From the NCBI GenBank assembly GCA_029227635.1, contig JAQYAH010000005.1, positions 1-64,000 on the forward strand: a stretch of DNA of 64,000 nt, in the 5' to 3' direction. Made by a program: the position numbers and the translations under genes. Each line of letters starts with the position of its first letter. Positions within the stretch are counted from its first letter, which is position 1. This document shows, in pieces, positions 1 through 64,000 of this stretch. Under the pieces are notes generated by a model. The model was not told where the DNA came from and did not search any database. It worked only from the letters and a program-made list of their open reading frames with translations. The stretch comes from Clostridiales bacterium. Lineage in GTDB: Bacteria > Bacillota > Clostridia > Lachnospirales > Lachnospiraceae.

Positions 1-755
1 ACATTGAGGAGATGGACATTACTAATCCGGGAGAAGTGGATAAGGTCATCTCAGAGTCTGATGTGGAAGCAGTTATTCACTGCGCAGCTTACACTGCGGT
101 GGATGCGGCAGAGGATAATGAGGAGATTGCCCGTAAGGTCAACAGAGACGGAACCGCAAATATTGCGGAAGTATGCAGAAAACTTGATCTCAAGATGATG
201 TATATCAGTACCGACTATGTTTTTGACGGAGAAGGGGACAGACCCTGGGAGCCGGATGAGGAGAGACATCCCCTGAATATGTACGGTCTCACCAAGTATG
301 AAGGTGAACTTGCCGTGGAGGAGAAACTTGATAAATTCTTCATTGTCAGAATTTCCTGGGTCTTTGGAGTAAACGGCAAGAACTTTATCAAAACTATGCT
401 TAGGCTGGGCAGAGAGCGGGATTCGCTCACTGTGGTTAACGATCAGATAGGTTCACCCACCTATACTTATGACCTTGCCCGGCTTCTTGTTGATATGATT
501 GAAACTGATAAGTATGGAAGATATCATGCAACCAACGAGGGAATCTGTTCCTGGTATGAGTTTGCCTGTGAGATCTTCAAAGTGGCAGGGATAGAGGTTT
601 CGGTGTCTCCGGTTACTTCGGATGAATATCCCACAAGAGCCAGACGCCCCAGAAACAGCCGAATGAGCAAGACTAAACTTACCGATAATGGATTTGCACT
701 TCTGCCGGCCTGGCAGGATGCACTGGCCCGGTATATCAAAGAGATAGAGGGCTAG
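1..755 (+). CDS. rfbD: dTDP-4-dehydrorhamnose reductase, 5' end outside window
   Basis: This is the C-terminal part of an NAD(P)H-dependent short-chain dehydrogenase/reductase that makes dTDP-L-rhamnose for surface polysaccharide. The reading frame is open to the window edge, so the ATG at 12 (ORF track start) is internal and the nucleotide-binding glycine motif lies outside. Visible family marks are VIHCAAYTAVD, STDYVFDGE with the catalytic region, YGLTKYEGE (the YxxxK pair) and RISWVFG, as in RfbD/RmlD. About 250 residues are visible against roughly 280-300 for the family. It is followed 15 bases later by two LCP genes and a priming transferase, which fits a wall-polysaccharide cluster. The reductase call is strong. 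The rhamnose specificity is inferred from the family motifs. Confidence 0.88.
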   Translation, partial: IEEMDITNPGEVDKVISESDVEAVIHCAAYTAVDAAEDNEEIARKVNRDGTANIAEVCRKLDLKMMYISTDYVFDGEGDRPWEPDEERHPLNMYGLTKYEGELAVEEKLDKFFIVRISWVFGVNGKNFIKTMLRLGRERDSLTVVNDQIGSPTYTYDLARLLVDMIETDKYGRYHATNEGICSWYEFACEIFKVAGIEVSVSPVTSDEYPTRARRPRNSRMSKTKLTDNGFALLPAWQDALARYIKEIEG

Positions 756-770
756 CCATCAGGAGAAGGA

Positions 771-1895
771 ATGACGCGTAATATGGACAGACGGAGCACA
801 AGCGGCTCAAGGCGCCGAATGACAAGGGAAGAGGCCATGGCTATTCAGCGAAACGAGATGCGCAGGCTTCGCAAAAAAAGAAAAAGACGGAGAGTGCTTA
901 TCGGCATTGAATGCCTTGTACTCCTTATCCTGCTTGCAGGAGGATTTATTCTCTTTAAGCTGGGTAAACTGGACAGAGTGGCGCTAACCAACCTCAAAAC
1001 ATATCATGATTCAGGCCCCTACACGAACATCGCTCTGTTCGGACTTGATTCCAGAAGTCAGGAACTGAATGGTGGGGTAAACAGCGATACCATTATCATT
1101 GCCAGCATCAACAACAAGACTAAAGATGTTAAACTGGTTTCTGTGTACAGAGATACTCTTCTTGAGATGCCGGATGGGTATTATCATAAGATTAATTCCG
1201 CATATCTTGAAGGCCCGGAGAATGCTCTCAACGCTCTGAATTACAATCTTGACATGGATATCAAGAATTATGTGGCCATCAACTTTGAGGCTTTGATTCG
1301 CACCATCGATATGCTTGGGGGTATTGATGTGGAGATGACTGCCGAGGAGGCCTTCTGGTGTGACGGGTATATAGCTGAGACTGCGCTTGCGGCGGGAATG
1401 CCTATCCAGGGAGAGGAGGATCTTCTCCCCCATCAGAACGGTGGAACCTATCACTTGAATGGTATTCAGGCTACGGCTTTTTGCCGCATCAGATATACTG
1501 ACGGTTACGATTTCAGACGTACCGAGAGACAGCGGTATGTGCTCAAGCAGGTACTGGACAAGGCTAAGGATGCATCAGTCACTACTTTGAATGATATTGC
1601 GGACGAGGTGCTGCCCCTTGTTTCCACCAGTTTTAAGAACAGTGATATTATCAGCCTTGGCCTTAATGTGGCCAACTACAACCTTGTGGATACCACCGGA
1701 TTTCCTTTTGAATCCGTGTCTGACTGGACCGACAGCAGCGGATCCCAGTGTGTTGTGGCTGTAGGCTATGAAGACAACGTGAAGAAGCTGCACGAGTGGC
1801 TTTTCCCCGACCAGGAATATGAGGTCTCGGAAGAAGTTCACCTGATCAGTGAAACGATAATCTACATCACCGGAATAAGTCCGGTGAATAACTAG
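771..1895 (+). CDS. LytR-CpsA-Psr (LCP) family wall-polymer ligase, copy 1
   Basis: LCP proteins transfer undecaprenyl-linked glycopolymers onto peptidoglycan at the outer face of the membrane. The 374-residue product has a very basic cytoplasmic N-terminus (residues 1-41), one membrane segment (about 42-63) and an extracellular LCP domain. The domain shows NIALFGLDSR, NSDTIIIASIN, SVYRDT and the FRRTERQRYVL region with its conserved arginines. The ATG at 771 has AGGAG five bases upstream, which favours it over the ATG at 783. It lies between rfbD and a second, very similar LCP gene. The two share long near-identical stretches such as GYIAETALAAGMPIQG, which points to tandem duplication. The family is certain. 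The exact polymer transferred is unknown. Confidence 0.9.
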   Translation: MTRNMDRRSTSGSRRRMTREEAMAIQRNEMRRLRKKRKRRRVLIGIECLVLLILLAGGFILFKLGKLDRVALTNLKTYHDSGPYTNIALFGLDSRSQELNGGVNSDTIIIASINNKTKDVKLVSVYRDTLLEMPDGYYHKINSAYLEGPENALNALNYNLDMDIKNYVAINFEALIRTIDMLGGIDVEMTAEEAFWCDGYIAETALAAGMPIQGEEDLLPHQNGGTYHLNGIQATAFCRIRYTDGYDFRRTERQRYVLKQVLDKAKDASVTTLNDIADEVLPLVSTSFKNSDIISLGLNVANYNLVDTTGFPFESVSDWTDSSGSQCVVAVGYEDNVKKLHEWLFPDQEYEVSEEVHLISETIIYITGISPVNN

Positions 1896-1920
1896 TTTAT
1901 TCTAAGGAGAATATTGAAAG

Positions 1921-3183
1921 ATGGCGAACAACAAAAAGCCCAGATCTCGTGCGAGACGAAGATTCAGAAGTTTTCTGATCTTTATTGAAGTAGTGGCAAT
2001 GTTGCTTGTGGTAATGGGAAGCTATGTCTGGGGTAAGGTCAGCAGGATCAATACTCTGGAATTGGATAGCTCAAAGCTTTACATAAATGAGGAGGCGGCC
2101 CAGAGAAATCTTACGGGTTACATCAACGTCGCTCTTTTTGGCGTGGATTCAAGATCAGGACTCTTAAGTGACGGCACCAACAGCGACACCATGATCGTTG
2201 CCAGTATTGACAATAACAACAAGAAGGTCAATATGGTATCCCTTTACCGAGATACTTACATTGATATCTGTAATTCCTATAACAGCTACACAAAGGCTAA
2301 TGCAGCTTATGCTCAAGGAGGGCCGGAAGGAGCTCTCAGCATGCTGAACAAAAGCATGGATCTCACACTGGATAAGTATATAACAGTGGATTTCGGAGCT
2401 CTTATCAAGGTTATCGACGGCCTTGGGGGAATTGATATCGAAATGACCGCAGAAGAGGCATATTGGACCGATGGATATATTGCTGAGACTGCACTTGCTG
2501 CGGGAATGCCTATCCAGGGGCCTGAAGATCAGCTGCCTCATCAGAAGGGCGGTACTTATCACGTGAATGGTATTCAGGCAACTGCTTTCTGCCGTGTAAG
2601 ATATACCGAGGGTGATGACTTCAAAAGAACCGAACGTCAGAGATATGTTCTCAGTGTAATCTTTGAGAAAGCAAAGACTATGGATATGGCTACTTTAAGT
2701 GATATCGCAGATGAAGTTTTCCCCTATGTTCTCACAAACATGTCCCTCAAGGAGATGATATCCATAGGTTCGGCAATAATTTCTTATGACTTGGGAGACT
2801 CTATCGGTCTTCCTATCAATAAGGTGACTGGATATGTAGGAGCAAGCGGTGACTGTGTAATCCCTACAAACTGGTATGAAGATGTGAAATATATGCACGG
2901 TGTTCTTTTCGGAGATACCAGTTATAATCCTTCAAGTGTAGTTCAGGAAATGAGCAATACCATGAGCGGAACTTCCTACACAAATGAACCAACAGGTGAC
3001 TATTCCGATTCTGAGTATGATTCGGGTTATAATTCGGGATATGATCCGGGTTATGGTTCAGGTACTGATTCCGGAAGCAGTTCGGGAGGTACATCCGGCT
3101 CTGATTCCGAAAGCGGCTCTGGGGGAAGTGATGGCGGCACCGGAGATGTTACTGCTCCCGACCCCGGAACGGGAACCGAGTAG
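1921..3183 (+). CDS. LytR-CpsA-Psr (LCP) family wall-polymer ligase, copy 2, Ser/Gly-rich tail
   Basis: This second LCP protein has 420 residues: a basic N-terminus, a membrane segment at about 18-38, then an LCP domain with NVALFGVDSR, NSDTMIVAS, SLYRDTYID and DFKRTERQRYVL. It parallels copy 1 along the whole domain, including the same insert (GYIAETALAAGMPIQG) before the last conserved arginines. Unlike copy 1, it ends in a low-complexity tail of about 70 residues rich in Ser, Gly, Asp and Tyr (repeats like YDSGYNSGYDPG). The tail is probably an unstructured wall-spanning or wall-contact extension. An AAGGAG-like site precedes the ATG. It is expected to attach the polysaccharide made by the neighbouring genes to peptidoglycan. 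Confidence 0.9.
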   Translation: MANNKKPRSRARRRFRSFLIFIEVVAMLLVVMGSYVWGKVSRINTLELDSSKLYINEEAAQRNLTGYINVALFGVDSRSGLLSDGTNSDTMIVASIDNNNKKVNMVSLYRDTYIDICNSYNSYTKANAAYAQGGPEGALSMLNKSMDLTLDKYITVDFGALIKVIDGLGGIDIEMTAEEAYWTDGYIAETALAAGMPIQGPEDQLPHQKGGTYHVNGIQATAFCRVRYTEGDDFKRTERQRYVLSVIFEKAKTMDMATLSDIADEVFPYVLTNMSLKEMISIGSAIISYDLGDSIGLPINKVTGYVGASGDCVIPTNWYEDVKYMHGVLFGDTSYNPSSVVQEMSNTMSGTSYTNEPTGDYSDSEYDSGYNSGYDPGYGSGTDSGSSSGGTSGSDSESGSGGSDGGTGDVTAPDPGTGTE

Positions 3184-3228
3184 AGGTAAGACCCGGCTGA
3201 GAATAACTCTGTCTGACAGGAGATATTT

Positions 3229-4629
3229 ATGATTCAGGATAACCAAAAGTATCTTAATAGAATATATGTTGTTTTTGATATACTGATAACCTGTTTTTCC
3301 TTCATCTTTGCCTGGTATTTGAAATTCAGAAGCGGACTGTTTTCATTTCAGATTTCCCTGAGCTACTATCAGTACATGAAGGCGTTGGTACTCATGGTAC
3401 CTTATTACATTATCCTCTATAATGCTTTCCACCTTTATGTGACAAGGAGGATACAGGGAAGAAGAGAGGAACTGGCAAATATTATAAAGGCTAATATCAT
3501 TGGTCTTCTTGGATTTATACTTGTCCTTTACCTTACAAGACAGGCAGATTTTTCCAGAATCATGCTGTTCATTTTCTTCTGCCTTAATGTAGTGCTGGAC
3601 ACCCTGGTTAGAAACCTTGTCCGGGGCGTAATCGCATCCATCAGAAAGAATGGATACAATAACAAAAATGTACTTCTCATCGGATACAGCCATTCCGCAG
3701 AGGAATACATCGACCGGGTTCTTTTGAATCCCCAGTGGGGGTACGTCATCAGAGGCATTCTGGATGACAATATGGAAAGAGGAACGGAGTATAAGGGAAT
3801 CAGAGTTCTTGGCACTGTGGATAATCTGAATTTTATCCTGCCGCAGAACAAGTTGGATGAGATCATTATCACACTTAAGCTTGATGAGTATCACAACCTT
3901 GGTAAGATCGTCAGTATGTGTGAGAAATCCGGTGTTCACACTAAGTTCATACCGGATTACAGTGACATTATCTCAACCAAGCCCTACACCGAAGATTTGG
4001 TGGGACTTCCGGTTATCAATATCCGTCATGTACCACTGAACAACACCTTTAGCTGGATCGCCAAGCGGGCAGTGGATATTTTCGGTGCACTGGTTGCGTT
4101 GATACTGTTTTCACCTATAATGCTGACCTGTGCCATTATCATAAAGGTCACATCTCCCGGACCTCTCATCTTTAAGCAGGAGAGAGTAGGACTCCATAAT
4201 AAGAACTTTTATATGTATAAGTTCCGTTCTATGGTAGTACAGGATGAAAAAGACGAGAAGAAGGGCTGGACGGTCAAGAATGACCCCAGAGTTACTCCTA
4301 TCGGTAAGTTTATCCGAAAGACCAGTATCGATGAGATGCCACAGTTTATCAATGTCCTTAAAGGCGATATGAGCCTTGTGGGACCCAGACCTGAGAGACC
4401 GCAATTTGTAGAGAAATTTAAGGAAGAGATTCCTCGTTATATGATCAAGCACCAGGTAAGACCGGGACTCACCGGTTGGGCTCAGGTGAACGGACTCAGA
4501 GGTGACACTTCAATTAAGAAGCGTATTGATTGTGACCTGTATTATATTGAGAACTGGTCCATGGGATTTGACTTCAAGATTCTTTTCCTTACATTCTTCA
4601 AGGGTTTTGTAAACAAAAACGCATACTAG
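3229..4629 (+). CDS. Undecaprenyl-phosphate sugar phosphotransferase (priming glycosyltransferase)
   Basis: This 466-residue membrane enzyme starts polysaccharide repeat-unit synthesis by moving a sugar-1-phosphate from a nucleotide sugar to undecaprenyl phosphate. The N-terminal third carries several hydrophobic segments. A Rossmann-like middle domain follows (VLLIGYSHSAEEYIDRVLLN). The C-terminal bacterial sugar transferase domain has KRAVDIFGALVAL, KFRSM, the DEMPQFINVLKGDMSLVGPRPE core and RPGLTGWAQVNG. The length and layout match the WcaJ/CpsE-type 'polyprenyl glycosylphosphotransferase' family. ACAGGAGA sits upstream of the ATG. Glucose or galactose as the first sugar is likely from the family but cannot be read here. 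Neighbouring rfbD, LCP and GT2 genes supply the rest of the pathway. Confidence 0.92.
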   Translation: MIQDNQKYLNRIYVVFDILITCFSFIFAWYLKFRSGLFSFQISLSYYQYMKALVLMVPYYIILYNAFHLYVTRRIQGRREELANIIKANIIGLLGFILVLYLTRQADFSRIMLFIFFCLNVVLDTLVRNLVRGVIASIRKNGYNNKNVLLIGYSHSAEEYIDRVLLNPQWGYVIRGILDDNMERGTEYKGIRVLGTVDNLNFILPQNKLDEIIITLKLDEYHNLGKIVSMCEKSGVHTKFIPDYSDIISTKPYTEDLVGLPVINIRHVPLNNTFSWIAKRAVDIFGALVALILFSPIMLTCAIIIKVTSPGPLIFKQERVGLHNKNFYMYKFRSMVVQDEKDEKKGWTVKNDPRVTPIGKFIRKTSIDEMPQFINVLKGDMSLVGPRPERPQFVEKFKEEIPRYMIKHQVRPGLTGWAQVNGLRGDTSIKKRIDCDLYYIENWSMGFDFKILFLTFFKGFVNKNAY

Positions 4630-4642
4630 AGAGGGTATAGTT

Positions 4643-6880
4643 ATGAAAAAGAGCGGCAAAAGGTTGATTAGTTTACTGCTAGCTTTAATGTTGACCTTAA
4701 CTCTAACAATTCAGGCTTTTGCAGAGGAGCCTCAGGGGACTCAGAATGTAGAAGATACTGAATCAGAGGTGCCTGAATCAGGCAAAGATACCGAAGAAGT
4801 TGATTCACTGGAGGGTAATACCGCCAATGATTTGGATACCGATACCAATTTGACTGGGGATAAACCCACTGATCCAGTTCAGGTGCCTGAAGATGAAGAT
4901 GCTGAAAAGGCACAGCCGTCTGTTGTCTATTCCACCCACGTACAGACCTACGGCTGGATGGACGAGGTGAAGGACGGCGAACCCTCAGGAACCTGGGGAA
5001 AATCCAAGCGTATAGAGGCAATCAGTATCCGAATGGAAGGAGATATGGACCTGCAGGTGCAGGGCAAAGCCTTTGTACAGGATTCCGGCTGGACCGGGTA
5101 TATTGGAGAGGGTTCCACAATAGGAACAGAAGGTCAGAGCAAGGCTATGTATGGTCTTGTTCTCAGACTTACCGGTGCCGATGCCGGGAATTACGACATC
5201 TGGTACAGAATGCATATCCAGACTTATGGCTGGCTTGACTGGGCAAAAACCGGAGAGAGAGCCGGAAGTACTCTTGAGCGGAGAATCGAAGCGTTGGAAG
5301 TGGTTGTGCTTCCCAAATCTGAGACTCCCGAAAGTCTCGGAGAGAGTAAGTATCCTGCATATCTCACTGCAGTAGAGAATGATACGGAGGGTGTACATAT
5401 TCAGTATCAGGCTCATGTACAGACCTATGGCTGGCAGAGTCCGGTTTCAGATGGTGCGGTAGCAGGCACAAGCGGCCAGTCTAAGAGAATCGAAGCCATT
5501 AAGGCTTATATCACCGGTATTGACAATGAAGATCTTTCCCTTATTGCTGCTGCTCATGTACAGGGTATAGGCTGGATCGATGGAATCAAAGAAGGCGAGC
5601 TTATCGGCACTGCCGGTCAATCAAAGCGCGTGGAAGGTTTCAAATTCAGCCTTACAGGTAACCGTGCGGATGAGTTTAGTATTTATTACAGAACTCATGT
5701 ACAACATTTGGGATGGCTTAACTGGGCCAGCAATGGAGAGATTTCAGGTACAACCGGATTAAGCCTCAGAGTGGAAGCGGTACAAATCCTCATCCTTCCA
5801 AAGGACCAGGAGGCGCCTTCGACAGAGGATGGGCTTCCCTACAGTTCCTATAGTTCAGATGACTGTTCCGTAAAGTATTCCGCATACCACGATGATTCCT
5901 GGAATGATGTGGTATCAGGACCCGAGACAGTAGGAAATACCGATAGTGCTACCATAATTCGGGGTCTTGAGGCTTATCTGTACGGTACTATTCCCGGCGG
6001 GGTGACCTATTCTGCACTGATCTCCAATGACGGATGGTCAGATTGGATCTCTGACGGTACACCTAATATGAACGGGGAGGAGCAGCTTGAGGCTCTGAGG
6101 ATCAAGCTCACCGGAACCGCCAAGAATCTTTACAACATTTACTACAGAGTATATACCGATGAATTCGGATGGCTCGGTTGGGCAGTAAATGGACAAAATG
6201 CCGGAACAAGACAGTTTGGATATCCTATCAGAGCCTTTCAGATTCAGATCCTTCCAAAGAACGGATCCAAGGGTAAACTTCCTACCGGAGGAGCCTACAA
6301 GGAGAAGAACTATTATTATCTGATGTCTGAGTTTACGACTACCTCCACAAATACCGCCAACGGCACTTATAACATGACAAAGGCTCTGGCTCAGTTTAAC
6401 GGCAAGACTATTCAGCCCGGACAGACCTTGTCATTTAATGCTACTACAGGCTACTGCGGAGCTGCCAATGGTTATCTCCTCGCCGGTGTTGTGGGAGGTC
6501 TTGGTTACGGCGGTGGAATCTGCCAGGCTTCAACCACCTTGTACGGAGCCTACTTAAGGGCCGGTCTTACGGTTATTGAGCGGCGCAACCACAGTGTGAG
6601 ATCCACCTATGTTCCCGCCGGCCTCGATGCCATGATCGATTATGGCTCATCTGATCTCAAGATCAGAAACGATCATCCTTTCCCGGTTAAGATCGTGACC
6701 TGGACAGAGAACAAGGTGCTTCACTGCCAGATTTGGGGAAATCCTCCTTCCTGGTATGACAAGGTAGTCATCAAATCCTGGATGACTTCTTCCACAACGG
6801 CTCAGGCTTCAAGAACATATTACCTTAACGGCAAGGTTGTAAAGACTGAAGCTCTTCCCAGCTCTCGTTACAGAAAGTAG
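4643..6880 (+). CDS. Secreted ChW-repeat protein with C-terminal VanW domain
   Basis: This 745-residue exported protein has a signal peptide (MKKSGKRLISLLLALMLTLT..QAFAEE), then an acidic low-complexity linker (about 30-95). Nine ChW (clostridial hydrophobic W) repeats follow (about 95-545), recognisable by HVQTYGW, an xAGT turn and RIEA. They fall into three triplets. Each triplet closes with a repeat of the YRxHxQxxGWLxWA type ending in ILPK. The last 190 residues are a VanW domain (LSFNATTGYCGAANGYLLAGVVGG, GGGICQASTTLY). ChW repeats are thought to mediate wall or surface binding. VanW is linked to glycopeptide-resistance loci but has no settled activity. Its place in a wall-polysaccharide cluster suggests a wall-modifying or wall-sensing role, which is inference. 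Confidence 0.85.
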   Translation: MKKSGKRLISLLLALMLTLTLTIQAFAEEPQGTQNVEDTESEVPESGKDTEEVDSLEGNTANDLDTDTNLTGDKPTDPVQVPEDEDAEKAQPSVVYSTHVQTYGWMDEVKDGEPSGTWGKSKRIEAISIRMEGDMDLQVQGKAFVQDSGWTGYIGEGSTIGTEGQSKAMYGLVLRLTGADAGNYDIWYRMHIQTYGWLDWAKTGERAGSTLERRIEALEVVVLPKSETPESLGESKYPAYLTAVENDTEGVHIQYQAHVQTYGWQSPVSDGAVAGTSGQSKRIEAIKAYITGIDNEDLSLIAAAHVQGIGWIDGIKEGELIGTAGQSKRVEGFKFSLTGNRADEFSIYYRTHVQHLGWLNWASNGEISGTTGLSLRVEAVQILILPKDQEAPSTEDGLPYSSYSSDDCSVKYSAYHDDSWNDVVSGPETVGNTDSATIIRGLEAYLYGTIPGGVTYSALISNDGWSDWISDGTPNMNGEEQLEALRIKLTGTAKNLYNIYYRVYTDEFGWLGWAVNGQNAGTRQFGYPIRAFQIQILPKNGSKGKLPTGGAYKEKNYYYLMSEFTTTSTNTANGTYNMTKALAQFNGKTIQPGQTLSFNATTGYCGAANGYLLAGVVGGLGYGGGICQASTTLYGAYLRAGLTVIERRNHSVRSTYVPAGLDAMIDYGSSDLKIRNDHPFPVKIVTWTENKVLHCQIWGNPPSWYDKVVIKSWMTSSTTAQASRTYYLNGKVVKTEALPSSRYRK

Positions 6881-6886
6881 TATTAT

Positions 6887-7819
6887 ATGTCAGTTAATAA
6901 TTATGATATTGTCATCCCGGTATTCAGACCGAAGAGAGAAGATCTCAATTCTTTGTTGAAGAAGCTCTTTTCCCAGAGCATTCCACCGAAGAAGGTAGTA
7001 CTTATCAACACAATCAGCGAGGATACTGACCTTAGTTATATCAGGGACGACAGAGTTGAGATCGTAAATATCAACAAAAAAGACTTTGATCACGGAGGAA
7101 CTCGCCGTTTAGGCGAGTCCCTTTGTCGTGAGGAGTATGTTATCTTCATGACACAGGATGCGGTGCCAAATAATGAAAAAACGGCGGAAGAACTTCTGAA
7201 GCCTTTCTCTGATCCGGAAGTTGGCGTGTCCTACGCAAGACAGCTTCCCAAAAAAGACTGTACCCCCTCTGAAGTAATTACCCGGGGGTTCAACTATCCT
7301 CCAGGGGATAAAAAGAAAACTTTGAAGGATGTGTCGGAACTGGGAATCAAGGCTTACTTCTGTTCCGATGTGTGTGCAGCCTACAGAAGATCAACTTATG
7401 AGAAGCTGGGAGGATTTGATCATCCCCTGCTTTTTAATGAAGATATGCTGATGGCCTACAAGATGCTTCACGCCGGCTTTGCAGTCTACTATGCCTCCAA
7501 AGCTGAGGTGATTCATTCCCACAACTATACCTGTGCCCAGCAATTCCACCGGAATTTTGATCTTGGCTCTTCTCAGGCGGATCATCCTGAAGTGTTTGAG
7601 AGCGTGAGCTCAGAGTCAGAGGGAATGAAGCTTGTAAAGACAACACTTAGGCATCTGATAAAGATTGGGAAACCCTATCTGATACCGGCATTTTGCATTA
7701 ATTGTGCCGCAAGGTATGCGGGTTTTTTCCTTGGAAAAAGATATCGCAGACTCCCGGGGAAGTTTGTGCTTTGGGCTACTTCCGATTCATCTTTTTGGAT
7801 AAATATGAGGGGGTATTGA
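6887..7819 (+). CDS. Glycosyltransferase family 2, rhamnosyltransferase-like
   Basis: This 310-residue GT2 enzyme should add a sugar to a lipid-linked polysaccharide intermediate at the cytoplasmic face. It has the GT-A start IVIPVFRPKREDLNSLL and the VNINKKDFDHGGTRRLG segment, a hallmark of RfbF-type rhamnosyltransferases. FMTQDAVP sits at the DXD-like position and FNEDMLMAYKM at the catalytic-base region. A C-terminal amphipathic part (LIPAFCINCAARYAGFFLGK) may touch the membrane. It begins 6 bases after the ChW-VanW gene and is followed one base after its stop by another GT2 gene, so the three are probably co-transcribed. Rhamnose as donor fits the upstream rfbD but is inferred. Confidence 0.85.
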   Translation: MSVNNYDIVIPVFRPKREDLNSLLKKLFSQSIPPKKVVLINTISEDTDLSYIRDDRVEIVNINKKDFDHGGTRRLGESLCREEYVIFMTQDAVPNNEKTAEELLKPFSDPEVGVSYARQLPKKDCTPSEVITRGFNYPPGDKKKTLKDVSELGIKAYFCSDVCAAYRRSTYEKLGGFDHPLLFNEDMLMAYKMLHAGFAVYYASKAEVIHSHNYTCAQQFHRNFDLGSSQADHPEVFESVSSESEGMKLVKTTLRHLIKIGKPYLIPAFCINCAARYAGFFLGKRYRRLPGKFVLWATSDSSFWINMRGY

Positions 7820-7820
7820 C

Positions 7821-8798
7821 TTGGCTTTTTCGGAACCTAATAAAAAAGTTACGGTAATTGTACCGGTGTACGGTGCAGAGCAGTATCTGGATGAATGTAT
7901 AAGATCGATATCAGATCAGACCTATAAAAATCTTGAGATAATCCTCGTGGATGATGGATCCAAAGATCGGTGTCCCGAGATTGTGGATTCCTGGGCACTT
8001 TTGGATTCAAGAATCAGAGTGGTTCATCAGGAGAATCAGGGAGTGTCAGTTGCCAGAAACAGAGCACTTGATATGGCAACAGGAGATTACCTGGCTTTTG
8101 TGGATTCTGATGATCACATTGATACTAAAATGATAGAAAGAATGGTAGCTTACCTGGAAGAATACGATGTGGATATGGTAAACTGCCAGTTTTATAGGCA
8201 ATATGATACCAGGATCGAGAAGGCTCACCCGGATTACGATGAGGAGCCCAGAGTACTTGATCCCTCCGAGGCAGTCAGCATTTTGCTTGATGAGAAGATA
8301 TTCACCAATTATTTTTTTACCAAACTGATAAAGGCAGAGGTGTTTGAGGAAATCAGATTTCCGGTGGGAAGATTCTTTGAAGACGCTGCCACTATGCACA
8401 AGGTTATTGCGGCCTGTAATAAGATCTGTCTAGTAAAAGATAACTTTTGCTACTACCGGATCCTTGACAACAGTGTAAGTCACACAAAATCTCTTAAAAA
8501 TATAGGAGACGCTTTATGGGCAGCTGAATATTGTCACGAAGGAGTGGTGGAACTGTTTCCAGAGCATAAAGTGAAGGCTGATATTCTCTACATTAAGAGA
8601 TTGTATCGGGACTATTTTGATCTGAGAGAGAAGTGTACTTCAAAGGGGACTACTGAGCACAAAGCCATGCTTAAAAAAACCCATTTGCTTTTGCAAAGAG
8701 CGGCATTGTCCTACAGAGGACCCGGAAGATTAAAATATCTTTCATATTCTTTTCCTGCTTTAAGGTATTTCTTGGGTAGGCTCGTTAGAATTATATAA
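7821..8798 (+). CDS. Glycosyltransferase family 2
   Basis: This 325-residue GT2 enzyme begins with a TTG start just after the preceding gene's stop. GAGGGGG nine bases upstream supports that start. The GT-A fold is clear: VTVIVPVYGAEQYLDECIRS, IILVDDGSKD, NQGVSVARNRALD and the DXD-type AFVDSDDHID. The remaining 200 residues resemble the mixed helical C-terminus of capsule and teichoic-acid side-chain transferases (FEDAATMHKV as acceptor-side motif). It is the last gene of the polysaccharide run, since a strong terminator follows. The donor and acceptor sugars cannot be told from the sequence. Confidence 0.88.
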   Translation: MAFSEPNKKVTVIVPVYGAEQYLDECIRSISDQTYKNLEIILVDDGSKDRCPEIVDSWALLDSRIRVVHQENQGVSVARNRALDMATGDYLAFVDSDDHIDTKMIERMVAYLEEYDVDMVNCQFYRQYDTRIEKAHPDYDEEPRVLDPSEAVSILLDEKIFTNYFFTKLIKAEVFEEIRFPVGRFFEDAATMHKVIAACNKICLVKDNFCYYRILDNSVSHTKSLKNIGDALWAAEYCHEGVVELFPEHKVKADILYIKRLYRDYFDLREKCTSKGTTEHKAMLKKTHLLLQRAALSYRGPGRLKYLSYSFPALRYFLGRLVRII

Positions 8799-8808
8799 GA
8801 ATCTTAGA

Positions 8809-8847
8809 AACCCCCTTTAGAGTTTTCAAGAGGGGGTTATCTTTTTT
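8809..8847 (+). terminator. Rho-independent terminator after the polysaccharide cluster
   Basis: AACCCCCT and AGGGGGTT form an 8-bp GC-rich stem around a short loop, followed by ATCTTTTTT. It lies just after the GT2 stop and directly before the ribosome-binding site of the htrA-type gene. Confidence 0.88.
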
Positions 8848-8863
8848 GAAAGAAGGAATGATC

Positions 8864-8986
8864 ATGAATAACCATTATGAGAATCAGGGAATGGATAATG
8901 TACAGAACCAAAGTTATGATAATCCAAATGCCGGAAATAATTATGTGCCTCAAAAGCCGCCTAAGAAAGTCCCCTTTGCTGTATAG
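8864..8986 (+). pseudogene. N-terminal 40 codons of the htrA-type gene, ended by in-frame TAG
   Basis: An ATG at 8864 with a good GAAGGA site opens a frame reading MNNHYENQGMDNVQNQ and on to KKVPFAV, then a TAG at 8984-8986. The same frame then continues without a break (LVASAVAFGLIAGVV) into the protease ORF at 9002. The 40 codons look like the usual hydrophilic, Asn/Gln-rich cytoplasmic tail of a membrane-anchored HtrA, and the TAG falls in the first turn of its membrane helix. A single base change such as CAG to TAG would explain it. Whether this is a real nonsense mutation, a sequencing or assembly error, or read-through cannot be decided here. Confidence 0.7.
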
Positions 8987-9001
8987 CTTGTAGCCTCCGC
9001 A

Positions 9002-10159
9002 GTGGCCTTTGGACTGATTGCCGGAGTGGTTTTTCAGGGTGTTAACAGAGTCAGCAATCTGATTTTTGGATCATCAGCTGCTTCCGATGTGGAGAGAACA
9101 ACAGAGAAAGTGGAAACCACAAAACTTAATACCGGAAGTGGTACTACATCGGAAACGGATGTAGAGGCGGTGGCGGAGGCCTGCATGCCCTCTATCGTTT
9201 CAATCACAAACATGAGTGTACAGGAAGTGAGAAACTTCTTCGGTGGTGCCTATGAGCAGGAAGTTCAGAGTGCCGGCTCAGGAATTATTATAGGACAGAA
9301 TGATAAGGAGATGCTGATAGTAACAAACAACCACGTTATATCTTCTGCTCAGCAGCTCACAGTTACTTTCTGTAATGAGACCAGTGTGGAGGCCTACATC
9401 AAAGGAGCAGATTCCACAAAAGATGTGGCGGTCATCGCAGTAAAACTCAGTGATATGGATGAGGATACTTTGGGAGCAATCAAGGTTGCTACAATAGGGG
9501 ACTCAGACAAACTTAAGGTTGGACAGAGTGCCATTGCTATCGGTAATGCACTGGGCTACGGACAGTCGGTAACAGCGGGAATTATAAGTGCTCTGGATCG
9601 CTCATTAGGCGAATCTACTCTCGAAGGCCTTATTCAGACTGATGCGGCAATCAATCCCGGAAACAGTGGAGGTGCCCTTCTAAATTCAGCAGGTGAGCTG
9701 ATAGGAATCAATGTTGCAAAAGTGTCATCCTCCGGTTATGCAACAAGTGCATCAGTGGAAGCTATGGGATATGCAATACCCATTTCTGATGTGGAAGATC
9801 TCATCTCGGATATGATGAATCGGGAAACAAAAGAGAAGGTCAACGAGGATGAGAGAGGTATATTAGGAGTGAGCGTATCAGATATTTCAGCGGAACAAAG
9901 CCAGGCTACAGGCATGCCGGAAGGGGTATATGTTCAGAAGATCATCGAAGGCAGCGGGGCCGATAAAGCCGGAATGGAAGCTGGAGACATTATTACCTCC
10001 GTGGACGGCATGGGGATATCTGGCTATGAGGATCTGAAAGAGCAGCTTTCCTACTTCAAAGCCGGAGAAAAAGTAAAAGTCACGGTTCAGCGTCTTAAGA
10101 AAAACGGAGATTATGAGAGCGTGGATCTTGAAGTGACCCTCATGAAGTCTGAGGACTAA
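9002..10159 (+). CDS. htrA: HtrA/DegP-type serine protease with PDZ domain (N-terminus interrupted)
   Basis: This is a membrane-anchored, surface-facing trypsin-like protease for misfolded exported proteins. From the GTG at 9002 it gives 385 residues: most of a membrane helix (AFGLIAGVVFQGV), a linker, then the protease domain. The triad is visible as His in VTNNHVI, Asp in STKDVAVIAV and Ser in NPGNSGGALL. One PDZ domain follows (GILGVSV to VTVQR). The natural start is almost certainly the ATG at 8864, in the same frame but separated by a TAG at 8984. The GTG at 9002 has no visible Shine-Dalgarno site, so restart there would be weak. If translated, the shortened protein would keep the full catalytic and PDZ parts. 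It is possibly a broken gene in this strain. Confidence 0.85.
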   Translation: MAFGLIAGVVFQGVNRVSNLIFGSSAASDVERTTEKVETTKLNTGSGTTSETDVEAVAEACMPSIVSITNMSVQEVRNFFGGAYEQEVQSAGSGIIIGQNDKEMLIVTNNHVISSAQQLTVTFCNETSVEAYIKGADSTKDVAVIAVKLSDMDEDTLGAIKVATIGDSDKLKVGQSAIAIGNALGYGQSVTAGIISALDRSLGESTLEGLIQTDAAINPGNSGGALLNSAGELIGINVAKVSSSGYATSASVEAMGYAIPISDVEDLISDMMNRETKEKVNEDERGILGVSVSDISAEQSQATGMPEGVYVQKIIEGSGADKAGMEAGDIITSVDGMGISGYEDLKEQLSYFKAGEKVKVTVQRLKKNGDYESVDLEVTLMKSED

Positions 10160-10164
10160 AAGTT

Positions 10165-10193
10165 TTGAGTTTGTGTGACTATTGTGGTATTCT
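10165..10193 (+). promoter_or_regulatory. Sigma-A-type promoter before murE
   Basis: TTGAGT, a 17-base spacer and an extended -10 (TGGTATTCT) lie in the htrA-murE gap. Start of transcription would be near 10200, giving a leader of about 30 bases. Confidence 0.55.
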
Positions 10194-10228
10194 AGGTACA
10201 GTGAATTCAACATATGGGGAGGAATACC

Positions 10229-11698
10229 ATGAAACTGTCAAAACTTGCGGAACGCGTTAATTATGAGCTCGTACAGGGCAATGAGGATGTTGAGGTTTCA
10301 TTTTTTACATATGATTCCAGAGAAGTAGTTGAGGGCAGCTGTTTCCTTTGTATTACAGGAACTGTAACCGACGGTCACAGCTATGCCGGCAAGGCGATTG
10401 AGGCCGGAGCGGTTGCCCTGGTGGTGGAGCGGGAGATTGAAGTGCCCGGGAACATCACTGTTATCAAGGTGGAAGATGCCAGATATGCACTGGCAATGAT
10501 GTCCTGCGCATATTTTGGATATCCGGCGGAACAGCTCAAGGTGATCGGAATTACCGGAACCAAGGGTAAGACTACCACCACCTATATGATCAGAAACATG
10601 CTGGAGGATATTGGATACAAAGTAGGTCTTATCGGAACTATTGAGACTATCATCGGGGATAAGAGGATCCCTGCTTCCCACACGACTCCGGAGTCATATA
10701 CGATTCAGAAATATTTCCGGGAGATGGTGGATGCAGGAATTCAGATCGTGGTTATGGAAGTGTCCTCCCAGGGACTTATGCTGAAGCGAACCGACGGTAT
10801 TCCTTTTGAAATCGGCATTTACACCAATCTCTCCGAGGACCATATAGGTCCCAGAGAGCATAAAGATTTTGATGACTATATGCACTGCAAGGGACTTCTT
10901 TTCAAGCAGTGCCGGCTTGGTATCGGAAATATTGATGATCCCTGGTTTGAAGGGGTCATGGAGGGACATACCTGCGAGCTGGAGACTTTCGGCTTTTCTG
11001 AGAAAGCAGATCTCAGAGCTGACAACATGGAATTTCTTCAGAGACCGGGATACCTTGGTGTTTCCTATGAGGTTAAGGGTAAACTGAACTTCCCTGTGGA
11101 GATCGATATTCCCGGCAAGTTCAGCGTGTACAATTCCCTGACAGCCATCTCTGTTTGTCGTCACTTCAATGTGCCGGTGGAGGAGATGCAGGCTGCCCTG
11201 AAGAGAGTTAAGGTCAAGGGACGAATTGAGATGATCAAGGTTTCTGATGACTTTACCCTGATGATCGATTATGCCCACAACGCAATGGCCCTTGAGAGTC
11301 TTCTTACCACCTTGAAGGACTATAAGCCAAGGCGCCTTGTATGTCTTTTTGGCTGTGGAGGAGACCGCTCCAAAACAAGACGTTTTGAGATGGGAGAAGT
11401 CTCCGGTCGTCTGGCAGATCTAACAGTAATAACCTCCGATAATCCGAGAACAGAGGATCCTCAGGCTATTATCGATGATATCAAGGTGGGAATGAGCCGC
11501 ACTGACGGAGAATTCGTTGAGATCTGCGATCGAAGAGAAGCTATTGAGTATGTTATCCGAAACGGTCAGCCGGGAGATGTCATTATTCTGGCAGGCAAGG
11601 GACATGAGGATTACCAGGAGATCAACGGCGTTAAATATGATATGGACGAACGGGACATTATTGCGGACGTTCTTAAGAAACTTGAAGCGGAGAAATAG
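10229..11698 (+). CDS. murE: UDP-MurNAc-L-Ala-D-Glu:meso-diaminopimelate ligase
   Basis: This cytoplasmic Mur ligase adds the third residue of the peptidoglycan stem peptide. The ATG at 10229, with GGGGAGG eight bases upstream, is preferred over the ORF-track ATG at 10214, giving 489 residues. It shows the ATP loop GITGTKGKTTTTY, the central Mur domain (HTTPES, EVSSQGL, NLSEDH) and the C-terminal domain with DYAHNAMALESLL. SDNPRTEDP contains the DNPR motif that marks meso-DAP-using MurE enzymes rather than lysine-using ones, so the wall is predicted to be DAP type. It sits away from the mraY-murD cluster of this window, at the head of the long priA-def-fmt operon. Confidence 0.95.
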   Translation: MKLSKLAERVNYELVQGNEDVEVSFFTYDSREVVEGSCFLCITGTVTDGHSYAGKAIEAGAVALVVEREIEVPGNITVIKVEDARYALAMMSCAYFGYPAEQLKVIGITGTKGKTTTTYMIRNMLEDIGYKVGLIGTIETIIGDKRIPASHTTPESYTIQKYFREMVDAGIQIVVMEVSSQGLMLKRTDGIPFEIGIYTNLSEDHIGPREHKDFDDYMHCKGLLFKQCRLGIGNIDDPWFEGVMEGHTCELETFGFSEKADLRADNMEFLQRPGYLGVSYEVKGKLNFPVEIDIPGKFSVYNSLTAISVCRHFNVPVEEMQAALKRVKVKGRIEMIKVSDDFTLMIDYAHNAMALESLLTTLKDYKPRRLVCLFGCGGDRSKTRRFEMGEVSGRLADLTVITSDNPRTEDPQAIIDDIKVGMSRTDGEFVEICDRREAIEYVIRNGQPGDVIILAGKGHEDYQEINGVKYDMDERDIIADVLKKLEAEK

Positions 11699-11709
11699 AA
11701 GGGGTCTTA

Positions 11710-13953
11710 ATGAAGTTTGCAGGTGTGATCGTTGATATCACTAACGAGAAACTGAACAGAGAATTCACTTATCTGATACCGGAGCGCTTTTCCCAAGTGC
11801 TCCGTATTGGTATGCAGGTAATTATTCCTTTTGGCAAAAGCAATCGCAGGATTACCGGCTATGTGGTGGAGATCCGGGACAGCTTTGATGGAGATGTTTC
11901 CACTCTCAAGGAGATAGCGGAGATTGAGGATCGGGGCAATGCCATCGAGGGCAGACTGATCGAGCTTGCCAGATGGATGTCTGAGCGTTACGGATCCACT
12001 CTGATTCAGGCGCTTAAGACTGTGATTCCGGCAAGAGAGAAGATAAAGGAGCTGACCAGAAGAACGGTGGAACTGTTGGTTCCCCGGGAGGAAGCTAATA
12101 AGGCTCTTTTGGCTTTTTACAGCAAGAATCAAAAGGCAAGGGCAAGGCTTATTGACGCCCTTTTGTCTGAGAATCCCCTTTCCATGGACAAGGTAAAAGG
12201 AGAACTAAACATATCTAAAAGTGTTCTGGACAAATTGTCGGAGATGGGACTTATCAGGGTTTTGGAAGAGCGTGTTTACCGAAACCCCATTGAGAACATG
12301 ATTAGAAATATCGGTGAGTCAGGGGAGCTCGAGGAGACTTCCCGGCGAATTTTGACCCCGGAGCAAGAGAGAGCACTCTCCATAATTACCGATGATATGA
12401 AGTCGGGACGAAAGGAGACATATCTTATCCACGGTGTTACCGGCAGCGGAAAGACAGAGGTCTACATTCGGGCGATCGAGGAAGTGATCAGAAATAGGGG
12501 ACAGGCCATTGTCCTTATTCCGGAGATATCCCTCACTTACCAGACGGTGATGCGTTTTTATCGCAGATTCCCGGGACGAGTTTCGGTAATGCATTCCAGA
12601 CTCTCAAAAGGAGAGCGTTACGATCAGTATATTCAGGCAAAAGAAGGCCGCATTGATGTAATGATCGGTCCCAGATCTGCTCTTTTCACACCCTTTCCCA
12701 ATCTTAAACTGATAGTGATCGATGAGGAGCACGAGTCTTCCTACAAAAGCGATACCTCTCCAAGGTATCACGCCAGGGAGACGGCAATTCATCGGGGAGA
12801 GATGGAGAATGCCTCGGTTATTCTTGGATCAGCCACACCTTCCATGGAGGCCTACAGCAGAGCTCTAAATGGAGAGTATAAGCTTATCCGATTGGAGAAT
12901 CGGGCCCTTGGTGGGCAGCTCCCCCAGGTATCCATTGTGGATATGAGACAGGAACTTAAAAAGGGCAACCGCTCCATGTTCAGTCTTTTGCTTCAGGAGA
13001 AGATCAGCGAGCGACTTATTAAACAGGAGCAGGTAATGCTGTTTTTGAATCGTCGGGGTTACTCCGGCTTCATTGCCTGCAGGGAGTGCGGTCACGTGTT
13101 TAAATGCCCTCACTGCGATGTCTCCATGTCTTCTCATGTGGGAAGAAAACTGATCTGCCACTACTGTGGGTATAAGACATCTTTGCCCGTAACCTGTCCT
13201 TTGTGCGGTTCGGAGCACATTGGGGGTTTTAAGGCGGGAACGGAGCAGATCGAGCTCCTTCTGAAAAAGTCTTTTCCCGAGGCCAAAGTGATCCGAATGG
13301 ATCTTGACACCACCCGGGATAAGGATAGTTACAATCGGATCCTTTCGGCTTTTGCGGAGCATAAAGCGGATATTCTTGTGGGAACTCAGATGATCGTAAA
13401 AGGACATGATTTTCCTAACGTCACCCTTATGGGGATCCTTTCGGCGGATATGTCTCTTTTTGGGGATGATTATCGGTGTGGCGAGAGAACTTTTCAGCTG
13501 CTGACTCAGGCAGCCGGTCGGTCGGGCCGGGGAAGTAAGGCCGGGGAAGTAGTTATCCAGACTTATCACCCGGAACACTACGCAGTAAGGCTAGCCATAG
13601 ATCAGGATTATGAGAGTTTTTACGAGGAGGAGGAGTCGGTGAGACGGCTTATGAAGTATCCTCCTTTTATTCACATGCTCTCAGTGACGGTCTCCGGAAC
13701 CTCCGAAGAGTACACGGAGATGGCGGCGGGGTACATTGCCTCTTTTACCGACAGGTACTGCAGTTCCTATCAGGTAGTTCGTCTTGGACCGGGAACTCCC
13801 GGGGTGGCAAAGGTCAAAGATCACTACTACAAAGTGCTGTATTATAAGCATACTGATTATGATATACTTATTAAGATAAAAAATCGGATACTGGCCTACG
13901 TGGAAGTTAACGAAGGCTTCAGAAATCTTAACATTCAGCTGAATTTTGAATGA
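11710..13953 (+). CDS. priA: Primosomal replication-restart helicase PriA
   Basis: PriA is a 3'-5' superfamily 2 helicase that reloads the replisome at stalled forks. The 747-residue length is normal. Order: N-terminal 3'-DNA-binding domain (GVIVDITNEKLNREFTYLIP), a winged-helix region, the helicase core with Walker A GVTGSGKTEVY at about 240 and IDEEHESSYK as Walker B. A zinc-binding insert follows (CRECGHVFKCPHCD and CHYCGYKT..CPLCG). Then come the second RecA lobe (VGTQMIVKGHDFPNV, QAAGRSGRG) and the C-terminal domain. AGAAGGGG precedes the ATG 11 bases after murE. It starts the usual clostridial priA-def-fmt order. Confidence 0.96.
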   Translation: MKFAGVIVDITNEKLNREFTYLIPERFSQVLRIGMQVIIPFGKSNRRITGYVVEIRDSFDGDVSTLKEIAEIEDRGNAIEGRLIELARWMSERYGSTLIQALKTVIPAREKIKELTRRTVELLVPREEANKALLAFYSKNQKARARLIDALLSENPLSMDKVKGELNISKSVLDKLSEMGLIRVLEERVYRNPIENMIRNIGESGELEETSRRILTPEQERALSIITDDMKSGRKETYLIHGVTGSGKTEVYIRAIEEVIRNRGQAIVLIPEISLTYQTVMRFYRRFPGRVSVMHSRLSKGERYDQYIQAKEGRIDVMIGPRSALFTPFPNLKLIVIDEEHESSYKSDTSPRYHARETAIHRGEMENASVILGSATPSMEAYSRALNGEYKLIRLENRALGGQLPQVSIVDMRQELKKGNRSMFSLLLQEKISERLIKQEQVMLFLNRRGYSGFIACRECGHVFKCPHCDVSMSSHVGRKLICHYCGYKTSLPVTCPLCGSEHIGGFKAGTEQIELLLKKSFPEAKVIRMDLDTTRDKDSYNRILSAFAEHKADILVGTQMIVKGHDFPNVTLMGILSADMSLFGDDYRCGERTFQLLTQAAGRSGRGSKAGEVVIQTYHPEHYAVRLAIDQDYESFYEEEESVRRLMKYPPFIHMLSVTVSGTSEEYTEMAAGYIASFTDRYCSSYQVVRLGPGTPGVAKVKDHYYKVLYYKHTDYDILIKIKNRILAYVEVNEGFRNLNIQLNFE

Positions 13954-13970
13954 TGAAGGAGAAATAGAGA

Positions 13971-14468
13971 ATGGCATTAAGAACGATCAGAGTCGAAGGA
14001 GATCCCATCCTTCGAAAAGAATGCAGACCGGTCAAGGAGATGAACGAGCGCACACATATCCTTATCAACGATATGTTTGATACCATGTATGAAGCGGACG
14101 GTGTGGGCCTTGCCGGACCTCAGGTTGGAATCTTAAAGAGACTTTGTGTTATCGACTGCGGAGATGATCCCCTGGTGCTTATCAATCCGGAGATTGTGTC
14201 CGTGGAAGGAGAGCAGATCGGTCAGGAAGGCTGTCTTAGTGTTCCCGGCAAGTACGGAATCGTAAAGCGGCCTGCTAAAGTCACAGTGAGGGCTCTTAAC
14301 GAAGATATGGAAGAGTATGAAGTAACCGGAGAAGGGCTGCTTGCCCGGGCGCTTTGCCATGAGATTGGACACCTTGACGGACAGATGTATGTGGATCTTG
14401 TTATAGGCGAGCTTCATTCCTATGATGAGGAAATGGAGTCGGAAGAAATCGAGGAGATGAGTGAGTAA
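13971..14468 (+). CDS. def: Peptide deformylase
   Basis: This enzyme removes the formyl group from the initiator methionine of new proteins. The 165-residue product has the three deformylase motifs: GVGLAGPQVG, EGCLSVPG with the metal-binding cysteine, and HEIGHLDG with the two metal-binding histidines and catalytic glutamate. It ends in an acidic tail (EEMESEEIEEMSE). Its stop overlaps the fmt start (TAATG), so translation of the formylation and deformylation enzymes is probably coupled. GAAGGAG lies upstream of the ATG. Confidence 0.96.
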   Translation: MALRTIRVEGDPILRKECRPVKEMNERTHILINDMFDTMYEADGVGLAGPQVGILKRLCVIDCGDDPLVLINPEIVSVEGEQIGQEGCLSVPGKYGIVKRPAKVTVRALNEDMEEYEVTGEGLLARALCHEIGHLDGQMYVDLVIGELHSYDEEMESEEIEEMSE

Positions 14469-15385
14469 TGAAAGTTCTTTTTATGGGAACTCCGGATTTT
14501 GCCGTGAGTACTTTAAAGGCGATAATAGAAGCAGGCCATGAAGTGATAGGGGTAGTTACCCAGCCGGATAAGCCTGTGGGAAGAGGTAAGAAGATTAGAT
14601 TTTCTCCGGTGAAGGAGGAGGCCCTTCTTCATGATATCCCGGTATTTCAGCCAAGAAAAGTCAGAGATCCGGAGGTAGTGAAAGAGCTTTCAGGCCTTGG
14701 GGCCGATGTCGGAGTGGTGGTTGCCTTCGGTCAGATACTGCCCAAGAGTCTTCTGGATGCACCCAAGTATGGCTGTCTCAATGTACATGCCTCTCTTCTT
14801 CCGGCATATAGAGGTGCGGCACCCATTCAGTGGGCTATTCTCAACGGAGATGAGGAGACCGGAGTTACTATCATGCAGATGGATGCAGGTCTTGATACCG
14901 GAGATATCCTCACTAAAGAGACGGTGAAGATCGAATCGGATGAGACCGGCGGCTCACTTCATGACAAGTTGTCAGAGGTGGGTGGAAGACTTCTGGTGAA
15001 GACCTTGGCTCTCACAGAACAAGGAAAGCTCGAACCGGTAAAGCAGGGAGAAACTACCACAGAGTATGCATCTATGCTCACCAAAGAGCTTGGACATATC
15101 GACTGGAACCGGGATGCCCTGGAGATAGACCGGAAGGTTAGAGGTCTTTCTCCCTGGCCCAGTGCATATACCAGGGTAAACGGAAAGACTTTCAAGATCT
15201 GGAGCAGTGAAGTGGTTGAAGGGGACGGATCTGCCCCCGGAACTATAATTCAGAAAGACAGAGGTAAACTCGTCATTGCCTGCGGAAGCGGAGCCCTTTC
15301 TCTAAGAGAAGTGCAGATGGAAGGGAAGAAGCGTATGGGAATTGAAGATTTCCTGAGAGGCTGCGGCGAGATTGCCCTTGAATAA
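14468..15385 (+). CDS. fmt: Methionyl-tRNA formyltransferase
   Basis: Fmt transfers a formyl group from 10-formyl-tetrahydrofolate to Met-tRNAi. The 305-residue protein has the Rossmann N-domain (MKVLFMGTPDFAVSTL, VVTQPDKPVGRGKK) and the catalytic signature NVHASLLPAYRGAAPIQWAI containing the Asn-His pair. An OB-type C-domain follows (KVRGLSPWPSAYT). It overlaps def by one base. Confidence 0.96.
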   Translation: MKVLFMGTPDFAVSTLKAIIEAGHEVIGVVTQPDKPVGRGKKIRFSPVKEEALLHDIPVFQPRKVRDPEVVKELSGLGADVGVVVAFGQILPKSLLDAPKYGCLNVHASLLPAYRGAAPIQWAILNGDEETGVTIMQMDAGLDTGDILTKETVKIESDETGGSLHDKLSEVGGRLLVKTLALTEQGKLEPVKQGETTTEYASMLTKELGHIDWNRDALEIDRKVRGLSPWPSAYTRVNGKTFKIWSSEVVEGDGSAPGTIIQKDRGKLVIACGSGALSLREVQMEGKKRMGIEDFLRGCGEIALE

Positions 15386-15397
15386 GGAGTGGTATTA

Positions 15398-16090
15398 ATG
15401 TTTTTCTATGATTGGACTTATATTCTTGTAATTATTGGAGCTTTGCTCAGCATGCTGGCTCAGGCCAAAGTCAATTCGACTTTTAACCGATATTCAAGAA
15501 TCGGGTCAAGAAGCGGTATGACCGGAGCAGAGGCGGCAGGAAAGCTTCTTAACAGTGCCGGAATCGGGGGGATCGCTATCCGTAGAGTCCCTGGTCATCT
15601 CACTGACAACTACAACCCCGGAACTTCAGTGCTCAATCTCTCTGACAGCACAATAGGGTCCACATCTATTGCGGCCATTGGCGTTGCGGCTCACGAGTGC
15701 GGACATGCAATGCAGCACGCCGAACAATACGGACCTCTGGTACTTCGGTCGGTTCTGGTGCCCGCAACAAGCTTCGGACAGAAAATTGCCTGGCCCTTGA
15801 TCATCGCGGGACTTTTAATTCGTGGAGATTTTGCAAGAATCCTGCTTTTTGCCGGAATTATTGCTTTTTCCCTTGCGGTTCTTTTTTCACTTATCACCCT
15901 TCCGGTAGAATTCAATGCCTCCAATCGGGCAGTTAAAGCCTTGAGGGCAACCGGAATGATGAATGAGGAGGAACTTGTTGGGGTAAAGAAAGTCCTCACA
16001 GCGGCAGCACTCACCTATGTTGCCGGATTTGCAGCGGCGGTACTCAGCCTGCTGAGAATATTATTACTTGCTAACAGGAGAAACAATTAA
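15398..16090 (+). CDS. YugP-type membrane zinc metallopeptidase
   Basis: This 230-residue integral membrane protein belongs to the neutral zinc metallopeptidase family typified by Bacillus YugP. The active-site motif AAHECGHAMQHAE (HExxH) follows a first membrane helix. Further hydrophobic segments lie in the C-terminal half (ILLFAGIIAFSLAVLFSLI and YVAGFAAAVLSLLRILLL), with a conserved NRAVKAL stretch between them. I chose the ATG at 15398, which has AAGGAG nine bases upstream, over the in-frame GTG at 15389. The substrate is unknown. It commonly occurs next to fmt and rsmB in clostridia. Confidence 0.88.
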   Translation: MFFYDWTYILVIIGALLSMLAQAKVNSTFNRYSRIGSRSGMTGAEAAGKLLNSAGIGGIAIRRVPGHLTDNYNPGTSVLNLSDSTIGSTSIAAIGVAAHECGHAMQHAEQYGPLVLRSVLVPATSFGQKIAWPLIIAGLLIRGDFARILLFAGIIAFSLAVLFSLITLPVEFNASNRAVKALRATGMMNEEELVGVKKVLTAAALTYVAGFAAAVLSLLRILLLANRRNN

Positions 16091-17466
16091 TGAATAATGC
16101 TTCCCACGACGTTCGCAATGAAGCAGTAAATGTACTCATGCTAGTTCTTGAGAAAAAAGGACGGGATTCCAGAAACTTGAGCGAGGCAATGCCGCCAAGG
16201 AATCAGCTGGAACCGGCGGAGTATGCTTTTCTCATGCAGATCACTAACGGTACTCTGGAGCACCTTCTCACCATCGACGAGATAATCAACAAGGTGTCCA
16301 GCGTCAAGGTGGTTCACTTAAAACCGGTGATCCGGTGTATTCTAAGAACAGCAGTCTATCAGATCTATTATCTGAACAATGTAAAACATCAGGTGGCAGT
16401 AAACGAGGCAGTGAGACTCACGGAGAAACACAAGCTTAACGGCCTTAAGGGTTTTGTTAACGGAGTCCTCAGAGGGGTAGTCAGGGTCAAAGGCCAGATT
16501 CAGTATCCGGACAAAAGGCGGGTTCCCGACAAGTATCTCTCAGTAAAATACTCCATGCCGGTATGGATCGTACAGAAATGGACTGCCGCATACGGGGTGG
16601 AGGCAACAGAGAAGATCCTCTCCGGCAAAAGCGACGAATCCATGATCTCTCTTCGGGTAAACAAATCCAAGGGTGACACAGAACAGGTGATAGAAGAGCT
16701 CACAAACGAGGGCATCAAAGTCGTCAGAAATCCCTATCTGGATTACTCTGTCAGAGTCTCCGGTTTCAGTTCGGTCTCAGAGATGGGGCCTTTTGCAAAA
16801 GGAACTGTTACTGCTCAGGATCTCAGTTCCACGATTGTGGGAGAAATTGCCGATGTAGGTCCCGGAACAAAATGTCTGGATGTCTGTGCCGCTCCTGGAG
16901 GCAAAACCATGCACCTTGCGGACAAGGGTGCTTCCATAATTGCCTGTGACAGATCTGAGGGCAAGATCAAAAAGATCTACCAGAATATGGAGCGGTGCGG
17001 TTTTCAGGATATTAAGGCAATTGTTAGAGATGCCAGAGATTTTGAACCCTCCTGGGAGGAAGCTTTTGACTTCGTCCTGGCAGATCTCCCCTGCTCCGGG
17101 CTTGGAGTAGTGGGCCGGAAATATGACATTCGATACAGGATCAGTGTGACTCAGATCAACGAACTCTCCCTTTTGCAAAAAGAAATTCTGAACAATACGG
17201 TCAAATATGTGAAAAAGGGAGGATACCTGCTTTACAGCACATGTACTATCAGCAGATCCGAGAATGAAGAGAATGTTAGATGGATTCTCAACACGGGCCT
17301 TTTTGAGCCGGTGGATCTCTCGGAGAGGCTTCCGAAGGCAATGGTGGAAGATGCGAGAAAAGCTCCGGGTGGTGTATCCACCATGAGACAGGGCTATCTT
17401 CAGATCTTCCCGGGATTCTATCCCTGCGATGGATTTTTTATTTCACTTTTCAGGAGAAAAGCCTAA
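16090..17466 (+). CDS. rsmB: 16S rRNA (cytosine-967-C5)-methyltransferase
   Basis: RsmB/Sun methylates C967 of 16S rRNA using SAM. The 458-residue protein has an N-terminal NusB-like RNA-binding domain (residues 1-130) and a C-terminal Rossmann methyltransferase. SAM motif CLDVCAAPGGKTMHLA, LADLPCSGLGVVGRKYD with one catalytic cysteine and LLYSTCTISRSENE with the second are all visible. Its start overlaps the yugP stop (TAATG) and its stop overlaps rlmN, so it is part of a translationally coupled run. Confidence 0.94.
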   Translation: MNNASHDVRNEAVNVLMLVLEKKGRDSRNLSEAMPPRNQLEPAEYAFLMQITNGTLEHLLTIDEIINKVSSVKVVHLKPVIRCILRTAVYQIYYLNNVKHQVAVNEAVRLTEKHKLNGLKGFVNGVLRGVVRVKGQIQYPDKRRVPDKYLSVKYSMPVWIVQKWTAAYGVEATEKILSGKSDESMISLRVNKSKGDTEQVIEELTNEGIKVVRNPYLDYSVRVSGFSSVSEMGPFAKGTVTAQDLSSTIVGEIADVGPGTKCLDVCAAPGGKTMHLADKGASIIACDRSEGKIKKIYQNMERCGFQDIKAIVRDARDFEPSWEEAFDFVLADLPCSGLGVVGRKYDIRYRISVTQINELSLLQKEILNNTVKYVKKGGYLLYSTCTISRSENEENVRWILNTGLFEPVDLSERLPKAMVEDARKAPGGVSTMRQGYLQIFPGFYPCDGFFISLFRRKA

Positions 17467-18509
17467 TGAAGAAAGACCTCAGGTCACTGACTTTTGAAGA
17501 ACTTCAGAAAGTAATAGAGGAGATTGGCGAGAAAAAATACCGGGGGGAGCAGATATATTCCTGGATCCACAAGAAGTACGCATCCTCCCTGGAAGACATG
17601 ACAAACATCTCCCTTAAGACGAGACAAAAGCTCTCTGAAGATTATGAACTGGAAGAGATGACTGTTGAGCAGCTTCAGGTGTCTCAGATAGACGGTACCA
17701 GAAAATACCTCTTCAAGCTTCCGGACGGCAACTTAATTGAGAGTGTCCTCATGCATTACAATCACGGGGACAGTATATGCATCTCCTCTCAGGCAGGCTG
17801 TAATATGGGCTGCCGTTTTTGTGCATCTACTATTGGAGGCAAAGTGCGGGATCTCACCACTGGGGAGATGCTGAATCAGATCTACAGAATAATGTCCGAT
17901 ACAGGGCGAAGGATATCCAATCTCGTGGTTATGGGTACCGGAGAGCCCCTGGACAATTATGATAACCTTGTCAGGTTTATCCGCATGCTCTCGGACGAGA
18001 GGGGGGTGGGTCTCAGTCAGCGCAACATAACAGTCTCCACTTGCGGAATCATCCCAAATATGAGAAAATTATCAGATGAAAAGTTCCAGATCACACTGGC
18101 ACTTTCACTTCATGCATCCTGTCAGGAGGAGAGAGAACAGCTCCTTCCGGTTTCCCGGAAATATAAGATGGACGAGGTAATTCAGGCCTGTGACGAGTAT
18201 TTTCTGAAGACCGGAAGACGTATCACCTATGAGTATGCCATGGTGGACGGAGTTAACTGTTCTCCGGAAGATGCAGACAGACTGGCGAAGCTTTTTGCAC
18301 ATAGGAATTGTCACATCAACCTTATCCCTTTAAACCCCATTAGTGAGAGCAGTTTTAAGGGACCAAGGCGCAGGGATGCATTAGATTTTTGCAGACGATT
18401 AAACGACAGAGGAATCAACGCCACTATAAGGAGAAGCATGGGGCAGGACATTGACGGTGCCTGTGGTCAGCTGAGACGAAGGTGGAAAGAAGGTGATGGG
18501 AGTTGCTGA
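17466..18509 (+). CDS. rlmN: 23S rRNA/tRNA adenine-C2 methyltransferase, radical SAM
   Basis: RlmN methylates A2503 of 23S rRNA and A37 of some tRNAs through a radical SAM mechanism. The 347-residue protein has the N-terminal helical accessory domain (SLTFEELQKVIEEIG), the iron-sulphur motif CNMGCRFCAS, and VVMGTGEPLDNY. The C-terminal SMGQDIDGACGQL holds the cysteine that resolves the covalent intermediate. It overlaps rsmB by one base and the following PP2C gene by seven. Confidence 0.95.
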   Translation: MKKDLRSLTFEELQKVIEEIGEKKYRGEQIYSWIHKKYASSLEDMTNISLKTRQKLSEDYELEEMTVEQLQVSQIDGTRKYLFKLPDGNLIESVLMHYNHGDSICISSQAGCNMGCRFCASTIGGKVRDLTTGEMLNQIYRIMSDTGRRISNLVVMGTGEPLDNYDNLVRFIRMLSDERGVGLSQRNITVSTCGIIPNMRKLSDEKFQITLALSLHASCQEEREQLLPVSRKYKMDEVIQACDEYFLKTGRRITYEYAMVDGVNCSPEDADRLAKLFAHRNCHINLIPLNPISESSFKGPRRRDALDFCRRLNDRGINATIRRSMGQDIDGACGQLRRRWKEGDGSC

Positions 18510-19252
18510 TTGCTTTTTCAAAAACAGACGTGGGTAAGAAACGCAAGACCAATCAGGATTTTGTGTATACTCATGAACAGCCGGTGGGAAATCTTCCTAA
18601 TCTCTTTGTCGTTGCCGACGGTATGGGAGGCCACAGAGCCGGTGATTATGCATCCCGTCATACCGTGGAGAATCTTGTGGAGGCAATTGAGGAGAGCACC
18701 GAAACGGATCCTATCAAGATCCTGGGCAATGCCATTACTATCGCCAATGAGAAACTGCTTCAGGCGGCAAGGGATCATAAGGAACTGACCGGAATGGGAA
18801 CCACCCTGGTTGCCTGTACGATCAAGGGCAATTATCTCTACGCTGCCAATATAGGTGATTCAAGGCTGTACCTCATTAACCGTCGTATCAGACAGATCTC
18901 AAGAGATCACTCCCTGGTGGCTGAGATGGTCAGGGTGGGTGAGATAAGACCGGATGAGGCTAAACGCCACCCGGACAGAAATGTGATCACAAGAGCTATT
19001 GGAATCACCAAGGAAGTCAATCCTGACTTCTTTGAACTGAAGATACAGGACGAGGATCTTTTTCTTCTCACCTCCGACGGACTGACCAACATGGTGGAGG
19101 ATGAGATGATCTTCCGGATAGTTCAATCTTCAAGGGATATTGTGGAAATGGTTGAGAGTCTTGTCAAACAAGCCAATCTGAATGGCGGACAGGACAATAT
19201 AGGGGTTGTTATGATTCAGAATAAGAAGGGAGAGTCAGAAGGCATATGTTAA
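18503..19252 (+). CDS. PP2C-type protein phosphatase, partner of PrkC
   Basis: This Mn2+-dependent Ser/Thr phosphatase (Stp/PrpC type) reverses phosphorylation by the kinase encoded next. The 249 residues carry all PP2C metal motifs: DVGKKRKTNQD, VADGMGGHRAGD, GMGTTLVA, NIGDSRLYL, LLTSDGLTNMV and GGQDNIGVV. Translation probably starts at a TTG (18503) inside the end of rlmN, with AGGTG eight bases upstream. The next in-frame ATG would lose conserved residues. It overlaps the kinase gene by seven bases, giving matched production of kinase and phosphatase. Confidence 0.94.
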   Translation: MLIAFSKTDVGKKRKTNQDFVYTHEQPVGNLPNLFVVADGMGGHRAGDYASRHTVENLVEAIEESTETDPIKILGNAITIANEKLLQAARDHKELTGMGTTLVACTIKGNYLYAANIGDSRLYLINRRIRQISRDHSLVAEMVRVGEIRPDEAKRHPDRNVITRAIGITKEVNPDFFELKIQDEDLFLLTSDGLTNMVEDEMIFRIVQSSRDIVEMVESLVKQANLNGGQDNIGVVMIQNKKGESEGIC

Positions 19253-21279
19253 GAAGCGGAACCTTACTGGGCAACCGATATGAGATAGAGAAGCGAATCG
19301 GCTGCGGCGGAATGGCAGACGTCTATAAAGCCGCTGACCATAAGTTAAACAGAAATGTTGCAGTCAAGGTGCTTAAGCCGGAGCTTGGGGGAGACAGCAA
19401 GTTTGTCAGCAAGTTCAGAATCGAGGCACAGTCTGCAGCAGGACTTATGCACCCAAACATTGTAAATGTATACGACGTTGGAGATGACCAGGGTGTTTCA
19501 TATATGGTAATGGAGCTTGTAGAAGGAATCACCCTTAAGGATTACATCGAGAAGAGAGGTCACCTGTCTGCCAAGGAAGTTATTTCCATCTCCATTCAGG
19601 TCTCCAACGGTATTGAGGCGGCACACAGGAACAATATTGTTCACCGGGATATTAAGCCTCAGAATATTATGATCTCAAGAGAAGGTAAGGTTAAGGTTAC
19701 GGACTTCGGTATCGCAAGGGCCGCAACCAGCAATACCATCTCCAGTAACGCTATGGGATCAGTACACTATACTTCGCCGGAGCAGGCAAGAGGCGGCTAT
19801 TCGGATTCCAAGAGCGATATCTATTCTCTTGGTATCACAATGTACGAGATGCTTACAGGGGACGTACCTTTTGACGGGGATTCTACTGTTACTATTGCCC
19901 TGAAACACCTTCAGGAAGAGATGATTCCCCCTTCAGAGATCGTGCCGGATATTCCCTACAGCCTTGAACAGATCGTGCTCAAGTGCTGTCAGAAGAGTCC
20001 CGACAGACGTTATCAGAATATGGAGGAGCTCATCGCAGATCTTAAGATGTCTCTCATAAATCCTGATGGAAGATTTGTCAAGAATACCCAGAGTGCCGGA
20101 GATGAGACGGTCTTCTTCAACCAGAATGATGTGGATGAGATCAGAAAATACGAGCGTCGCAAGCCTGAACCTCAGTATGATGATTATGAGTACGAGGATC
20201 CGGAGGATGACGATGATGAGATAGACGACTATCGAGGTTACAGAGACGAGTACAGAAGATCTGAGAAGAACGGAATGAACAAGGTTGTCAAGGTTCTTCT
20301 CATTGTTGCAATACTTTTGATCGTGGGACTTGGTCTTTTCTTCGTGGGAAGAGCCATCGGTATTTTTAAATCCGGATTCGGCTTTGGAATCACTGCCGAT
20401 GAGGACACGGTTAAGGTTCCCAATTTCCTCGGAATGAGTTTTGAAGAGGCTCAGGATGAGGCCAACAAGGTGGGACTTGGCGTCGAGAAAGCCGGCGAAG
20501 AAGAGTCCGACATGTATGACACCAACCAGGTATGTAAGCAGAGTGTAGATCCCGGAGAGAAGGTAGAGAAGAATTCCACTATTGAGCTCACAATAAGCAG
20601 TGGTCTTAAGGGTGAGAAGTTCGATGTGCCGGATGTGAAGGGAAGGAAGCAGGAGGAAGCTGAGCAAATGCTTACCGATGCCGGCTTCAAGGTCAACTCT
20701 GAATTCGAAGAGAGTGAGACAGTGGAAGAGGGATATGTAATATCCCAGAATCCTGTCGGAGGCTCCACTGCCGGCAAGAATGCTACCATTACTATCAAGG
20801 TCAGCACCGGATCTTCTACTGCTTCGGTTCCTGATCTTAAGGGAATGACAGAGTCGCAGGCAAGAAAAGCCCTAAACGAGAAAGGCCTCAGCCTTGGCAA
20901 GATCACTGAGGAGAACAGTGCTACCATCGAGGAGGGTCAGATCATTGAACAGGGAACTGCTCCCGGTACGAAGGTGGACAAGGGAACTAAGATCACTGTT
21001 GTAATCAGTAAGGGTGATATTCCCCTTTCGGAACAGACCTGGAAGTGTAATGCCAATGTTAATATGAACAATTACGACGGTACTTATCCGGTAACTATCG
21101 TCCTTGAGCAGGCCGGACAGGAAACTACCATCGTGGAAAACGAGAAAGTTTCGAATCCCTATAACCTTTCAGTTAAGGGAATTCCCGGAGAATCGGAAGG
21201 TGTTGTCACAGTATACGATGCCTCCACCGGAAGTGTTATCGGATCCGCAACCGTAAAATTCAGCAGAGTGGACGATTAA
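19246..21279 (+). CDS. prkC: PASTA-domain Ser/Thr protein kinase
   Basis: This 677-residue membrane kinase senses muropeptides or lipid II and controls wall growth, division and dormancy exit. The kinase domain (about 1-270) has the P-loop IGCGGMADVYKA, the lysine in NVAVKVLK, catalytic HRDIKPQN, DFGIARA and the activation segment GSVHYTSPEQA. A long acidic juxtamembrane linker (about 285-340) precedes one membrane helix (about 345-370). Three extracellular PASTA repeats follow, starting VKVPNFLG, FDVPDVKG and ASVPDLKG. The final 85 residues are an extra beta-rich domain without PASTA features. The PP2C-PrkC-RsgA order matches Bacillus and clostridia. Confidence 0.95.
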   Translation: MLRSGTLLGNRYEIEKRIGCGGMADVYKAADHKLNRNVAVKVLKPELGGDSKFVSKFRIEAQSAAGLMHPNIVNVYDVGDDQGVSYMVMELVEGITLKDYIEKRGHLSAKEVISISIQVSNGIEAAHRNNIVHRDIKPQNIMISREGKVKVTDFGIARAATSNTISSNAMGSVHYTSPEQARGGYSDSKSDIYSLGITMYEMLTGDVPFDGDSTVTIALKHLQEEMIPPSEIVPDIPYSLEQIVLKCCQKSPDRRYQNMEELIADLKMSLINPDGRFVKNTQSAGDETVFFNQNDVDEIRKYERRKPEPQYDDYEYEDPEDDDDEIDDYRGYRDEYRRSEKNGMNKVVKVLLIVAILLIVGLGLFFVGRAIGIFKSGFGFGITADEDTVKVPNFLGMSFEEAQDEANKVGLGVEKAGEEESDMYDTNQVCKQSVDPGEKVEKNSTIELTISSGLKGEKFDVPDVKGRKQEEAEQMLTDAGFKVNSEFEESETVEEGYVISQNPVGGSTAGKNATITIKVSTGSSTASVPDLKGMTESQARKALNEKGLSLGKITEENSATIEEGQIIEQGTAPGTKVDKGTKITVVISKGDIPLSEQTWKCNANVNMNNYDGTYPVTIVLEQAGQETTIVENEKVSNPYNLSVKGIPGESEGVVTVYDASTGSVIGSATVKFSRVDD

Positions 21280-22157
21280 TGCAGGGAAAGATAATTAAAG
21301 GAATTGCCGGATTCTACTACGTGGATGTGGTAGAATCCGGAATTTTTGAGTGTAAAGCCAAAGGTGTATTCAGAAAACAGGGGCGAAAGCCTTTAGTGGG
21401 CGATCTTGTAGATATTGAAGTCCTGGATGAGAGCAAAAAGACCGGAAACATTGCAGAGATCGCACCTCGGAAGAATGAACTGATAAGACCTCCGGTGGCG
21501 AATATCGATGTGGGAATGGCAGTGATGGCTTTTTCCTCCCCGGCCCCCAATCTGAACACTTTGGACATGTTTCTGCTCATGGCAGAGAGAAGAAATATCA
21601 ACGCCGCCATCTGTTTTAACAAGTGTGATTTGGCAACAGATGAGGAGATAAGGAGTATCAAAGAGAGATACGAAGCCAGCGGCTACCCGGTTTTTTTCAT
21701 AAGTGTCAGAGAGAAACGGGGGATACAGGAACTGAAAGAGTTTCTGAGAAATAAGATTACGGCCTTTTCCGGACCTTCCGGGGTTGGAAAGTCCTCCCTT
21801 TCCAATGAACTATTGCAGCGAAGCAAGATGGAGACGGGTAATCTAAGCGATAAGCTGAAACGAGGTAAGAATACAACCCGACACGTGGAACTTTTGGCTA
21901 TGCCCGGCGGAGGATATATCATGGATACCCCGGGGTTCACCTCCCTGGAACCGGAGGAGTTTGAGGCAGAGACCCTTAGATATTACTATCCGGAGATTTA
22001 TGAATACGAGGGGATGTGCCGTTTCACCGGATGTATGCATGACAAAGAGCCGGATTGTGAGGTACATAGAGCTGTTAATGAGGGGAAAATACCGAAGGGG
22101 CGGTATGAAAGTTACATTAATCTTTACCACACATTAAAGGAGAAAAAACGAAGATGA
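21279..22157 (+). CDS. rsgA: Small ribosomal subunit biogenesis GTPase RsgA
   Basis: RsgA checks 30S subunit maturation and is a target of PrkC phosphorylation in Bacillus. The 292-residue protein shows an N-terminal OB domain (FYYVDVVESGIFECKAKG) and a circularly permuted GTPase. In it FNKCDLA (G4) comes before the P-loop GPSGVGKSSLSN (about residue 165) and DTPGF. A C-terminal zinc site follows (CRFTGCMHDKEPDCEV). It overlaps prkC by one base and rpe by four. Confidence 0.95.
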   Translation: MQGKIIKGIAGFYYVDVVESGIFECKAKGVFRKQGRKPLVGDLVDIEVLDESKKTGNIAEIAPRKNELIRPPVANIDVGMAVMAFSSPAPNLNTLDMFLLMAERRNINAAICFNKCDLATDEEIRSIKERYEASGYPVFFISVREKRGIQELKEFLRNKITAFSGPSGVGKSSLSNELLQRSKMETGNLSDKLKRGKNTTRHVELLAMPGGGYIMDTPGFTSLEPEEFEAETLRYYYPEIYEYEGMCRFTGCMHDKEPDCEVHRAVNEGKIPKGRYESYINLYHTLKEKKRR

Positions 22158-22816
22158 GCAAGTTGATCCTGGCACCTTCTGTATTGTCGGCTGACTTCAT
22201 GAATCTCAAAGCACAGGTAGATGAAATTATTGAAGGCGGAGCCGAGTATATTCATTTTGATGTTATGGACGGACACTTTGTCCCCAACATTTCCTTTGGA
22301 CTTCCGGTCCTTGCTTCTATGAGCAAGTCTGTAGATAAGGTTTTTGATGTTCACCTCATGATTTCCGATCCGGATAAGTATATCCCGGAGTTTGCAAAAA
22401 AAGGTGCCGATATCATTACTTTTCATGTTGAGGCGGTAAATGACCTTGGGGGAACTATCCGTTTGATCCATGAGTGTGGAGCAAAAGCCGGAGTTTCTGT
22501 CAAGCCGGCTACTCCTGTAGAGGTTCTCTATCCTTATCTGAATGAAATCGATATGGTTCTCATCATGAGTGTGGAACCCGGTTTTGGAGGACAGTCCTTC
22601 ATTCCCGGCTCTCTGGATAAGATTTCTGCTCTCAGAGAGGAATGCAGTCGCAGAGGTCTGGACATGGATATTGAGGTGGATGGAGGTATCGGAGCTTCAA
22701 ATGCTCAGGAAGTTGTTAAAGCCGGTGCTAACATACTGGTAGCCGGAAGTGCAGTGTTTAAGGGAGACGTGAAGGGCAACACTGAGTCTATCCTTGCTGC
22801 AATGAGAAACGTGTGA
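22154..22816 (+). CDS. rpe: Ribulose-phosphate 3-epimerase
   Basis: Rpe interconverts ribulose 5-phosphate and xylulose 5-phosphate in the pentose phosphate pathway. The 220-residue TIM barrel has APSVLSADFMNL, HFDVMDGHFVPNISFG with metal ligands, VHLMISDPD, MSVEPGFGGQSFI and EVDGGIG. The length is normal. The ATGA overlap with rsgA indicates coupled translation. The rsgA-rpe-thiN order is standard for Firmicutes. Confidence 0.96.
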   Translation: MSKLILAPSVLSADFMNLKAQVDEIIEGGAEYIHFDVMDGHFVPNISFGLPVLASMSKSVDKVFDVHLMISDPDKYIPEFAKKGADIITFHVEAVNDLGGTIRLIHECGAKAGVSVKPATPVEVLYPYLNEIDMVLIMSVEPGFGGQSFIPGSLDKISALREECSRRGLDMDIEVDGGIGASNAQEVVKAGANILVAGSAVFKGDVKGNTESILAAMRNV

Positions 22817-22825
22817 TCTTAGATT

Positions 22826-23542
22826 ATGGAAGATACAAAAGAATTATTAACTGAGAATAATACAGAGACGAACTCCGGCAGCCGGGCAATAATAATAAGC
22901 GGCGGAACCATTGATCGGGAACAGGCGCTAGCACTGTTCAAAGAGAATAATTACAGGTATATCGTCGGAGCTGACGCCGGGCTGAGATTTTTGTACAGTG
23001 AGAACATTGTCCCCACCCACATCGTGGGGGATTTCGACTCTCTGGGATCCGGTTCCGAGATCCTGGACAGCTATATGGGAAATCCCAATATTGTAATCCG
23101 GATATTTAATCCGGTAAAAGACAAGACAGACACGGAGATCGCCATAAGACTTTGTCTGGAACTGGGAGCGGAGGATATCACTATCCTTGGCTGGAACGGA
23201 GCCCGGGTGGATCACACCATAGGCAATCTCCAGTCTCTTATGGCACCCTTAAAGGCCGGTATCCCCTGTGTCCTTAAGGATGTGTGCAACGAGGTTCGTC
23301 TTGTGGATGGAGAGACAAAGATAAGAAAAAGCGAAGCTTTCGGCAAATATCTTTCACTGTTCCCTTTTGCCGGAAGTGTCGGCAATCTCACCGTGGAGGG
23401 GGTAAAGTACCCTCTTAAAGGCCACACACTTTTGCCCAATGACAGTCTGGGTGTGAGCAATGAGATAACCGATGAGGTGTGCCGGATCTCTTTTGACAGG
23501 GGCATACTCCTTGTGATCATGTCCAAAGACAGGGATCATTAG
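22826..23542 (+). CDS. thiN: Thiamine pyrophosphokinase
   Basis: ThiN converts thiamine to thiamine diphosphate using ATP. The 238-residue protein has a short extra N-terminus (about 20 residues), then IIISGGTIDREQALAL, GADAGLRFLY, GDFDSLG and DKTDTEIAI with the catalytic acidic residues. A beta-rich C-terminal substrate domain follows (SLFPFAGSVGNLTVEGVKYPL). It lies 9 bases after rpe. No strong ribosome-binding site is visible, so it may depend on coupling to rpe. Confidence 0.93.
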   Translation: MEDTKELLTENNTETNSGSRAIIISGGTIDREQALALFKENNYRYIVGADAGLRFLYSENIVPTHIVGDFDSLGSGSEILDSYMGNPNIVIRIFNPVKDKTDTEIAIRLCLELGAEDITILGWNGARVDHTIGNLQSLMAPLKAGIPCVLKDVCNEVRLVDGETKIRKSEAFGKYLSLFPFAGSVGNLTVEGVKYPLKGHTLLPNDSLGVSNEITDEVCRISFDRGILLVIMSKDRDH

Positions 23543-23560
23543 AGAAAGACTGAGGTGGAT

Positions 23561-23923
23561 ATGAAGCTTAAGAACGTGCTCATTGTTACAAAAGACATAG
23601 AGAGAGCAAGAGAGTATTATAAGAACCTTTTTGGTCTGGAGATGATTCTGGATAACGACGGCAACATGATCCTCACCGAGGGGTTGGTGCTTCAGGACGA
23701 GAAGATCTGGAAAAGTTTCATCCATAGGGAGGTTGCTTTTGAGAACAACTCCTGCGAGCTCTATTTTGAGGAGAGGGATATCGAGGCCTTTATTGAAAAG
23801 CTGGAACGTCTTTACCCGGAAACTCGCTATGTCAATAGATTAATGACCCACAGCTGGGGACAGAAGGTGGTACGTTTCTATGACCTTGACGGCAATCTGA
23901 TCGAGGTGGGCACACCGGCCTGA
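23561..23923 (+). CDS. VOC (glyoxalase/bleomycin-resistance) superfamily protein
   Basis: This 120-residue single-domain vicinal-oxygen-chelate protein has two beta-alpha-beta-beta-beta halves. The first begins KNVLIVTKDIERAREYYKNLFG, and the second ends VRFYDLDGNLIEVG with the usual Glu metal ligand. The ATG at 23561 is preferred over the in-frame GTG at 23555, because GAGGTG lies between them. Members bind metals and act in very different reactions or in drug binding, so the substrate is unknown. It is the last gene of the long murE-thiN run. Confidence 0.82.
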   Translation: MKLKNVLIVTKDIERAREYYKNLFGLEMILDNDGNMILTEGLVLQDEKIWKSFIHREVAFENNSCELYFEERDIEAFIEKLERLYPETRYVNRLMTHSWGQKVVRFYDLDGNLIEVGTPA

Positions 23924-23961
23924 ATTCGGTGAAATGCTTCCCGACTTAAGGGAAAAGTAAT

Positions 23962-23983
23962 GCTGCAAAGGCAGCGTCTTTTT
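23962..23983 (+). terminator. Short terminator-like hairpin before ychF
   Basis: GCTGC-AAAG-GCAGC forms a 5-bp stem followed by GTCTTTTT. The stem is short, so termination may be partial. It separates the VOC gene from ychF. Confidence 0.5.
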
Positions 23984-24022
23984 ATGATTCGCAGAAAACC
24001 TTAATTGAAAGAAGGAGAAAAC

Positions 24023-25120
24023 ATGAAACTAGGTATCGTAGGCCTTCCTAACGTTGGCAAAAGCACACTTTTCAATTCTCTCACAAAAGCCGGTGCAGAA
24101 TCCGCGAACTATCCTTTTTGTACAATTGAACCCAATGTGGGAATAGTTCCGGTACCCGACGAGCGGATAGTAAAACTTGGAGAGCTTCATCACTCAAAGA
24201 AAGTTACCCCTGCGGTAATAGAATTTGTAGATATTGCCGGACTTGTCAGAGGTGCATCAAAGGGCGAAGGTCTTGGCAACCAGTTCCTGGCCAATATTCG
24301 TGAGTGCGATGCAATCGTTCACGTTGTGAGATGTTTTGATGATGACAACGTTATCCATGTAGACGGTTGTGTCGATCCTGCCAGAGATATTGACACTATT
24401 AATCTTGAACTTATTTTTGCCGATCTGGAGACTGTTGAGAAGCGTCTTGCCAAGGCTTCAAAAGGCTACCGCAATGACAAGGCTCTCGCAGTGGAACACA
24501 CTATGCTCCAGAGACTTAAAGCTCATTTGGAAGAGGGCAAGATGGCCAGCACATTCGAGACGGAATCTGATGAGGAGTCAGTGGCCTTCAGAGGATATAA
24601 CCTGCTTACTGCAAAGCCGGTAATTTTCGCGGCAAATCTCTCAGAGGATGAGATAGCTGATGACGGAGCAGACAACCCTCATATTCGCAAGGTGAGAGAG
24701 ATTGCCGAGGAGATGCACGCAGAGGTTTTTGCAATCTGTGCACAGATCGAGGCAGAGATCTCAGAACTTGATGATGAAGAGAGAAAAATGTTCCTCCAGG
24801 AACTTGGACTTGAGGAAAGTGGTCTGGACAAGCTTATCAAGGCGAGCTACAGACTTCTTGGTCTTATGAGCTTCCTCACCACCGGTGAAGATGAAACAAG
24901 AGCCTGGACGATCAAGATTGGAACCAAGGCGCCTCAGGCGGCAGGAAAGATCCACACAGATTTCGAGCGCGGATTCATTAAAGCTGAGGTTGTCAGTTAT
25001 GACACTTTGATGGAACTTGGATCCATGACAGCGGCTAAGGAAAAAGGTCTTGTGCGTCTTGAAGGAAAAGAATATGTAATGCAGGACGGAGACGTGGTCC
25101 TTTTCAGATTCAATGTGTAG
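24023..25120 (+). CDS. ychF: Redox-regulated Obg-family ATPase YchF
   Basis: YchF/OLA1 is a ribosome-associated P-loop ATPase linked to stress responses. The ATG at 24023 has GAAGGAG six bases upstream and is preferred over the ORF-track TTG at 24005. The resulting 365 residues match the family. It has the P-loop [47 protein letters not shown] and the NLSEDE region replacing the usual NKxD. A coiled-coil insert is followed by the C-terminal TGS-like domain ([20 protein letters not shown]). Confidence 0.96.
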
Positions 25121-25142
25121 TCGGAACCGAGGTTGATAGTTA

Positions 25143-26012
25143 ATGCATACAAATATAGGTTTTCCCAACATAGGGATCGAACTTTCAAACGTTGGTACCG
25201 GAGTGACGATATTTGGTTATCGTATCGCTTTTTACGGACTGGTTATCGGTTTTGGAATCCTTCTTGGAATTCTGCTTGCTGTGTGGTCCGCAAAGAAATC
25301 CGATCAGAATCCTGAGATATATCTGGATATTGCACTATACGGAGTTATCTTCGGTATCGTAGGTGCCAGAATCTATTATGTAGTCTTCAGCTGGGATGAT
25401 TACAAAAATAACCTTTTGGAGATATTTAACATAAGAGGTGGAGGGCTCGCCATATATGGGGGAGTCATTGCGGCAATACTCACGGTATTTGTTTACTCCC
25501 GGATCAAAAAGCTCAGTTTTCCCCTTCTGTGTGACACAGCAATAACCAGCCTTCTTTTGGGTCAGGTGGCCGGAAGATGGGGTAACTTTTTTAACAGGGA
25601 GGCATTTGGAGATTACACGAACAATCTTTTTGCCATGAGGCTTCCCTTGGATGCGGTTAACAAGTCGAATGTAACCGGAAAAATGCTGGAACACATTCAG
25701 GTGATAGATGGAGTGGAGTACATTCAGGTGCATCCCACTTTCCTCTATGAATCGGTGTGGAACCTGATTTTGCTGGGATTTCTGATCTGGTACAGACCCA
25801 AAAAGAAATTCGATGGGGAGATAATCCTCATGTATCTTTCCGGCTACGGCTTTGGAAGGATGCTCATTGAGGGACTCAGAACCGATCAGCTTATTCTTTT
25901 CGGTACCGGCCTTCCGGTTTCCCAGGTGTTGGCCGGCGCCCTGTTTGTGGGGGCAACAATTCTAATATTAGTCTTTAGAAAGAAATCTTCTATAAAGGCG
26001 CGTGAAAACTAG
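25143..26012 (+). CDS. lgt: Prolipoprotein diacylglyceryl transferase
   Basis: Lgt attaches diacylglycerol from phosphatidylglycerol to the cysteine of prolipoproteins, the first step of lipoprotein maturation. The 289-residue polytopic protein has the family signature GRWGNFFNREAFG and GGGLAIYGGVIA. HPTFLYESVWNL and YGFGRMLIEGLRTD carry further conserved residues. Its partner signal peptidase LspA is encoded about 16 kb downstream in the same window. A perfect terminator overlaps its stop codon. Confidence 0.95.
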   Translation: MHTNIGFPNIGIELSNVGTGVTIFGYRIAFYGLVIGFGILLGILLAVWSAKKSDQNPEIYLDIALYGVIFGIVGARIYYVVFSWDDYKNNLLEIFNIRGGGLAIYGGVIAAILTVFVYSRIKKLSFPLLCDTAITSLLLGQVAGRWGNFFNREAFGDYTNNLFAMRLPLDAVNKSNVTGKMLEHIQVIDGVEYIQVHPTFLYESVWNLILLGFLIWYRPKKKFDGEIILMYLSGYGFGRMLIEGLRTDQLILFGTGLPVSQVLAGALFVGATILILVFRKKSSIKAREN

Positions 26013-26037
26013 AAATGTTTTCACGCGTTTCTTTTTT
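25999..26037 (+). terminator. Rho-independent terminator of lgt
   Basis: CGCGTGAAAAC and GTTTTCACGCG form a perfect 11-bp stem, followed by TTTCTTTTTT. The stem begins inside the last codons of lgt. The 26038-26100 stretch after it holds no gene. Confidence 0.93.
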
Positions 26038-26100
26038 GCTCATTATTTGTGCATTTCTGTTGGATTCAAAGCATGATAAAGCTACTCTTCATGATTTTAC

Positions 26101-26129
26101 TTGATTTTTAGGAAAAGGGACTATAAAAT
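26101..26129 (+). promoter_or_regulatory. Sigma-A-type promoter of the mraZ cell wall/division cluster
   Basis: TTGATT, a 17-base spacer and TAAAAT (inside TATAAAATG) lie upstream of the MraZ-like boxes and about 90 bases before mraZ. An overlapping -10, TATAAA with a 15-base spacer, is also possible. Confidence 0.5.
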
Positions 26130-26136
26130 GAACTTA

Positions 26137-26184
26137 AGTGTCAAATAGTGTCAGTTTATTGCATATAAGTGTCATTTAGTGGCA
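26137..26184 (+). promoter_or_regulatory. MraZ-box-like direct repeats
   Basis: Four direct repeats occur: AGTGTCA at 26137, 26147 and 26168, and AGTGGCA at 26178. Within each pair they are exactly 10 bases apart, about one helical turn. MraZ is known to bind GTG-containing repeats with 10-base spacing upstream of its own gene. The boxes lie just downstream of the predicted start of transcription, a position that suits autorepression. Confidence 0.7.
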
Positions 26185-26219
26185 AATTTCTGTAAGGCTT
26201 TAAGGAAAGGAGGAAGACG

Positions 26220-26654
26220 ATGTTATCCGGCGAGTATCTCCACAGCATCGATGCCAAGGGCAGACTTACAATACCTGCGAAGTTCAGAGACGTCCTCGGG
26301 GAAGAGTTTGTGGTGACTAAGAGTGTGGATCGTTGTCTTTTGATTTTTCCTGAGAGTGACTGGGCAGATTTTGAGCAGGAACTGAAGAAGCTTCCCAGAT
26401 CTAAGAATGCCAGAGACTATATTCGTCATATGGTGGGAAGTGCCGAGAAGGTAGGCCCCGATAAGATGGGTAGAGCTCTTATTCCTCAGGCACTAAGAAG
26501 CTATGCAGGTCTTGAGAAAGATGTAGTGCTGACCGGAGTATTGGATCGAATCGAGATTTGGGATAAGTCAGTCTGGGATGAGAATAATTCCAAGACATCG
26601 GATAACATTGATTCCATCACCGAGGAACTTGCAGCTTTGGGCTTTAACATTTAG
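26220..26654 (+). CDS. mraZ: Transcriptional regulator MraZ
   Basis: MraZ is a ring-forming AbrB-like DNA-binding protein that controls the division and cell wall cluster it heads. The 144 residues hold two tandem SpoVT/AbrB-type halves. The first begins MLSGEYLHSIDAKGRLTIPAKFR and the second contains VGPDKMGRALIPQALRSYAGL, each with the DxxGR-type signature. AAAGGAGG precedes the ATG. Direct repeats suited to its binding lie 36-83 bases upstream. Confidence 0.96.
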   Translation: MLSGEYLHSIDAKGRLTIPAKFRDVLGEEFVVTKSVDRCLLIFPESDWADFEQELKKLPRSKNARDYIRHMVGSAEKVGPDKMGRALIPQALRSYAGLEKDVVLTGVLDRIEIWDKSVWDENNSKTSDNIDSITEELAALGFNI

Positions 26655-26666
26655 GAGATCATCTTA

Positions 26667-27602
26667 ATGGATTTTGAACATATTCCTGTACTCTATAAGG
26701 AGACAATTGAAGGACTGAATATTAAGCCCACCGGAATCTATGTTGACGGTACTTTAGGCGGAGGCGGACACACTTCCGGAATCCTTGAGAGATTATCTGA
26801 AGGGGGAAGAGTCATCGGCATCGATCAGGATATAGATGCCATCACTCACACCGGAAGTAAGTTGAGCGGCTTCAAGGATAAGCTCACTATTGTACACAGT
26901 AACTACCGATATTTTGACCGGATTCTTGATGAACTGGGAATTGATAAAGTGGATGGGGTTCTTTTGGATCTGGGAGTCTCATCCTATCAGTTGGATAATG
27001 CTGAGCGGGGATTTTCCTACAGATACGATGCGCCCCTGGACATGAGAATGGATCAGAGCCGGGATCTCACCGCAGCAGATATCGTCAATGGTTATTCCGA
27101 GCATGATCTGACAAGAATACTAAGAGAGTATGGAGAGGAGAAGTGTGCCTCCTCCATTGCCAGAAATATTGTTAAAGCCAGATCCGTAAAGCCTGTGGAG
27201 ACTACCCTGAAATTATCAGAGATAATCAGTAACTCAATTCCTGCGAAGTTGAGAAGGACCGGTGGTCATCCTGCAAAGAGGACCTTTCAGGCGATTCGGA
27301 TCGAATTAAATGAAGAACTTACTGTATTAAGGGAATCTCTGGATAGTATGATAGATCGTCTTAATCCGGGTGGAAGGCTATGTGTTATTACATTCCATTC
27401 TCTAGAAGATAGAATCGTAAAGCAGATCTTTAAGACCAATGAGAATCCCTGTACCTGCCCTCCCAATTTCCCGGTATGTGTCTGCGGCAAGAAGCCCAAA
27501 GGCCATATCGTAGGGCGTAAGCCTGTTGTGGCAGGAGAAGAAGAACTGGCGGTCAACTCGAGATCCCAGAGCGCTAAGCTCAGGGTTTTCGAACGAGTAT
27601 AA
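26667..27602 (+). CDS. rsmH: 16S rRNA (cytosine-1402-N4)-methyltransferase
   Basis: RsmH (MraW) methylates C1402 in the ribosomal decoding centre with SAM. The 311-residue protein has [13 protein letters not shown], the SAM loop [53 protein letters not shown] and [13 protein letters not shown], all typical. It lies in the conserved mraZ-rsmH-ftsL order. Confidence 0.97.
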
Positions 27603-27614
27603 GGGGATGATAAT

Positions 27615-28082
27615 ATGTCATCATACATTGATCTGAAAAGCACAAATTTCAACTCTTCCGGTTACGTAGTGGGTAATGTAGTCAGAGCCCCCGAGTACTA
27701 TGAGGAGGAAGTCAGAACACAAAGACGTAAACCCGCAAGATCCCGGCGTCCGGCAGTTAATCGGCGCAGGATGATGATGCTTGCGGTCATTTCTGTCATG
27801 ATGGTGGCGGCATGTATCTTTTACTTAAAGATAAAGTCAGACATCAGCATTCAGGCGGAGAAGATTAACAGTCTGGAAAGTCAGATTTCCGCTCTTAGAG
27901 AAGAGAACAATGACAGATACAACCGGATAAATGAGTCGATCAATCTGAATGAAGTCAGAAATCGGGCGGTGAACGAGTTGGGTATGACTTATGTCAAGGA
28001 TTCGCAGGTCATTACCTACAAGTCTCCCCAGGAAGATTATGTTAACCAGAGGGAAGCAATTCCCGGTGTTTCAGCAAGGTAG
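27615..28082 (+). CDS. ftsL: FtsL-like cell division protein
   Basis: This 155-residue bitopic protein has a basic cytoplasmic N-terminus (about 1-55, RRKPARSRRPAVNRRR) and one membrane helix (about 56-76). An extracellular coiled coil follows (KINSLESQISALREENNDRYNRI) and then a short NELGMTYVKDSQVITY motif. The layout and position between rsmH and the division PBP fit FtsL, which forms a complex with DivIC/FtsB and DivIB/FtsQ to activate septal synthesis. FtsL diverges fast in sequence, so the call rests mainly on architecture and context. Confidence 0.78.
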   Translation: MSSYIDLKSTNFNSSGYVVGNVVRAPEYYEEEVRTQRRKPARSRRPAVNRRRMMMLAVISVMMVAACIFYLKIKSDISIQAEKINSLESQISALREENNDRYNRINESINLNEVRNRAVNELGMTYVKDSQVITYKSPQEDYVNQREAIPGVSAR

Positions 28083-28094
28083 CCGGAAAGAGAT

Positions 28095-29954
28095 ATGTCC
28101 AGACGTAAAGAACAGTCTTTGTCCGCAAGAATAAGAAATATCAAATTCTCCCCCAAAATGAAGAATAAGCTGTCATTTATCTTTTTGGTAGTGGTGCTTG
28201 TGTTCGTCATATTGGTTGGGAGAATTACTGTTATCAATACCCGAAGCGGTGATAAGTATGAAAGGAAGATCCTGGAACAGCAGGATTACTCCAGCCGTAC
28301 TATTCCTTTTCGGAGAGGAGATATCCTTGATAGAAACGGTACGGTTCTTGCGACAAGTGAGCGAGTTTACAATATAATACTTGATGCAAAAGTACTCCTT
28401 GCCAATGAGAAGAAGGTGGATCCCACAGTGACCCTTTTGACTGAGGTGTTTGGTTTTGCGGGCACTGATATCAGAAAGAAGCTCGAAGATTATCCGGAAA
28501 GTCGGTACATCGTTCTACGAAAAAGCATTAGCTATGATGAGGCCCAGGCCTGGAATTCCGCAGTGGAAGACAGGGAGGATATATCTGGTGTCTGGCTAGA
28601 GGAAGACTATAAGAGAACTTACCCCTACAATGCACTTGCCTGTGATGCCATAGGTTTTACATCTAACGGAAATGTGGGAAGCTGGGGAATAGAGAAGTCC
28701 TACAATGACATTCTGAACGGTGAGAACGGAAGAGAGTACGGATATCTAACCGGTGATTACGGACTGGAGAGAACGGTTTATCCGGCCACTCCGGGTAACA
28801 CAGTGGTAACAACTCTGGATACAAATTTGCAGAGTATTATAGAAAAGCATATAATAGCTTTTAATGAGTCACATAAGAATGAGGCGAGAGAGGGCCTGGG
28901 AAGCATGAACACAGGTGTTATTGTTTTGAATGCCAACACCGCGGAGATTCTTGCAATGGCATCCTATCCAAACTACGATCTCAACAATCCGCGGGACCTC
29001 TCTTCTTATTATACTGAAGCTGAGCTGGAAGCCATGTCGGACAGCGAACAGGTGGAAGCTCTCCAGAAACTTTGGAGAAACTTCTGTGTCAGCGACACCT
29101 ATGAGCCAGGTTCCACCATCAAGCCTTTTACCGTGGCAGGGGCCCTGGAAGATGGAAGTATCACCGGGGATGAGTCCTATTACTGTTCCGGTGTCAAGTA
29201 CGTGGGCGGAGAGGATATCAAATGTCATAATACCTCCGGACACGGGACCCTTTCTGTTTCCGGTGCTATTGCCCAGTCCTGCAATGTCGCGCTTATGGAT
29301 ATTGCGGAAGAGATGGGAAACGAGGAGTTTGTAAAGTATCAGAGGATATTTGGCTTTGGTGAATATACCGGGGTTGATCTTCCAGGTGAGGCAAACACTG
29401 CTTCCCTTGTTATGGAGGCAGAAGATATGTACGAAGCGGACCTGGCAGCTAATTCTTTTGGTCAGGGCTTTAATACCACAATGATCCAGATAGCTTCCGC
29501 CTATTGTTCCCTGGTGAATGGGGGCAGCTACTATCAGCCTCACATTGTCAAAGAGATACGGAACAGCAGCGGAGATGTCATCACTACTTTTGAGCCGACT
29601 CTCCTCAAAAAGACAGTTTCCCGGGAAACTTCGGATATGCTGAAAGAATACATGCAGCAGACCGTGGAGAGTGGTACTGCCTCCACTGCACAGATAGCCG
29701 GATACACATACGGAGCCAAGACCGGAACCGCGGAGTGTCTGCCCAGAGGCAACAATGAGTATGTAATCTCTTTTGCAGGCTTTGCTCCGGTTGACAATCC
29801 GCAGTTTGTGATTTACGTTGTTATAGACAGACCGAATGTGGCATATCAGGATGACAGTACTTATGTGACACTTCTTTCCAGGCAGATACTTGAAGAGATT
29901 CTGCCTTATCTTGGTGTTGAGAAGGATGCTTCGACAGAGACACCGGGAGAATAG
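28095..29954 (+). CDS. Class B penicillin-binding protein (FtsI/SpoVD-like transpeptidase)
   Basis: This 619-residue membrane-anchored D,D-transpeptidase for septal or spore peptidoglycan has a short cytoplasmic tail and a membrane helix (about 20-43). A PBP dimerisation domain follows (RRGDILDRNGTVLATS), then the transpeptidase. Active-site motifs are PGSTIKP (SxxK, about residue 340), SCN (SxN, about 395) and KTGTAE (about 540). No PASTA domain follows, unlike many SpoVD or PBP2x proteins. It sits where ftsI or spoVD stands in other dcw clusters. Which of the two roles it has cannot be settled from sequence alone. Confidence 0.9.
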   Translation: MSRRKEQSLSARIRNIKFSPKMKNKLSFIFLVVVLVFVILVGRITVINTRSGDKYERKILEQQDYSSRTIPFRRGDILDRNGTVLATSERVYNIILDAKVLLANEKKVDPTVTLLTEVFGFAGTDIRKKLEDYPESRYIVLRKSISYDEAQAWNSAVEDREDISGVWLEEDYKRTYPYNALACDAIGFTSNGNVGSWGIEKSYNDILNGENGREYGYLTGDYGLERTVYPATPGNTVVTTLDTNLQSIIEKHIIAFNESHKNEAREGLGSMNTGVIVLNANTAEILAMASYPNYDLNNPRDLSSYYTEAELEAMSDSEQVEALQKLWRNFCVSDTYEPGSTIKPFTVAGALEDGSITGDESYYCSGVKYVGGEDIKCHNTSGHGTLSVSGAIAQSCNVALMDIAEEMGNEEFVKYQRIFGFGEYTGVDLPGEANTASLVMEAEDMYEADLAANSFGQGFNTTMIQIASAYCSLVNGGSYYQPHIVKEIRNSSGDVITTFEPTLLKKTVSRETSDMLKEYMQQTVESGTASTAQIAGYTYGAKTGTAECLPRGNNEYVISFAGFAPVDNPQFVIYVVIDRPNVAYQDDSTYVTLLSRQILEEILPYLGVEKDASTETPGE

Positions 29955-29993
29955 GCCCAAAGGGGCAAATCTAAGATCAAGGGGATAATTAAA

Positions 29994-30947
29994 ATGATTC
30001 AGATAATTTTGCCAATAATTCTCGCTTTTGCTATCAGCTGTGCAATCGGACCTTTCCTGATCCCTTATTTGAGAAAACTCAAGTTTGGTCAGACTGAGAG
30101 AGAAGAGGGAGTGCAGTCTCACTTAAAGAAAGCGGGTACTCCCACAATGGGTGGAGTAATATTTCTGGTTTCAATTATCATAACCTCTGTTTTTTTCATT
30201 CCTTCATATCACAAAATCGTTCCGGTGCTTCTACTCACTGTCGGATTCGGACTGATAGGTTTTGTGGACGATTACCTCAAAGTAGTTAAGAAGAACAGCG
30301 ACGGACTTCTTCCCTTACAGAAGCTGATTGCTCAGGCTGTGATCACAGCAGTTTTTGCACTGTACATGGTCAAAGTTTCCGGTATCTCTTTGGAGATACG
30401 CATTCCGTTTTTTGGAGAGAACACATATAACATCGGATTTTTGGCCATCATCCTTTTGTTTATTGCGGTCATTGGCACAGTAAACGGAACAAACTTTACC
30501 GACGGTCTGGATGGGCTTTGTTCCAGCGTCACTGTGGTCGTTGCCGGCTTTTTCACTCTGGTATCAGCGGTGGAGAAGGGGGGCGTTGAGCCTATCTGTG
30601 CCGCAGTGATTGGAGCTTTGATGGGATTCCTGGTGTTTAACGCTTATCCCGCAAAGATCTTTATGGGCGATACAGGATCCCTTGCCCTTGGAGGTTTTGT
30701 TGCCGGGGTTGCCTACGTGCTTCAGATGCCGATATTTATTCTCATAGTGGGACTTGTTTACCTGGTGGAGGTGCTCTCGGTTATGATCCAGGTCACCTAT
30801 TTTAAGAAAACCGGCGGCAAAAGAATTTTCAAAATGGCTCCGATTCACCACCATTTTGAACTGTGCGGCTGGTCTGAGACCAGGGTTGTGACAGTGTTCA
30901 CCATCGTTACTGTGTTGTTGTGCTGTGTGGCATGGATTGCATTATAG
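29994..30947 (+). CDS. mraY: Phospho-N-acetylmuramoyl-pentapeptide transferase
   Basis: MraY makes lipid I by moving phospho-MurNAc-pentapeptide onto undecaprenyl phosphate. The 317-residue protein has about ten membrane segments. Motifs include KKAGTPTMGGVIFL, FVDDYLKV with the catalytic Asp pair, NGTNFTDGLDGL and APIHHHFELCGWSE with the conserved histidines. AAGGGG lies upstream of the ATG. Confidence 0.97.
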   Translation: MIQIILPIILAFAISCAIGPFLIPYLRKLKFGQTEREEGVQSHLKKAGTPTMGGVIFLVSIIITSVFFIPSYHKIVPVLLLTVGFGLIGFVDDYLKVVKKNSDGLLPLQKLIAQAVITAVFALYMVKVSGISLEIRIPFFGENTYNIGFLAIILLFIAVIGTVNGTNFTDGLDGLCSSVTVVVAGFFTLVSAVEKGGVEPICAAVIGALMGFLVFNAYPAKIFMGDTGSLALGGFVAGVAYVLQMPIFILIVGLVYLVEVLSVMIQVTYFKKTGGKRIFKMAPIHHHFELCGWSETRVVTVFTIVTVLLCCVAWIAL

Positions 30948-30965
30948 AAGACTGGAGATGTCAAA

Positions 30966-32339
30966 ATGAGTTTTGAAAGTAAGAAGGTACTTGTAATAGG
31001 AGCGGGTAAAAGCGGTATCGGCGCCTGCGACCTTTTAGCAAAAGCAAAGGCAAACATCATCCTCTATGACAGCAACGAGGACCTTAACATTGAAGATGTT
31101 AAATCAAAGCTGGATCCCGGAGTGGAAGTGCTTTTGGTAAAAGGACCTTTTCCGGAAGATCTTATCAAGATGATTGATTTTGCAGTGATAAGTCCCGGTG
31201 TTCCCACTGATCTGGATTATGTAAGGAAGATAGAGAAGGCAGGAATTCCCATTATGGGAGAGATGGAACTTGCTTTTCATTTTGAAAAAGGAGAGCTTCT
31301 TGCAATCACCGGAACCAATGGCAAAACCACAACTACTTCCCTTTTAGGGCACATTATGAAGAACTGGAAGGATAAGGTTTTTGTGGTAGGTAATATTGGT
31401 ATACCCTACACAAAGACAGCAATGGAGACCGAGTATGACAGTGTCACTGTGGCAGAAGTGTCAAGCTTCCAGCTGGAGAAGATCACTTCTTTCCATCCTT
31501 CTGTATCGGCAATATTAAACATAACCCCTGACCATTTGAACCGTCACCATACAATGGAGAATTACATCGATGCCAAAGAGGGTATCACCAGATACCAGAC
31601 TGAGTTCGACGTGTGTGTTCTCAATTATGACGACGAGGTGCTCAGAGAATTCGGTAAGGATCTCTCTCTTATTGACGGGCCTTCCGTAGTCTTTTTCAGC
31701 AGTAAGGAGAAGCTGGAGCATGGCTTCTTTCTTGATGGAGAGGAGATCGTTTATGATGACGGAATTGTGAAAGAAGTCCTCATAAACACTAATGATCTCA
31801 ATCTTATAGGCCGTCATAATTTCGAAAATGTCATGGCAGCTTCGGCGATGGCAATGAGTGCCGGAGTGCCTTTTGAAGTGATAAGAGAGGCATTAAAAAC
31901 CTTCCATGCAGTGGCTCACCGGATCGAGTTTGCCGGAGAGGTGAACGGGGTGCGTTACTACAATGATTCCAAGGGAACAAATCCAGATGCAGCCATCAAG
32001 GCGGTGGAGGCAATGAAGTGGCCTACCTATCTTATTGCAGGCGGCTACGACAAGGATGCGGACTACAGAGACTGGATCCGATCCTTCAACGGAAAAGTCA
32101 AAAAAATGGCTCTTGTGGGCGCAACCCGGGAGAATATCCTTGCGGCGGCAAAAGAATGTGGATTCGACAGTTGCGTTCTCTGTGACACTTTTGAGGAAGC
32201 TTTCAATGAGTGTGCCGGAACAGCGAAGCCCGGAGAGGCAGTGCTTCTTTCCCCTGCCTGTGCAAGCTGGGGAATGTTCGATAATTATGAGCAGCGGGGA
32301 GACGTGTTCAAGGAACTGGTAAATAAAATGCGAGGATAG
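30966..32339 (+). CDS. murD: UDP-MurNAc-L-alanine:D-glutamate ligase
   Basis: MurD adds D-glutamate to UDP-MurNAc-L-Ala. The 457-residue three-domain Mur ligase has an N-terminal UDP-binding fold (KVLVIGAGKSGIGACDLLAK) and the P-loop ITGTNGKTTTTSLLGH. AEVSSFQLE, NITPDHLNRH, YYNDSKGTNPDA and LLSPACASWGMFDNYEQRG in the C-domain are all canonical. It follows mraY by 18 bases. The usual next genes ftsW and murG are absent, and ftsQ follows 3 bases later. Confidence 0.97.
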   Translation: MSFESKKVLVIGAGKSGIGACDLLAKAKANIILYDSNEDLNIEDVKSKLDPGVEVLLVKGPFPEDLIKMIDFAVISPGVPTDLDYVRKIEKAGIPIMGEMELAFHFEKGELLAITGTNGKTTTTSLLGHIMKNWKDKVFVVGNIGIPYTKTAMETEYDSVTVAEVSSFQLEKITSFHPSVSAILNITPDHLNRHHTMENYIDAKEGITRYQTEFDVCVLNYDDEVLREFGKDLSLIDGPSVVFFSSKEKLEHGFFLDGEEIVYDDGIVKEVLINTNDLNLIGRHNFENVMAASAMAMSAGVPFEVIREALKTFHAVAHRIEFAGEVNGVRYYNDSKGTNPDAAIKAVEAMKWPTYLIAGGYDKDADYRDWIRSFNGKVKKMALVGATRENILAAAKECGFDSCVLCDTFEEAFNECAGTAKPGEAVLLSPACASWGMFDNYEQRGDVFKELVNKMRG

Positions 32340-32342
32340 CAT

Positions 32343-33194
32343 ATGGCTCTTGAACCCATCGGATACGGAGACAACCCTAAAACTGAAGATAACTTAACCG
32401 GAAGGCGGCCTGAACCCACCCCGGATGAGTGGGAGAGGATCAAAAGACACAGAGCTAAAAGAGCCCGGGAGCTCAAAAAAGCCAGACGCAGTCGAAATAT
32501 AATGATCTTCCTTGGTTTGCTTATTGTCATCGCCCTTGTATCAATGGTGGTGGTTTTTGTCTGCCGCATCGATACTGTTGAGTTTGAGGGCAACAACATC
32601 TATTCCGATGAGGAACTGGAAGAGACCCTGACAGCCGGCAAATACTGTAGTAATTCGGTGTACTTTTTCCTGTATTACAATTACTTTGGCAAAAGTAATA
32701 CCCCTTTCATATCTGATATCAGGGTTAAACTTGAAGGGCTGTCAAAAGTTAAGGTGACTGTAGAAGAGTTGGAGCCTGTGGGCAGGGTTAAGGCCAAAGA
32801 TGATTATGTCTATTTCGACCGCCGGGGAACAGTGATCGCTGTTTCAGACAGGGAACTTTCAGAGGTGCCTCTGGTGGAGGGATTCTCACTTTCGGACTAC
32901 AAGAAGGGAGAGGTGCTTCCCGTGGAGGACAAAAACCTTCTGGAGGGAATCATCACCATCCTGGTTCAGAGCGATAATCTGGATATTCCTGTATCGGGTG
33001 TCAAGGTGAGCGATAACGGAAATATCTCTCTTTTTTCCGGAAATATTGAGGTGAAGCTGGGGGCCAATAAGAAGATCACAGAGAAGATGTCACTTACAAA
33101 AGTGCTCCTCAACGAGATCAAAGGCAAAAGCGGTATCCTGCACATGGAGGATTATGACGGCTCAAACGGAACCCGCAATTTTGAAGAAAGGTAA
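32343..33194 (+). CDS. ftsQ: FtsQ/DivIB-type cell division protein
   Basis: This 283-residue bitopic division protein has a long, highly charged cytoplasmic N-terminus (about 1-55, with KRHRAKRARELKKARRSR) and a membrane helix (about 56-77). An extracellular POTRA domain follows (IDTVEFEGNNIYSDEELEETL) and then the FtsQ/DivIB domain. It would scaffold FtsL and DivIC at the septum. It lies directly before ftsZ, separated by a promoter-bearing gap of about 110 bases. Confidence 0.88.
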   Translation: MALEPIGYGDNPKTEDNLTGRRPEPTPDEWERIKRHRAKRARELKKARRSRNIMIFLGLLIVIALVSMVVVFVCRIDTVEFEGNNIYSDEELEETLTAGKYCSNSVYFFLYYNYFGKSNTPFISDIRVKLEGLSKVKVTVEELEPVGRVKAKDDYVYFDRRGTVIAVSDRELSEVPLVEGFSLSDYKKGEVLPVEDKNLLEGIITILVQSDNLDIPVSGVKVSDNGNISLFSGNIEVKLGANKKITEKMSLTKVLLNEIKGKSGILHMEDYDGSNGTRNFEER

Positions 33195-33211
33195 TAAATA
33201 TTTTATTGCTT

Positions 33212-33239
33212 TTTACCGTAAATATCGATAATATATAAT
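33212..33239 (+). promoter_or_regulatory. Promoter before ftsZ
   Basis: A perfect -10 TATAAT (33234-33239) is preceded by a weak -35 TTTACC at a 16-base spacing, within a very AT-rich stretch. It would allow ftsZ to be expressed independently of, and more strongly than, the upstream division genes. Confidence 0.5.
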
Positions 33240-33303
33240 AGTATAGAAATTTTTTGTAACATAGATATATAGGGTGTTGCAGTGTATAAAGGAGGAACTT
33301 CAC

Positions 33304-34473
33304 TTGTTAGAGATTAAGACAGACGGCGCTGAATACGCTGCGAAGATTCTTGTAATTGGTGTAGGTGGCGGTGGCAACAACGCAGTTAACCGAATGATAG
33401 ATGAACAGATTAGTGGTGTTGAGTTTATCGGAATCAACACAGATAAACAGGCACTTAAGCTTTGCAAGGCTCCCACGATCATTCAGATCGGTGAGAAGAT
33501 CACAAAGGGTCTCGGAGCAGGTGCTAAACCCGAAGTTGGCGAGAAGGCTGCTGAGGAGAGTGCTGAGGACATTGCGGCTGCAGTTAAGGATGCAGACATG
33601 GTATTTGTCACCTGTGGTATGGGCGGCGGTACCGGTACCGGTGCAGCTCCCGTAGTCGGACGTATTGCCAAGGAAGCTGGCGCACTTACTATCGGTGTAG
33701 TGACAAAGCCTTTCCGTTTTGAATCCAGAACAAGAATGAACAATGCTCTTCAGGGTATTGAGAACCTGAAGAACAGTGTTGATACACTCATCGTTATCCC
33801 TAATGATAAGCTTCTTGAACTTGTTGACCGCAGAACAACAATGCCCGAGGCCTTAAAGAAGGCAGATGAGGTCCTTCAGCAGGCAGTTCAGGGAATCACA
33901 GACCTTATCACAATGCCTGCACTTATCAGCCTTGACTTTGCTGATGTACAGACAGTAATGAAGGATAAGGGAATTGCTCATATCGGTATCGGCTATGGCA
34001 AGGGCGATGACAAAGCTCTCGAGGCAGTTAAACAGGCTATTGACAGCCCGCTGCTTGAGACAACCATTGCAGGAGCTTCCAACGTCATTGTTAACGTATC
34101 CGGTGACATTACTCTCATGGATGCTAATGATGCAGCAAGCTACGTTCAGGAACTTGCCGGTGAGAGTGCAAGCATTATCTTCGGTGCAATGTTCGATGAG
34201 GAATGCAGCGATGAGGCTATGATCACGGTTATCGCTACCGGAATTCATACTTCAACGAACTCTACAATGAAGGCGACAAGACTTACTCAGGCAAGAGCAG
34301 CGATCACTCCTGACAGCGCAGCAAGATCAACTGCTGCAGCTTCATCAGTCTCTGCTCCTTCCAAGTCAACAGCAAGTGAGTCGGCTGAAACAGCTGCTCC
34401 CAGACCTGTTGTTACTGAGCATAGAGTACCTGAACAGAAATCACTTAAGATTCCTGATTTCTTCAAGAAATAG
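33304..34473 (+). CDS. ftsZ: Cell division GTPase FtsZ
   Basis: FtsZ polymerises into the division ring. Translation most likely starts at the TTG at 33304, eight bases after AAAGGAGG, giving 389 residues. The GTG used by the ORF track (33274) lies upstream of that site. Features are [18 protein letters not shown], the tubulin signature [15 protein letters not shown], the T7 catalytic loop around NLDFAD-like [11 protein letters not shown], a Ser/Ala/Thr-rich linker (about 315-372), and the C-terminal peptide [10 protein letters not shown] that binds membrane tethers. No ftsA precedes it, as in other Lachnospiraceae-type clusters. Confidence 0.97.
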
Positions 34474-34483
34474 TTAAATATTT

Positions 34484-34515
34484 GCGGGGCTGTGGTATCA
34501 GCCCCGTTTTCTTTT
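34484..34515 (+). terminator. Rho-independent terminator of ftsZ
   Basis: CGGGGCTG and CAGCCCCG pair in an 8-bp stem with a 6-base loop, followed by TTTTCTTTT. Confidence 0.92.
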
Positions 34516-34574
34516 GCGGTGATGAACCTAAATGAGGCGACGACCCAAAAACAGAGATTTGTGAGAGGAAAAAC

Positions 34575-35243
34575 ATGAAGAAGCTGCTTATTTTTGATTT
34601 AGACGGAACCATCCTTAACACTGTGGATTCCCTGGTTGTTACTATTTGCCGGACTCTGGAGATTCTGGGACTTCCTGCGATCACTGAGGAGGAGACCAGA
34701 AGATTTGTGGGAAACGGAGCTTTTCTGCTCGTCAAAAGAGCGCTTAAAGCCGCAGGCGACGAAGAATTGACCCGGTTAGACGAAGGCATGAAAGTGTTTA
34801 TGGAGCTTTTTGAGGACCTTTGCACCTACAATGTCACTCCCTACGAGAACATGGAGGAGATCCTTCACGAATTAAAGAACTCCGGTTACACTCTTGCGGT
34901 TCTTTCCAACAAGCCGGATAAGATGGCTGTTAAGGTGGTGGAGACAGCCTTTGGACAGAATCTTTTCTCAGTGATAGCCGGGCAAAAAGAAGGTGTTCCT
35001 AAGAAACCTGACCCCGCTGGGGTGGTCAGAATAGCTGGAGATCTGGGCATTGAGCTTTCTTCGGTAATCTACATAGGAGATTCAGAAACGGACATAGAAA
35101 CCGCAAGAAATTCCGGAGTCCCCGCTTTGATCGGAAGCTGGGGGTACAGATCCAGAGAAGATCTCATAGATCTCTCTCCGGATATTCTCATTGATGATAC
35201 TAAAGATTTGATTAACAGTGTATACACTCTTTCTGAGAGATAA
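34575..35243 (+). CDS. HAD-family hydrolase, phosphoglycolate phosphatase-like
   Basis: This 222-residue HAD superfamily phosphatase has motif I FDLDGTILNT with the nucleophilic Asp, a helical cap (about 15-85), motif II LSNKPD, motif III lysine in KKPDPAG and motif IV YIGDSETDIETARNSG. The whole matches the Gph/PpaX group, which removes phosphate from phosphoglycolate or pyrophosphate-type substrates. The actual substrate is not predictable. GAGAGG lies before the ATG. It stands alone between two terminators. Confidence 0.88.
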   Translation: MKKLLIFDLDGTILNTVDSLVVTICRTLEILGLPAITEEETRRFVGNGAFLLVKRALKAAGDEELTRLDEGMKVFMELFEDLCTYNVTPYENMEEILHELKNSGYTLAVLSNKPDKMAVKVVETAFGQNLFSVIAGQKEGVPKKPDPAGVVRIAGDLGIELSSVIYIGDSETDIETARNSGVPALIGSWGYRSREDLIDLSPDILIDDTKDLINSVYTLSER

Positions 35244-35247
35244 TTTT

Positions 35248-35275
35248 GAGCCGGCACAAAATGCCGGCTCAAATA
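35248..35275. terminator. Bidirectional terminator between the HAD gene and htpG
   Basis: GAGCCGGCA and TGCCGGCTC make a perfect 9-bp stem, with TTTT on the 5' side and AAATAATA on the 3' side. It therefore can act on the + strand gene and on the converging htpG. Confidence 0.75.
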
Positions 35276-35299
35276 ATATGTGTTTGCAACAAAATTCTT

Positions 35300-37252
35300 T
35301 TATTTTGTGAGAAGCATCATAATCTCATTGCTGCGGCTGATGAAACCAGCCATCTCGTCAGGTGTCAGCTGTCTGTGGCTGATAAGTGCGAGATCATAAA
35401 GATGACGACAGATAAGAGGAACATTCTTAGAACGGCTGTGTTCCAGGATGTATTTCACCAATGGATGGTTTGCATTCAAAGTGAGCACTCCGGGCTCCTT
35501 CGGCATAGAAGATGTGTCCATTCCGTAAAGCTTCATCATATCTTCCATGCGGCGCTGATCTTCAGAATAGGTAATCATGGAAGAGGTGGTGTCATTCTTA
35601 AAACGTTCTACCTTAACCTCAAGATTCTCCATGGAAAGGGCATCCTTAACGATACCGGCAACCTTATCACTCTGCTGCTTAAAGGATTCTTTATCTTCCT
35701 CAGAAACCTCTTCCTTAAGAGTATCGGTGATTTCCGAATCAATTCTTATGAAGCGTATATCCGGATTTCTCATCTCCAGATGAGAGATGAAAGAGGTATC
35801 TATGGCGGTGTTAAGGATGACAGCGTTCAAGCCATTATCCCGGAACATACTTATGTACTGACTCTGCTGGTTTTCATCACTGATATAGTAAATAACATTG
35901 GAAGGTTCGGTGTACTCCTCGCCTTCATTATTTTCTGAAGAATTCTCCTCCGCTTCGGAAACCGTATCCGTGTTCTCCTTCTTTGAAGGCTCATCGTTAA
36001 AGCCCTGGGCATCCTTGTACTCGCTGAGAGTGAGGTAGTTATGATCCATATCCTTGAAAAGCAGGTAATCGCTCATCTTGTCACAGAACTTGGCATCCTT
36101 CATGCAGCCGTATTTGATAAATACGCTGATGTCATCCCAGTATTTCTCGTAGTTCTCCCTGTCAGTTTTGCAAAGACCGGAAAGCTTATCGGCCACTTTC
36201 TTAGTGATGTAATCGGCAATCTTTTTTACGAAACCATCGTTTTGAAGAGCACTTCGGGAAACGTTAAGCGGGAGGTCAGGACAGTCGATGACACCCTTAA
36301 GCAGCAAAAGGAAATCAGGGATAACCTCTTTGATATTGTCAGCTATAAACACCTGATTGTTGTAGAGTTTTATCACACCCTCTGCGGACTCATACTCAAG
36401 ATTGATTCTGGGGAAGTAAAGAATACCTTTTAAATTGAAGGGGTAGTCCATGTTTAAGTGGATCCAGAAAAGAGGTTCTCTGTAGTCATGGAATACTTTC
36501 TTATAGAATTCTTTATATTCCTCTTCAGTACATTCGGAAGGCTGCTTGCTCCAAAGCGGGTTGGGATCACTGACTGAACTGGGCTCCTCGGGTGCTTCTC
36601 CTTCTTTGACTTCCTTGTCCTCATTGATAAGGAAGATTTCTACCGGCATGAAAGAACAATACTTCTCAAGCACTTCTCTCACCCTGAATTCATTACAGAA
36701 TTCATAGGATTCACTGTTGAGGTAGAGGGTAATCTCGGTTCCCACTTCGGTTCGGGTGCCTTCGCTCATTTCGAACTCTGAACCTCCGTCACAACTCCAA
36801 AATACCGGAGCTGCACCTTCTGTGCAGGAGAGAGTATTGATGGTTACCTCATCGGCAACCATAAAAGCCGAATAAAAACCAAGTCCGAAATGTCCGATAA
36901 TCTGGTCGCCGCCTGCCTTATCCTGGTATTTCTTAAGGAATTCCTCTGCCCCGGAAAAAGCGATCTGGTTGATGTAGGTATCCACTTCCTCCCCGGTCAT
37001 ACCAATACCATTATCAGAAAAGGTAATAGTCTTATCCTTGGAATTTACTGTAACCTCGACTTTGCCCTTGTAATTCTCAGGAAGTTCCGAAACTCCGGCA
37101 AGGTTAAGTTTCTTACGTTTGGTAATTGCATCGCAGCCATTGCTCACAAGCTCTCTGAGAAAAATATCGTGGTCAGAGTATAGCCATTTCTTAATTATGG
37201 GAAAAATATTCTCACTGTTGATGGACAGGCTGCCGTGTCTGGTTTCTGACAT
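35300..37252 (-). CDS. htpG: Molecular chaperone HtpG (Hsp90)
   Basis: This ATP-dependent cytosolic Hsp90 chaperone is read on the minus strand. The start at 37252 (MSETRHGSLSINSEN) has AAGGAG eight bases upstream and is preferred over the ORF-track start three codons earlier, giving 650 residues. The GHKL ATPase domain shows LRELVSNGCDAI, FSDNGIGM and GHFGLGFYSAFMVAD. Middle and C-terminal dimerisation domains follow. An acidic stretch (EAEENSSENNEGEEY, about 475-490) lies inside. A perfect CIRCE operator stands 80 bases upstream, which suggests HrcA control. In Bacillus subtilis htpG is not part of the HrcA regulon, so this is a difference from that model. Confidence 0.96.
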   Translation of the reverse strand: MSETRHGSLSINSENIFPIIKKWLYSDHDIFLRELVSNGCDAITKRKKLNLAGVSELPENYKGKVEVTVNSKDKTITFSDNGIGMTGEEVDTYINQIAFSGAEEFLKKYQDKAGGDQIIGHFGLGFYSAFMVADEVTINTLSCTEGAAPVFWSCDGGSEFEMSEGTRTEVGTEITLYLNSESYEFCNEFRVREVLEKYCSFMPVEIFLINEDKEVKEGEAPEEPSSVSDPNPLWSKQPSECTEEEYKEFYKKVFHDYREPLFWIHLNMDYPFNLKGILYFPRINLEYESAEGVIKLYNNQVFIADNIKEVIPDFLLLLKGVIDCPDLPLNVSRSALQNDGFVKKIADYITKKVADKLSGLCKTDRENYEKYWDDISVFIKYGCMKDAKFCDKMSDYLLFKDMDHNYLTLSEYKDAQGFNDEPSKKENTDTVSEAEENSSENNEGEEYTEPSNVIYYISDENQQSQYISMFRDNGLNAVILNTAIDTSFISHLEMRNPDIRFIRIDSEITDTLKEEVSEEDKESFKQQSDKVAGIVKDALSMENLEVKVERFKNDTTSSMITYSEDQRRMEDMMKLYGMDTSSMPKEPGVLTLNANHPLVKYILEHSRSKNVPLICRHLYDLALISHRQLTPDEMAGFISRSNEIMMLLTK

Positions 37253-37295
37253 AAATATCACTCCTTAGTATGATAAATTTGTACCGTTGATAGGA

Positions 37296-37324
37296 ATAAT
37301 AATCCCGTGGAAAACAAAAGTCAA
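37296..37324 (-). promoter_or_regulatory. Sigma-A-type promoter of htpG (minus strand)
   Basis: On the minus strand TTGACT (37319-37324), a 17-base spacer and TATTAT (37296-37301) are present, ahead of the AAGGAG and ATG of htpG. The CIRCE element begins 8 bases upstream of this -35. Confidence 0.75.
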
Positions 37325-37331
37325 TAGATAA

Positions 37332-37358
37332 TTAGCACTCATTTGACAAGAGTGCTAA
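37332..37358. promoter_or_regulatory. CIRCE operator (HrcA binding site)
   Basis: TTAGCACTC-N9-GAGTGCTAA is present with both 9-base arms identical to the CIRCE consensus. HrcA binds this element and represses heat-shock genes until heat inactivates it. It lies in the gap between htpG (-) and rluF-ligA-clpX (+). The spacer contains TTGACA, the -35 of the + strand promoter. Confidence 0.97.
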
Positions 37359-37372
37359 TAATTTTGTAAAAT
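37343..37372 (+). promoter_or_regulatory. Promoter of the rluF-ligA-clpX operon, embedded in CIRCE
   Basis: A perfect -35 TTGACA lies within the CIRCE spacer. After 18 bases comes TAAAAT with a preceding TG. HrcA bound to CIRCE would cover the -35 directly, so this promoter looks the most obviously repressible in the gap. Confidence 0.7.
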
Positions 37373-37455
37373 AAATAAAAAGAAAATAAAGTTGGTTGTT
37401 ATTATGGTTTAATACTTTATAATTAGTTCTATTACAACCGATAAAGGATATACAG

Positions 37456-38217
37456 ATGACAGAGAAGGAAGCTATTCGTTTAAATAAATACCTGAGTGAC
37501 AGCGGGGTCTGTTCAAGAAGAGAGGCAGATCGGCTTATTGAATCCGGAAGTGTTAAGGTAGACGGAGTAAGAGCTGTCATGGGGATGAAGATATTTCCGA
37601 ATCAGACCGTTATTGTTAAAGGAAAGAAGATCGTACCAAGAGCGGTGAAGGTATTGTTGGCCTACAATAAACCCAGGGGAGTGGTTTGTACCAGCGAGAA
37701 ACGAAAGGGAGTAAGAAATATTGAACAGGCGGTCAACTATAAGGACCGGGTATACCCCATAGGGAGGCTGGATAAGGAGTCAGAGGGACTTATTCTTCTC
37801 ACCAACAACGGTGATATTGTGAATCGTATATTGAGAGGAAGCAATAACCATGACAAGGAGTACATTGTAAAGGTTGACAGGGAGATTACCGAAGACTTCC
37901 TGAAGAGGATGTCAGAGGGTGTTCATATACTTGACACAGTAACCAAGCCCTGTAAGGTCAGCCGGATAGGCAAGTACACATTCCGGATTATTCTCACTCA
38001 GGGACTTAATCGACAGATTCGTCGTATGTGTGAGGTTTTTTCCTACAAGGTTGTTGAACTCAGAAGAGTGAGAATTATGAATATTGAACTTGGAGGACTT
38101 AAAGTCGGGGAGTACAGGGTATTAACCGATCAGGAAATGCAGGAATTGGATCGACTGCTTATTGGTTCCACCAATCTTCCGGCATTTCTAAAAAAGGAAC
38201 AGATTAATGAAGAATAA
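37456..38217 (+). CDS. rluF: 23S rRNA/tRNA pseudouridine synthase, RluF type
   Basis: This enzyme isomerises uridine to pseudouridine in 23S rRNA, and in E. coli RluF also acts on a tRNA. The 253-residue protein has an N-terminal S4 RNA-binding domain (IRLNKYLSDSGVCSRREADRLI) and the RsuA-family catalytic domain with GRLDKESEGL, whose Asp is catalytic. The HDKEYIVKV, TVTKPCKV and QGLNRQIRRMCE segments resemble RluF more than RluB. The ATG at 37456 follows a modest AAAGGA. The gene overlaps ligA by 11 bases. Its promoter is overlapped by CIRCE, an unusual setting for a pseudouridine synthase. Confidence 0.87.
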   Translation: MTEKEAIRLNKYLSDSGVCSRREADRLIESGSVKVDGVRAVMGMKIFPNQTVIVKGKKIVPRAVKVLLAYNKPRGVVCTSEKRKGVRNIEQAVNYKDRVYPIGRLDKESEGLILLTNNGDIVNRILRGSNNHDKEYIVKVDREITEDFLKRMSEGVHILDTVTKPCKVSRIGKYTFRIILTQGLNRQIRRMCEVFSYKVVELRRVRIMNIELGGLKVGEYRVLTDQEMQELDRLLIGSTNLPAFLKKEQINEE

Positions 38218-40177
38218 TTCAGAAACCCAAATTGCAAGAATGAAAGAGCTGAACAGTGTTCTCAATGAGGCATCCAGGGCATACTATCAGGGTGCTGAGG
38301 AGATAATGTCTAACTACGAGTACGACAGACTGTATGACGAGCTCAAAGAACTTGAGATTCAGACGGGAATCGTGCTTGCCTCAAGTCCTACTGTAAAGGT
38401 CGGCTATGAGGTCATAAGTGAACTACCCAAGGAGTCTCATGATAGACCAATGCTTTCACTGGATAAGACTAAGAGTATCGATGAGCTGGAAGGATTTCTG
38501 GGAGAGAACACCGGAATAATATCCTGGAAGCTTGATGGTCTGACTATTGTCCTTACCTATGAACACAACGAACTGGTGAAAGCAGTGACAAGAGGTAATG
38601 GCATTGTTGGTGAGGTTATAACCCCTAATGCCAGGGCTTTTATTAATCTGCCTGGCAGGATACCCTTTGACGGGAAGCTTGTTCTCAGAGGTGAGGCGGT
38701 AATCAGCTATTCGGATTTCAATAGAATAAATGAGAGCATGCCGGAAGCGGAGGCAAAGTATAAGAATCCCAGAAACCTTTGCAGCGGTTCCGTAAGGCAG
38801 AAGAACAGTGCGGTGACAGCTGAACGAAGTGTTCAGTTTCATGCTTTTTCATTGGTAGAAGCAGAGGGAGTTGATTTCGAAAATTCAAGGAACCGACAGT
38901 TTAAGTTTCTGAGAGAACAGGGATTTTCCGTAGTGGAGCATTACTTAGTGAACCGAGACAACTTGAGGGAGAAGGTTGAATTCTTCTCTCATAAGATAGA
39001 GTCCTACGATATACCTTCAGATGGATTGGTGCTCACCTATGAGGATCTTGAGTACAGTGCTTCCCTTGGCACTACAGCAAAGTATCCGAGAGATTCTTTT
39101 GCCTTTAAGTGGCAGGATGAGACAGCAAGAACCTTTATAAAGGAGATAGAGTGGAGTGCTTCCAGAACCGGACTTATTAATCCGGTGGCAATCTTTGATC
39201 CGGTGGAACTCGAAGGGACGACTGTTTCCAGGGCGAGTCTTCACAATCTGAGCATTCTTGAAAGTCTGCAGATAGGTATCGGGGATGAAGTCTCGGTATA
39301 CAAGGCGAATATGATAATTCCTCAGATCGAGGAGAATTATACGAGAAGCAGCAATCTGGAGATTCCGGACAAATGCCCTGTGTGTGGAGGAACCACGAGA
39401 ATCTCCCGGGTGGGGGAAGCCAAGGCACTGTATTGTACCAATGAGGAGTGCCCGGCTAAGAAGATCAAGAGATTCGCTCTCTTTGTCTCAAGGGATGCTA
39501 TGAACATTGCCGGGCTTTCGGAGGCTACTTTGGAGAAGTTTATCTCCGAAGGTTTTATCAGAGAATTCAAGGATCTTTATCATCTGGATCGATATCGTGA
39601 TGAGATCTGCGCTATGGAAGGGTTTGGAGAGAAATCCTATAATAATCTGATAGATGCGATAGAAAAATCCAGGGCGACAACACCTGCCAAAGTGCTCTTT
39701 TCCCTTGGAATTCCCAATGTAGGTCTGGCTACGGCTAAGACGATCCTGAAGGGATTTGGGGGAGACCTTATGCAAGTTCGAAATGCCGGCGTGGAGGAGC
39801 TCTCTCAAATAGAATCCGTTGGCAGTGTTATCGCGGAGGGAATGGTAGATTATTTTTCAAAGGGATACAACAACGAAGTTCTGGATGGGCTCCTCAAAGA
39901 GCTGAACCTTGAGAAAGAGACAGTGTCTGAAGAGTCCCCCATCAAGGATAAGACTTTTGTTATAACGGGAAGTGTGGTACATTTTAAGAATCGGAACGAG
40001 TTGAAATCCCGGATAGAGAGTCTTGCCGGCAAGGTTGCTTCTTCCGTAAGCAAGAACACGGATTTTCTTATCAACAATGACAGCACTTCCGGTTCTTCAA
40101 AGAACAAGAAGGCAGCTGAACTTGGAATCCCCGTAATAACAGAGGAAGAGTTCCTTTCAATGATAAATGAACATTAG
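38207..40177 (+). CDS. ligA: NAD-dependent DNA ligase LigA, divergent type
   Basis: This 656-residue protein has the full LigA layout: Ia domain (YEYDRLYDELKEL), adenylation domain with the nucleophile lysine in SWKLDG (about 108), an OB fold, a four-cysteine zinc site (CPVC..YCTNEECP), helix-hairpin-helix repeats and a C-terminal BRCT domain (DKTFVITGS). Several normally near-invariant positions differ. The usual TRGDGxxGEDVTxN reads TRGNGIVGEVITPN, and NPRNAAAGSLRQ reads NPRNLCSGSVRQ. The catalytic lysine, TRG arginine and GE glutamate remain, so activity is likely. It may be a specialised second ligase, or the only one, of this lineage. It is co-transcribed with rluF and clpX. Confidence 0.88.
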   Translation: MKNNSETQIARMKELNSVLNEASRAYYQGAEEIMSNYEYDRLYDELKELEIQTGIVLASSPTVKVGYEVISELPKESHDRPMLSLDKTKSIDELEGFLGENTGIISWKLDGLTIVLTYEHNELVKAVTRGNGIVGEVITPNARAFINLPGRIPFDGKLVLRGEAVISYSDFNRINESMPEAEAKYKNPRNLCSGSVRQKNSAVTAERSVQFHAFSLVEAEGVDFENSRNRQFKFLREQGFSVVEHYLVNRDNLREKVEFFSHKIESYDIPSDGLVLTYEDLEYSASLGTTAKYPRDSFAFKWQDETARTFIKEIEWSASRTGLINPVAIFDPVELEGTTVSRASLHNLSILESLQIGIGDEVSVYKANMIIPQIEENYTRSSNLEIPDKCPVCGGTTRISRVGEAKALYCTNEECPAKKIKRFALFVSRDAMNIAGLSEATLEKFISEGFIREFKDLYHLDRYRDEICAMEGFGEKSYNNLIDAIEKSRATTPAKVLFSLGIPNVGLATAKTILKGFGGDLMQVRNAGVEELSQIESVGSVIAEGMVDYFSKGYNNEVLDGLLKELNLEKETVSEESPIKDKTFVITGSVVHFKNRNELKSRIESLAGKVASSVSKNTDFLINNDSTSGSSKNKKAAELGIPVITEEEFLSMINEH

Positions 40178-40185
40178 GAGACAGT

Positions 40186-41586
40186 ATGGAAGATAATAAC
40201 AACAGAGAAGAACTTGAAGAAGTGATTAACGACGAACAGTCTGAAGAATACGAGAAGGTGTGTCTTATATGTCACAGACCTGAGAGCAAGGTTGACAGGA
40301 TGATAACGATTCCAAATGGCTTTTGTGTGTGTACGGACTGCCTCCAGAGGAGTTTTGACAGCTTTGATCAGGGAAACATAGACTATTCACAGTTAATGGG
40401 ATATCCGGGATTCAACATGATGGATTTCGGGAATCAGGTTCCCCCGATTCCTCAGAAACAAAGGATCAAGAAGCATGACAAGAAGAAGGAAGAAGAATTT
40501 CAGCTTTCGATGAAGGATATCCCTGCGCCTCACAAACTCAAAGCGAGTCTGGACGAGTATATTGTCGGACAGGACTATGCCAAGAAAGCTATCTCAGTAG
40601 CGGTCTACAATCACTATAAGCGGATTACCTCCGATAAGGGGGATGATATTGAGATCGAGAAGTCTAACATGCTCATGGTCGGTCCCTCGGGAAGCGGTAA
40701 GACCTACATAGTCAAGACATTGGCAAGAATCCTGGATGTGCCTCTGGCTATAACCGACGCCACCTCCTTGACGGAGGCGGGCTATATCGGCGATGACATT
40801 GAAAGTGTAGTCAGTAAGCTGCTTGCTGAGGCGGACAATGATGTGGAGAAAGCTGAGAGAGGTATTATCTTTATTGATGAGATCGATAAGATTGCCAAGA
40901 AGATCAACACCAGCCAGAGAGATGTGAGCGGAGAGTCGGTTCAGCAGGGCATGCTCAAGCTCCTTGAGGGAGCGGAGGTAGAAGTCCCTGTAGGTGCCAG
41001 TTCCAAAAATGCAATGGTGCCCATGGTGACGGTAAATACTAAGAATATTCTTTTCATCTGCGCCGGTGCTTTCCCGGATTTGAATAACATTATTAAAGAG
41101 AGACTCCTGAAGAATTCCTCCATGGGATTCAATTCAGAACTCAAGAACCGGTACGATAATGACAAGAATCTCCAGAAGAAAGTTAAAGTAGAGGACCTGC
41201 GGAAGTTTGGAATGATTCCGGAGTTTCTTGGACGTCTTCCGGTTATTGTGCCTTTGGAATCTCTCACAGAGGAGATGCTTATTAAGATACTCAAAGAGCC
41301 TCGAAATGCGATTCTGAAACAGTATCAGAAGCTTTTGGAACTGGATGAGGTACAGCTTCTTTTTGATGAGAGTGCCTATAGAGCGATTGCACAAAAAGCC
41401 ATGGAGCAGGATACCGGAGCGAGAGCTCTTCGGGCGGTGATAGAAGAGTTCATGCTGGATATCATGTATGAGATTCCTAAGGATGATAATATAGGCAAAG
41501 TCACCATTACCGGAAACTATATAAACGGCACCGGTGGTCCCCAGATTGAGATGAGAGGCTGTCCGGCGCTTGAATGTAAGCAGTGA
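40186..41586 (+). CDS. clpX: ClpX-like AAA+ unfoldase, variant lacking the RKH loop
   Basis: This 466-residue ClpX-family unfoldase has an N-terminal zinc-binding domain (CLICHRP..CVCTDC), then a charged linker. The AAA+ core has Walker A GPSGSGKTY, pore loop EAGYIGDD, Walker B IIFIDEIDK, DVSGESVQQGMLKLLEG and sensor ARAL. The RKH substrate-recognition loop usual in ClpX (GGRKHP) is replaced by GASSKNAMVPM. The ClpP-docking loop has MGF instead of IGF (SSMGFNSEL), and an extra segment before LRKFGMIPEFLGR is present. These changes suggest altered substrate choice while ClpP docking may persist. It lies 8 bases after ligA, under the CIRCE-linked promoter. No clpP is adjacent. Confidence 0.87.
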   Translation: MEDNNNREELEEVINDEQSEEYEKVCLICHRPESKVDRMITIPNGFCVCTDCLQRSFDSFDQGNIDYSQLMGYPGFNMMDFGNQVPPIPQKQRIKKHDKKKEEEFQLSMKDIPAPHKLKASLDEYIVGQDYAKKAISVAVYNHYKRITSDKGDDIEIEKSNMLMVGPSGSGKTYIVKTLARILDVPLAITDATSLTEAGYIGDDIESVVSKLLAEADNDVEKAERGIIFIDEIDKIAKKINTSQRDVSGESVQQGMLKLLEGAEVEVPVGASSKNAMVPMVTVNTKNILFICAGAFPDLNNIIKERLLKNSSMGFNSELKNRYDNDKNLQKKVKVEDLRKFGMIPEFLGRLPVIVPLESLTEEMLIKILKEPRNAILKQYQKLLELDEVQLLFDESAYRAIAQKAMEQDTGARALRAVIEEFMLDIMYEIPKDDNIGKVTITGNYINGTGGPQIEMRGCPALECKQ

Positions 41587-41594
41587 TAAACCGG

Positions 41595-41623
41595 TTTACA
41601 CTCCCTTGTACCCGGAGTATACT
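41595..41623 (+). promoter_or_regulatory. Promoter before the small acidic gene and lspA
   Basis: TTTACA, a 17-base spacer and TATACT form a near-consensus sigma-A promoter directly after the clpX stop. It would start a short transcript leader that carries ACGGAGGTG. Confidence 0.75.
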
Positions 41624-41645
41624 TTATTAAAACGGAGGTGTAGTT

Positions 41646-42089
41646 ATGAGTGAATTTATTGATGAGCTTACCCAGAGAGTTAAAGAAACTATTGACGTTG
41701 TGAGTAAGAAGGCGGACGAGGTAATTACAATTCAGGGGCTTAAGAGTCAGAAGAGAAATGCAAAGCGTGCGATCAAGAATGAGTATGTTGAGCTTGGTAA
41801 ATTAGTTTTTGCCAGATATCAGAAGGGGGAAGCCCTGGATGAGGAGGCAATGGCTCACTGCGAGCAGATCAACGACCAGATGAACTTTATTGAGCAGATT
41901 GATGAAGATATTATCAACATTCAGCTCAAGGATGATATCGATCTTGACGAAGATTTTGATGATGAGGACGATGTAGATGAATCTGACCCTGAGTCTGAGG
42001 AATGTGCTGATGGCTGTGAGGATGAGGAGTCCGAAGCCGAAGAGGTAGAATCATCAGAGGAAACTGATAAGGAATCAGAAAATGCTTAG
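41646..42089 (+). CDS. Small acidic protein of unknown function
   Basis: I do not recognise this 147-residue protein. The N-terminal half is helical and mixed in charge (VKETIDVVSKKADEVITIQGLKSQKR), with a likely coiled coil through residue 95. The last 45 residues are almost all Asp, Glu and Ser (DEDFDDEDDVDESDPESEE). There is no signal peptide or membrane segment. It has its own strong promoter and a GGAGGTG site, and overlaps lspA by 8 bases, so the two are coupled. The layout resembles small clostridial proteins of unknown role, some annotated near envelope genes. Confidence 0.75.
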   Translation: MSEFIDELTQRVKETIDVVSKKADEVITIQGLKSQKRNAKRAIKNEYVELGKLVFARYQKGEALDEEAMAHCEQINDQMNFIEQIDEDIINIQLKDDIDLDEDFDDEDDVDESDPESEECADGCEDEESEAEEVESSEETDKESENA

Positions 42090-42540
42090 CACAGGTTTGT
42101 CCGCTGCCTTTTTGACAGCGGACATTTTTGCAAAAAAATATGTCGAAGATAATTGCTCATTTTCAGAGAGACGGCCGGTTTTGGGAGGCAGAGTAGTCAT
42201 AAGAAAAATGCATAACAAGGGGTTTGCTCTCAACAGAATGGATGACCGGCCGGACACAGTAAGAAATATCAGCTTGATGTTGACAGTTGTGATCGTGATT
42301 TGCTGGTTGTTTGAAATGATCAGAGGAACTTCAGGTTTGCAGCGTATAGGGGTTGCTTTGGCAGCTTTTGGAGCGGTAGGCAACACTATTGATAGAGTGC
42401 GAAGAGGCTATGTGGTAGATTATCTTCAGCTGGCAAAGGGCCCTTCCCGTTTGAGAAATATTGTTTTTAATCTGGCGGACATTATGATCGCTGCAGGGTG
42501 TTTGGCTACTGTGGCGGGAGAAATCTTTTTTGGTAAATAG
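42082..42540 (+). CDS. lspA: Lipoprotein signal peptidase LspA, divergent
   Basis: LspA cuts the signal peptide from diacylglyceryl-modified prolipoproteins in the membrane. This 152-residue protein has four hydrophobic segments and the catalytic motifs in order: GAVGNTIDRVRRGYVVDYL with the first Asp, and FNLADIMIAAG with the second. The first 70 residues diverge strongly from typical LspA, and the extracellular beta-cradle region (RPVLGGRVVIRKMHNKGFALN) is shortened. The start overlaps the preceding acidic gene. The lgt partner lies at 25.1 kb. Confidence 0.85.
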   Translation: MLSTGLSAAFLTADIFAKKYVEDNCSFSERRPVLGGRVVIRKMHNKGFALNRMDDRPDTVRNISLMLTVVIVICWLFEMIRGTSGLQRIGVALAAFGAVGNTIDRVRRGYVVDYLQLAKGPSRLRNIVFNLADIMIAAGCLATVAGEIFFGK

Positions 42541-42563
42541 AACAGAAGTGATTCTTTTAATAA

Positions 42564-42590
42564 TCAGAAGTGCCCGATGGGCACTTCTGA
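42564..42590. terminator. Perfect inverted repeat after lspA
   Basis: TCAGAAGTGCCC and GGGCACTTCTGA form a 12-bp perfect stem with a GAT loop. No clear T-run follows on the + strand, so it may protect the 3' end or help block read-through rather than terminate alone. Confidence 0.55.
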
Positions 42591-42607
42591 GATTGTATGC
42601 AGTCGCA

Positions 42608-42633
42608 AAGGTCCGGGCAAACCCGGACTTTTG
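42608..42633 (+). terminator. Rho-independent terminator of lspA
   Basis: AAAGGTCCGGG and CCCGGACTTTT form a stem with a CAAA loop and a short T-run on the + strand. It is the second hairpin after lspA. Confidence 0.65.
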
Positions 42634-42645
42634 CTCGTTGCTCTT

Positions 42646-42680
42646 ACAAAAAATGGCACCGATCGTATGATCGGTGCCAT
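42646..42680 (-). terminator. Rho-independent terminator of the DUF1015 gene (minus strand)
   Basis: ATGGCACCGATC and GATCGGTGCCAT form a perfect 12-bp stem. Read on the minus strand, it is followed by TTTTTGT, just after the stop of the minus-strand gene. Confidence 0.9.
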
Positions 42681-42697
42681 ACAAGTTTTAAAGAATA

Positions 42698-44005
42698 TTA
42701 GCCAATGTAACGGCTCTCGATGTAGTAACGCTTCTCGTTAGCTTCACCCATGGAGAATGTCTTACGAGGAAGAGCACCATCGCCTGCAACTGCAGGGAAG
42801 AGGTCAGCCTTATCCATTGCAGGAAGCATGAATCCGGCATTGCCTTCTACTGCGGAAAGCTTCTCGATTGCAGCTGTTCCGTGAATGTAGTCGATGTCTG
42901 TGTCCTTGCGTTCCTTAACCATTACGTCAAGTGCGTTCTGGAGAGCACCAACTGCAAGCTTGCTCTTAGGGCCTTCAACGATTACATAACCCTTCTTGTC
43001 GCCTGCAAGGTAAGGAATTACGAAGGAACCTTCGGGAGCACAGCATGAGCAATCTGAGAGGTAAGCCTTCTCATTCTGCTCGTTGAGGAGTTCAACTGTC
43101 TCATTTACAAGATCCATACCACTCTGGCCATTCTTAGCTGTGATCACACGGTGGATAGGTTCGAATACGATACCGTCATCATGTACGTTCTCGATCTCAC
43201 AAAGAGCATAACGTGCAGGATGTGTAGCTTGTTCTTCAGGAGAAAGAGTCTTCTTGAGGTTCTCCCAGTTAGCCTTAGCTGTAGCAAGAGAGTGGTTTCC
43301 GTCACCCATAGCCTGGAAGATTACATGACCTTCACCATATTTCTCAACAGCCTTGTCATAAAGTGCTGAAAGAGCATCCTTCATTCCTTCAAGATCCTTC
43401 TCAGCAATAAATGAACCGGATACATGACCGCCGTCAAGCATAAGGTCTGTGTCATAGATGAGCTCTGAAGGTGCATTTACAAGGGGTTCGATAACACTCT
43501 TGTCAGGATCGTCAATAAGGATAAGGATGTGAGGCATCTCAATGGGAGCGCCTTCGCGGATTCTGAGACGAGGCGGAATACGCTCAACAACTGTTCCCTC
43601 AGTAGCACGGGTAAGTGACTGAGATCCTTTGTTGTAATCATAGCTCTCAAGGTCTGTAGCGATAACAAGACCAAGACGGCTTCTTCCTTCAGCTGTTCTC
43701 TTAACAAGCATGCAGCCGGCAGGGAGCTTTCTCAGGATACCGTTGTCGAGGTAATCTGTCATAGCTTTGCGGATAGCAACGATCTTCTCAGCTTCGCCGG
43801 GCTTGTCCAAATAGAGCTCAGGAAGCATAAGACGAAGTGTAGAGGGAGCATCACCTACGATGGACTCTACTTCATCCCAGTACTCGGGCTCTGAAGTAAA
43901 CTGGTCACAAGCAACTACAGCCCACTTGCTGTAATCTGTTCCCTCAGCAGGAACCATGATTTCGGGAATGTGGAATCCAAATGTTCCCCAATCATATTTA
44001 GACAT
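42698..44005 (-). CDS. DUF1015 family protein
   Basis: This 435-residue cytoplasmic protein belongs to the conserved DUF1015 family, recognised by the QAMGDGNHSLATAKANWE segment, the N-terminal VVACDQFTSEPEYW and HPARYALCEIENVHD. The function is not established. The family is widespread in clostridia and is sometimes found near amino-acid metabolism genes. AAGGAGGAG precedes the ATG. Its promoter region overlaps that of the divergent small gene at 44168, and a 17-base palindrome lies in its leader, so expression is probably regulated. Confidence 0.85.
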   Translation of the reverse strand: MSKYDWGTFGFHIPEIMVPAEGTDYSKWAVVACDQFTSEPEYWDEVESIVGDAPSTLRLMLPELYLDKPGEAEKIVAIRKAMTDYLDNGILRKLPAGCMLVKRTAEGRSRLGLVIATDLESYDYNKGSQSLTRATEGTVVERIPPRLRIREGAPIEMPHILILIDDPDKSVIEPLVNAPSELIYDTDLMLDGGHVSGSFIAEKDLEGMKDALSALYDKAVEKYGEGHVIFQAMGDGNHSLATAKANWENLKKTLSPEEQATHPARYALCEIENVHDDGIVFEPIHRVITAKNGQSGMDLVNETVELLNEQNEKAYLSDCSCCAPEGSFVIPYLAGDKKGYVIVEGPKSKLAVGALQNALDVMVKERKDTDIDYIHGTAAIEKLSAVEGNAGFMLPAMDKADLFPAVAGDGALPRKTFSMGEANEKRYYIESRYIG

Positions 44006-44042
44006 ATTGTCTCCTCCTTGATGTTCTTAATAAATTCTCCTA

Positions 44043-44059
44043 AATGCGTGATACGCATT
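44043..44059. promoter_or_regulatory. 17-base palindrome in the DUF1015 leader
   Basis: AATGCGT-GAT-ACGCATT is a perfect 7-bp inverted repeat between the minus-strand -10 and the ribosome-binding site. It may be a repressor operator or an mRNA hairpin. Confidence 0.45.
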
Positions 44060-44078
44060 CCATATCAAACCAAGATAA

Positions 44079-44107
44079 ATTATAAAAGATAGTGGTTCAA
44101 AAAGCAA
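44079..44107 (-). promoter_or_regulatory. Promoter of the DUF1015 gene (minus strand)
   Basis: A perfect -10 TATAAT on the minus strand (44079-44084) has TTGCTT 17 bases upstream. It overlaps the divergent + strand promoter. Confidence 0.5.
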
Positions 44108-44123
44108 TCTTTTGTGTTATAAT
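44096..44123 (+). promoter_or_regulatory. Promoter of the small gene at 44168
   Basis: TATAAT (44118-44123) with an extended TG motif stands 45 bases before the ATG. The -35 (TTCAAA, 16-base spacing) is weak. Confidence 0.5.
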
Positions 44124-44167
44124 TTAGTGGAATTCAAATTTCAATTCTTTGTAGTAAAGGAGGCACT

Positions 44168-44410
44168 ATGAGATATTTAAAAGACAGCGAAGATATCGAA
44201 TTATTCTGGAACGCCGTTGATTCATGCGAAGGTGATGTTTATCTTTGCTCAGCAGACGGAACAGAAGAGTTTAACCTCAAGTCCGTTCTTTCAAGATACA
44301 TGGCAATCGGCGAGCTTTCTAAGGAACATGGTGATGAGTATGAGATCTTCTGCTCAAACAAAGCAGATGAGATCAAGATGATCAACTTTGTTCGTGAACT
44401 TAAAGAGTAA
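44168..44410 (+). CDS. Small soluble protein of unknown function
   Basis: I do not recognise this 80-residue protein. It is acidic and predicted mixed alpha/beta (DVYLCSADGTEEFNLKSVLSRYM, YEIFCSNKADEIKMINFVREL), with two cysteines in similar LCS/FCS contexts and no membrane segment. AAAGGAGG lies before the ATG, and codon use is like that of the highly expressed aldolase gene that follows 63 bases later. A real gene is supported by the strong ribosome-binding site and a consensus -10. Confidence 0.75.
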   Translation: MRYLKDSEDIELFWNAVDSCEGDVYLCSADGTEEFNLKSVLSRYMAIGELSKEHGDEYEIFCSNKADEIKMINFVRELKE

Positions 44411-44473
44411 TCCTAATCGAGTATTATTTCATCATCAATTGTTAGAAACTATTTTTAATCTCAGGAGGTAGTT

Positions 44474-45412
44474 ATGGCTTTAGTCACAACAACAGAAATG
44501 TTCCGCAAGGCATATGAAGAAGGATATGCTATCGGTGCATTTAATGTTAACAACATGGAAATTGTACAGGGAATCGTAGAAGCTGCCAACGAGCTTAAGT
44601 CACCGGTTATCCTTCAGGTTTCTGCAGGTGCAAGAAAGTACGCTAATCACACTTATCTTACTAAACTTGTTGAAGCTGCAATTGCGGAGTCCGATATTCC
44701 TATCGCTCTCCACCTCGATCACGGTGACAGCTTTGAACTCTGCAAGGATTGCATCGACGGCGGATTCACATCAGTAATGATCGACGGCTCCAAATACGGA
44801 TTCGAAGAGAATATTGAACTTACAAAGAAGGTTGTTGAATATGCTCACGCTCACGGCGTGGTTGTTGAAGCTGAGCTTGGCAAACTGGCAGGTATTGAGG
44901 ATGATGTAAACGTATCTGATGCAGATGCTCAGTTTACAAATCCTAACGAAGTAGAAGAATTTGTAACCAGAACCGGTGTGGATTCTCTAGCGATCGCAAT
45001 CGGAACCAGCCATGGCGCATACAAGTTTAAGCCCGGCCAGAAACCCCAGTTAAGATTTGATATTCTTGATGAAGTTGCAAGAAGACTTCCCGGATTCCCT
45101 ATCGTACTTCACGGTGCTTCTTCAGTTTCTCAGGAATACGTTAAGATCATTCAGGAGAACGGTGGTAACCTTGCGGATGCTATCGGTATTCCAGAAGATA
45201 TGCTCAGACAGGCAGCCAAGTCTGCAGTTTGTAAGATCAACATCGATTCAGACTTAAGACTTGCAATGACAGCAGGTATCAGAAAGGTTCTCTTCGAGAA
45301 GCCCGAGGCATTCGATCCCAGAGAGTATCTCAAGGTTGGACGTGCGAATGTTAAAGATGTAGTTGCTCATAAGATCAAGACAGTTCTTGGCAGCGAAGGC
45401 AAAGCATTATAA
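44474..45412 (+). CDS. fba: Class II fructose-1,6-bisphosphate aldolase
   Basis: This zinc-dependent glycolytic aldolase splits fructose 1,6-bisphosphate into dihydroxyacetone phosphate and glyceraldehyde 3-phosphate. The 312 residues carry GAFNVNNMEIVQGIVEAA, the HLDHGDS motif with metal ligand and catalytic Asp, VVEAELGKLAGIEDDV, AIAIGTSHGAYK with another metal histidine, and VLHGASSVS. The terminator after it and the AGGAGG site before it are strong, as expected for a highly expressed enzyme. Confidence 0.96.
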   Translation: MALVTTTEMFRKAYEEGYAIGAFNVNNMEIVQGIVEAANELKSPVILQVSAGARKYANHTYLTKLVEAAIAESDIPIALHLDHGDSFELCKDCIDGGFTSVMIDGSKYGFEENIELTKKVVEYAHAHGVVVEAELGKLAGIEDDVNVSDADAQFTNPNEVEEFVTRTGVDSLAIAIGTSHGAYKFKPGQKPQLRFDILDEVARRLPGFPIVLHGASSVSQEYVKIIQENGGNLADAIGIPEDMLRQAAKSAVCKINIDSDLRLAMTAGIRKVLFEKPEAFDPREYLKVGRANVKDVVAHKIKTVLGSEGKAL

Positions 45413-45426
45413 TCTGTTTTTTCTGC

Positions 45427-45461
45427 GGCAGTGTCGGCGTTAAGCCGCACTGCCATTTTTT
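45427..45461 (+). terminator. Rho-independent terminator of fba
   Basis: GGCAGTG/CACTGCC with an inner CGGC/GCCG pair form a long GC-rich hairpin followed by ATTTTTT. The DUF5662 gene begins right after. Confidence 0.9.
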
Positions 45462-45472
45462 AAGGTGTGATT

Positions 45473-46111
45473 TTGGTAAACTATTTTAGAAATACGATCA
45501 ATCATTTTAAGACTATTACCAGACATAAACTGCTGGTTATGGAAGGGTGCTTTAAGGTTGGGCTTTATCGTCAGGGTATCCTTCACGATCTTTCGAAATA
45601 TACCCCCTCTGAGTTTTTTGTGGGATGCAAATACTATCAGGGAGACAGAAGCCCTAACAATGCAGAGAGAGAGACTAAAGGCGTGTCCACCGCCTGGCTT
45701 CACCACAAGGGTCGAAATAAACACCATTATGAGTACTGGATTGATTACAATATTGAAGCGGGGATGGGGCTGAAAGGAATGTACATGCCGGTAAGGTATG
45801 TGGTGGAAATGTTTATGGATCGTATTGCCGCATCTAAGAATTATCAGGGTTCTTTGTATAAAGACAGCAGCCCTTTGGAATATTACAGAAGAGGTCCTGC
45901 GGATGAGCTGATTCATCCTGACAGCAGAAGGCTTTTGGAGAAGCTTCTCCTGATGCTGGCTAATCAGGGAGAAGAGGTGACGTTTGCATATATAAGACAA
46001 AAACTTCTTCCAAATGCCTCAAGGTATGATCGTAACAGTCGATTGAGATATCAGCTTTCAAGAAAAAAGAAAATCGCAGCCAATAAAGGCTGCGTTGTCA
46101 GAACATATTAA
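45473..46111 (+). CDS. DUF5662 family protein
   Basis: This is a 212-residue soluble protein of the DUF5662 family, found mainly in Firmicutes. The N-terminal part has GILHDLSKYTPSEFF and the middle LHHKGRNKHHYEYW. These histidine/aspartate clusters look like a metal-binding helical (HD-like) site, which is my inference. The TTG at 45473, six bases after AAGGTG, is preferred over the ORF-track GTG at 45467, which overlaps the AAGGTG site itself. It directly follows the fba terminator, so it may be expressed by read-through or by an unseen promoter. Confidence 0.78.
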   Translation: MVNYFRNTINHFKTITRHKLLVMEGCFKVGLYRQGILHDLSKYTPSEFFVGCKYYQGDRSPNNAERETKGVSTAWLHHKGRNKHHYEYWIDYNIEAGMGLKGMYMPVRYVVEMFMDRIAASKNYQGSLYKDSSPLEYYRRGPADELIHPDSRRLLEKLLLMLANQGEEVTFAYIRQKLLPNASRYDRNSRLRYQLSRKKKIAANKGCVVRTY

Positions 46112-46115
46112 ACTT

Positions 46116-46137
46116 CCTTGTTTGACAAGGTATTATT
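46116..46137 (+). terminator. Weak hairpin after the DUF5662 gene
   Basis: CCTTGT-TTG-ACAAGG followed by TATTATT. The stem is short. A second inverted repeat (CGCAGCC..GGCTGCG) lies within the last codons of the gene. Confidence 0.4.
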
Positions 46138-46172
46138 CTGCTGATAAACTAAAATATCAGGGCAATTGCCGG

Positions 46173-46415
46173 CTATTTCTCATCTGAGGAGTCTGAACCA
46201 TCCATTGAATTTGCGGATACATCATCTTTCATTCTTCTGTAGATTAGCATATAAATGTACATGAATACAGGGATGATAACAGTTGCAACCACAGATAGTG
46301 AGAACATTCTCATAGTAGCTGTATTGTCGGTAATTGCAAAGAATAATGTTGCCCCATAGAGCCCTGCAAGAATAACAACGGCGATCATGGCGACGATTCG
46401 TTTGATTTTATCCAT
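46173..46415 (-). CDS. Small two-helix membrane protein of unknown function
   Basis: This 80-residue protein is read on the minus strand. It has a short basic N-terminus, two membrane helices (IVAMIAVVILAGLYGATLFFAI and MFSLSVVATVIIPVFMYIYMLIY) and a polar tail ending in SMDGSDSSDEK. The positive-inside pattern fits both ends in the cytoplasm. AAAGGAT precedes the ATG, which diverges from thrS. I recognise no family beyond small clostridial membrane proteins. Confidence 0.72.
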   Translation of the reverse strand: MDKIKRIVAMIAVVILAGLYGATLFFAITDNTATMRMFSLSVVATVIIPVFMYIYMLIYRRMKDDVSANSMDGSDSSDEK

Positions 46416-46506
46416 AGTAAGATCCTTTCCGAATTTCTTTAGTAATTATAGTATAAATAAGGGAATAAGGAAAGAATATATAATAAAAGAGAGGAGACGC
46501 AAGTAA

Positions 46507-48468
46507 ATGAAAATCACATTGAAAGACGGAAGTGTCAGAGAGTATGCTGCACCTATGACGGTTTATGAAATTGCAGCAGATATCAGCGAAGGACTGGCAC
46601 GCAATGCCACTACAGGTAAGATAGATGGGAAAGTGGTGGATCTGCGAACTACCGTTGATAGTGACTGCTGTCTCGAAATCCTGACTGTTAAAGATCCTGA
46701 GGGTCTTGCTACCCTGCGTCATACAACATCCCATGTAATGGCTGAGGCAGTCCTCAACCTTTTCCCTGATGCCAAAGTAGCTATCGGACCTTCTATCGAT
46801 ACCGGTTTCTATTACGACTTCGAACACGCACCTTTTACAAGAGAGGATCTCGATAAGATTGAGGCTGAGATGAAGCGTATCATCAAGAAGGGCTGTAAGC
46901 TGGAGAAGTTTATTCTTCCCAGAAATGAAGCAATTGACAGAATGACGTCAGAGGAAGAACCCTATAAGGTTGAACTCATCCAGGATCTTCCCGAGGATGC
47001 GATCATTTCCTTCTATTCACAGGGCGGATTCACTGACCTTTGTGCAGGTCCTCACCTTATGAATACAAAGCAGATCAAAGCTTTCAAGCTTCTTTCATCT
47101 TCAGGTGCATACTGGAGAGGTGATGAGCACCGCCAGATGCTTACCCGTATCTACGGCACAGCTTTTCCCACTAAGGAAGAACTGGAAGAGCATCTTAAAG
47201 CGCTTGAAGAAGCCAAGAAGAGAGATCACAACAAGCTTGGCAGAGAGATGGGGCTTTTCACAACGGTTGATGTTATCGGACAGGGACTTCCTCTTTTTAC
47301 ACCCAAGGGAACCAAGATGATTCAGAAGCTTCAGCGTTGGATAGAGGATCTTGAGGATAATGAATGGGGTTATGTTCGTACCAGAACTCCCCTTATGGCA
47401 AAGTCAGATCTCTACAAGATCTCCGGACACTGGGATCATTACATGGATGGAATGTTCATTCTCAACCAGGAGTCTGAAGGCAAGGAAGTAATGGCTCTGC
47501 GTCCTATGACCTGTCCTTTCCAGTACTATGTATACATGAACGATCAGCATTCATACAGGGATCTGCCCTACAGAATGAGTGAGACTTCAACACTTTTCCG
47601 AAATGAGGATTCCGGCGAGATGCACGGACTTACAAGAGTGCGTCAGTTCACTATCACTGAGGCTCATATAATAATGAGACCTGATCAGGCAGAACAGGAA
47701 CTCACAGCTTGTGTTGAACTTGCAAACTATGTAATGAAAACCCTTGGACTTGACGGAGATGTTAAATACCGCCTTTCCAAGTGGGATCCCAACAATAAAG
47801 AGAAGTACCTTGGAGACGAAGAGTATTGGAACAGTACTCAGGATTACCTCAGAAATGTCATGATCAAGAATGGCATTAAATTTGATGAAGCTGACGATGA
47901 GGCAGCTTTCTACGGGCCTAAGATCGATATTCAGGCCAAGAATGTTTACGGCAAGGAAGATACAATGGTAACTATTCAGCTTGACTGCGCTTCCGCAGAA
48001 AAGTTCGGAATGTACTATATCGATGAAACCGGAGCTAAGACACGTCCCTGGATCATTCACCGTACATCTATGGGTTGTTATGAGCGCACCCTTGCATGGC
48101 TTATCGAACACTATGCCGGAAAATTCCCTACATGGTTATGTCCTGAGCAGGTTAGAGTTCTTCCTATTTCTGAGAAATACTCCGACTATGCCAACCAGGT
48201 TCTTGCCCGCTTAAGAAAAGCCGGAATCGATGCAACTGTGGATAACAGAAGTGAGAAGATCGGATACAAGATCCGCGAAGCCAGAAAGGCAAGACTTCCT
48301 TACATGTTGGTTGTCGGGGCTAAGGAAGAAGAGGAGAAGGTTGTTTCAGTAAGAAGCAGATTCCTTGGAGACGAGGGACAGAAAGATCTTGATGTATTCA
48401 TAAGCGATATCCTTGAGGAAATCCGTACTAAAGCTATCAGAGAAGAGTATAAAGAAGAGTCCAAATAA
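46507..48468 (+). CDS. thrS: Threonyl-tRNA synthetase
   Basis: ThrRS charges tRNA-Thr. The 653-residue protein has the TGS domain (MKITLKDGSVREY), the editing domain with TTSHVMAEAVLNLF, and the class II core. Core features are ALRPMTCPFQYYVYM, motif 2 LFRNEDSGEMHGLTRVRQF, TEAHI and motif 3 HRTSMGCYERTLAWLIEHYAG. A C-terminal anticodon domain follows (VRVLPISEKYSDYANQVL). The leader is short (TATAAT only about 25 bases before the ATG), leaving no room for the T-box riboswitch common before Firmicutes thrS. Confidence 0.96.
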   Translation: MKITLKDGSVREYAAPMTVYEIAADISEGLARNATTGKIDGKVVDLRTTVDSDCCLEILTVKDPEGLATLRHTTSHVMAEAVLNLFPDAKVAIGPSIDTGFYYDFEHAPFTREDLDKIEAEMKRIIKKGCKLEKFILPRNEAIDRMTSEEEPYKVELIQDLPEDAIISFYSQGGFTDLCAGPHLMNTKQIKAFKLLSSSGAYWRGDEHRQMLTRIYGTAFPTKEELEEHLKALEEAKKRDHNKLGREMGLFTTVDVIGQGLPLFTPKGTKMIQKLQRWIEDLEDNEWGYVRTRTPLMAKSDLYKISGHWDHYMDGMFILNQESEGKEVMALRPMTCPFQYYVYMNDQHSYRDLPYRMSETSTLFRNEDSGEMHGLTRVRQFTITEAHIIMRPDQAEQELTACVELANYVMKTLGLDGDVKYRLSKWDPNNKEKYLGDEEYWNSTQDYLRNVMIKNGIKFDEADDEAAFYGPKIDIQAKNVYGKEDTMVTIQLDCASAEKFGMYYIDETGAKTRPWIIHRTSMGCYERTLAWLIEHYAGKFPTWLCPEQVRVLPISEKYSDYANQVLARLRKAGIDATVDNRSEKIGYKIREARKARLPYMLVVGAKEEEEKVVSVRSRFLGDEGQKDLDVFISDILEEIRTKAIREEYKEESK

Positions 48469-48470
48469 GC

Positions 48471-49775
48471 ATGGAAGAATTCGATTACAGCAAGATTGGA
48501 AATCAAAAATCAAAGATTAGAGCCAGCTTTACCAGGGGGTTGACAAACTTCCTGGTAGTGGCTGCTTGTATTGCACTGTATTTTGTTCTGGCGAACATAT
48601 CCCACATCTATGCAGGACTAAGTCTTGTGGTGAGCACCCTTGCACCTGTATGGTACGGCTGTGTGTTTGCTTACCTGCTTATGCCCATAGTGAGGAAAGT
48701 AGAGAAGTTTCTGACGGCGAAGTTCGAGAAGAAAGCGGCGGATAAGAAGAAATTTCAAAGACGGATCCGAATGGCAGGAATACTTGTAGCGATAATGGTC
48801 CTTATCTTTATCATTGTGCTCCTTTTCAACATGATCATTCCTGAACTGGTGAGGACAATAAGACGTCTTATCTTCATCCTGCCCAGAGAGCTGAATGCAC
48901 TGGTAGAAAAAGTTCAGGAGATCGATACCAAGAGCCAGCTGGGTATTATTGCCAAGACCCTTGTGGAGAAAGCTAATGAGTTTTTGCAGCAGTGGTTGAA
49001 AACCGATCTTTGGACAAAACTGAATACCATTATGGAATCTCTGGCTGAGGGTCTGTTCAGTGTTGTTGGAACAATTTTTGATATGATAATCGGTGTGATC
49101 ATTGCAGCTTATATTCTTGGATCAAAGGAACGATTTACGGCAGGGGCAAAGAAGCTTCTTTTTGCCATCGTTCCAAATGAGAAGGCTAACTTTATTCTTC
49201 ATCTCACAAGAAAAAGCAACCAGATCTTTGGGGGATTCATCAGCGGAAAAATCATAGACTCTCTTATCATTGGAGTTCTGTGTTTTCTTGGAATGTCGAT
49301 TTTTGGGTTCTCTGAGTCCAACACCCTTCTGGTTTCCGTGATCATAGGTGTGACCAACGTCATACCGTTTTTTGGTCCATACATCGGTGCAGTGCCTTCT
49401 GTTTTGCTGATTGCACTGGAAGACCCGATTCAGGGTCTGTACTTTGCAATTTTCGTATTGCTTTTGCAGCAGCTGGACGGTAACTATATTGGACCGAAGA
49501 TCCTTGGGGATTCCACAGGATTATCACCTTTTTGGGTGGTGGTTTCAATTCTGCTGTTCGGGGGACTCTTTGGTTTTATCGGAATGCTTTTCGGTGTTCC
49601 GGTTTTTGCAGTGATTTCCTATACCGTAAATCTGATTGTCGATGATCGGTTGAAACGCAAAAAGATATCCACAGATCCTGAGAAATATGTGGATCTTATT
49701 AGTATTGACGATCAGGGCAAAATGAATCAACGAATAAAAGGGGGCACAGACGATGCCAATAAGAGTGCAGAGTGA
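48471..49775 (+). CDS. AI-2E family transporter (UPF0118)
   Basis: This 434-residue polytopic membrane protein belongs to the AI-2E/PerM exporter superfamily. It has two N-terminal helices and a cytosolic or peripheral helical region (about 120-190). Paired membrane segments follow (IIGVIIAAYILGSKE, GFISGKIIDSLIIGVLCFLGM), with the family motifs TNVIPFFGPYIGAVPS and QQLDGNYIGPKILGDSTGL, and a final FGGLFGFIGMLFGVP. The substrate is unknown, since members include Na+/H+ antiporters as well as signal exporters. It starts 2 bases after thrS and overlaps metA by 23 bases. Confidence 0.9.
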   Translation: MEEFDYSKIGNQKSKIRASFTRGLTNFLVVAACIALYFVLANISHIYAGLSLVVSTLAPVWYGCVFAYLLMPIVRKVEKFLTAKFEKKAADKKKFQRRIRMAGILVAIMVLIFIIVLLFNMIIPELVRTIRRLIFILPRELNALVEKVQEIDTKSQLGIIAKTLVEKANEFLQQWLKTDLWTKLNTIMESLAEGLFSVVGTIFDMIIGVIIAAYILGSKERFTAGAKKLLFAIVPNEKANFILHLTRKSNQIFGGFISGKIIDSLIIGVLCFLGMSIFGFSESNTLLVSVIIGVTNVIPFFGPYIGAVPSVLLIALEDPIQGLYFAIFVLLLQQLDGNYIGPKILGDSTGLSPFWVVVSILLFGGLFGFIGMLFGVPVFAVISYTVNLIVDDRLKRKKISTDPEKYVDLISIDDQGKMNQRIKGGTDDANKSAE

Positions 49776-50658
49776 TCTACCTGCTCTTGAGATACTTGAA
49801 AGAGAAAATGTTTTTGTAATGGATGAGACCCGGGCGCTTCACCAGGATATTCGTCCTCTTAAGATAATTCTTTTAAACCTTATGCCTCTCAAGGAGGACA
49901 CAGAGCTGCAGCTTATCAGATCTCTCTCAAACACACCACTGCAGGTGGATCTGAGTTTTTTAACCACTGCAACCCATGAGGCCAGCCACACATCGGCAAG
50001 CCATATCAACAAATTCTATGAGCGCTATGAAAATATCAAACACAACAAATATGATGGAATGATCATCACCGGAGCGCCGATAGAACTTTTGGAGTTTGAG
50101 GAAGTGGATTACTGGCCTGAACTGACAGAGATATTTGAGTGGACCAAAACCCATGTCACCTCAACTCTTTTCCTTTGCTGGGGTGCTCAGGCGGGGCTTT
50201 ACTATTTCTATGGAATCCAGAAAGTCCTTATGGATAAAAAGCTTTTCGGAATCTTTGAGAATAGAGTAATGAACCGTAAGACGCCTCTTGTAAGAGGTTA
50301 CGATGATGTGTTCATGGCTCCTCATTCCAGATATACAACTATAAGAAAAGAAGATATCGAGGCGGATGATCGCCTGACAATCCTTGCGGAATCTGAGGAG
50401 GCGGGAGTATCTTTAGTCATTGCGGAGGACGGGAAAAGAATTTTCAGCATGGGACATCCGGAATATGACAGAATCACTCTGGATAAAGAATACAAGCGGG
50501 ATCTGGCCAAAGGCCTGGACATAGATATGCCCAAGAACTATTATCCCGGAGATGATCCCAATAACAGGCCGGTTCTTTCCTGGAGGGCACATGCCAATAC
50601 CCTTTATTCAAACTGGCTGAATTACTATGTATATCAGGTTACTCCTTACGAGTTATAG
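49753..50658 (+). CDS. metAA: Homoserine O-acetyltransferase (MetA family)
   Basis: This enzyme activates homoserine for methionine synthesis. The 301-residue MetA-type protein has the catalytic cysteine at 142 (FLCWGAQAGL) and His235/Glu237 (SMGHPEYD). Residue 111 is glutamate (GAPIELLEFEEV). In characterised MetA enzymes Glu111 goes with acetyl-CoA use and Gly111 with succinyl-CoA, so acetyl transfer is predicted. The ATG lies 23 bases inside the AI-2E gene. No SAM riboswitch can be placed here. Confidence 0.9.
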   Translation: MPIRVQSDLPALEILERENVFVMDETRALHQDIRPLKIILLNLMPLKEDTELQLIRSLSNTPLQVDLSFLTTATHEASHTSASHINKFYERYENIKHNKYDGMIITGAPIELLEFEEVDYWPELTEIFEWTKTHVTSTLFLCWGAQAGLYYFYGIQKVLMDKKLFGIFENRVMNRKTPLVRGYDDVFMAPHSRYTTIRKEDIEADDRLTILAESEEAGVSLVIAEDGKRIFSMGHPEYDRITLDKEYKRDLAKGLDIDMPKNYYPGDDPNNRPVLSWRAHANTLYSNWLNYYVYQVTPYEL

Positions 50659-50676
50659 ATCTTTTTGAGGTGATCA

Positions 50677-51225
50677 ATGGAAGTTAATAAAAGCAACAGA
50701 ATCTGGATAGCCCTCCTTGTAGTTGTAGCTATAATAGGGGCAGGTCTTATGACAGTTTCTGCATTTAATAAGCAGAAAGCAGATCAGGCGGATGCCGACA
50801 CCACAAAAAGTTCCCGTTCAATCAGGCTATACGATAAGGATGGGGCACCTATTGAGCTTGTGGAGGGTGACGGACGGCCGATGATAATTTACGTCTTCAC
50901 TATCAGCAAAAACAGCGCCCACTACAAGGAAGATCTTCTTGCACTGGAAGAGGCCTACAATGAATATGGAGATGAGATTGATATCATAGCTATAAACTCC
51001 ATCAGATATGAGGTGGCTGCAGTTGAGGCCGTTCAGGATAATATTGACGAATTGAATCTGTCCTTCAAAGTGCTCTACGATACAGATAAGCTAACGAAAG
51101 ACAGATATGGTCTGAAACAGAGACCGTCCACTGTTCTTTTTAATAGAGATGGAGAACAGGTGGATATCTATACCGAAGCATTGGATCACACGAAGCTTCT
51201 TGAACTCATGATGGAGATAAAATAA
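50677..51225 (+). CDS. Membrane-anchored thioredoxin-like protein without CxxC
   Basis: This 182-residue protein has an N-terminal membrane anchor (about 9-29) and an extracellular thioredoxin-like domain. SIRLYDKDGAPIEL and MIIYVFTISKNSAHYKEDLLALEEAY match the strand-helix that normally carries WCxxC, and LKQRPSTVLFNRDGEQV matches the cis-proline segment. Both active-site cysteines are missing and the protein contains no cysteine, so it cannot be a thiol oxidoreductase. A binding or structural role is likelier. It follows metA by 18 bases and ends the thrS-metA run at a strong terminator. Confidence 0.75.
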   Translation: MEVNKSNRIWIALLVVVAIIGAGLMTVSAFNKQKADQADADTTKSSRSIRLYDKDGAPIELVEGDGRPMIIYVFTISKNSAHYKEDLLALEEAYNEYGDEIDIIAINSIRYEVAAVEAVQDNIDELNLSFKVLYDTDKLTKDRYGLKQRPSTVLFNRDGEQVDIYTEALDHTKLLELMMEIK

Positions 51226-51236
51226 CACGCACTTTA

Positions 51237-51267
51237 TTCCCCGAACTACTGGTTCGGGGAATTTTTA
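51237..51267 (+). terminator. Rho-independent terminator after the thioredoxin-like gene
   Basis: TTCCCCGAAC and GTTCGGGGAA form a perfect 10-bp stem, followed by TTTTT. Confidence 0.93.
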
Positions 51268-51302
51268 TGGTTGAAAAAGCAACCTGAAGATAATCTTAAG
51301 AT

Positions 51303-51330
51303 ACATCCGGGGGCACTTGACATCCGGGGG
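51303..51330 (+). repeat. Pair of 11-base direct repeats upstream of dut
   Basis: ACATCCGGGGG occurs at 51303 and 51320, 17 bases apart. It lies between the preceding terminator and dut (ATG 51416). Possible protein-binding sites, with no family assigned. Confidence 0.5.
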
Positions 51331-51415
51331 GAAATGCTTAAAAATAAGCGCAACGGCAGAAAAATTTTAATAATAACTTGTTTTTTAGATAGAATCAAAG
51401 ACAGAGGGAAGAATA

Positions 51416-51925
51416 ATGAAGGATATAATTAGGTTTGAGAAGGTTTCGGAATCAAATTTCGTCAAGGAGCTTATTTCAGCTTTTGGTGTGGATGAGACAG
51501 CTGCAAAGGAGATTTTCAGAGAACTACCTTTGCCGAGAAGAGCGACTGTGGGCTCTGCCGGCTACGACTTCTTTTCTCCGGTAGACCTGAATGTTGCTCC
51601 GGGGGAGACCATAACCATTCCAACCGGAATCAGAGCTAAGATGAGAGATGACTGTGTTCTCATGCTTTTTCCCAGAAGCGGACTTGGTTTTAAATACAGA
51701 ATGCAGCTGAATAACACCGTTGGAATTATCGACAGTGATTACTATTATTCGGATAATGAAGGGCATATCTTTGTGAGAATCACTAATGACACTAATCAAA
51801 ATAAGGAATTGCAGGTGAGTCAATTCAGTGGATTTGTTCAGGGGATATTTATCCCTTACCTGCTGACAGAAGATGATTCTGCTACTATGAAACGTAATGG
51901 TGGCTTTGGAAGCACAACTCGATAA
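51416..51925 (+). CDS. dut: dUTP diphosphatase
   Basis: Dut hydrolyses dUTP to dUMP, keeping uracil out of DNA and feeding dTMP synthesis. This 169-residue trimeric-type dUTPase shows motif 1 GSAGYDFFSP, motif 2 PRSGLG, motif 3 NTVGIIDSDYY with the catalytic Asp and substrate Tyr, and motif 5 RNGGFGSTTR. The first 35 residues are an extra N-terminal extension beyond the usual start. It stands between a terminator and the large ChW protein gene, 26 bases away. Confidence 0.92.
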   Translation: MKDIIRFEKVSESNFVKELISAFGVDETAAKEIFRELPLPRRATVGSAGYDFFSPVDLNVAPGETITIPTGIRAKMRDDCVLMLFPRSGLGFKYRMQLNNTVGIIDSDYYYSDNEGHIFVRITNDTNQNKELQVSQFSGFVQGIFIPYLLTEDDSATMKRNGGFGSTTR

Positions 51926-51951
51926 TTGAGAGTGAAAATGGAGAGTTTGAG

Positions 51952-54915
51952 ATGAAGAGAAAAATCAAATCTATAATTGCATTATTGCTCGCGGCAGCGA
52001 TGGTCATTCCTTCATATTCGGCTTTTGCTGAGGAACCGGAGGAAACAGAAGGTGTATCCCAGCCGTTGGAGATCACAGAGACGTTGGAACAGGAGGAGGA
52101 AACCGGTGAGTCAACAGAGACTATGCCGGTGGAAAGTGAACCGGAAGACTTTTCAGCAGTACCGGATGAGAACCCTCATCAGGTGATGAATGACAGTGAC
52201 AATGTGGACCTGATCTATATGCAGCAGGAAGGTGTAGAGGAGATTACCACCTACGCAAGGACTTTTGCTTTGGGTTCGCCGGTGGTTGACTTTACCCATG
52301 ATGCTTCCGGTGCAGCGGTCAGTTCCAGTACTACCATTAGTTACACTGAGGCGGAGACTGGTAGAAGCGGTTATTTGAACGGAGCCTATGCCGGAGAAGG
52401 TGCTTATCTGGGAACTGAGTCCGGAAAAGTTAAGTTTATGATCTCCGGTGTAACAGGTCTTGTAGATGAGTCCAAAGTAAATGTGACTACATTGGATGCT
52501 CTTTCCGGGTACAGCTATTATTATTCTGAAAGCGGACTTTTAAAGCATCACATATATACTGCTGTTGGCAGTGTAAATCTGAATAACGGAACCTGTCCTT
52601 CATATATCAGCTCCGGGACTAAGTACTACAGCTATGACGGTCATTACTTTTATTCGGATTATGACACAATGCTCTCAGATTATACTAAAGGTGTGAGAAC
52701 ATCATCAGTTAACTCAGGCTCGCCTTTTTATAATTATTACCAGTTCCTTCCTTTTAGAAGTACTGCTGTTTATTCGGCATCTCAGTTTAACACAGCTATC
52801 AACAATATCGTATCCTCATCCTCCAAGATGAGGGATATCGGAAGTGATCTGGTAAATTGTCAGAATAAGTATGGAACCAATGCCCTTTTGATGGCAGGTA
52901 TAGCGGCTAATGAATCTGCCTGGGGAGCCAGCAATATTTCCCAGACCAAGAACAACCTTTTTGGTATTAATGCAGTGGACACTAACCCGGCAGGTTCGGC
53001 AAACTCCTTTGCCACTGTAAGTGAGTGTATTACGGAGTATTCCAGCCGTTACCTCTCAAAACAGTACTTAAGACCCGGATATACCTATTATAAGGGAGCA
53101 TGTCTTGGCAACAAATCTGTGGGAATGAACTGGCATTATGCCAGCGATCCCTACTGGGGAGAGAAAAACGCAGCTACAGCCTATCGTTTGGATACAGCTA
53201 TGGGCGGGACCGATAAAGGTCGTTATACAATTGGAATCAAGGATATGCTGAATTCCTTTACGGATCTTAATATCAGAGCGGAGGCCAGCACCTCATCATC
53301 AAAGATCTACACCACCGGAGTTAGTCACACATATCCGGTTATCATTCTTGGTGAATCCGGTACTTTCTATAAAATCCAGAGTGACGGTGTGCTCAACAGC
53401 AGCAGGACTGGAGTGGATTCCTCCACTGGTGTATATGATTTTTCAAAGAACTACGGTTATGCAAGCAAAAGCTACATCACCAAGGTGATCTCCGGAAGCG
53501 GCGGAACCATAACGGAACCGGAAAATCCGGTTACTCCCGGCAAAAACAGCATAGTATACAGCTCCTATGTTCAGGGCCAAGGCTGGCAGGAGGAAGTGTG
53601 TGATAAGGCTACTTCAGGTACCACTGGTGCTTCAAAGCAAATCGGTGCGGTGAAGATAAAGCTTAATAATCCATCCTATTCCGGTTCAGTAGAATACAGT
53701 GTTTACCTAAATGGATCAGGCTGGCAGGATTATAAGGCTGACGGAGCAGTTGCGGGAAATGCCTCGGATACTTCCTCTATCGGAGCGATAAAGGTGAGAC
53801 TCACCGGAAGTATGGAGTTTAATTACGACGTATACTACAGAGCTCACTGTCAGCAGCTTGGATGGCTTGGTTGGACCAAAAACGGAAGCCCCGCAGGCAA
53901 CTCTGACTTCGGTTACAGAATGGAAGCCTTTGAGATCGTGCTGGTTCCAAAAGGAGGAGCTGCGCCCGGTTCCACTGAGGAGCCTTACAAGCGCTACAAT
54001 TATCTGAGTTATTCTGTACATGCCCAGACTTACGGAGATCTTGACTGGGTTGCTGACGGAGAGAGTGCTGGAACCACCGGGGAATCCAAGCGGCTTGAAT
54101 CAATCATGATAAAGTTAGATGAGGACTGTCCCTACACCGGAGGAATTGAGTATAAGGTCCACTGTCAGACTTACGGTTGGAAAGATTGGGCAAAAGACGG
54201 AGCCCGGGCCGGAACCACCGGAGAGTCAAAGCGGGTGGAGGCCATTATGATAAGACTAACCGGAGATATTTCCAACAAATTCGATGTCTACTACAGAGTA
54301 CATGCTCAGCGATACGGCTGGCTTGACTGGGCTAAGAACGGTGAGATCGCCGGAACTACCGGTGTCAGCTACAGGCTGGAAGCCATCCAGATAGTTCTTG
54401 TTGACAAAGATTGTCCGGCTCCCGGTCTCACGGATCAGCCTTTCAAACAGCCCATGATCAGGTATCAGGCTGACATTGGAGGCTACACCGGCTTCCATTG
54501 GTCTTCCGTAATTGACGGAGGCGGTGTCTGCGGTACCTACGGACAGGCAAGGGGGTTGGAGAATATAAAGATTCAGCTCACAAGCCTTAAGCCTTACTCC
54601 GGCGGAATTAGCTACAGTGTCTATGACAATGCCAAATCAAAGTGGTTCCCTGCGGTGTCCAACAATCAGATTGCGGGATATGAGGAAGATGGTCACATAA
54701 TAGGTGCCATTAAGATCAATCTTACCGGAACCATGGCTCAGAAATACGATGTCTACTACAGAGTCCACTGTCAGACATACGGCTGGCTGGATTGGGCTAA
54801 GAACGGACAGGCGGCAGGAACCGGACAGGGTAAGAGAGTTGAGGCAATTCAGATCATGCTGGTCCTCAAAAATGACTACATGCCCGGAACTACCACAAAG
54901 CCCTTCATAAATTAG
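51952..54915 (+). CDS. Secreted glucosaminidase with SH3-like region and nine ChW repeats
   Basis: This 987-residue exported wall hydrolase has a signal peptide (MKRKIKSIIALLLAAAMVIPSYSAFAEE) and an acidic linker. A region of unclear fold spans about 100-260. A glucosaminidase (LytG/Atl-type) domain spans about 290-430 with the catalytic Glu in IAANESAWGASN. An SH3-like segment (LNIRAEASTSSSKIY, about 440-520) is followed by nine ChW repeats (about 535-985). The repeats form three triplets, each ending in a YRxHxQxxGWLxWAKNG repeat plus a VP/VDK/VLK-x-PG linker. It should cleave peptidoglycan glycan strands and remain on the surface through ChW. The ribosome-binding site is poor. The repeat plan is the same as in the ChW-VanW protein at 4.6 kb. 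Confidence 0.88.
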   Translation: MKRKIKSIIALLLAAAMVIPSYSAFAEEPEETEGVSQPLEITETLEQEEETGESTETMPVESEPEDFSAVPDENPHQVMNDSDNVDLIYMQQEGVEEITTYARTFALGSPVVDFTHDASGAAVSSSTTISYTEAETGRSGYLNGAYAGEGAYLGTESGKVKFMISGVTGLVDESKVNVTTLDALSGYSYYYSESGLLKHHIYTAVGSVNLNNGTCPSYISSGTKYYSYDGHYFYSDYDTMLSDYTKGVRTSSVNSGSPFYNYYQFLPFRSTAVYSASQFNTAINNIVSSSSKMRDIGSDLVNCQNKYGTNALLMAGIAANESAWGASNISQTKNNLFGINAVDTNPAGSANSFATVSECITEYSSRYLSKQYLRPGYTYYKGACLGNKSVGMNWHYASDPYWGEKNAATAYRLDTAMGGTDKGRYTIGIKDMLNSFTDLNIRAEASTSSSKIYTTGVSHTYPVIILGESGTFYKIQSDGVLNSSRTGVDSSTGVYDFSKNYGYASKSYITKVISGSGGTITEPENPVTPGKNSIVYSSYVQGQGWQEEVCDKATSGTTGASKQIGAVKIKLNNPSYSGSVEYSVYLNGSGWQDYKADGAVAGNASDTSSIGAIKVRLTGSMEFNYDVYYRAHCQQLGWLGWTKNGSPAGNSDFGYRMEAFEIVLVPKGGAAPGSTEEPYKRYNYLSYSVHAQTYGDLDWVADGESAGTTGESKRLESIMIKLDEDCPYTGGIEYKVHCQTYGWKDWAKDGARAGTTGESKRVEAIMIRLTGDISNKFDVYYRVHAQRYGWLDWAKNGEIAGTTGVSYRLEAIQIVLVDKDCPAPGLTDQPFKQPMIRYQADIGGYTGFHWSSVIDGGGVCGTYGQARGLENIKIQLTSLKPYSGGISYSVYDNAKSKWFPAVSNNQIAGYEEDGHIIGAIKINLTGTMAQKYDVYYRVHCQTYGWLDWAKNGQAAGTGQGKRVEAIQIMLVLKNDYMPGTTTKPFIN

Positions 54916-54929
54916 CAGGGGCAAAATTG

Positions 54930-54958
54930 TTGCGGATAATTTTTGATACGGTTATAAT
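54930..54958 (+). promoter_or_regulatory. Promoter before pyrH
   Basis: A perfect -10 TATAAT has TTGCGG 17 bases upstream. Transcription would start near 54965. Confidence 0.6.
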
Positions 54959-54975
54959 TGTTTTATTCAAAAACG

Positions 54976-55007
54976 AAAGGAGAGCAGAGTAATCTGCGGC
55001 TTTTAAG
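54976..55007 (+). promoter_or_regulatory. Unusual pyrH ribosome-binding site with hairpin spacer
   Basis: AAAGGAG at 54976-54982 is 25 bases from the pyrH ATG, too far for normal use. A GCAGA-GTAA-TCTGC hairpin lies between them. Folding it would bring the site to an effective distance of about 11 bases. No other start codon lies in frame between the in-frame TAA at 54990 and the ATG. Confidence 0.5.
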
Positions 55008-55706
55008 ATGAAACGAATTTTGCTTAAGCTGAGCGGGGAAGCTCTGGCGGGAGATAAGAAGACCGGTTTTGACGAAGGCACTGTCACAGAAGTTGCAAAG
55101 CAGGTCAAACAGCTTTGTGATTCAGGAATCCAGGTGGCAATCGTCACCGGAGGCGGCAACTTCTGGAGAGGAAGATCCAGCAACAATATTGACAGAACCA
55201 AGGCGGATCAGATCGGAATGCTGGCAACAGTTATGAATTGTATTTATGTTTCAGAGATCTTCAGATCCGTGGGTATGGATACCTTAGTGTATACACCTTT
55301 TACATGCGGTGCTTTTACAGAGCTTTTCTCTAAAGATAAAGCGGTTAAGGCTCTGGGAGAGGGTAAGGTGATCTTTTTTGCGGGAGGTACCGGTCACCCT
55401 TATTTTTCCACCGACACCGGTGCGATCTTAAGAGCAATTGAGATCGATGCAGATGCACTGCTCCTTGCCAAAAACATTGACGGCATTTACGACAGTGATC
55501 CTGCAAAGAATCCTGAGGCAGTCAAATATGATGTGATCACTATACAGGAGATCATCGATAAGAAGCTTGCAGCTATCGATCTTACCGCGTCTATTCTTGC
55601 CATGGAGAATAAACTTCCACTCCTGGTTTTCGGACTCAAGGAGGAGAACAGTATTGTGAACACTGTGATCGGAGATTTTTCCGGAACAAAAGTAACAGTA
55701 GAATAG
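55008..55706 (+). CDS. pyrH: Uridylate kinase
   Basis: PyrH makes UDP from UMP as a hexameric bacterial enzyme unrelated to eukaryotic UMP kinases. The 232-residue amino-acid-kinase-fold protein starts MKRILLKLSGEALAGD and has VTGGGNFWRGR, ATVMNCIYVSE, FFAGGTGHPYFSTDTGAILRA and NIDGIYDSDP. The start is fixed by the invariant N-terminus. It heads the pyrH-frr-uppS-cdsA-dxr-rseP series. Confidence 0.97.
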   Translation: MKRILLKLSGEALAGDKKTGFDEGTVTEVAKQVKQLCDSGIQVAIVTGGGNFWRGRSSNNIDRTKADQIGMLATVMNCIYVSEIFRSVGMDTLVYTPFTCGAFTELFSKDKAVKALGEGKVIFFAGGTGHPYFSTDTGAILRAIEIDADALLLAKNIDGIYDSDPAKNPEAVKYDVITIQEIIDKKLAAIDLTASILAMENKLPLLVFGLKEENSIVNTVIGDFSGTKVTVE

Positions 55707-55766
55707 TTAATTATCAGATGATATACTGTTGTAAAAGAAAACACCTTATAACCGGAGGCTTGTATC

Positions 55767-56318
55767 ATGAACGAGAAAATTAAAATCTACGACGAGAAGA
55801 TGGAGAAGTCCATTAAAGCTCTTATCAACGAATACAATGGAATTCGCGCGGGACGTGCAAACCCCCACATCCTTGACAGGATCACAGTAGACTACTATGG
55901 AGTACCCACTCCTCTCCAGCAGGTAGCAAATATCAGCGTTCCTGAGGCGAGAGTCATCAATATCGCCCCCTGGGAGAAGAAGATGATTGGGCCTATTTCC
56001 AAGGCTATTCAGATGGCTGATATCGGAATCAATCCCACTACCGACGGTTCATCCGTGAGACTTATTTTCCCGGAACTCACTGAAGAGAGACGTAAGGATC
56101 TCGTTAAAGATGTTAAGAAGAAAGGTGAGGGAGCCAAGGTTGCAATCCGTAACATCAGACGAGACGGAATGGACAAGTTTAAGAAGCTCAAGGGTACAGA
56201 GATCTCAGAGGATGGAATCAAGGATCTTGAAGACGAGCTTCAGAAGATCACTGACAAGTACATCGCATCAGTAGATAAGGAAATTGAGGCTAAATCCAAG
56301 GAAATCATGACTGTATAA
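55767..56318 (+). CDS. frr: Ribosome recycling factor
   Basis: RRF splits post-termination ribosomes together with EF-G. The 183-residue protein has the tRNA-mimicking three-helix bundle and the conserved GIRAGRANPHILDRI, YYGVPTPLQQVA, IAPWEKKMI, DGSSVRLIFPELTEERRKDL and AIRNIRRD. CCGGAGG lies before the ATG. A terminator hairpin follows. Confidence 0.97.
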   Translation: MNEKIKIYDEKMEKSIKALINEYNGIRAGRANPHILDRITVDYYGVPTPLQQVANISVPEARVINIAPWEKKMIGPISKAIQMADIGINPTTDGSSVRLIFPELTEERRKDLVKDVKKKGEGAKVAIRNIRRDGMDKFKKLKGTEISEDGIKDLEDELQKITDKYIASVDKEIEAKSKEIMTV

Positions 56319-56340
56319 TCAGTTGTAAAACAGAAACTAA

Positions 56341-56369
56341 AAGGCTTCTTGAAAAGGGAAGCCTTTTTT
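56341..56369 (+). terminator. Terminator hairpin between frr and uppS
   Basis: AAGGCTTC and GAAGCCTT form an 8-bp stem followed by TTTT. It may lower read-through from pyrH-frr into the lipid-carrier genes. Confidence 0.75.
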
Positions 56370-56404
56370 GACGTTAATAAGAAAACAGTATTGGAGACAG
56401 ATTT

Positions 56405-57106
56405 ATGAATGTACCGGAGCATGTGGCCATCATTCTTGACGGGAATGGCCGCTGGGCTAAGAGTAAAGGTATGCCCAGAACCTATGGGCACACAGTAGGA
56501 AGCAAGAATGTAGAGACTATCGTGAGAGCGGCCTATGATATTGGAATTAAGTATCTGACGGTGTATGCTTTTTCAACTGAGAACTGGGCCAGACCTAAAG
56601 ACGAAGTATCCACCCTTATGAAGCTTCTCAGGGATTATCTAAAAAGCTGCATGAAAACCTGTAAAACCAACAATATGAGGGTTCGGGTGATTGGCGACAA
56701 GAAGGGGCTGGATCCGGATATTCAGGAAAGAATCTGTGAACTTGAGGAGTATTCCGCCCAGTTTGATGGAATAACTTTTACAATAGCCATAAACTACGGT
56801 GGAAGAGATGAGTTGGTAAGAGCGATCCGTCGAGTTGCCGTGGAGGTTAAATCCGGTGAACTTACACCGGAGGATATAACAGCGGAGCTTTTTACAGAAC
56901 GACTGGATACAGCCGGTCTTCCTGATCCGGACCTGCTCATCAGGCCCGGCGGAGAGAAGAGAATCTCAAATTATCTTCTCTGGCAGCTTGCCTATGCAGA
57001 ATTCTACTTTACTGATGTCATGTGGCCGGAATTCAGCAAGGAAGATCTCCTTAAGGCCTGTGAGGAATACAGTAACCGTCAGAGAAGATTCGGAAAGGTG
57101 AAGTAA
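56405..57106 (+). CDS. uppS: Undecaprenyl diphosphate synthase
   Basis: This cis-prenyltransferase makes the C55 carrier for peptidoglycan and wall polymers. The 233-residue protein has HVAIILDGNGRWAKSKG with the catalytic Asp, YAFSTENWARP, INYGGRDELVRA and DLLIRPGGEKRISNYLLWQLAYAEFYF, all canonical. It lies in the usual frr-uppS-cdsA order, one base before cdsA. Confidence 0.96.
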   Translation: MNVPEHVAIILDGNGRWAKSKGMPRTYGHTVGSKNVETIVRAAYDIGIKYLTVYAFSTENWARPKDEVSTLMKLLRDYLKSCMKTCKTNNMRVRVIGDKKGLDPDIQERICELEEYSAQFDGITFTIAINYGGRDELVRAIRRVAVEVKSGELTPEDITAELFTERLDTAGLPDPDLLIRPGGEKRISNYLLWQLAYAEFYFTDVMWPEFSKEDLLKACEEYSNRQRRFGKVK

Positions 57107-57107
57107 A

Positions 57108-57911
57108 ATGTTTATTACAAGACTAATCAGCGGAATCATACTGGTAGCCCTGGCTCTTTTGGTCAATATCACAGGAGGATATCTCCTTTTTGGAACAATG
57201 CTTGTGATAAGCCTTATAGGTGTTTTTGAATTCAACAGAGCCATAGGGATAGAAAAAGAGCTTCCCGGATTCATTTCCTACGGGGGAGTTGTGTTTTATT
57301 ATGTAATGCTGCTTTTTAACAAGGCAGATCTTATTATGCTTTCGTTAATCGTACTCTTGGTGGTACTTTTGGGGGCTTATGTTGTTACATTCCCTAAGTA
57401 CAAATCCAAAGACTTTATTTCCGCCTTTTTCGGAGTGATATATGTGGCCGTAATGATGTCCTGCATCTACCGGGTTAGGATACTTCCGGACGGACAGTTC
57501 CTTGTATGGCTCATTATATTATCTTCCTGGGGTTGTGACACAATGGCCTACTGTGCAGGAAGACTTTTTGGGAAAAGAAAGCTTGCTCCCATCCTCAGCC
57601 CAAAGAAATCAGTGGAGGGGGGAATCGGAGGTGTTATCGGAGCGGCGCTTTTGGGGCTTATCTATGCCCTTGCAATCAACGCTTTTGCCGACCCGGTCAT
57701 TTCAAGAATCTGGCAGTACCCTATCATCTGTGCTGCAGGTGCGGTGATTTCTCAGTTCGGAGATCTTGCCGCTTCAGGCATCAAAAGAGAGCATGAGATC
57801 AAAGATTACGGAAGGCTTATTCCGGGTCACGGCGGAATCCTGGACAGGTTTGACAGTGTGATCTTTACCTCTCCCATCATTTTTTATCTCTCACTTTGGT
57901 TTCTTAAGTAG
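57108..57911 (+). CDS. cdsA: Phosphatidate cytidylyltransferase
   Basis: CdsA makes CDP-diacylglycerol from phosphatidic acid and CTP, the branch point of membrane phospholipid synthesis. The 267-residue polytopic protein has seven to eight membrane segments. CDTMAYCAGRLFGKRKLAPILSPKKSVEGGIGG and the C-terminal signature SGIKREHEIKDYGRLIPGHGGILDRFDS are both present. Confidence 0.95.
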   Translation: MFITRLISGIILVALALLVNITGGYLLFGTMLVISLIGVFEFNRAIGIEKELPGFISYGGVVFYYVMLLFNKADLIMLSLIVLLVVLLGAYVVTFPKYKSKDFISAFFGVIYVAVMMSCIYRVRILPDGQFLVWLIILSSWGCDTMAYCAGRLFGKRKLAPILSPKKSVEGGIGGVIGAALLGLIYALAINAFADPVISRIWQYPIICAAGAVISQFGDLAASGIKREHEIKDYGRLIPGHGGILDRFDSVIFTSPIIFYLSLWFLK

Positions 57912-57922
57912 GAGCAGTTGAC

Positions 57923-59095
57923 ATGAAAAATATTTCGCTTTTAGGCTCCACCGGTTCCATTGGTACCCAGACCCTCGAGGTGGTCAGGGCCTATCCTGAG
58001 GAGCTGTGTGTAAAAGCCCTGACCTGTGGAAGCCGCATAGGTCTTTTGAAAGAGCAGATAAAAGAGTTTAAGCCGGAGCTGGTTGTGGTTTTTGATCAGG
58101 ATAAGGCTCTGGAACTTGAGAAAGAAATTAAAAGTCCCGAGTTTTCCTCCTATGAGGAAAAGATCCCTGAGGTAATGTCTGGGATGGAGGGGCTTATTGC
58201 CGCAGCTACACTTTCCTCTGCAGACATTGTTTTGACTGCAGTGGTGGGAATGATTGGTATCAGGCCTACCATTGCGGCAATTGAGGCCGGTAAGGACATT
58301 GCCCTGGCAAACAAGGAAACCTTGGTTACGGCAGGACATATCATTATGCCGCTGGCAAAAGCCCACGGAGTGAAAATTCTTCCGGTGGACAGTGAACACT
58401 CGGCAATCTTTCAGTCTTTAAATGGTGAGGATCGGAAAGCACTGGATAAAATTCTTCTCACCGCATCCGGTGGTCCCTTCAGAGGCCGAAGAAGAGAAGA
58501 GCTTTCAAACATCACGCCTGAAGATGCCCTGAAGCATCCTAATTGGTCCATGGGAGCCAAAATTACCATAGATTCCTCCACGTTGGTCAATAAAGGACTT
58601 GAGGTGATGGAGGCACAGTGGCTTTTTGGTGTCCCTGCGGAGCAGATCCAAGTGGTGGTCCAGCCCCAGAGTATCATTCACTCAATGGTGCAGTTTGATG
58701 ACGGAGGTATTATCGCTCAGCTTGGCACTCCGGATATGAAGCTTCCAATAATGTATGCGCTTTTTTATCCCGAGAGAAAATTTCTTGAGGGGGAGCGACT
58801 GGATTTCTGGAAGCTGTCGGAGATCACATTTGAAAAGCCCGACACAGATAATTTCCCGGGACTTAGGCTTGCCTATGAAGCTGCAGGAGAAGGGGGCAGT
58901 ATGCCTACTGTGTACAATGCAGTGAATGAGGAGGCGGTGAGTCTTTTCCTTAGAAGAAAGATTGGATACCTGGATATCGCTGACACTATTGCTTGTTGTA
59001 TGAGTAGTCATAAAACCGTTAATAATCCGGATCTGGATCAGATCCTCATGATAGAAAATGAACTAAGAGGCGAAGTCGCCCGGAGGTTTGAATAA
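57923..59095 (+). CDS. dxr: 1-deoxy-D-xylulose 5-phosphate reductoisomerase
   Basis: Dxr makes 2-C-methyl-D-erythritol 4-phosphate, the committed step of the MEP isoprenoid pathway that feeds uppS. The 390-residue protein has the NADPH fold (LLGSTGSIGTQTLEV), ALANKETLVTAG, PVDSEHSAIFQ with metal ligands, LTASGGPFRG, and HPNWSMGAKITIDSSTLVNKGLEVMEA. All catalytic-site motifs are intact. Confidence 0.97.
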   Translation: MKNISLLGSTGSIGTQTLEVVRAYPEELCVKALTCGSRIGLLKEQIKEFKPELVVVFDQDKALELEKEIKSPEFSSYEEKIPEVMSGMEGLIAAATLSSADIVLTAVVGMIGIRPTIAAIEAGKDIALANKETLVTAGHIIMPLAKAHGVKILPVDSEHSAIFQSLNGEDRKALDKILLTASGGPFRGRRREELSNITPEDALKHPNWSMGAKITIDSSTLVNKGLEVMEAQWLFGVPAEQIQVVVQPQSIIHSMVQFDDGGIIAQLGTPDMKLPIMYALFYPERKFLEGERLDFWKLSEITFEKPDTDNFPGLRLAYEAAGEGGSMPTVYNAVNEEAVSLFLRRKIGYLDIADTIACCMSSHKTVNNPDLDQILMIENELRGEVARRFE

Positions 59096-59103
59096 GCAGT
59101 TTA

Positions 59104-60132
59104 ATGAGTATTTTTATTGCAATCATAATTTTCAGTTTCATAATCATTTTTCACGAGTTGGGACATTTCCTTTTGGCAAAAGCAAACGGAATAACAGTCA
59201 ACGAGTTTTGTCTGGGGCTTGGACCGAAACTCATAGGCAAAAAAATCGGTGATACTGTTTACAGTATCCGAGCACTTCCTTTTGGCGGAGCCTGCATGAT
59301 GCAGGGTGAAGATGAGGAGAATGAAGAAGAGGGATCGTTTGGAAGCAAATCAGTGCTGGCCAGAATCTCTGTTGTGGCTGCAGGGCCTGTATTCAATTTT
59401 TTTCTGGCTTTTCTTTTGTCCCTGATAATTGTGGGAGCCTATGGCTATGATCCTGCACAGATTTCCGGCACTATTGAGGGCTATGAGGCAGAAAAAGCCG
59501 GTCTTTTGGCAGGCGATGAGATTGTAAGCCTCAATAACAAGAACATTCATCTTTTCCGGGAGATCGGTATTTACCTTTCATTCCACGGAGATGAGCCGGT
59601 GACGGTGACCTATAGACGTGACGGTGAGCTTAATAGCTGTGTGATCGAGCCTTTAACCGGAGAAGAGGGTTATCCTATGCTTGGAGTCACATCTGTAGGT
59701 TATGTTAAGGGTAATTTTCTTCAGACGGTGAAGTACTCGGCATTGGAGGTCAAATACTGGATAGACACTACTTTCCAGAGCCTTAAAGCATTGATAACCG
59801 GGCAAGTTGGGCTTTCCGGAATCTCCGGTCCTGTGGGAATAGTATCATACATCGGCGATACATATGAGACGACATCAAAGATCAGCAGAAACGCAGTTAT
59901 CTCCAGTTTGCTTAACATATCCATTCTTTTGACTGCCAATTTGGGAGTTATGAATCTTCTTCCAATCCCGGCATTGGACGGATCCAGATTGGTCTTTCTT
60001 ATTGTGGAAGGAATCAGAAGAAAAAGAGTGGATCCAAAGAGGGAGGCAACTATCCATCTTATAGGAATGGCTTTTCTTATGGCTTTGATGGTGATAGTAC
60101 TTTTCAACGACGTGTGGAAGCTATTTGTCTAA
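59104..60132 (+). CDS. rseP: Site-2-type intramembrane metalloprotease RseP
   Basis: This zinc intramembrane protease cleaves anti-sigma factors or remnant signal peptides. In the 342-residue protein the first membrane helix carries FHELGHFLLAKANG (HExxH). A PDZ domain covers about 110-185 (GYEAEKAGLLAGDEIVSLNNK). The third helix has NLGVMNLLPIPALDGSRL, with the zinc-binding Asp. Only one PDZ is present, as in Gram-positive RasP/Eep enzymes. Confidence 0.95.
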   Translation: MSIFIAIIIFSFIIIFHELGHFLLAKANGITVNEFCLGLGPKLIGKKIGDTVYSIRALPFGGACMMQGEDEENEEEGSFGSKSVLARISVVAAGPVFNFFLAFLLSLIIVGAYGYDPAQISGTIEGYEAEKAGLLAGDEIVSLNNKNIHLFREIGIYLSFHGDEPVTVTYRRDGELNSCVIEPLTGEEGYPMLGVTSVGYVKGNFLQTVKYSALEVKYWIDTTFQSLKALITGQVGLSGISGPVGIVSYIGDTYETTSKISRNAVISSLLNISILLTANLGVMNLLPIPALDGSRLVFLIVEGIRRKRVDPKREATIHLIGMAFLMALMVIVLFNDVWKLFV

Positions 60133-60152
60133 GGGGATTATCAGGTTACAAA

Positions 60153-60181
60153 TTGCCATATGATTTATGAGATGGTATACT
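60153..60181 (+). promoter_or_regulatory. Promoter of the DUF5717/DUF5716 genes
   Basis: TTGCCA, a 17-base spacer and TATACT lie in the rseP-DUF5717 gap, so the pair can be transcribed independently of the lipid-synthesis genes. Confidence 0.65.
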
Positions 60182-60233
60182 ATTCTAGTTAGATTGCGTT
60201 TTTTTGCATAGAATTGCGGAGCAGGTGGTTCCA

Positions 60234-63200
60234 GTGAAAGAGAAGATCAATCAGTTTTATAATGATGTTTTTGATGACAAAAGAAAAACACTGATCCTTC
60301 CTTCTACCCGTATCTTTTTCCATGTTAGGAAAGACGGGCAGTATAGCGGAAGCTTCGTCATAAAGAGCGGAGACTCAAGAAATGTGAGGGGTATGATCTA
60401 TACCTCTGACTACCGCATGCGCCTCAGAGAGACCGGATTTGACAGCCGTCAGACCAAGATCTCTTTTACCTATGATGCCTCAGGACTTACCCCCGGGGAG
60501 ATGCAGAAAGGCAAGTTTATTATAGTAAGTGAGGCGGGGGAATATGAGATCATCTTTACTGCTATGATCGAGATCCCTTACATCGAGACTTCCATGGGTA
60601 AGATCACCAATCTGGAAGAATTCACAAAGCTTGCTAACTACAATTACAACGAGGCGGCCAGTCTTTTTGCCTCCATAAAGTTCAGAGAAGTTATTGAGAA
60701 CGAGAAGGAGGAGGTTCAGAGCTACTATGAGGCGCTGAGAAAGATCCAGCTTAATCGAAACTCTCTGGAGGAATTCCTTATCGGAACCGGAATGAAGGAG
60801 AAGATCAGGATCAAGGTTGCAGACAAGGAACGCCTTTATGAGAACGTGGGAAGGACCCATACAGACTATATTGAAATCTCAAAGAACACCTGGGGATTCA
60901 TTCCTATCAGAGTGGAGACGGAGGGAGATTTTATCTCTGTGGATCTTGATGAGTTTACTTCCATGGAGTTTAAGAGCAATCGCTATGAGCTGGAATACAA
61001 GATTCTGATCAGTAAACTCCACAGAGGAAGGAATTTCGGATGTATCCGAATTATCAATCCCTACGGTACGGATGTGGTCAGGGTTGAGGCTTTTTCTGAG
61101 ATAACTGACGAGGATACCCTCAAAGCCTCAAAGGAGATTCAGAAGAAGAAGCTTGATCTTATCAGATACTACATTGATTACAAGTTCAAGAACCTGGGAC
61201 TTAATGTCTGGGCTTCAAAGAGCAAGGATATATTAAGTATTCTGGACGGAGGAGATGAGGAGGATACAGATTCAATTTATCCCCTTATCAGAGCCTATAT
61301 TCTTCTTGAGGAGAAAAAGACAGACGAGGCCAGAGTTGTTCTTGAGCCTTATGATAAGAAACGTTGGAGCAGAAATACCAACGTGGAGAACAAGGCGTTC
61401 TATCTCTTTTTGTCCTCCAAAGTCAAGAGGGAGCTTTCCTACTCGCTCAGAGTGGTAGACGAGCTTCAGAGACTTTATGACAGGAATGAGGACAACTGGG
61501 GAGTACTCTGGTCGCTTTTACAGGTGAAGGAGAACCTCATCCAGAACGGAGACCGACGTCTTCAGGTGCTGTCCAATCAGTGGGATTCAAGAAAGTTCCA
61601 CAGTATTCTCTATGTTGAGTCCTATCTGGCACTTATCGATCAGCCCGGACTCATTGATCTTGGAGATGCCTTCATTGTGCGCGTGCTTCTTTTTGCCATG
61701 AAGAGGGACATTTTAACCAGGGAGATAGCTTCCAGTATTGCCCTTGCAGTTACAAGACAGCACAGCTTTAATAAGTTTATTTTCAGCATCCTTAAGCGGT
61801 GCTATGAGCTTTTCCCTTCTAAGGAGATCCTCTCGGCAGTTTGCCGATACCTTATTTTGGGAGAGAAGACGGACAGAGAATACTTTATCTGGTACGAGAG
61901 AGGTATCAATGAGGGTATACACCTGGCCAAGCTCTATGAGTTTTTCCTGTACTCTGCGGGGGACGACAGGCTCACGGTTCTACCGGAAGCAATCTTTTTG
62001 TACTTCAGCCATCAGACGGAGCTGAGTGCCGAGAAGAAAATATTCCTCTACTCAAATCTGGTGAGACATCAGGCGGAGTACCCGGAGATCTATGATAACA
62101 ACTATGAACGTATGAAGGAGTTCACAAGGCAGCAGCTGATCGCCGGAAAGATCTCAGACAACCTCAGAGTGCTTTACAGGCATTTTCTGCCGGTATTTGA
62201 GCATACGCCGGAAATCTCGGATTCGGTTGCCAAGATAGTGTATACATATGAACTAAGAGTAGACAGACCGGATATCAGATACGCGGTGGTTATCCACAAC
62301 GGGCTTTCAAAAGCTGTCACAGTTCCGGTCATCGGAGGAACTGCCATGGTTCAGGTATACACCGGAGATGACCGAATACTGCTTAGAGACAACAGAGGGT
62401 ATACCTATTCCAACACAATAAACTTCGAGCTTAACCGACTGTTCCCTGAGGACAAGTATATCAGGGACCTGCGAAGAGAAGGTTGCGATAATATTGGAAT
62501 CCTTCTTTCAACCTGTGAATCAAGAATCATCGACCGGGACAACGAGAAGTATTATGAGATGCTTGTGACCAATGAGCAGGTGAGAGAGAAACTAAAAAGA
62601 GACACCAAGTGCAGTCTGTTGTTCTATCACTTTGAACAGGACAACACTTCCAAGGTCAAGCAGTACCTCTCTGAGGTCGATGAACTTTGGCTTGATGCGC
62701 AGGAGAGAAGCAAACTCATCGGTATATATCTGAGACAGAATCAGATCAAGAAGGCCTATGATGTCATCCGCAATTTCGGTTTCGAGGAAGTGGAACTCAA
62801 ATATCTAACGGAGCTCTGCAGCCGCTTTATCAAGGAAGAGTACTATCACGAGAACCGGCTTTTGCTGGCAGCCTGCTATTCCTGTTTTTGCAGGAACTGC
62901 TGCGAGGATTCCATGCTCTCTTTCCTGGTGGATTTCTTTATCGGCAAGACCTCGGACATGATGAATGTCTGGGAAGTAGCCAATGAACGGGGATTCAAGG
63001 TGGCAAGGCTTGAGGAGAGAATTCTCACCCAGATGCTTTTCTCCGAGGAACTGGTAAATGAGGAAGAGCTTTTCTATCACTACTATGTGAACGGAAGCAA
63101 TGAGAGAATCAGAAAGGCCTATCTGGCATACAGATGCTACGGGTATTTTGTTAAGAATCAGATCCTGCCGGAAAATTTCTTCGAGTATATTGAGACGGAA

Positions 63201-63761
63201 TTTGCTCATTCAGAGAGAATAAATACTATTTGCAAGCTGGCGGCGCTGAGGTACTACTCTGTGGAGGAAGCTAACGATCAGCTCATCAGGAGAATGCTCA
63301 ACGAGTTTCTGGATGACAGTATTTCCCAAGGATTTATGTTCTCCTACTTTACAAAGACAGGAGCAGAAGTTCTCAAGAAGTATCTCATGAACAATCGGGT
63401 GATGGTTCAGTATCAGAGTACAAGACGAGGCAAAGTTACGATCTACTACATGATCTGCAATGAGAATACTCACACAGAGAATTACAAAAGTGAGATCATG
63501 AGGGAGATATATAAGACATACTTCCTCAAAGAGTTTGTTCTCTTTTCCGGTGAAGTGCTCAAATACTTCATTATTGAAGAGACAGACAAGGGAAGCAGCG
63601 TGGTGGAGATCGGCGTCATCGATGAGAAAGACATCCGACACGATGACCACGGAAGATTATCAGAGATCAATAATATGCTTGAGGATGAGAGACCCGAGCA
63701 TTTACTGGAGGACTATGAGCGGAGGAATTATCTCACCGGTCAGCTTTTCCAGATACTTTAA
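60234..63761 (+). CDS. Giant DUF5717-type protein, beta-rich head plus helical repeats
   Basis: This is a cytoplasmic protein of about 1175 residues with no signal peptide or membrane segment. I match it to the DUF5717 family from memory of similar Lachnospiraceae proteins. The first 260 residues look like two beta-sandwich modules (YSGSFVIKSGDSRNVRGMIY; TWGFIPIRVETEGDFISVDLDEF). The rest is almost all helical, TPR-like pairs (LEEKKTDEARVVLEPYDKKRW, IGIYLRQNQIKKAYDVIRNFGF), with a second beta segment near 680-720. A C-terminal region follows (FSGEVLKYFIIEE). The GTG at 60234 after AGGTGG is preferred over the ORF-track TTG at 60204. The next gene has a possible Hsp70-like start, so a scaffold or co-chaperone role is possible. 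The function is unknown. Confidence 0.8.
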   Translation: MKEKINQFYNDVFDDKRKTLILPSTRIFFHVRKDGQYSGSFVIKSGDSRNVRGMIYTSDYRMRLRETGFDSRQTKISFTYDASGLTPGEMQKGKFIIVSEAGEYEIIFTAMIEIPYIETSMGKITNLEEFTKLANYNYNEAASLFASIKFREVIENEKEEVQSYYEALRKIQLNRNSLEEFLIGTGMKEKIRIKVADKERLYENVGRTHTDYIEISKNTWGFIPIRVETEGDFISVDLDEFTSMEFKSNRYELEYKILISKLHRGRNFGCIRIINPYGTDVVRVEAFSEITDEDTLKASKEIQKKKLDLIRYYIDYKFKNLGLNVWASKSKDILSILDGGDEEDTDSIYPLIRAYILLEEKKTDEARVVLEPYDKKRWSRNTNVENKAFYLFLSSKVKRELSYSLRVVDELQRLYDRNEDNWGVLWSLLQVKENLIQNGDRRLQVLSNQWDSRKFHSILYVESYLALIDQPGLIDLGDAFIVRVLLFAMKRDILTREIASSIALAVTRQHSFNKFIFSILKRCYELFPSKEILSAVCRYLILGEKTDREYFIWYERGINEGIHLAKLYEFFLYSAGDDRLTVLPEAIFLYFSHQTELSAEKKIFLYSNLVRHQAEYPEIYDNNYERMKEFTRQQLIAGKISDNLRVLYRHFLPVFEHTPEISDSVAKIVYTYELRVDRPDIRYAVVIHNGLSKAVTVPVIGGTAMVQVYTGDDRILLRDNRGYTYSNTINFELNRLFPEDKYIRDLRREGCDNIGILLSTCESRIIDRDNEKYYEMLVTNEQVREKLKRDTKCSLLFYHFEQDNTSKVKQYLSEVDELWLDAQERSKLIGIYLRQNQIKKAYDVIRNFGFEEVELKYLTELCSRFIKEEYYHENRLLLAACYSCFCRNCCEDSMLSFLVDFFIGKTSDMMNVWEVANERGFKVARLEERILTQMLFSEELVNEEELFYHYYVNGSNERIRKAYLAYRCYGYFVKNQILPENFFEYIETEFAHSERINTICKLAALRYYSVEEANDQLIRRMLNEFLDDSISQGFMFSYFTKTGAEVLKKYLMNNRVMVQYQSTRRGKVTIYYMICNENTHTENYKSEIMREIYKTYFLKEFVLFSGEVLKYFIIEETDKGSSVVEIGVIDEKDIRHDDHGRLSEINNMLEDERPEHLLEDYERRNYLTGQLFQIL

Positions 63762-63781
63762 GAAGAAGGGGGTGACTTTTT

Positions 63782-64000
63782 TTGAACAGAAAAGTAAGAG
63801 TAATCGGTTATGATCTTAACTACGACTATTGTCAGATCTCCTATAGCGGAGCGATTGAGGAGGAACCGGAGACTCTGTACCTCATGGATGAAAAAGAAGG
63901 CACCGAACTTCCTCTTATCATTGCCCGGCGCAACGACAGCACCGAGTGGATCACCGGAATGGAAGCCAGGAGGATCGATACACTTTCCGATGGGTTGGTA
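63782..64000 (+). CDS. DUF5716-type protein, possibly Hsp70-like, 3' end outside window
   Basis: The frame opens at a TTG (63782) seven bases after GAAGGGGGTGA and runs to the window edge, 73 codons. It was not in the ORF track. The N-terminus MNRKVRVIGYDLNYDYCQISY resembles the phosphate-1 loop of actin/Hsp70-type ATPases (IGIDLGTTNS), and a possible second strand pair follows (PETLYLMDEKEGTELPLIIARR). I associate it with the DUF5716 family that neighbours DUF5717 in Lachnospiraceae. Only 20 bases separate the two genes, so they are co-transcribed. The ATPase assignment needs the missing part and remains an inference. Confidence 0.65.
   Translation, partial: MNRKVRVIGYDLNYDYCQISYSGAIEEEPETLYLMDEKEGTELPLIIARRNDSTEWITGMEARRIDTLSDGLV

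Follow-up and report, generated by a model that had tools for sequence, protein, structure and literature searches.

A perfect CIRCE upstream of htpG with a possible second target in the adjacent rluF-ligA-clpX operon of a member of the Lachnospiraceae

Results

The window, that is, the whole 64-kb stretch of DNA that was analysed, contains an intergenic gap of 194 bases (26% G+C) that separates htpG, on the minus strand, from a gene of the RluF type on the plus strand. The htpG gene, which encodes Hsp90 (35300..37252, minus strand; NF003555, 667 bits against a cut-off of 371), has its ATG at 37252, with AAGGAG upstream, and the terminator scan placed a terminator-like hairpin after it at 35273-35245. 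On the other side of the gap three plus-strand genes form an operon: a rluF-like pseudouridine synthase gene of the RsuA/RluB/E/F family (37456..38217; TIGR00093, 160.7 bits, over the cut-off), ligA, encoding an NAD-dependent DNA ligase (38207..40177; TIGR00575, 545.9 bits, cut-off 444), which overlaps the first gene by 11 bp, and a clpX paralogue (40186..41586; NF003745, 548.6 bits, cut-off 359) that starts 8 bp after ligA. The gene names given in the original prediction therefore held for HtpG, LigA and ClpX, all of which were above their cut-offs; the RluF-like protein reached 302 bits with the RluF model, just below the cut-off of 318, and is assigned to its family only.

Both LigA and ClpX had been described as variants. 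A second ClpX-like protein is encoded on contig C50 (L191) and is 52% identical to the ClpX of the window, which is a genuine second paralogue. LigA proved to be of the usual family type, about 60% identical to most LigA proteins of the family, and it was the single ligase found in the assembly (one match in the genome itself), which ruled out an aberrant extra copy. At least 20 genomes of the family carried no LigA of the window type (about 60% identity) and had only a distant LigA, of 34-38% identity, which suggests either replacement or the existence of two old LigA lineages.

The gap holds a CIRCE, the operator of HrcA, at 37332..37358, with the sequence TTAGCACTC-ATTTGACAA-GAGTGCTAA and no strand assigned. 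It was perfect, as originally predicted: at the same coordinates both 9-base arms were without mismatch, all 18 of the 18 arm bases being identical to the HrcA consensus (TTAGCACTC-N9-GAGTGCTAA). Shuffles of the window gave a mean of 0.02 matches with up to three mismatches, and no second CIRCE with three or fewer mismatches was found across the 1.75-Mb assembly. An Rfam scan of positions 35000-43000 found no RNA family.

The promoter scan, based on consensus matches, located the predicted htpG promoter, TTGACT-17-TATTAT (37296..37324, minus strand), beside this operator, with the TTGACT at 37324-37319, the TATTAT at 37301-37296 and a layout that is kept in relatives. The operator adjoins this heat-shock gene promoter, with 7 bases (37325-37331) between its edge and the htpG -35 box, not 8 as previously counted. 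Relative to the predicted start of transcription, the CIRCE would span about -69 to -43, upstream of the htpG core promoter.

Rightward promoters were sought as consensus matches and scored out of 12. The best, P1 (TTGACA-18-TAAAAT; 37343..37372, plus strand; 11/12), has its TTGACA at 37343-37348, wholly within the 9-base spacer of the CIRCE, and its TAAAAT at 37367-37372, 18 bp away, confirming the earlier claim that the -35 box of a rightward promoter lies inside the operator. P1 was the only promoter-like site in the window that scored at least 11/12. When divergent promoters with a -35 box overlapping the CIRCE were scored at 76 htpG loci, the window gave 11/12 and the other 75 loci gave at most 9/12, which ruled out the idea that such promoters are common at htpG. 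A simulation that kept the arms and drew the spacer and flank at the local single-base composition put the chance of a P1-like site at about 0.0003. From these two comparisons P1 is probably a real promoter. The -35 boxes of P1 and of the htpG promoter are 19 bp apart, and polymerases at the two promoters may therefore hinder each other.

A second rightward site had been overlooked. P2 (TTGTTA-16-TATAAT; 37396..37423, plus strand; 10/12) has a perfect -10 box, is about 33 bp before the rluF-like gene and lies outside the CIRCE, so that only one of the two promoter-like sites of the operon overlaps the operator. As a class, sites of the quality of P2 did not exceed the background (17 compared with 13.7 expected in the region); since they are common by chance, P2 is weaker as a sequence, yet biologically plausible.

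A comparison of the gap across the Lachnospiraceae, which had been proposed as a check, tied the CIRCE to htpG family-wide. Eighty related HtpG loci were sampled, which are mutually related and do not represent independent events; three were too short upstream, and 76 of the 77 testable loci had a CIRCE with 0-2 mismatches upstream of htpG, the sole exception being L051. In an alignment on the CIRCE, TTGAC followed at a distance of exactly 7 bp in 69 of these 76 loci and of 8 bp in five, with a probability of about 0.001 per locus that it would occur at +7 by chance, and the promoter spacer was 17 bp in 73 of the 74 loci with TTGAC. The combined pattern CIRCE-N7-TTGAC (up to two mismatches) was present in 340 of 397 genomes of the family, while the reversed control pattern was absent among the matches listed for the same 397 genomes. 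Of 125 high-quality genomes of the family, 123 encoded HrcA. Because the layout of operator and promoter is conserved family-wide, HrcA control of htpG is strongly supported; the CIRCE at 37332-37358 is, as a predicted site, the HrcA operator usual for htpG genes of the Lachnospiraceae, and control of htpG through it is very probable.

Three of the sampled loci differed in detail. In L040 and L048 a CIRCE precedes htpG and TTGAC is at neither +7 nor +8, unlike the other 74 of 76, and L068 has a tandem pair of CIRCE ahead of a single htpG, the two copies preceding the match by 159 and 79 bases. At other loci of the family, CIRCE sites were found before hrcA-grpE, groESL, small-heat-shock-protein-like genes and a ClpB-like gene (five relatives were read for hrcA and groESL, and the genes were named by sequence only). 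At the small-heat-shock-protein-like and ClpB-like genes of L147, L151 and L153-L155 the operator has the variant form TTAGCACTC-N9-CAGTGCTAA, in which TTGACA enters the second arm and the operator and the -35 box have bases in common.

The rightward half of the locus gave a different result. Among 29 related ligA loci, in which genes were identified by similarity to the window proteins or by reading translated starts (as in all relatives), the rluF-like gene adjoined ligA in 27 and clpX adjoined ligA in six, and no CIRCE with up to four mismatches was found in any of the 29, which ruled out that rluF-ligA travels with the operator. Several relatives have 4-8 kb, containing other genes, between htpG and rluF-ligA, and the neighbours of htpG are widely variable. 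Among the relatives compared, none of which belongs to the same genus, the adjacency of CIRCE and rluF-ligA thus appears peculiar to this genome, and loss of the intervening genes would be the simplest account of it. Conservation of the CIRCE at htpG largely without the rightward operon removes the reading of a conserved module; it does not remove a lineage-specific one. Accordingly, the original proposal of one operator for both htpG and rluF-ligA-clpX stands for its htpG half, and for its rightward half it is possible, in one genome only.

Discussion

The interpretation that we favour starts from what is seen directly in the DNA: the operator, both promoter-like sites, the conservation of the htpG half and the uniqueness of the other half. 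We propose that the CIRCE is an htpG operator throughout the family, that the operon has moved into its reach, and that P1 would be occluded by HrcA while P2 provides basal transcription; we give this model as a whole a probability of roughly 0.6. It supposes that the organism has HrcA, that this HrcA binds the CIRCE, that P1 is used and that the evolutionary events took place in the order given here.

On this model HrcA bound to the CIRCE would cover the region beside the htpG -35 box and reduce htpG transcription, a repression that would be lifted when heat or unfolded protein inactivates HrcA. An older rluF-ligA(-clpX) operon would have lost, in this lineage, the genes that stood between it and htpG, with the result that its start is now 97 bp from the operator. 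As the -35 box of P1 is inside the operator spacer, HrcA bound there should occlude P1 directly and so block it, and since it would cover both the flank of the htpG -35 box and the -35 box of P1, one dimer could repress both promoters. LigA is essential. Because it is the only ligase found here, a repressible promoter is unlikely to be its sole source; basal expression is expected from P2, which would keep the ligase expressed free of the operator, or from leak, and HrcA would add at most a partial heat induction. The overlap of the best-scoring promoter with the operator makes HrcA control of the rightward operon possible, and we consider a detectable, partial effect on rluF-ligA-clpX to be somewhat less probable than its absence.

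The strongest alternative is that the CIRCE serves htpG only, that the operon is transcribed from P2 or from another HrcA-independent promoter, and that TTGACA overlaps the spacer by coincidence, in a gap that is AT-rich. It has a substantial chance of being right, of about one in three: the CIRCE is tied to htpG family-wide and is absent before rluF-ligA in 29 relatives, P2 has its perfect -10 box near the start codon and could carry all of the rightward transcription, and repression dependent on heat would be costly for the only ligase found. What speaks against coincidence is P1 itself, the top promoter-like site of the window, with its chance probability of about 0.0003.

It is much less probable that HrcA has been lost from this lineage, leaving the CIRCE as a relic or as a mere promoter spacer. 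None of HrcA, GrpE, DnaK and DnaJ was found in the assembly, which is 86.7% complete, and the one Hsp70 match in the genome had the appearance of MreB and not of DnaK. The genes hrcA, grpE, dnaK and dnaJ usually form one operon, and DnaK is almost never lost. With HrcA in 123 of 125 good genomes of the family and hrcA adjacent to grpE in relatives, a gap over a single operon is likely, and one unassembled hrcA-grpE-dnaK-dnaJ operon is the most likely explanation of all four absences. The loss of HrcA alone would leave DnaK, GrpE and DnaJ unexplained, and the 18 intact arm bases do not suggest a relic. It is in keeping with loss that the genome has a single CIRCE and that its groESL (L112:980-1150, contig C42) has none, the upstream region there showing only a terminator-like hairpin and, behind it, a promoter-like TGC-TATAAT stretch. 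Since groESL had a CIRCE in all five relatives examined, the HrcA regulon may have been reduced in this genome.

Least probable of all is a selected heat-shock module in which Hsp90, RNA modification, nick sealing and ClpX come under one operator, as the original prediction had suggested, for although the operator and P1 are shared in this genome, the rluF-ligA pair is conserved and clpX stands beside ligA in six of 29 relatives, none of the 29 has a CIRCE before rluF-ligA, no other htpG locus has a strong divergent promoter in its CIRCE, and the neighbours of htpG vary widely.

The proposed model has a partial precedent in Clostridium acetobutylicum, in which HrcA control of htpG (CAC3315) was proposed from a predicted site, and in which one CIRCE was proposed to be common to groESL and its neighbour CAC2705, a neighbour that responds only weakly (PMC3828012). 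In both cases HrcA has a predicted site at htpG, and a single site is common to a chaperone operon and a neighbour that is not a chaperone gene; the cases differ in that the pair in C. acetobutylicum is groESL and a membrane-protein gene, in contrast to htpG and rluF-ligA-clpX here. HrcA control of htpG was already proposed, and what is new is the rluF-ligA-clpX operon as the neighbour of a CIRCE. In agreement with the earlier statement that HrcA control of ligA or rluF is not known to be described, no report of it was found in the titles and abstracts searched, and no paper on the HrcA regulon of the Lachnospiraceae was recognised in the same openly accessible literature.

The position of the operator also differs from other systems. 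In Campylobacter jejuni HrcA was mapped over the transcription start site and not upstream of the -35 box (PMC7464140), in contrast to the htpG CIRCE described here, which lies upstream of the predicted core promoter. The CIRCE of hrcA and groESL in Clostridia and Lachnospiraceae is the same 9-9-9 inverted repeat as that at htpG, but in the five relatives read it is close before the start of the gene, whereas at htpG it is upstream of the -35 box. The small-heat-shock-protein-like and ClpB-like genes of the family resemble P1 in having a -35 box inside the operator, although there the TTGACA costs the second arm one base, whereas both arms in the window are perfect. In Bacillus subtilis htpG belongs to class IV. 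It is, like the htpG of the window, an Hsp90 gene, heat-induced there and predicted to be so here, and it differs in that its control is described as positive and outside the HrcA class, as indicated by a title cited in PMC3408451.

The medical or practical weight of these findings is low. For the family, they show over hundreds of genomes that the CIRCE keeps a constant place on the upstream side of the htpG -35 box; if the operator does repress from there, HrcA would act at three promoter positions in one family. For this organism, we tentatively suggest a lineage-specific bidirectional operator, less likely than the partial effect on the operon considered above: gene loss would have placed the only ligase found, an rRNA pseudouridine synthase and a second ClpX beside the CIRCE and htpG, with P1 conferring partial heat-inducibility on them and with htpG controlled, as throughout the family, from an unusual site upstream of its -35 box. 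The locus may then illustrate one way in which a regulon could grow, in which a neighbouring operon comes within reach of a conserved operator that has itself remained beside its chaperone gene.
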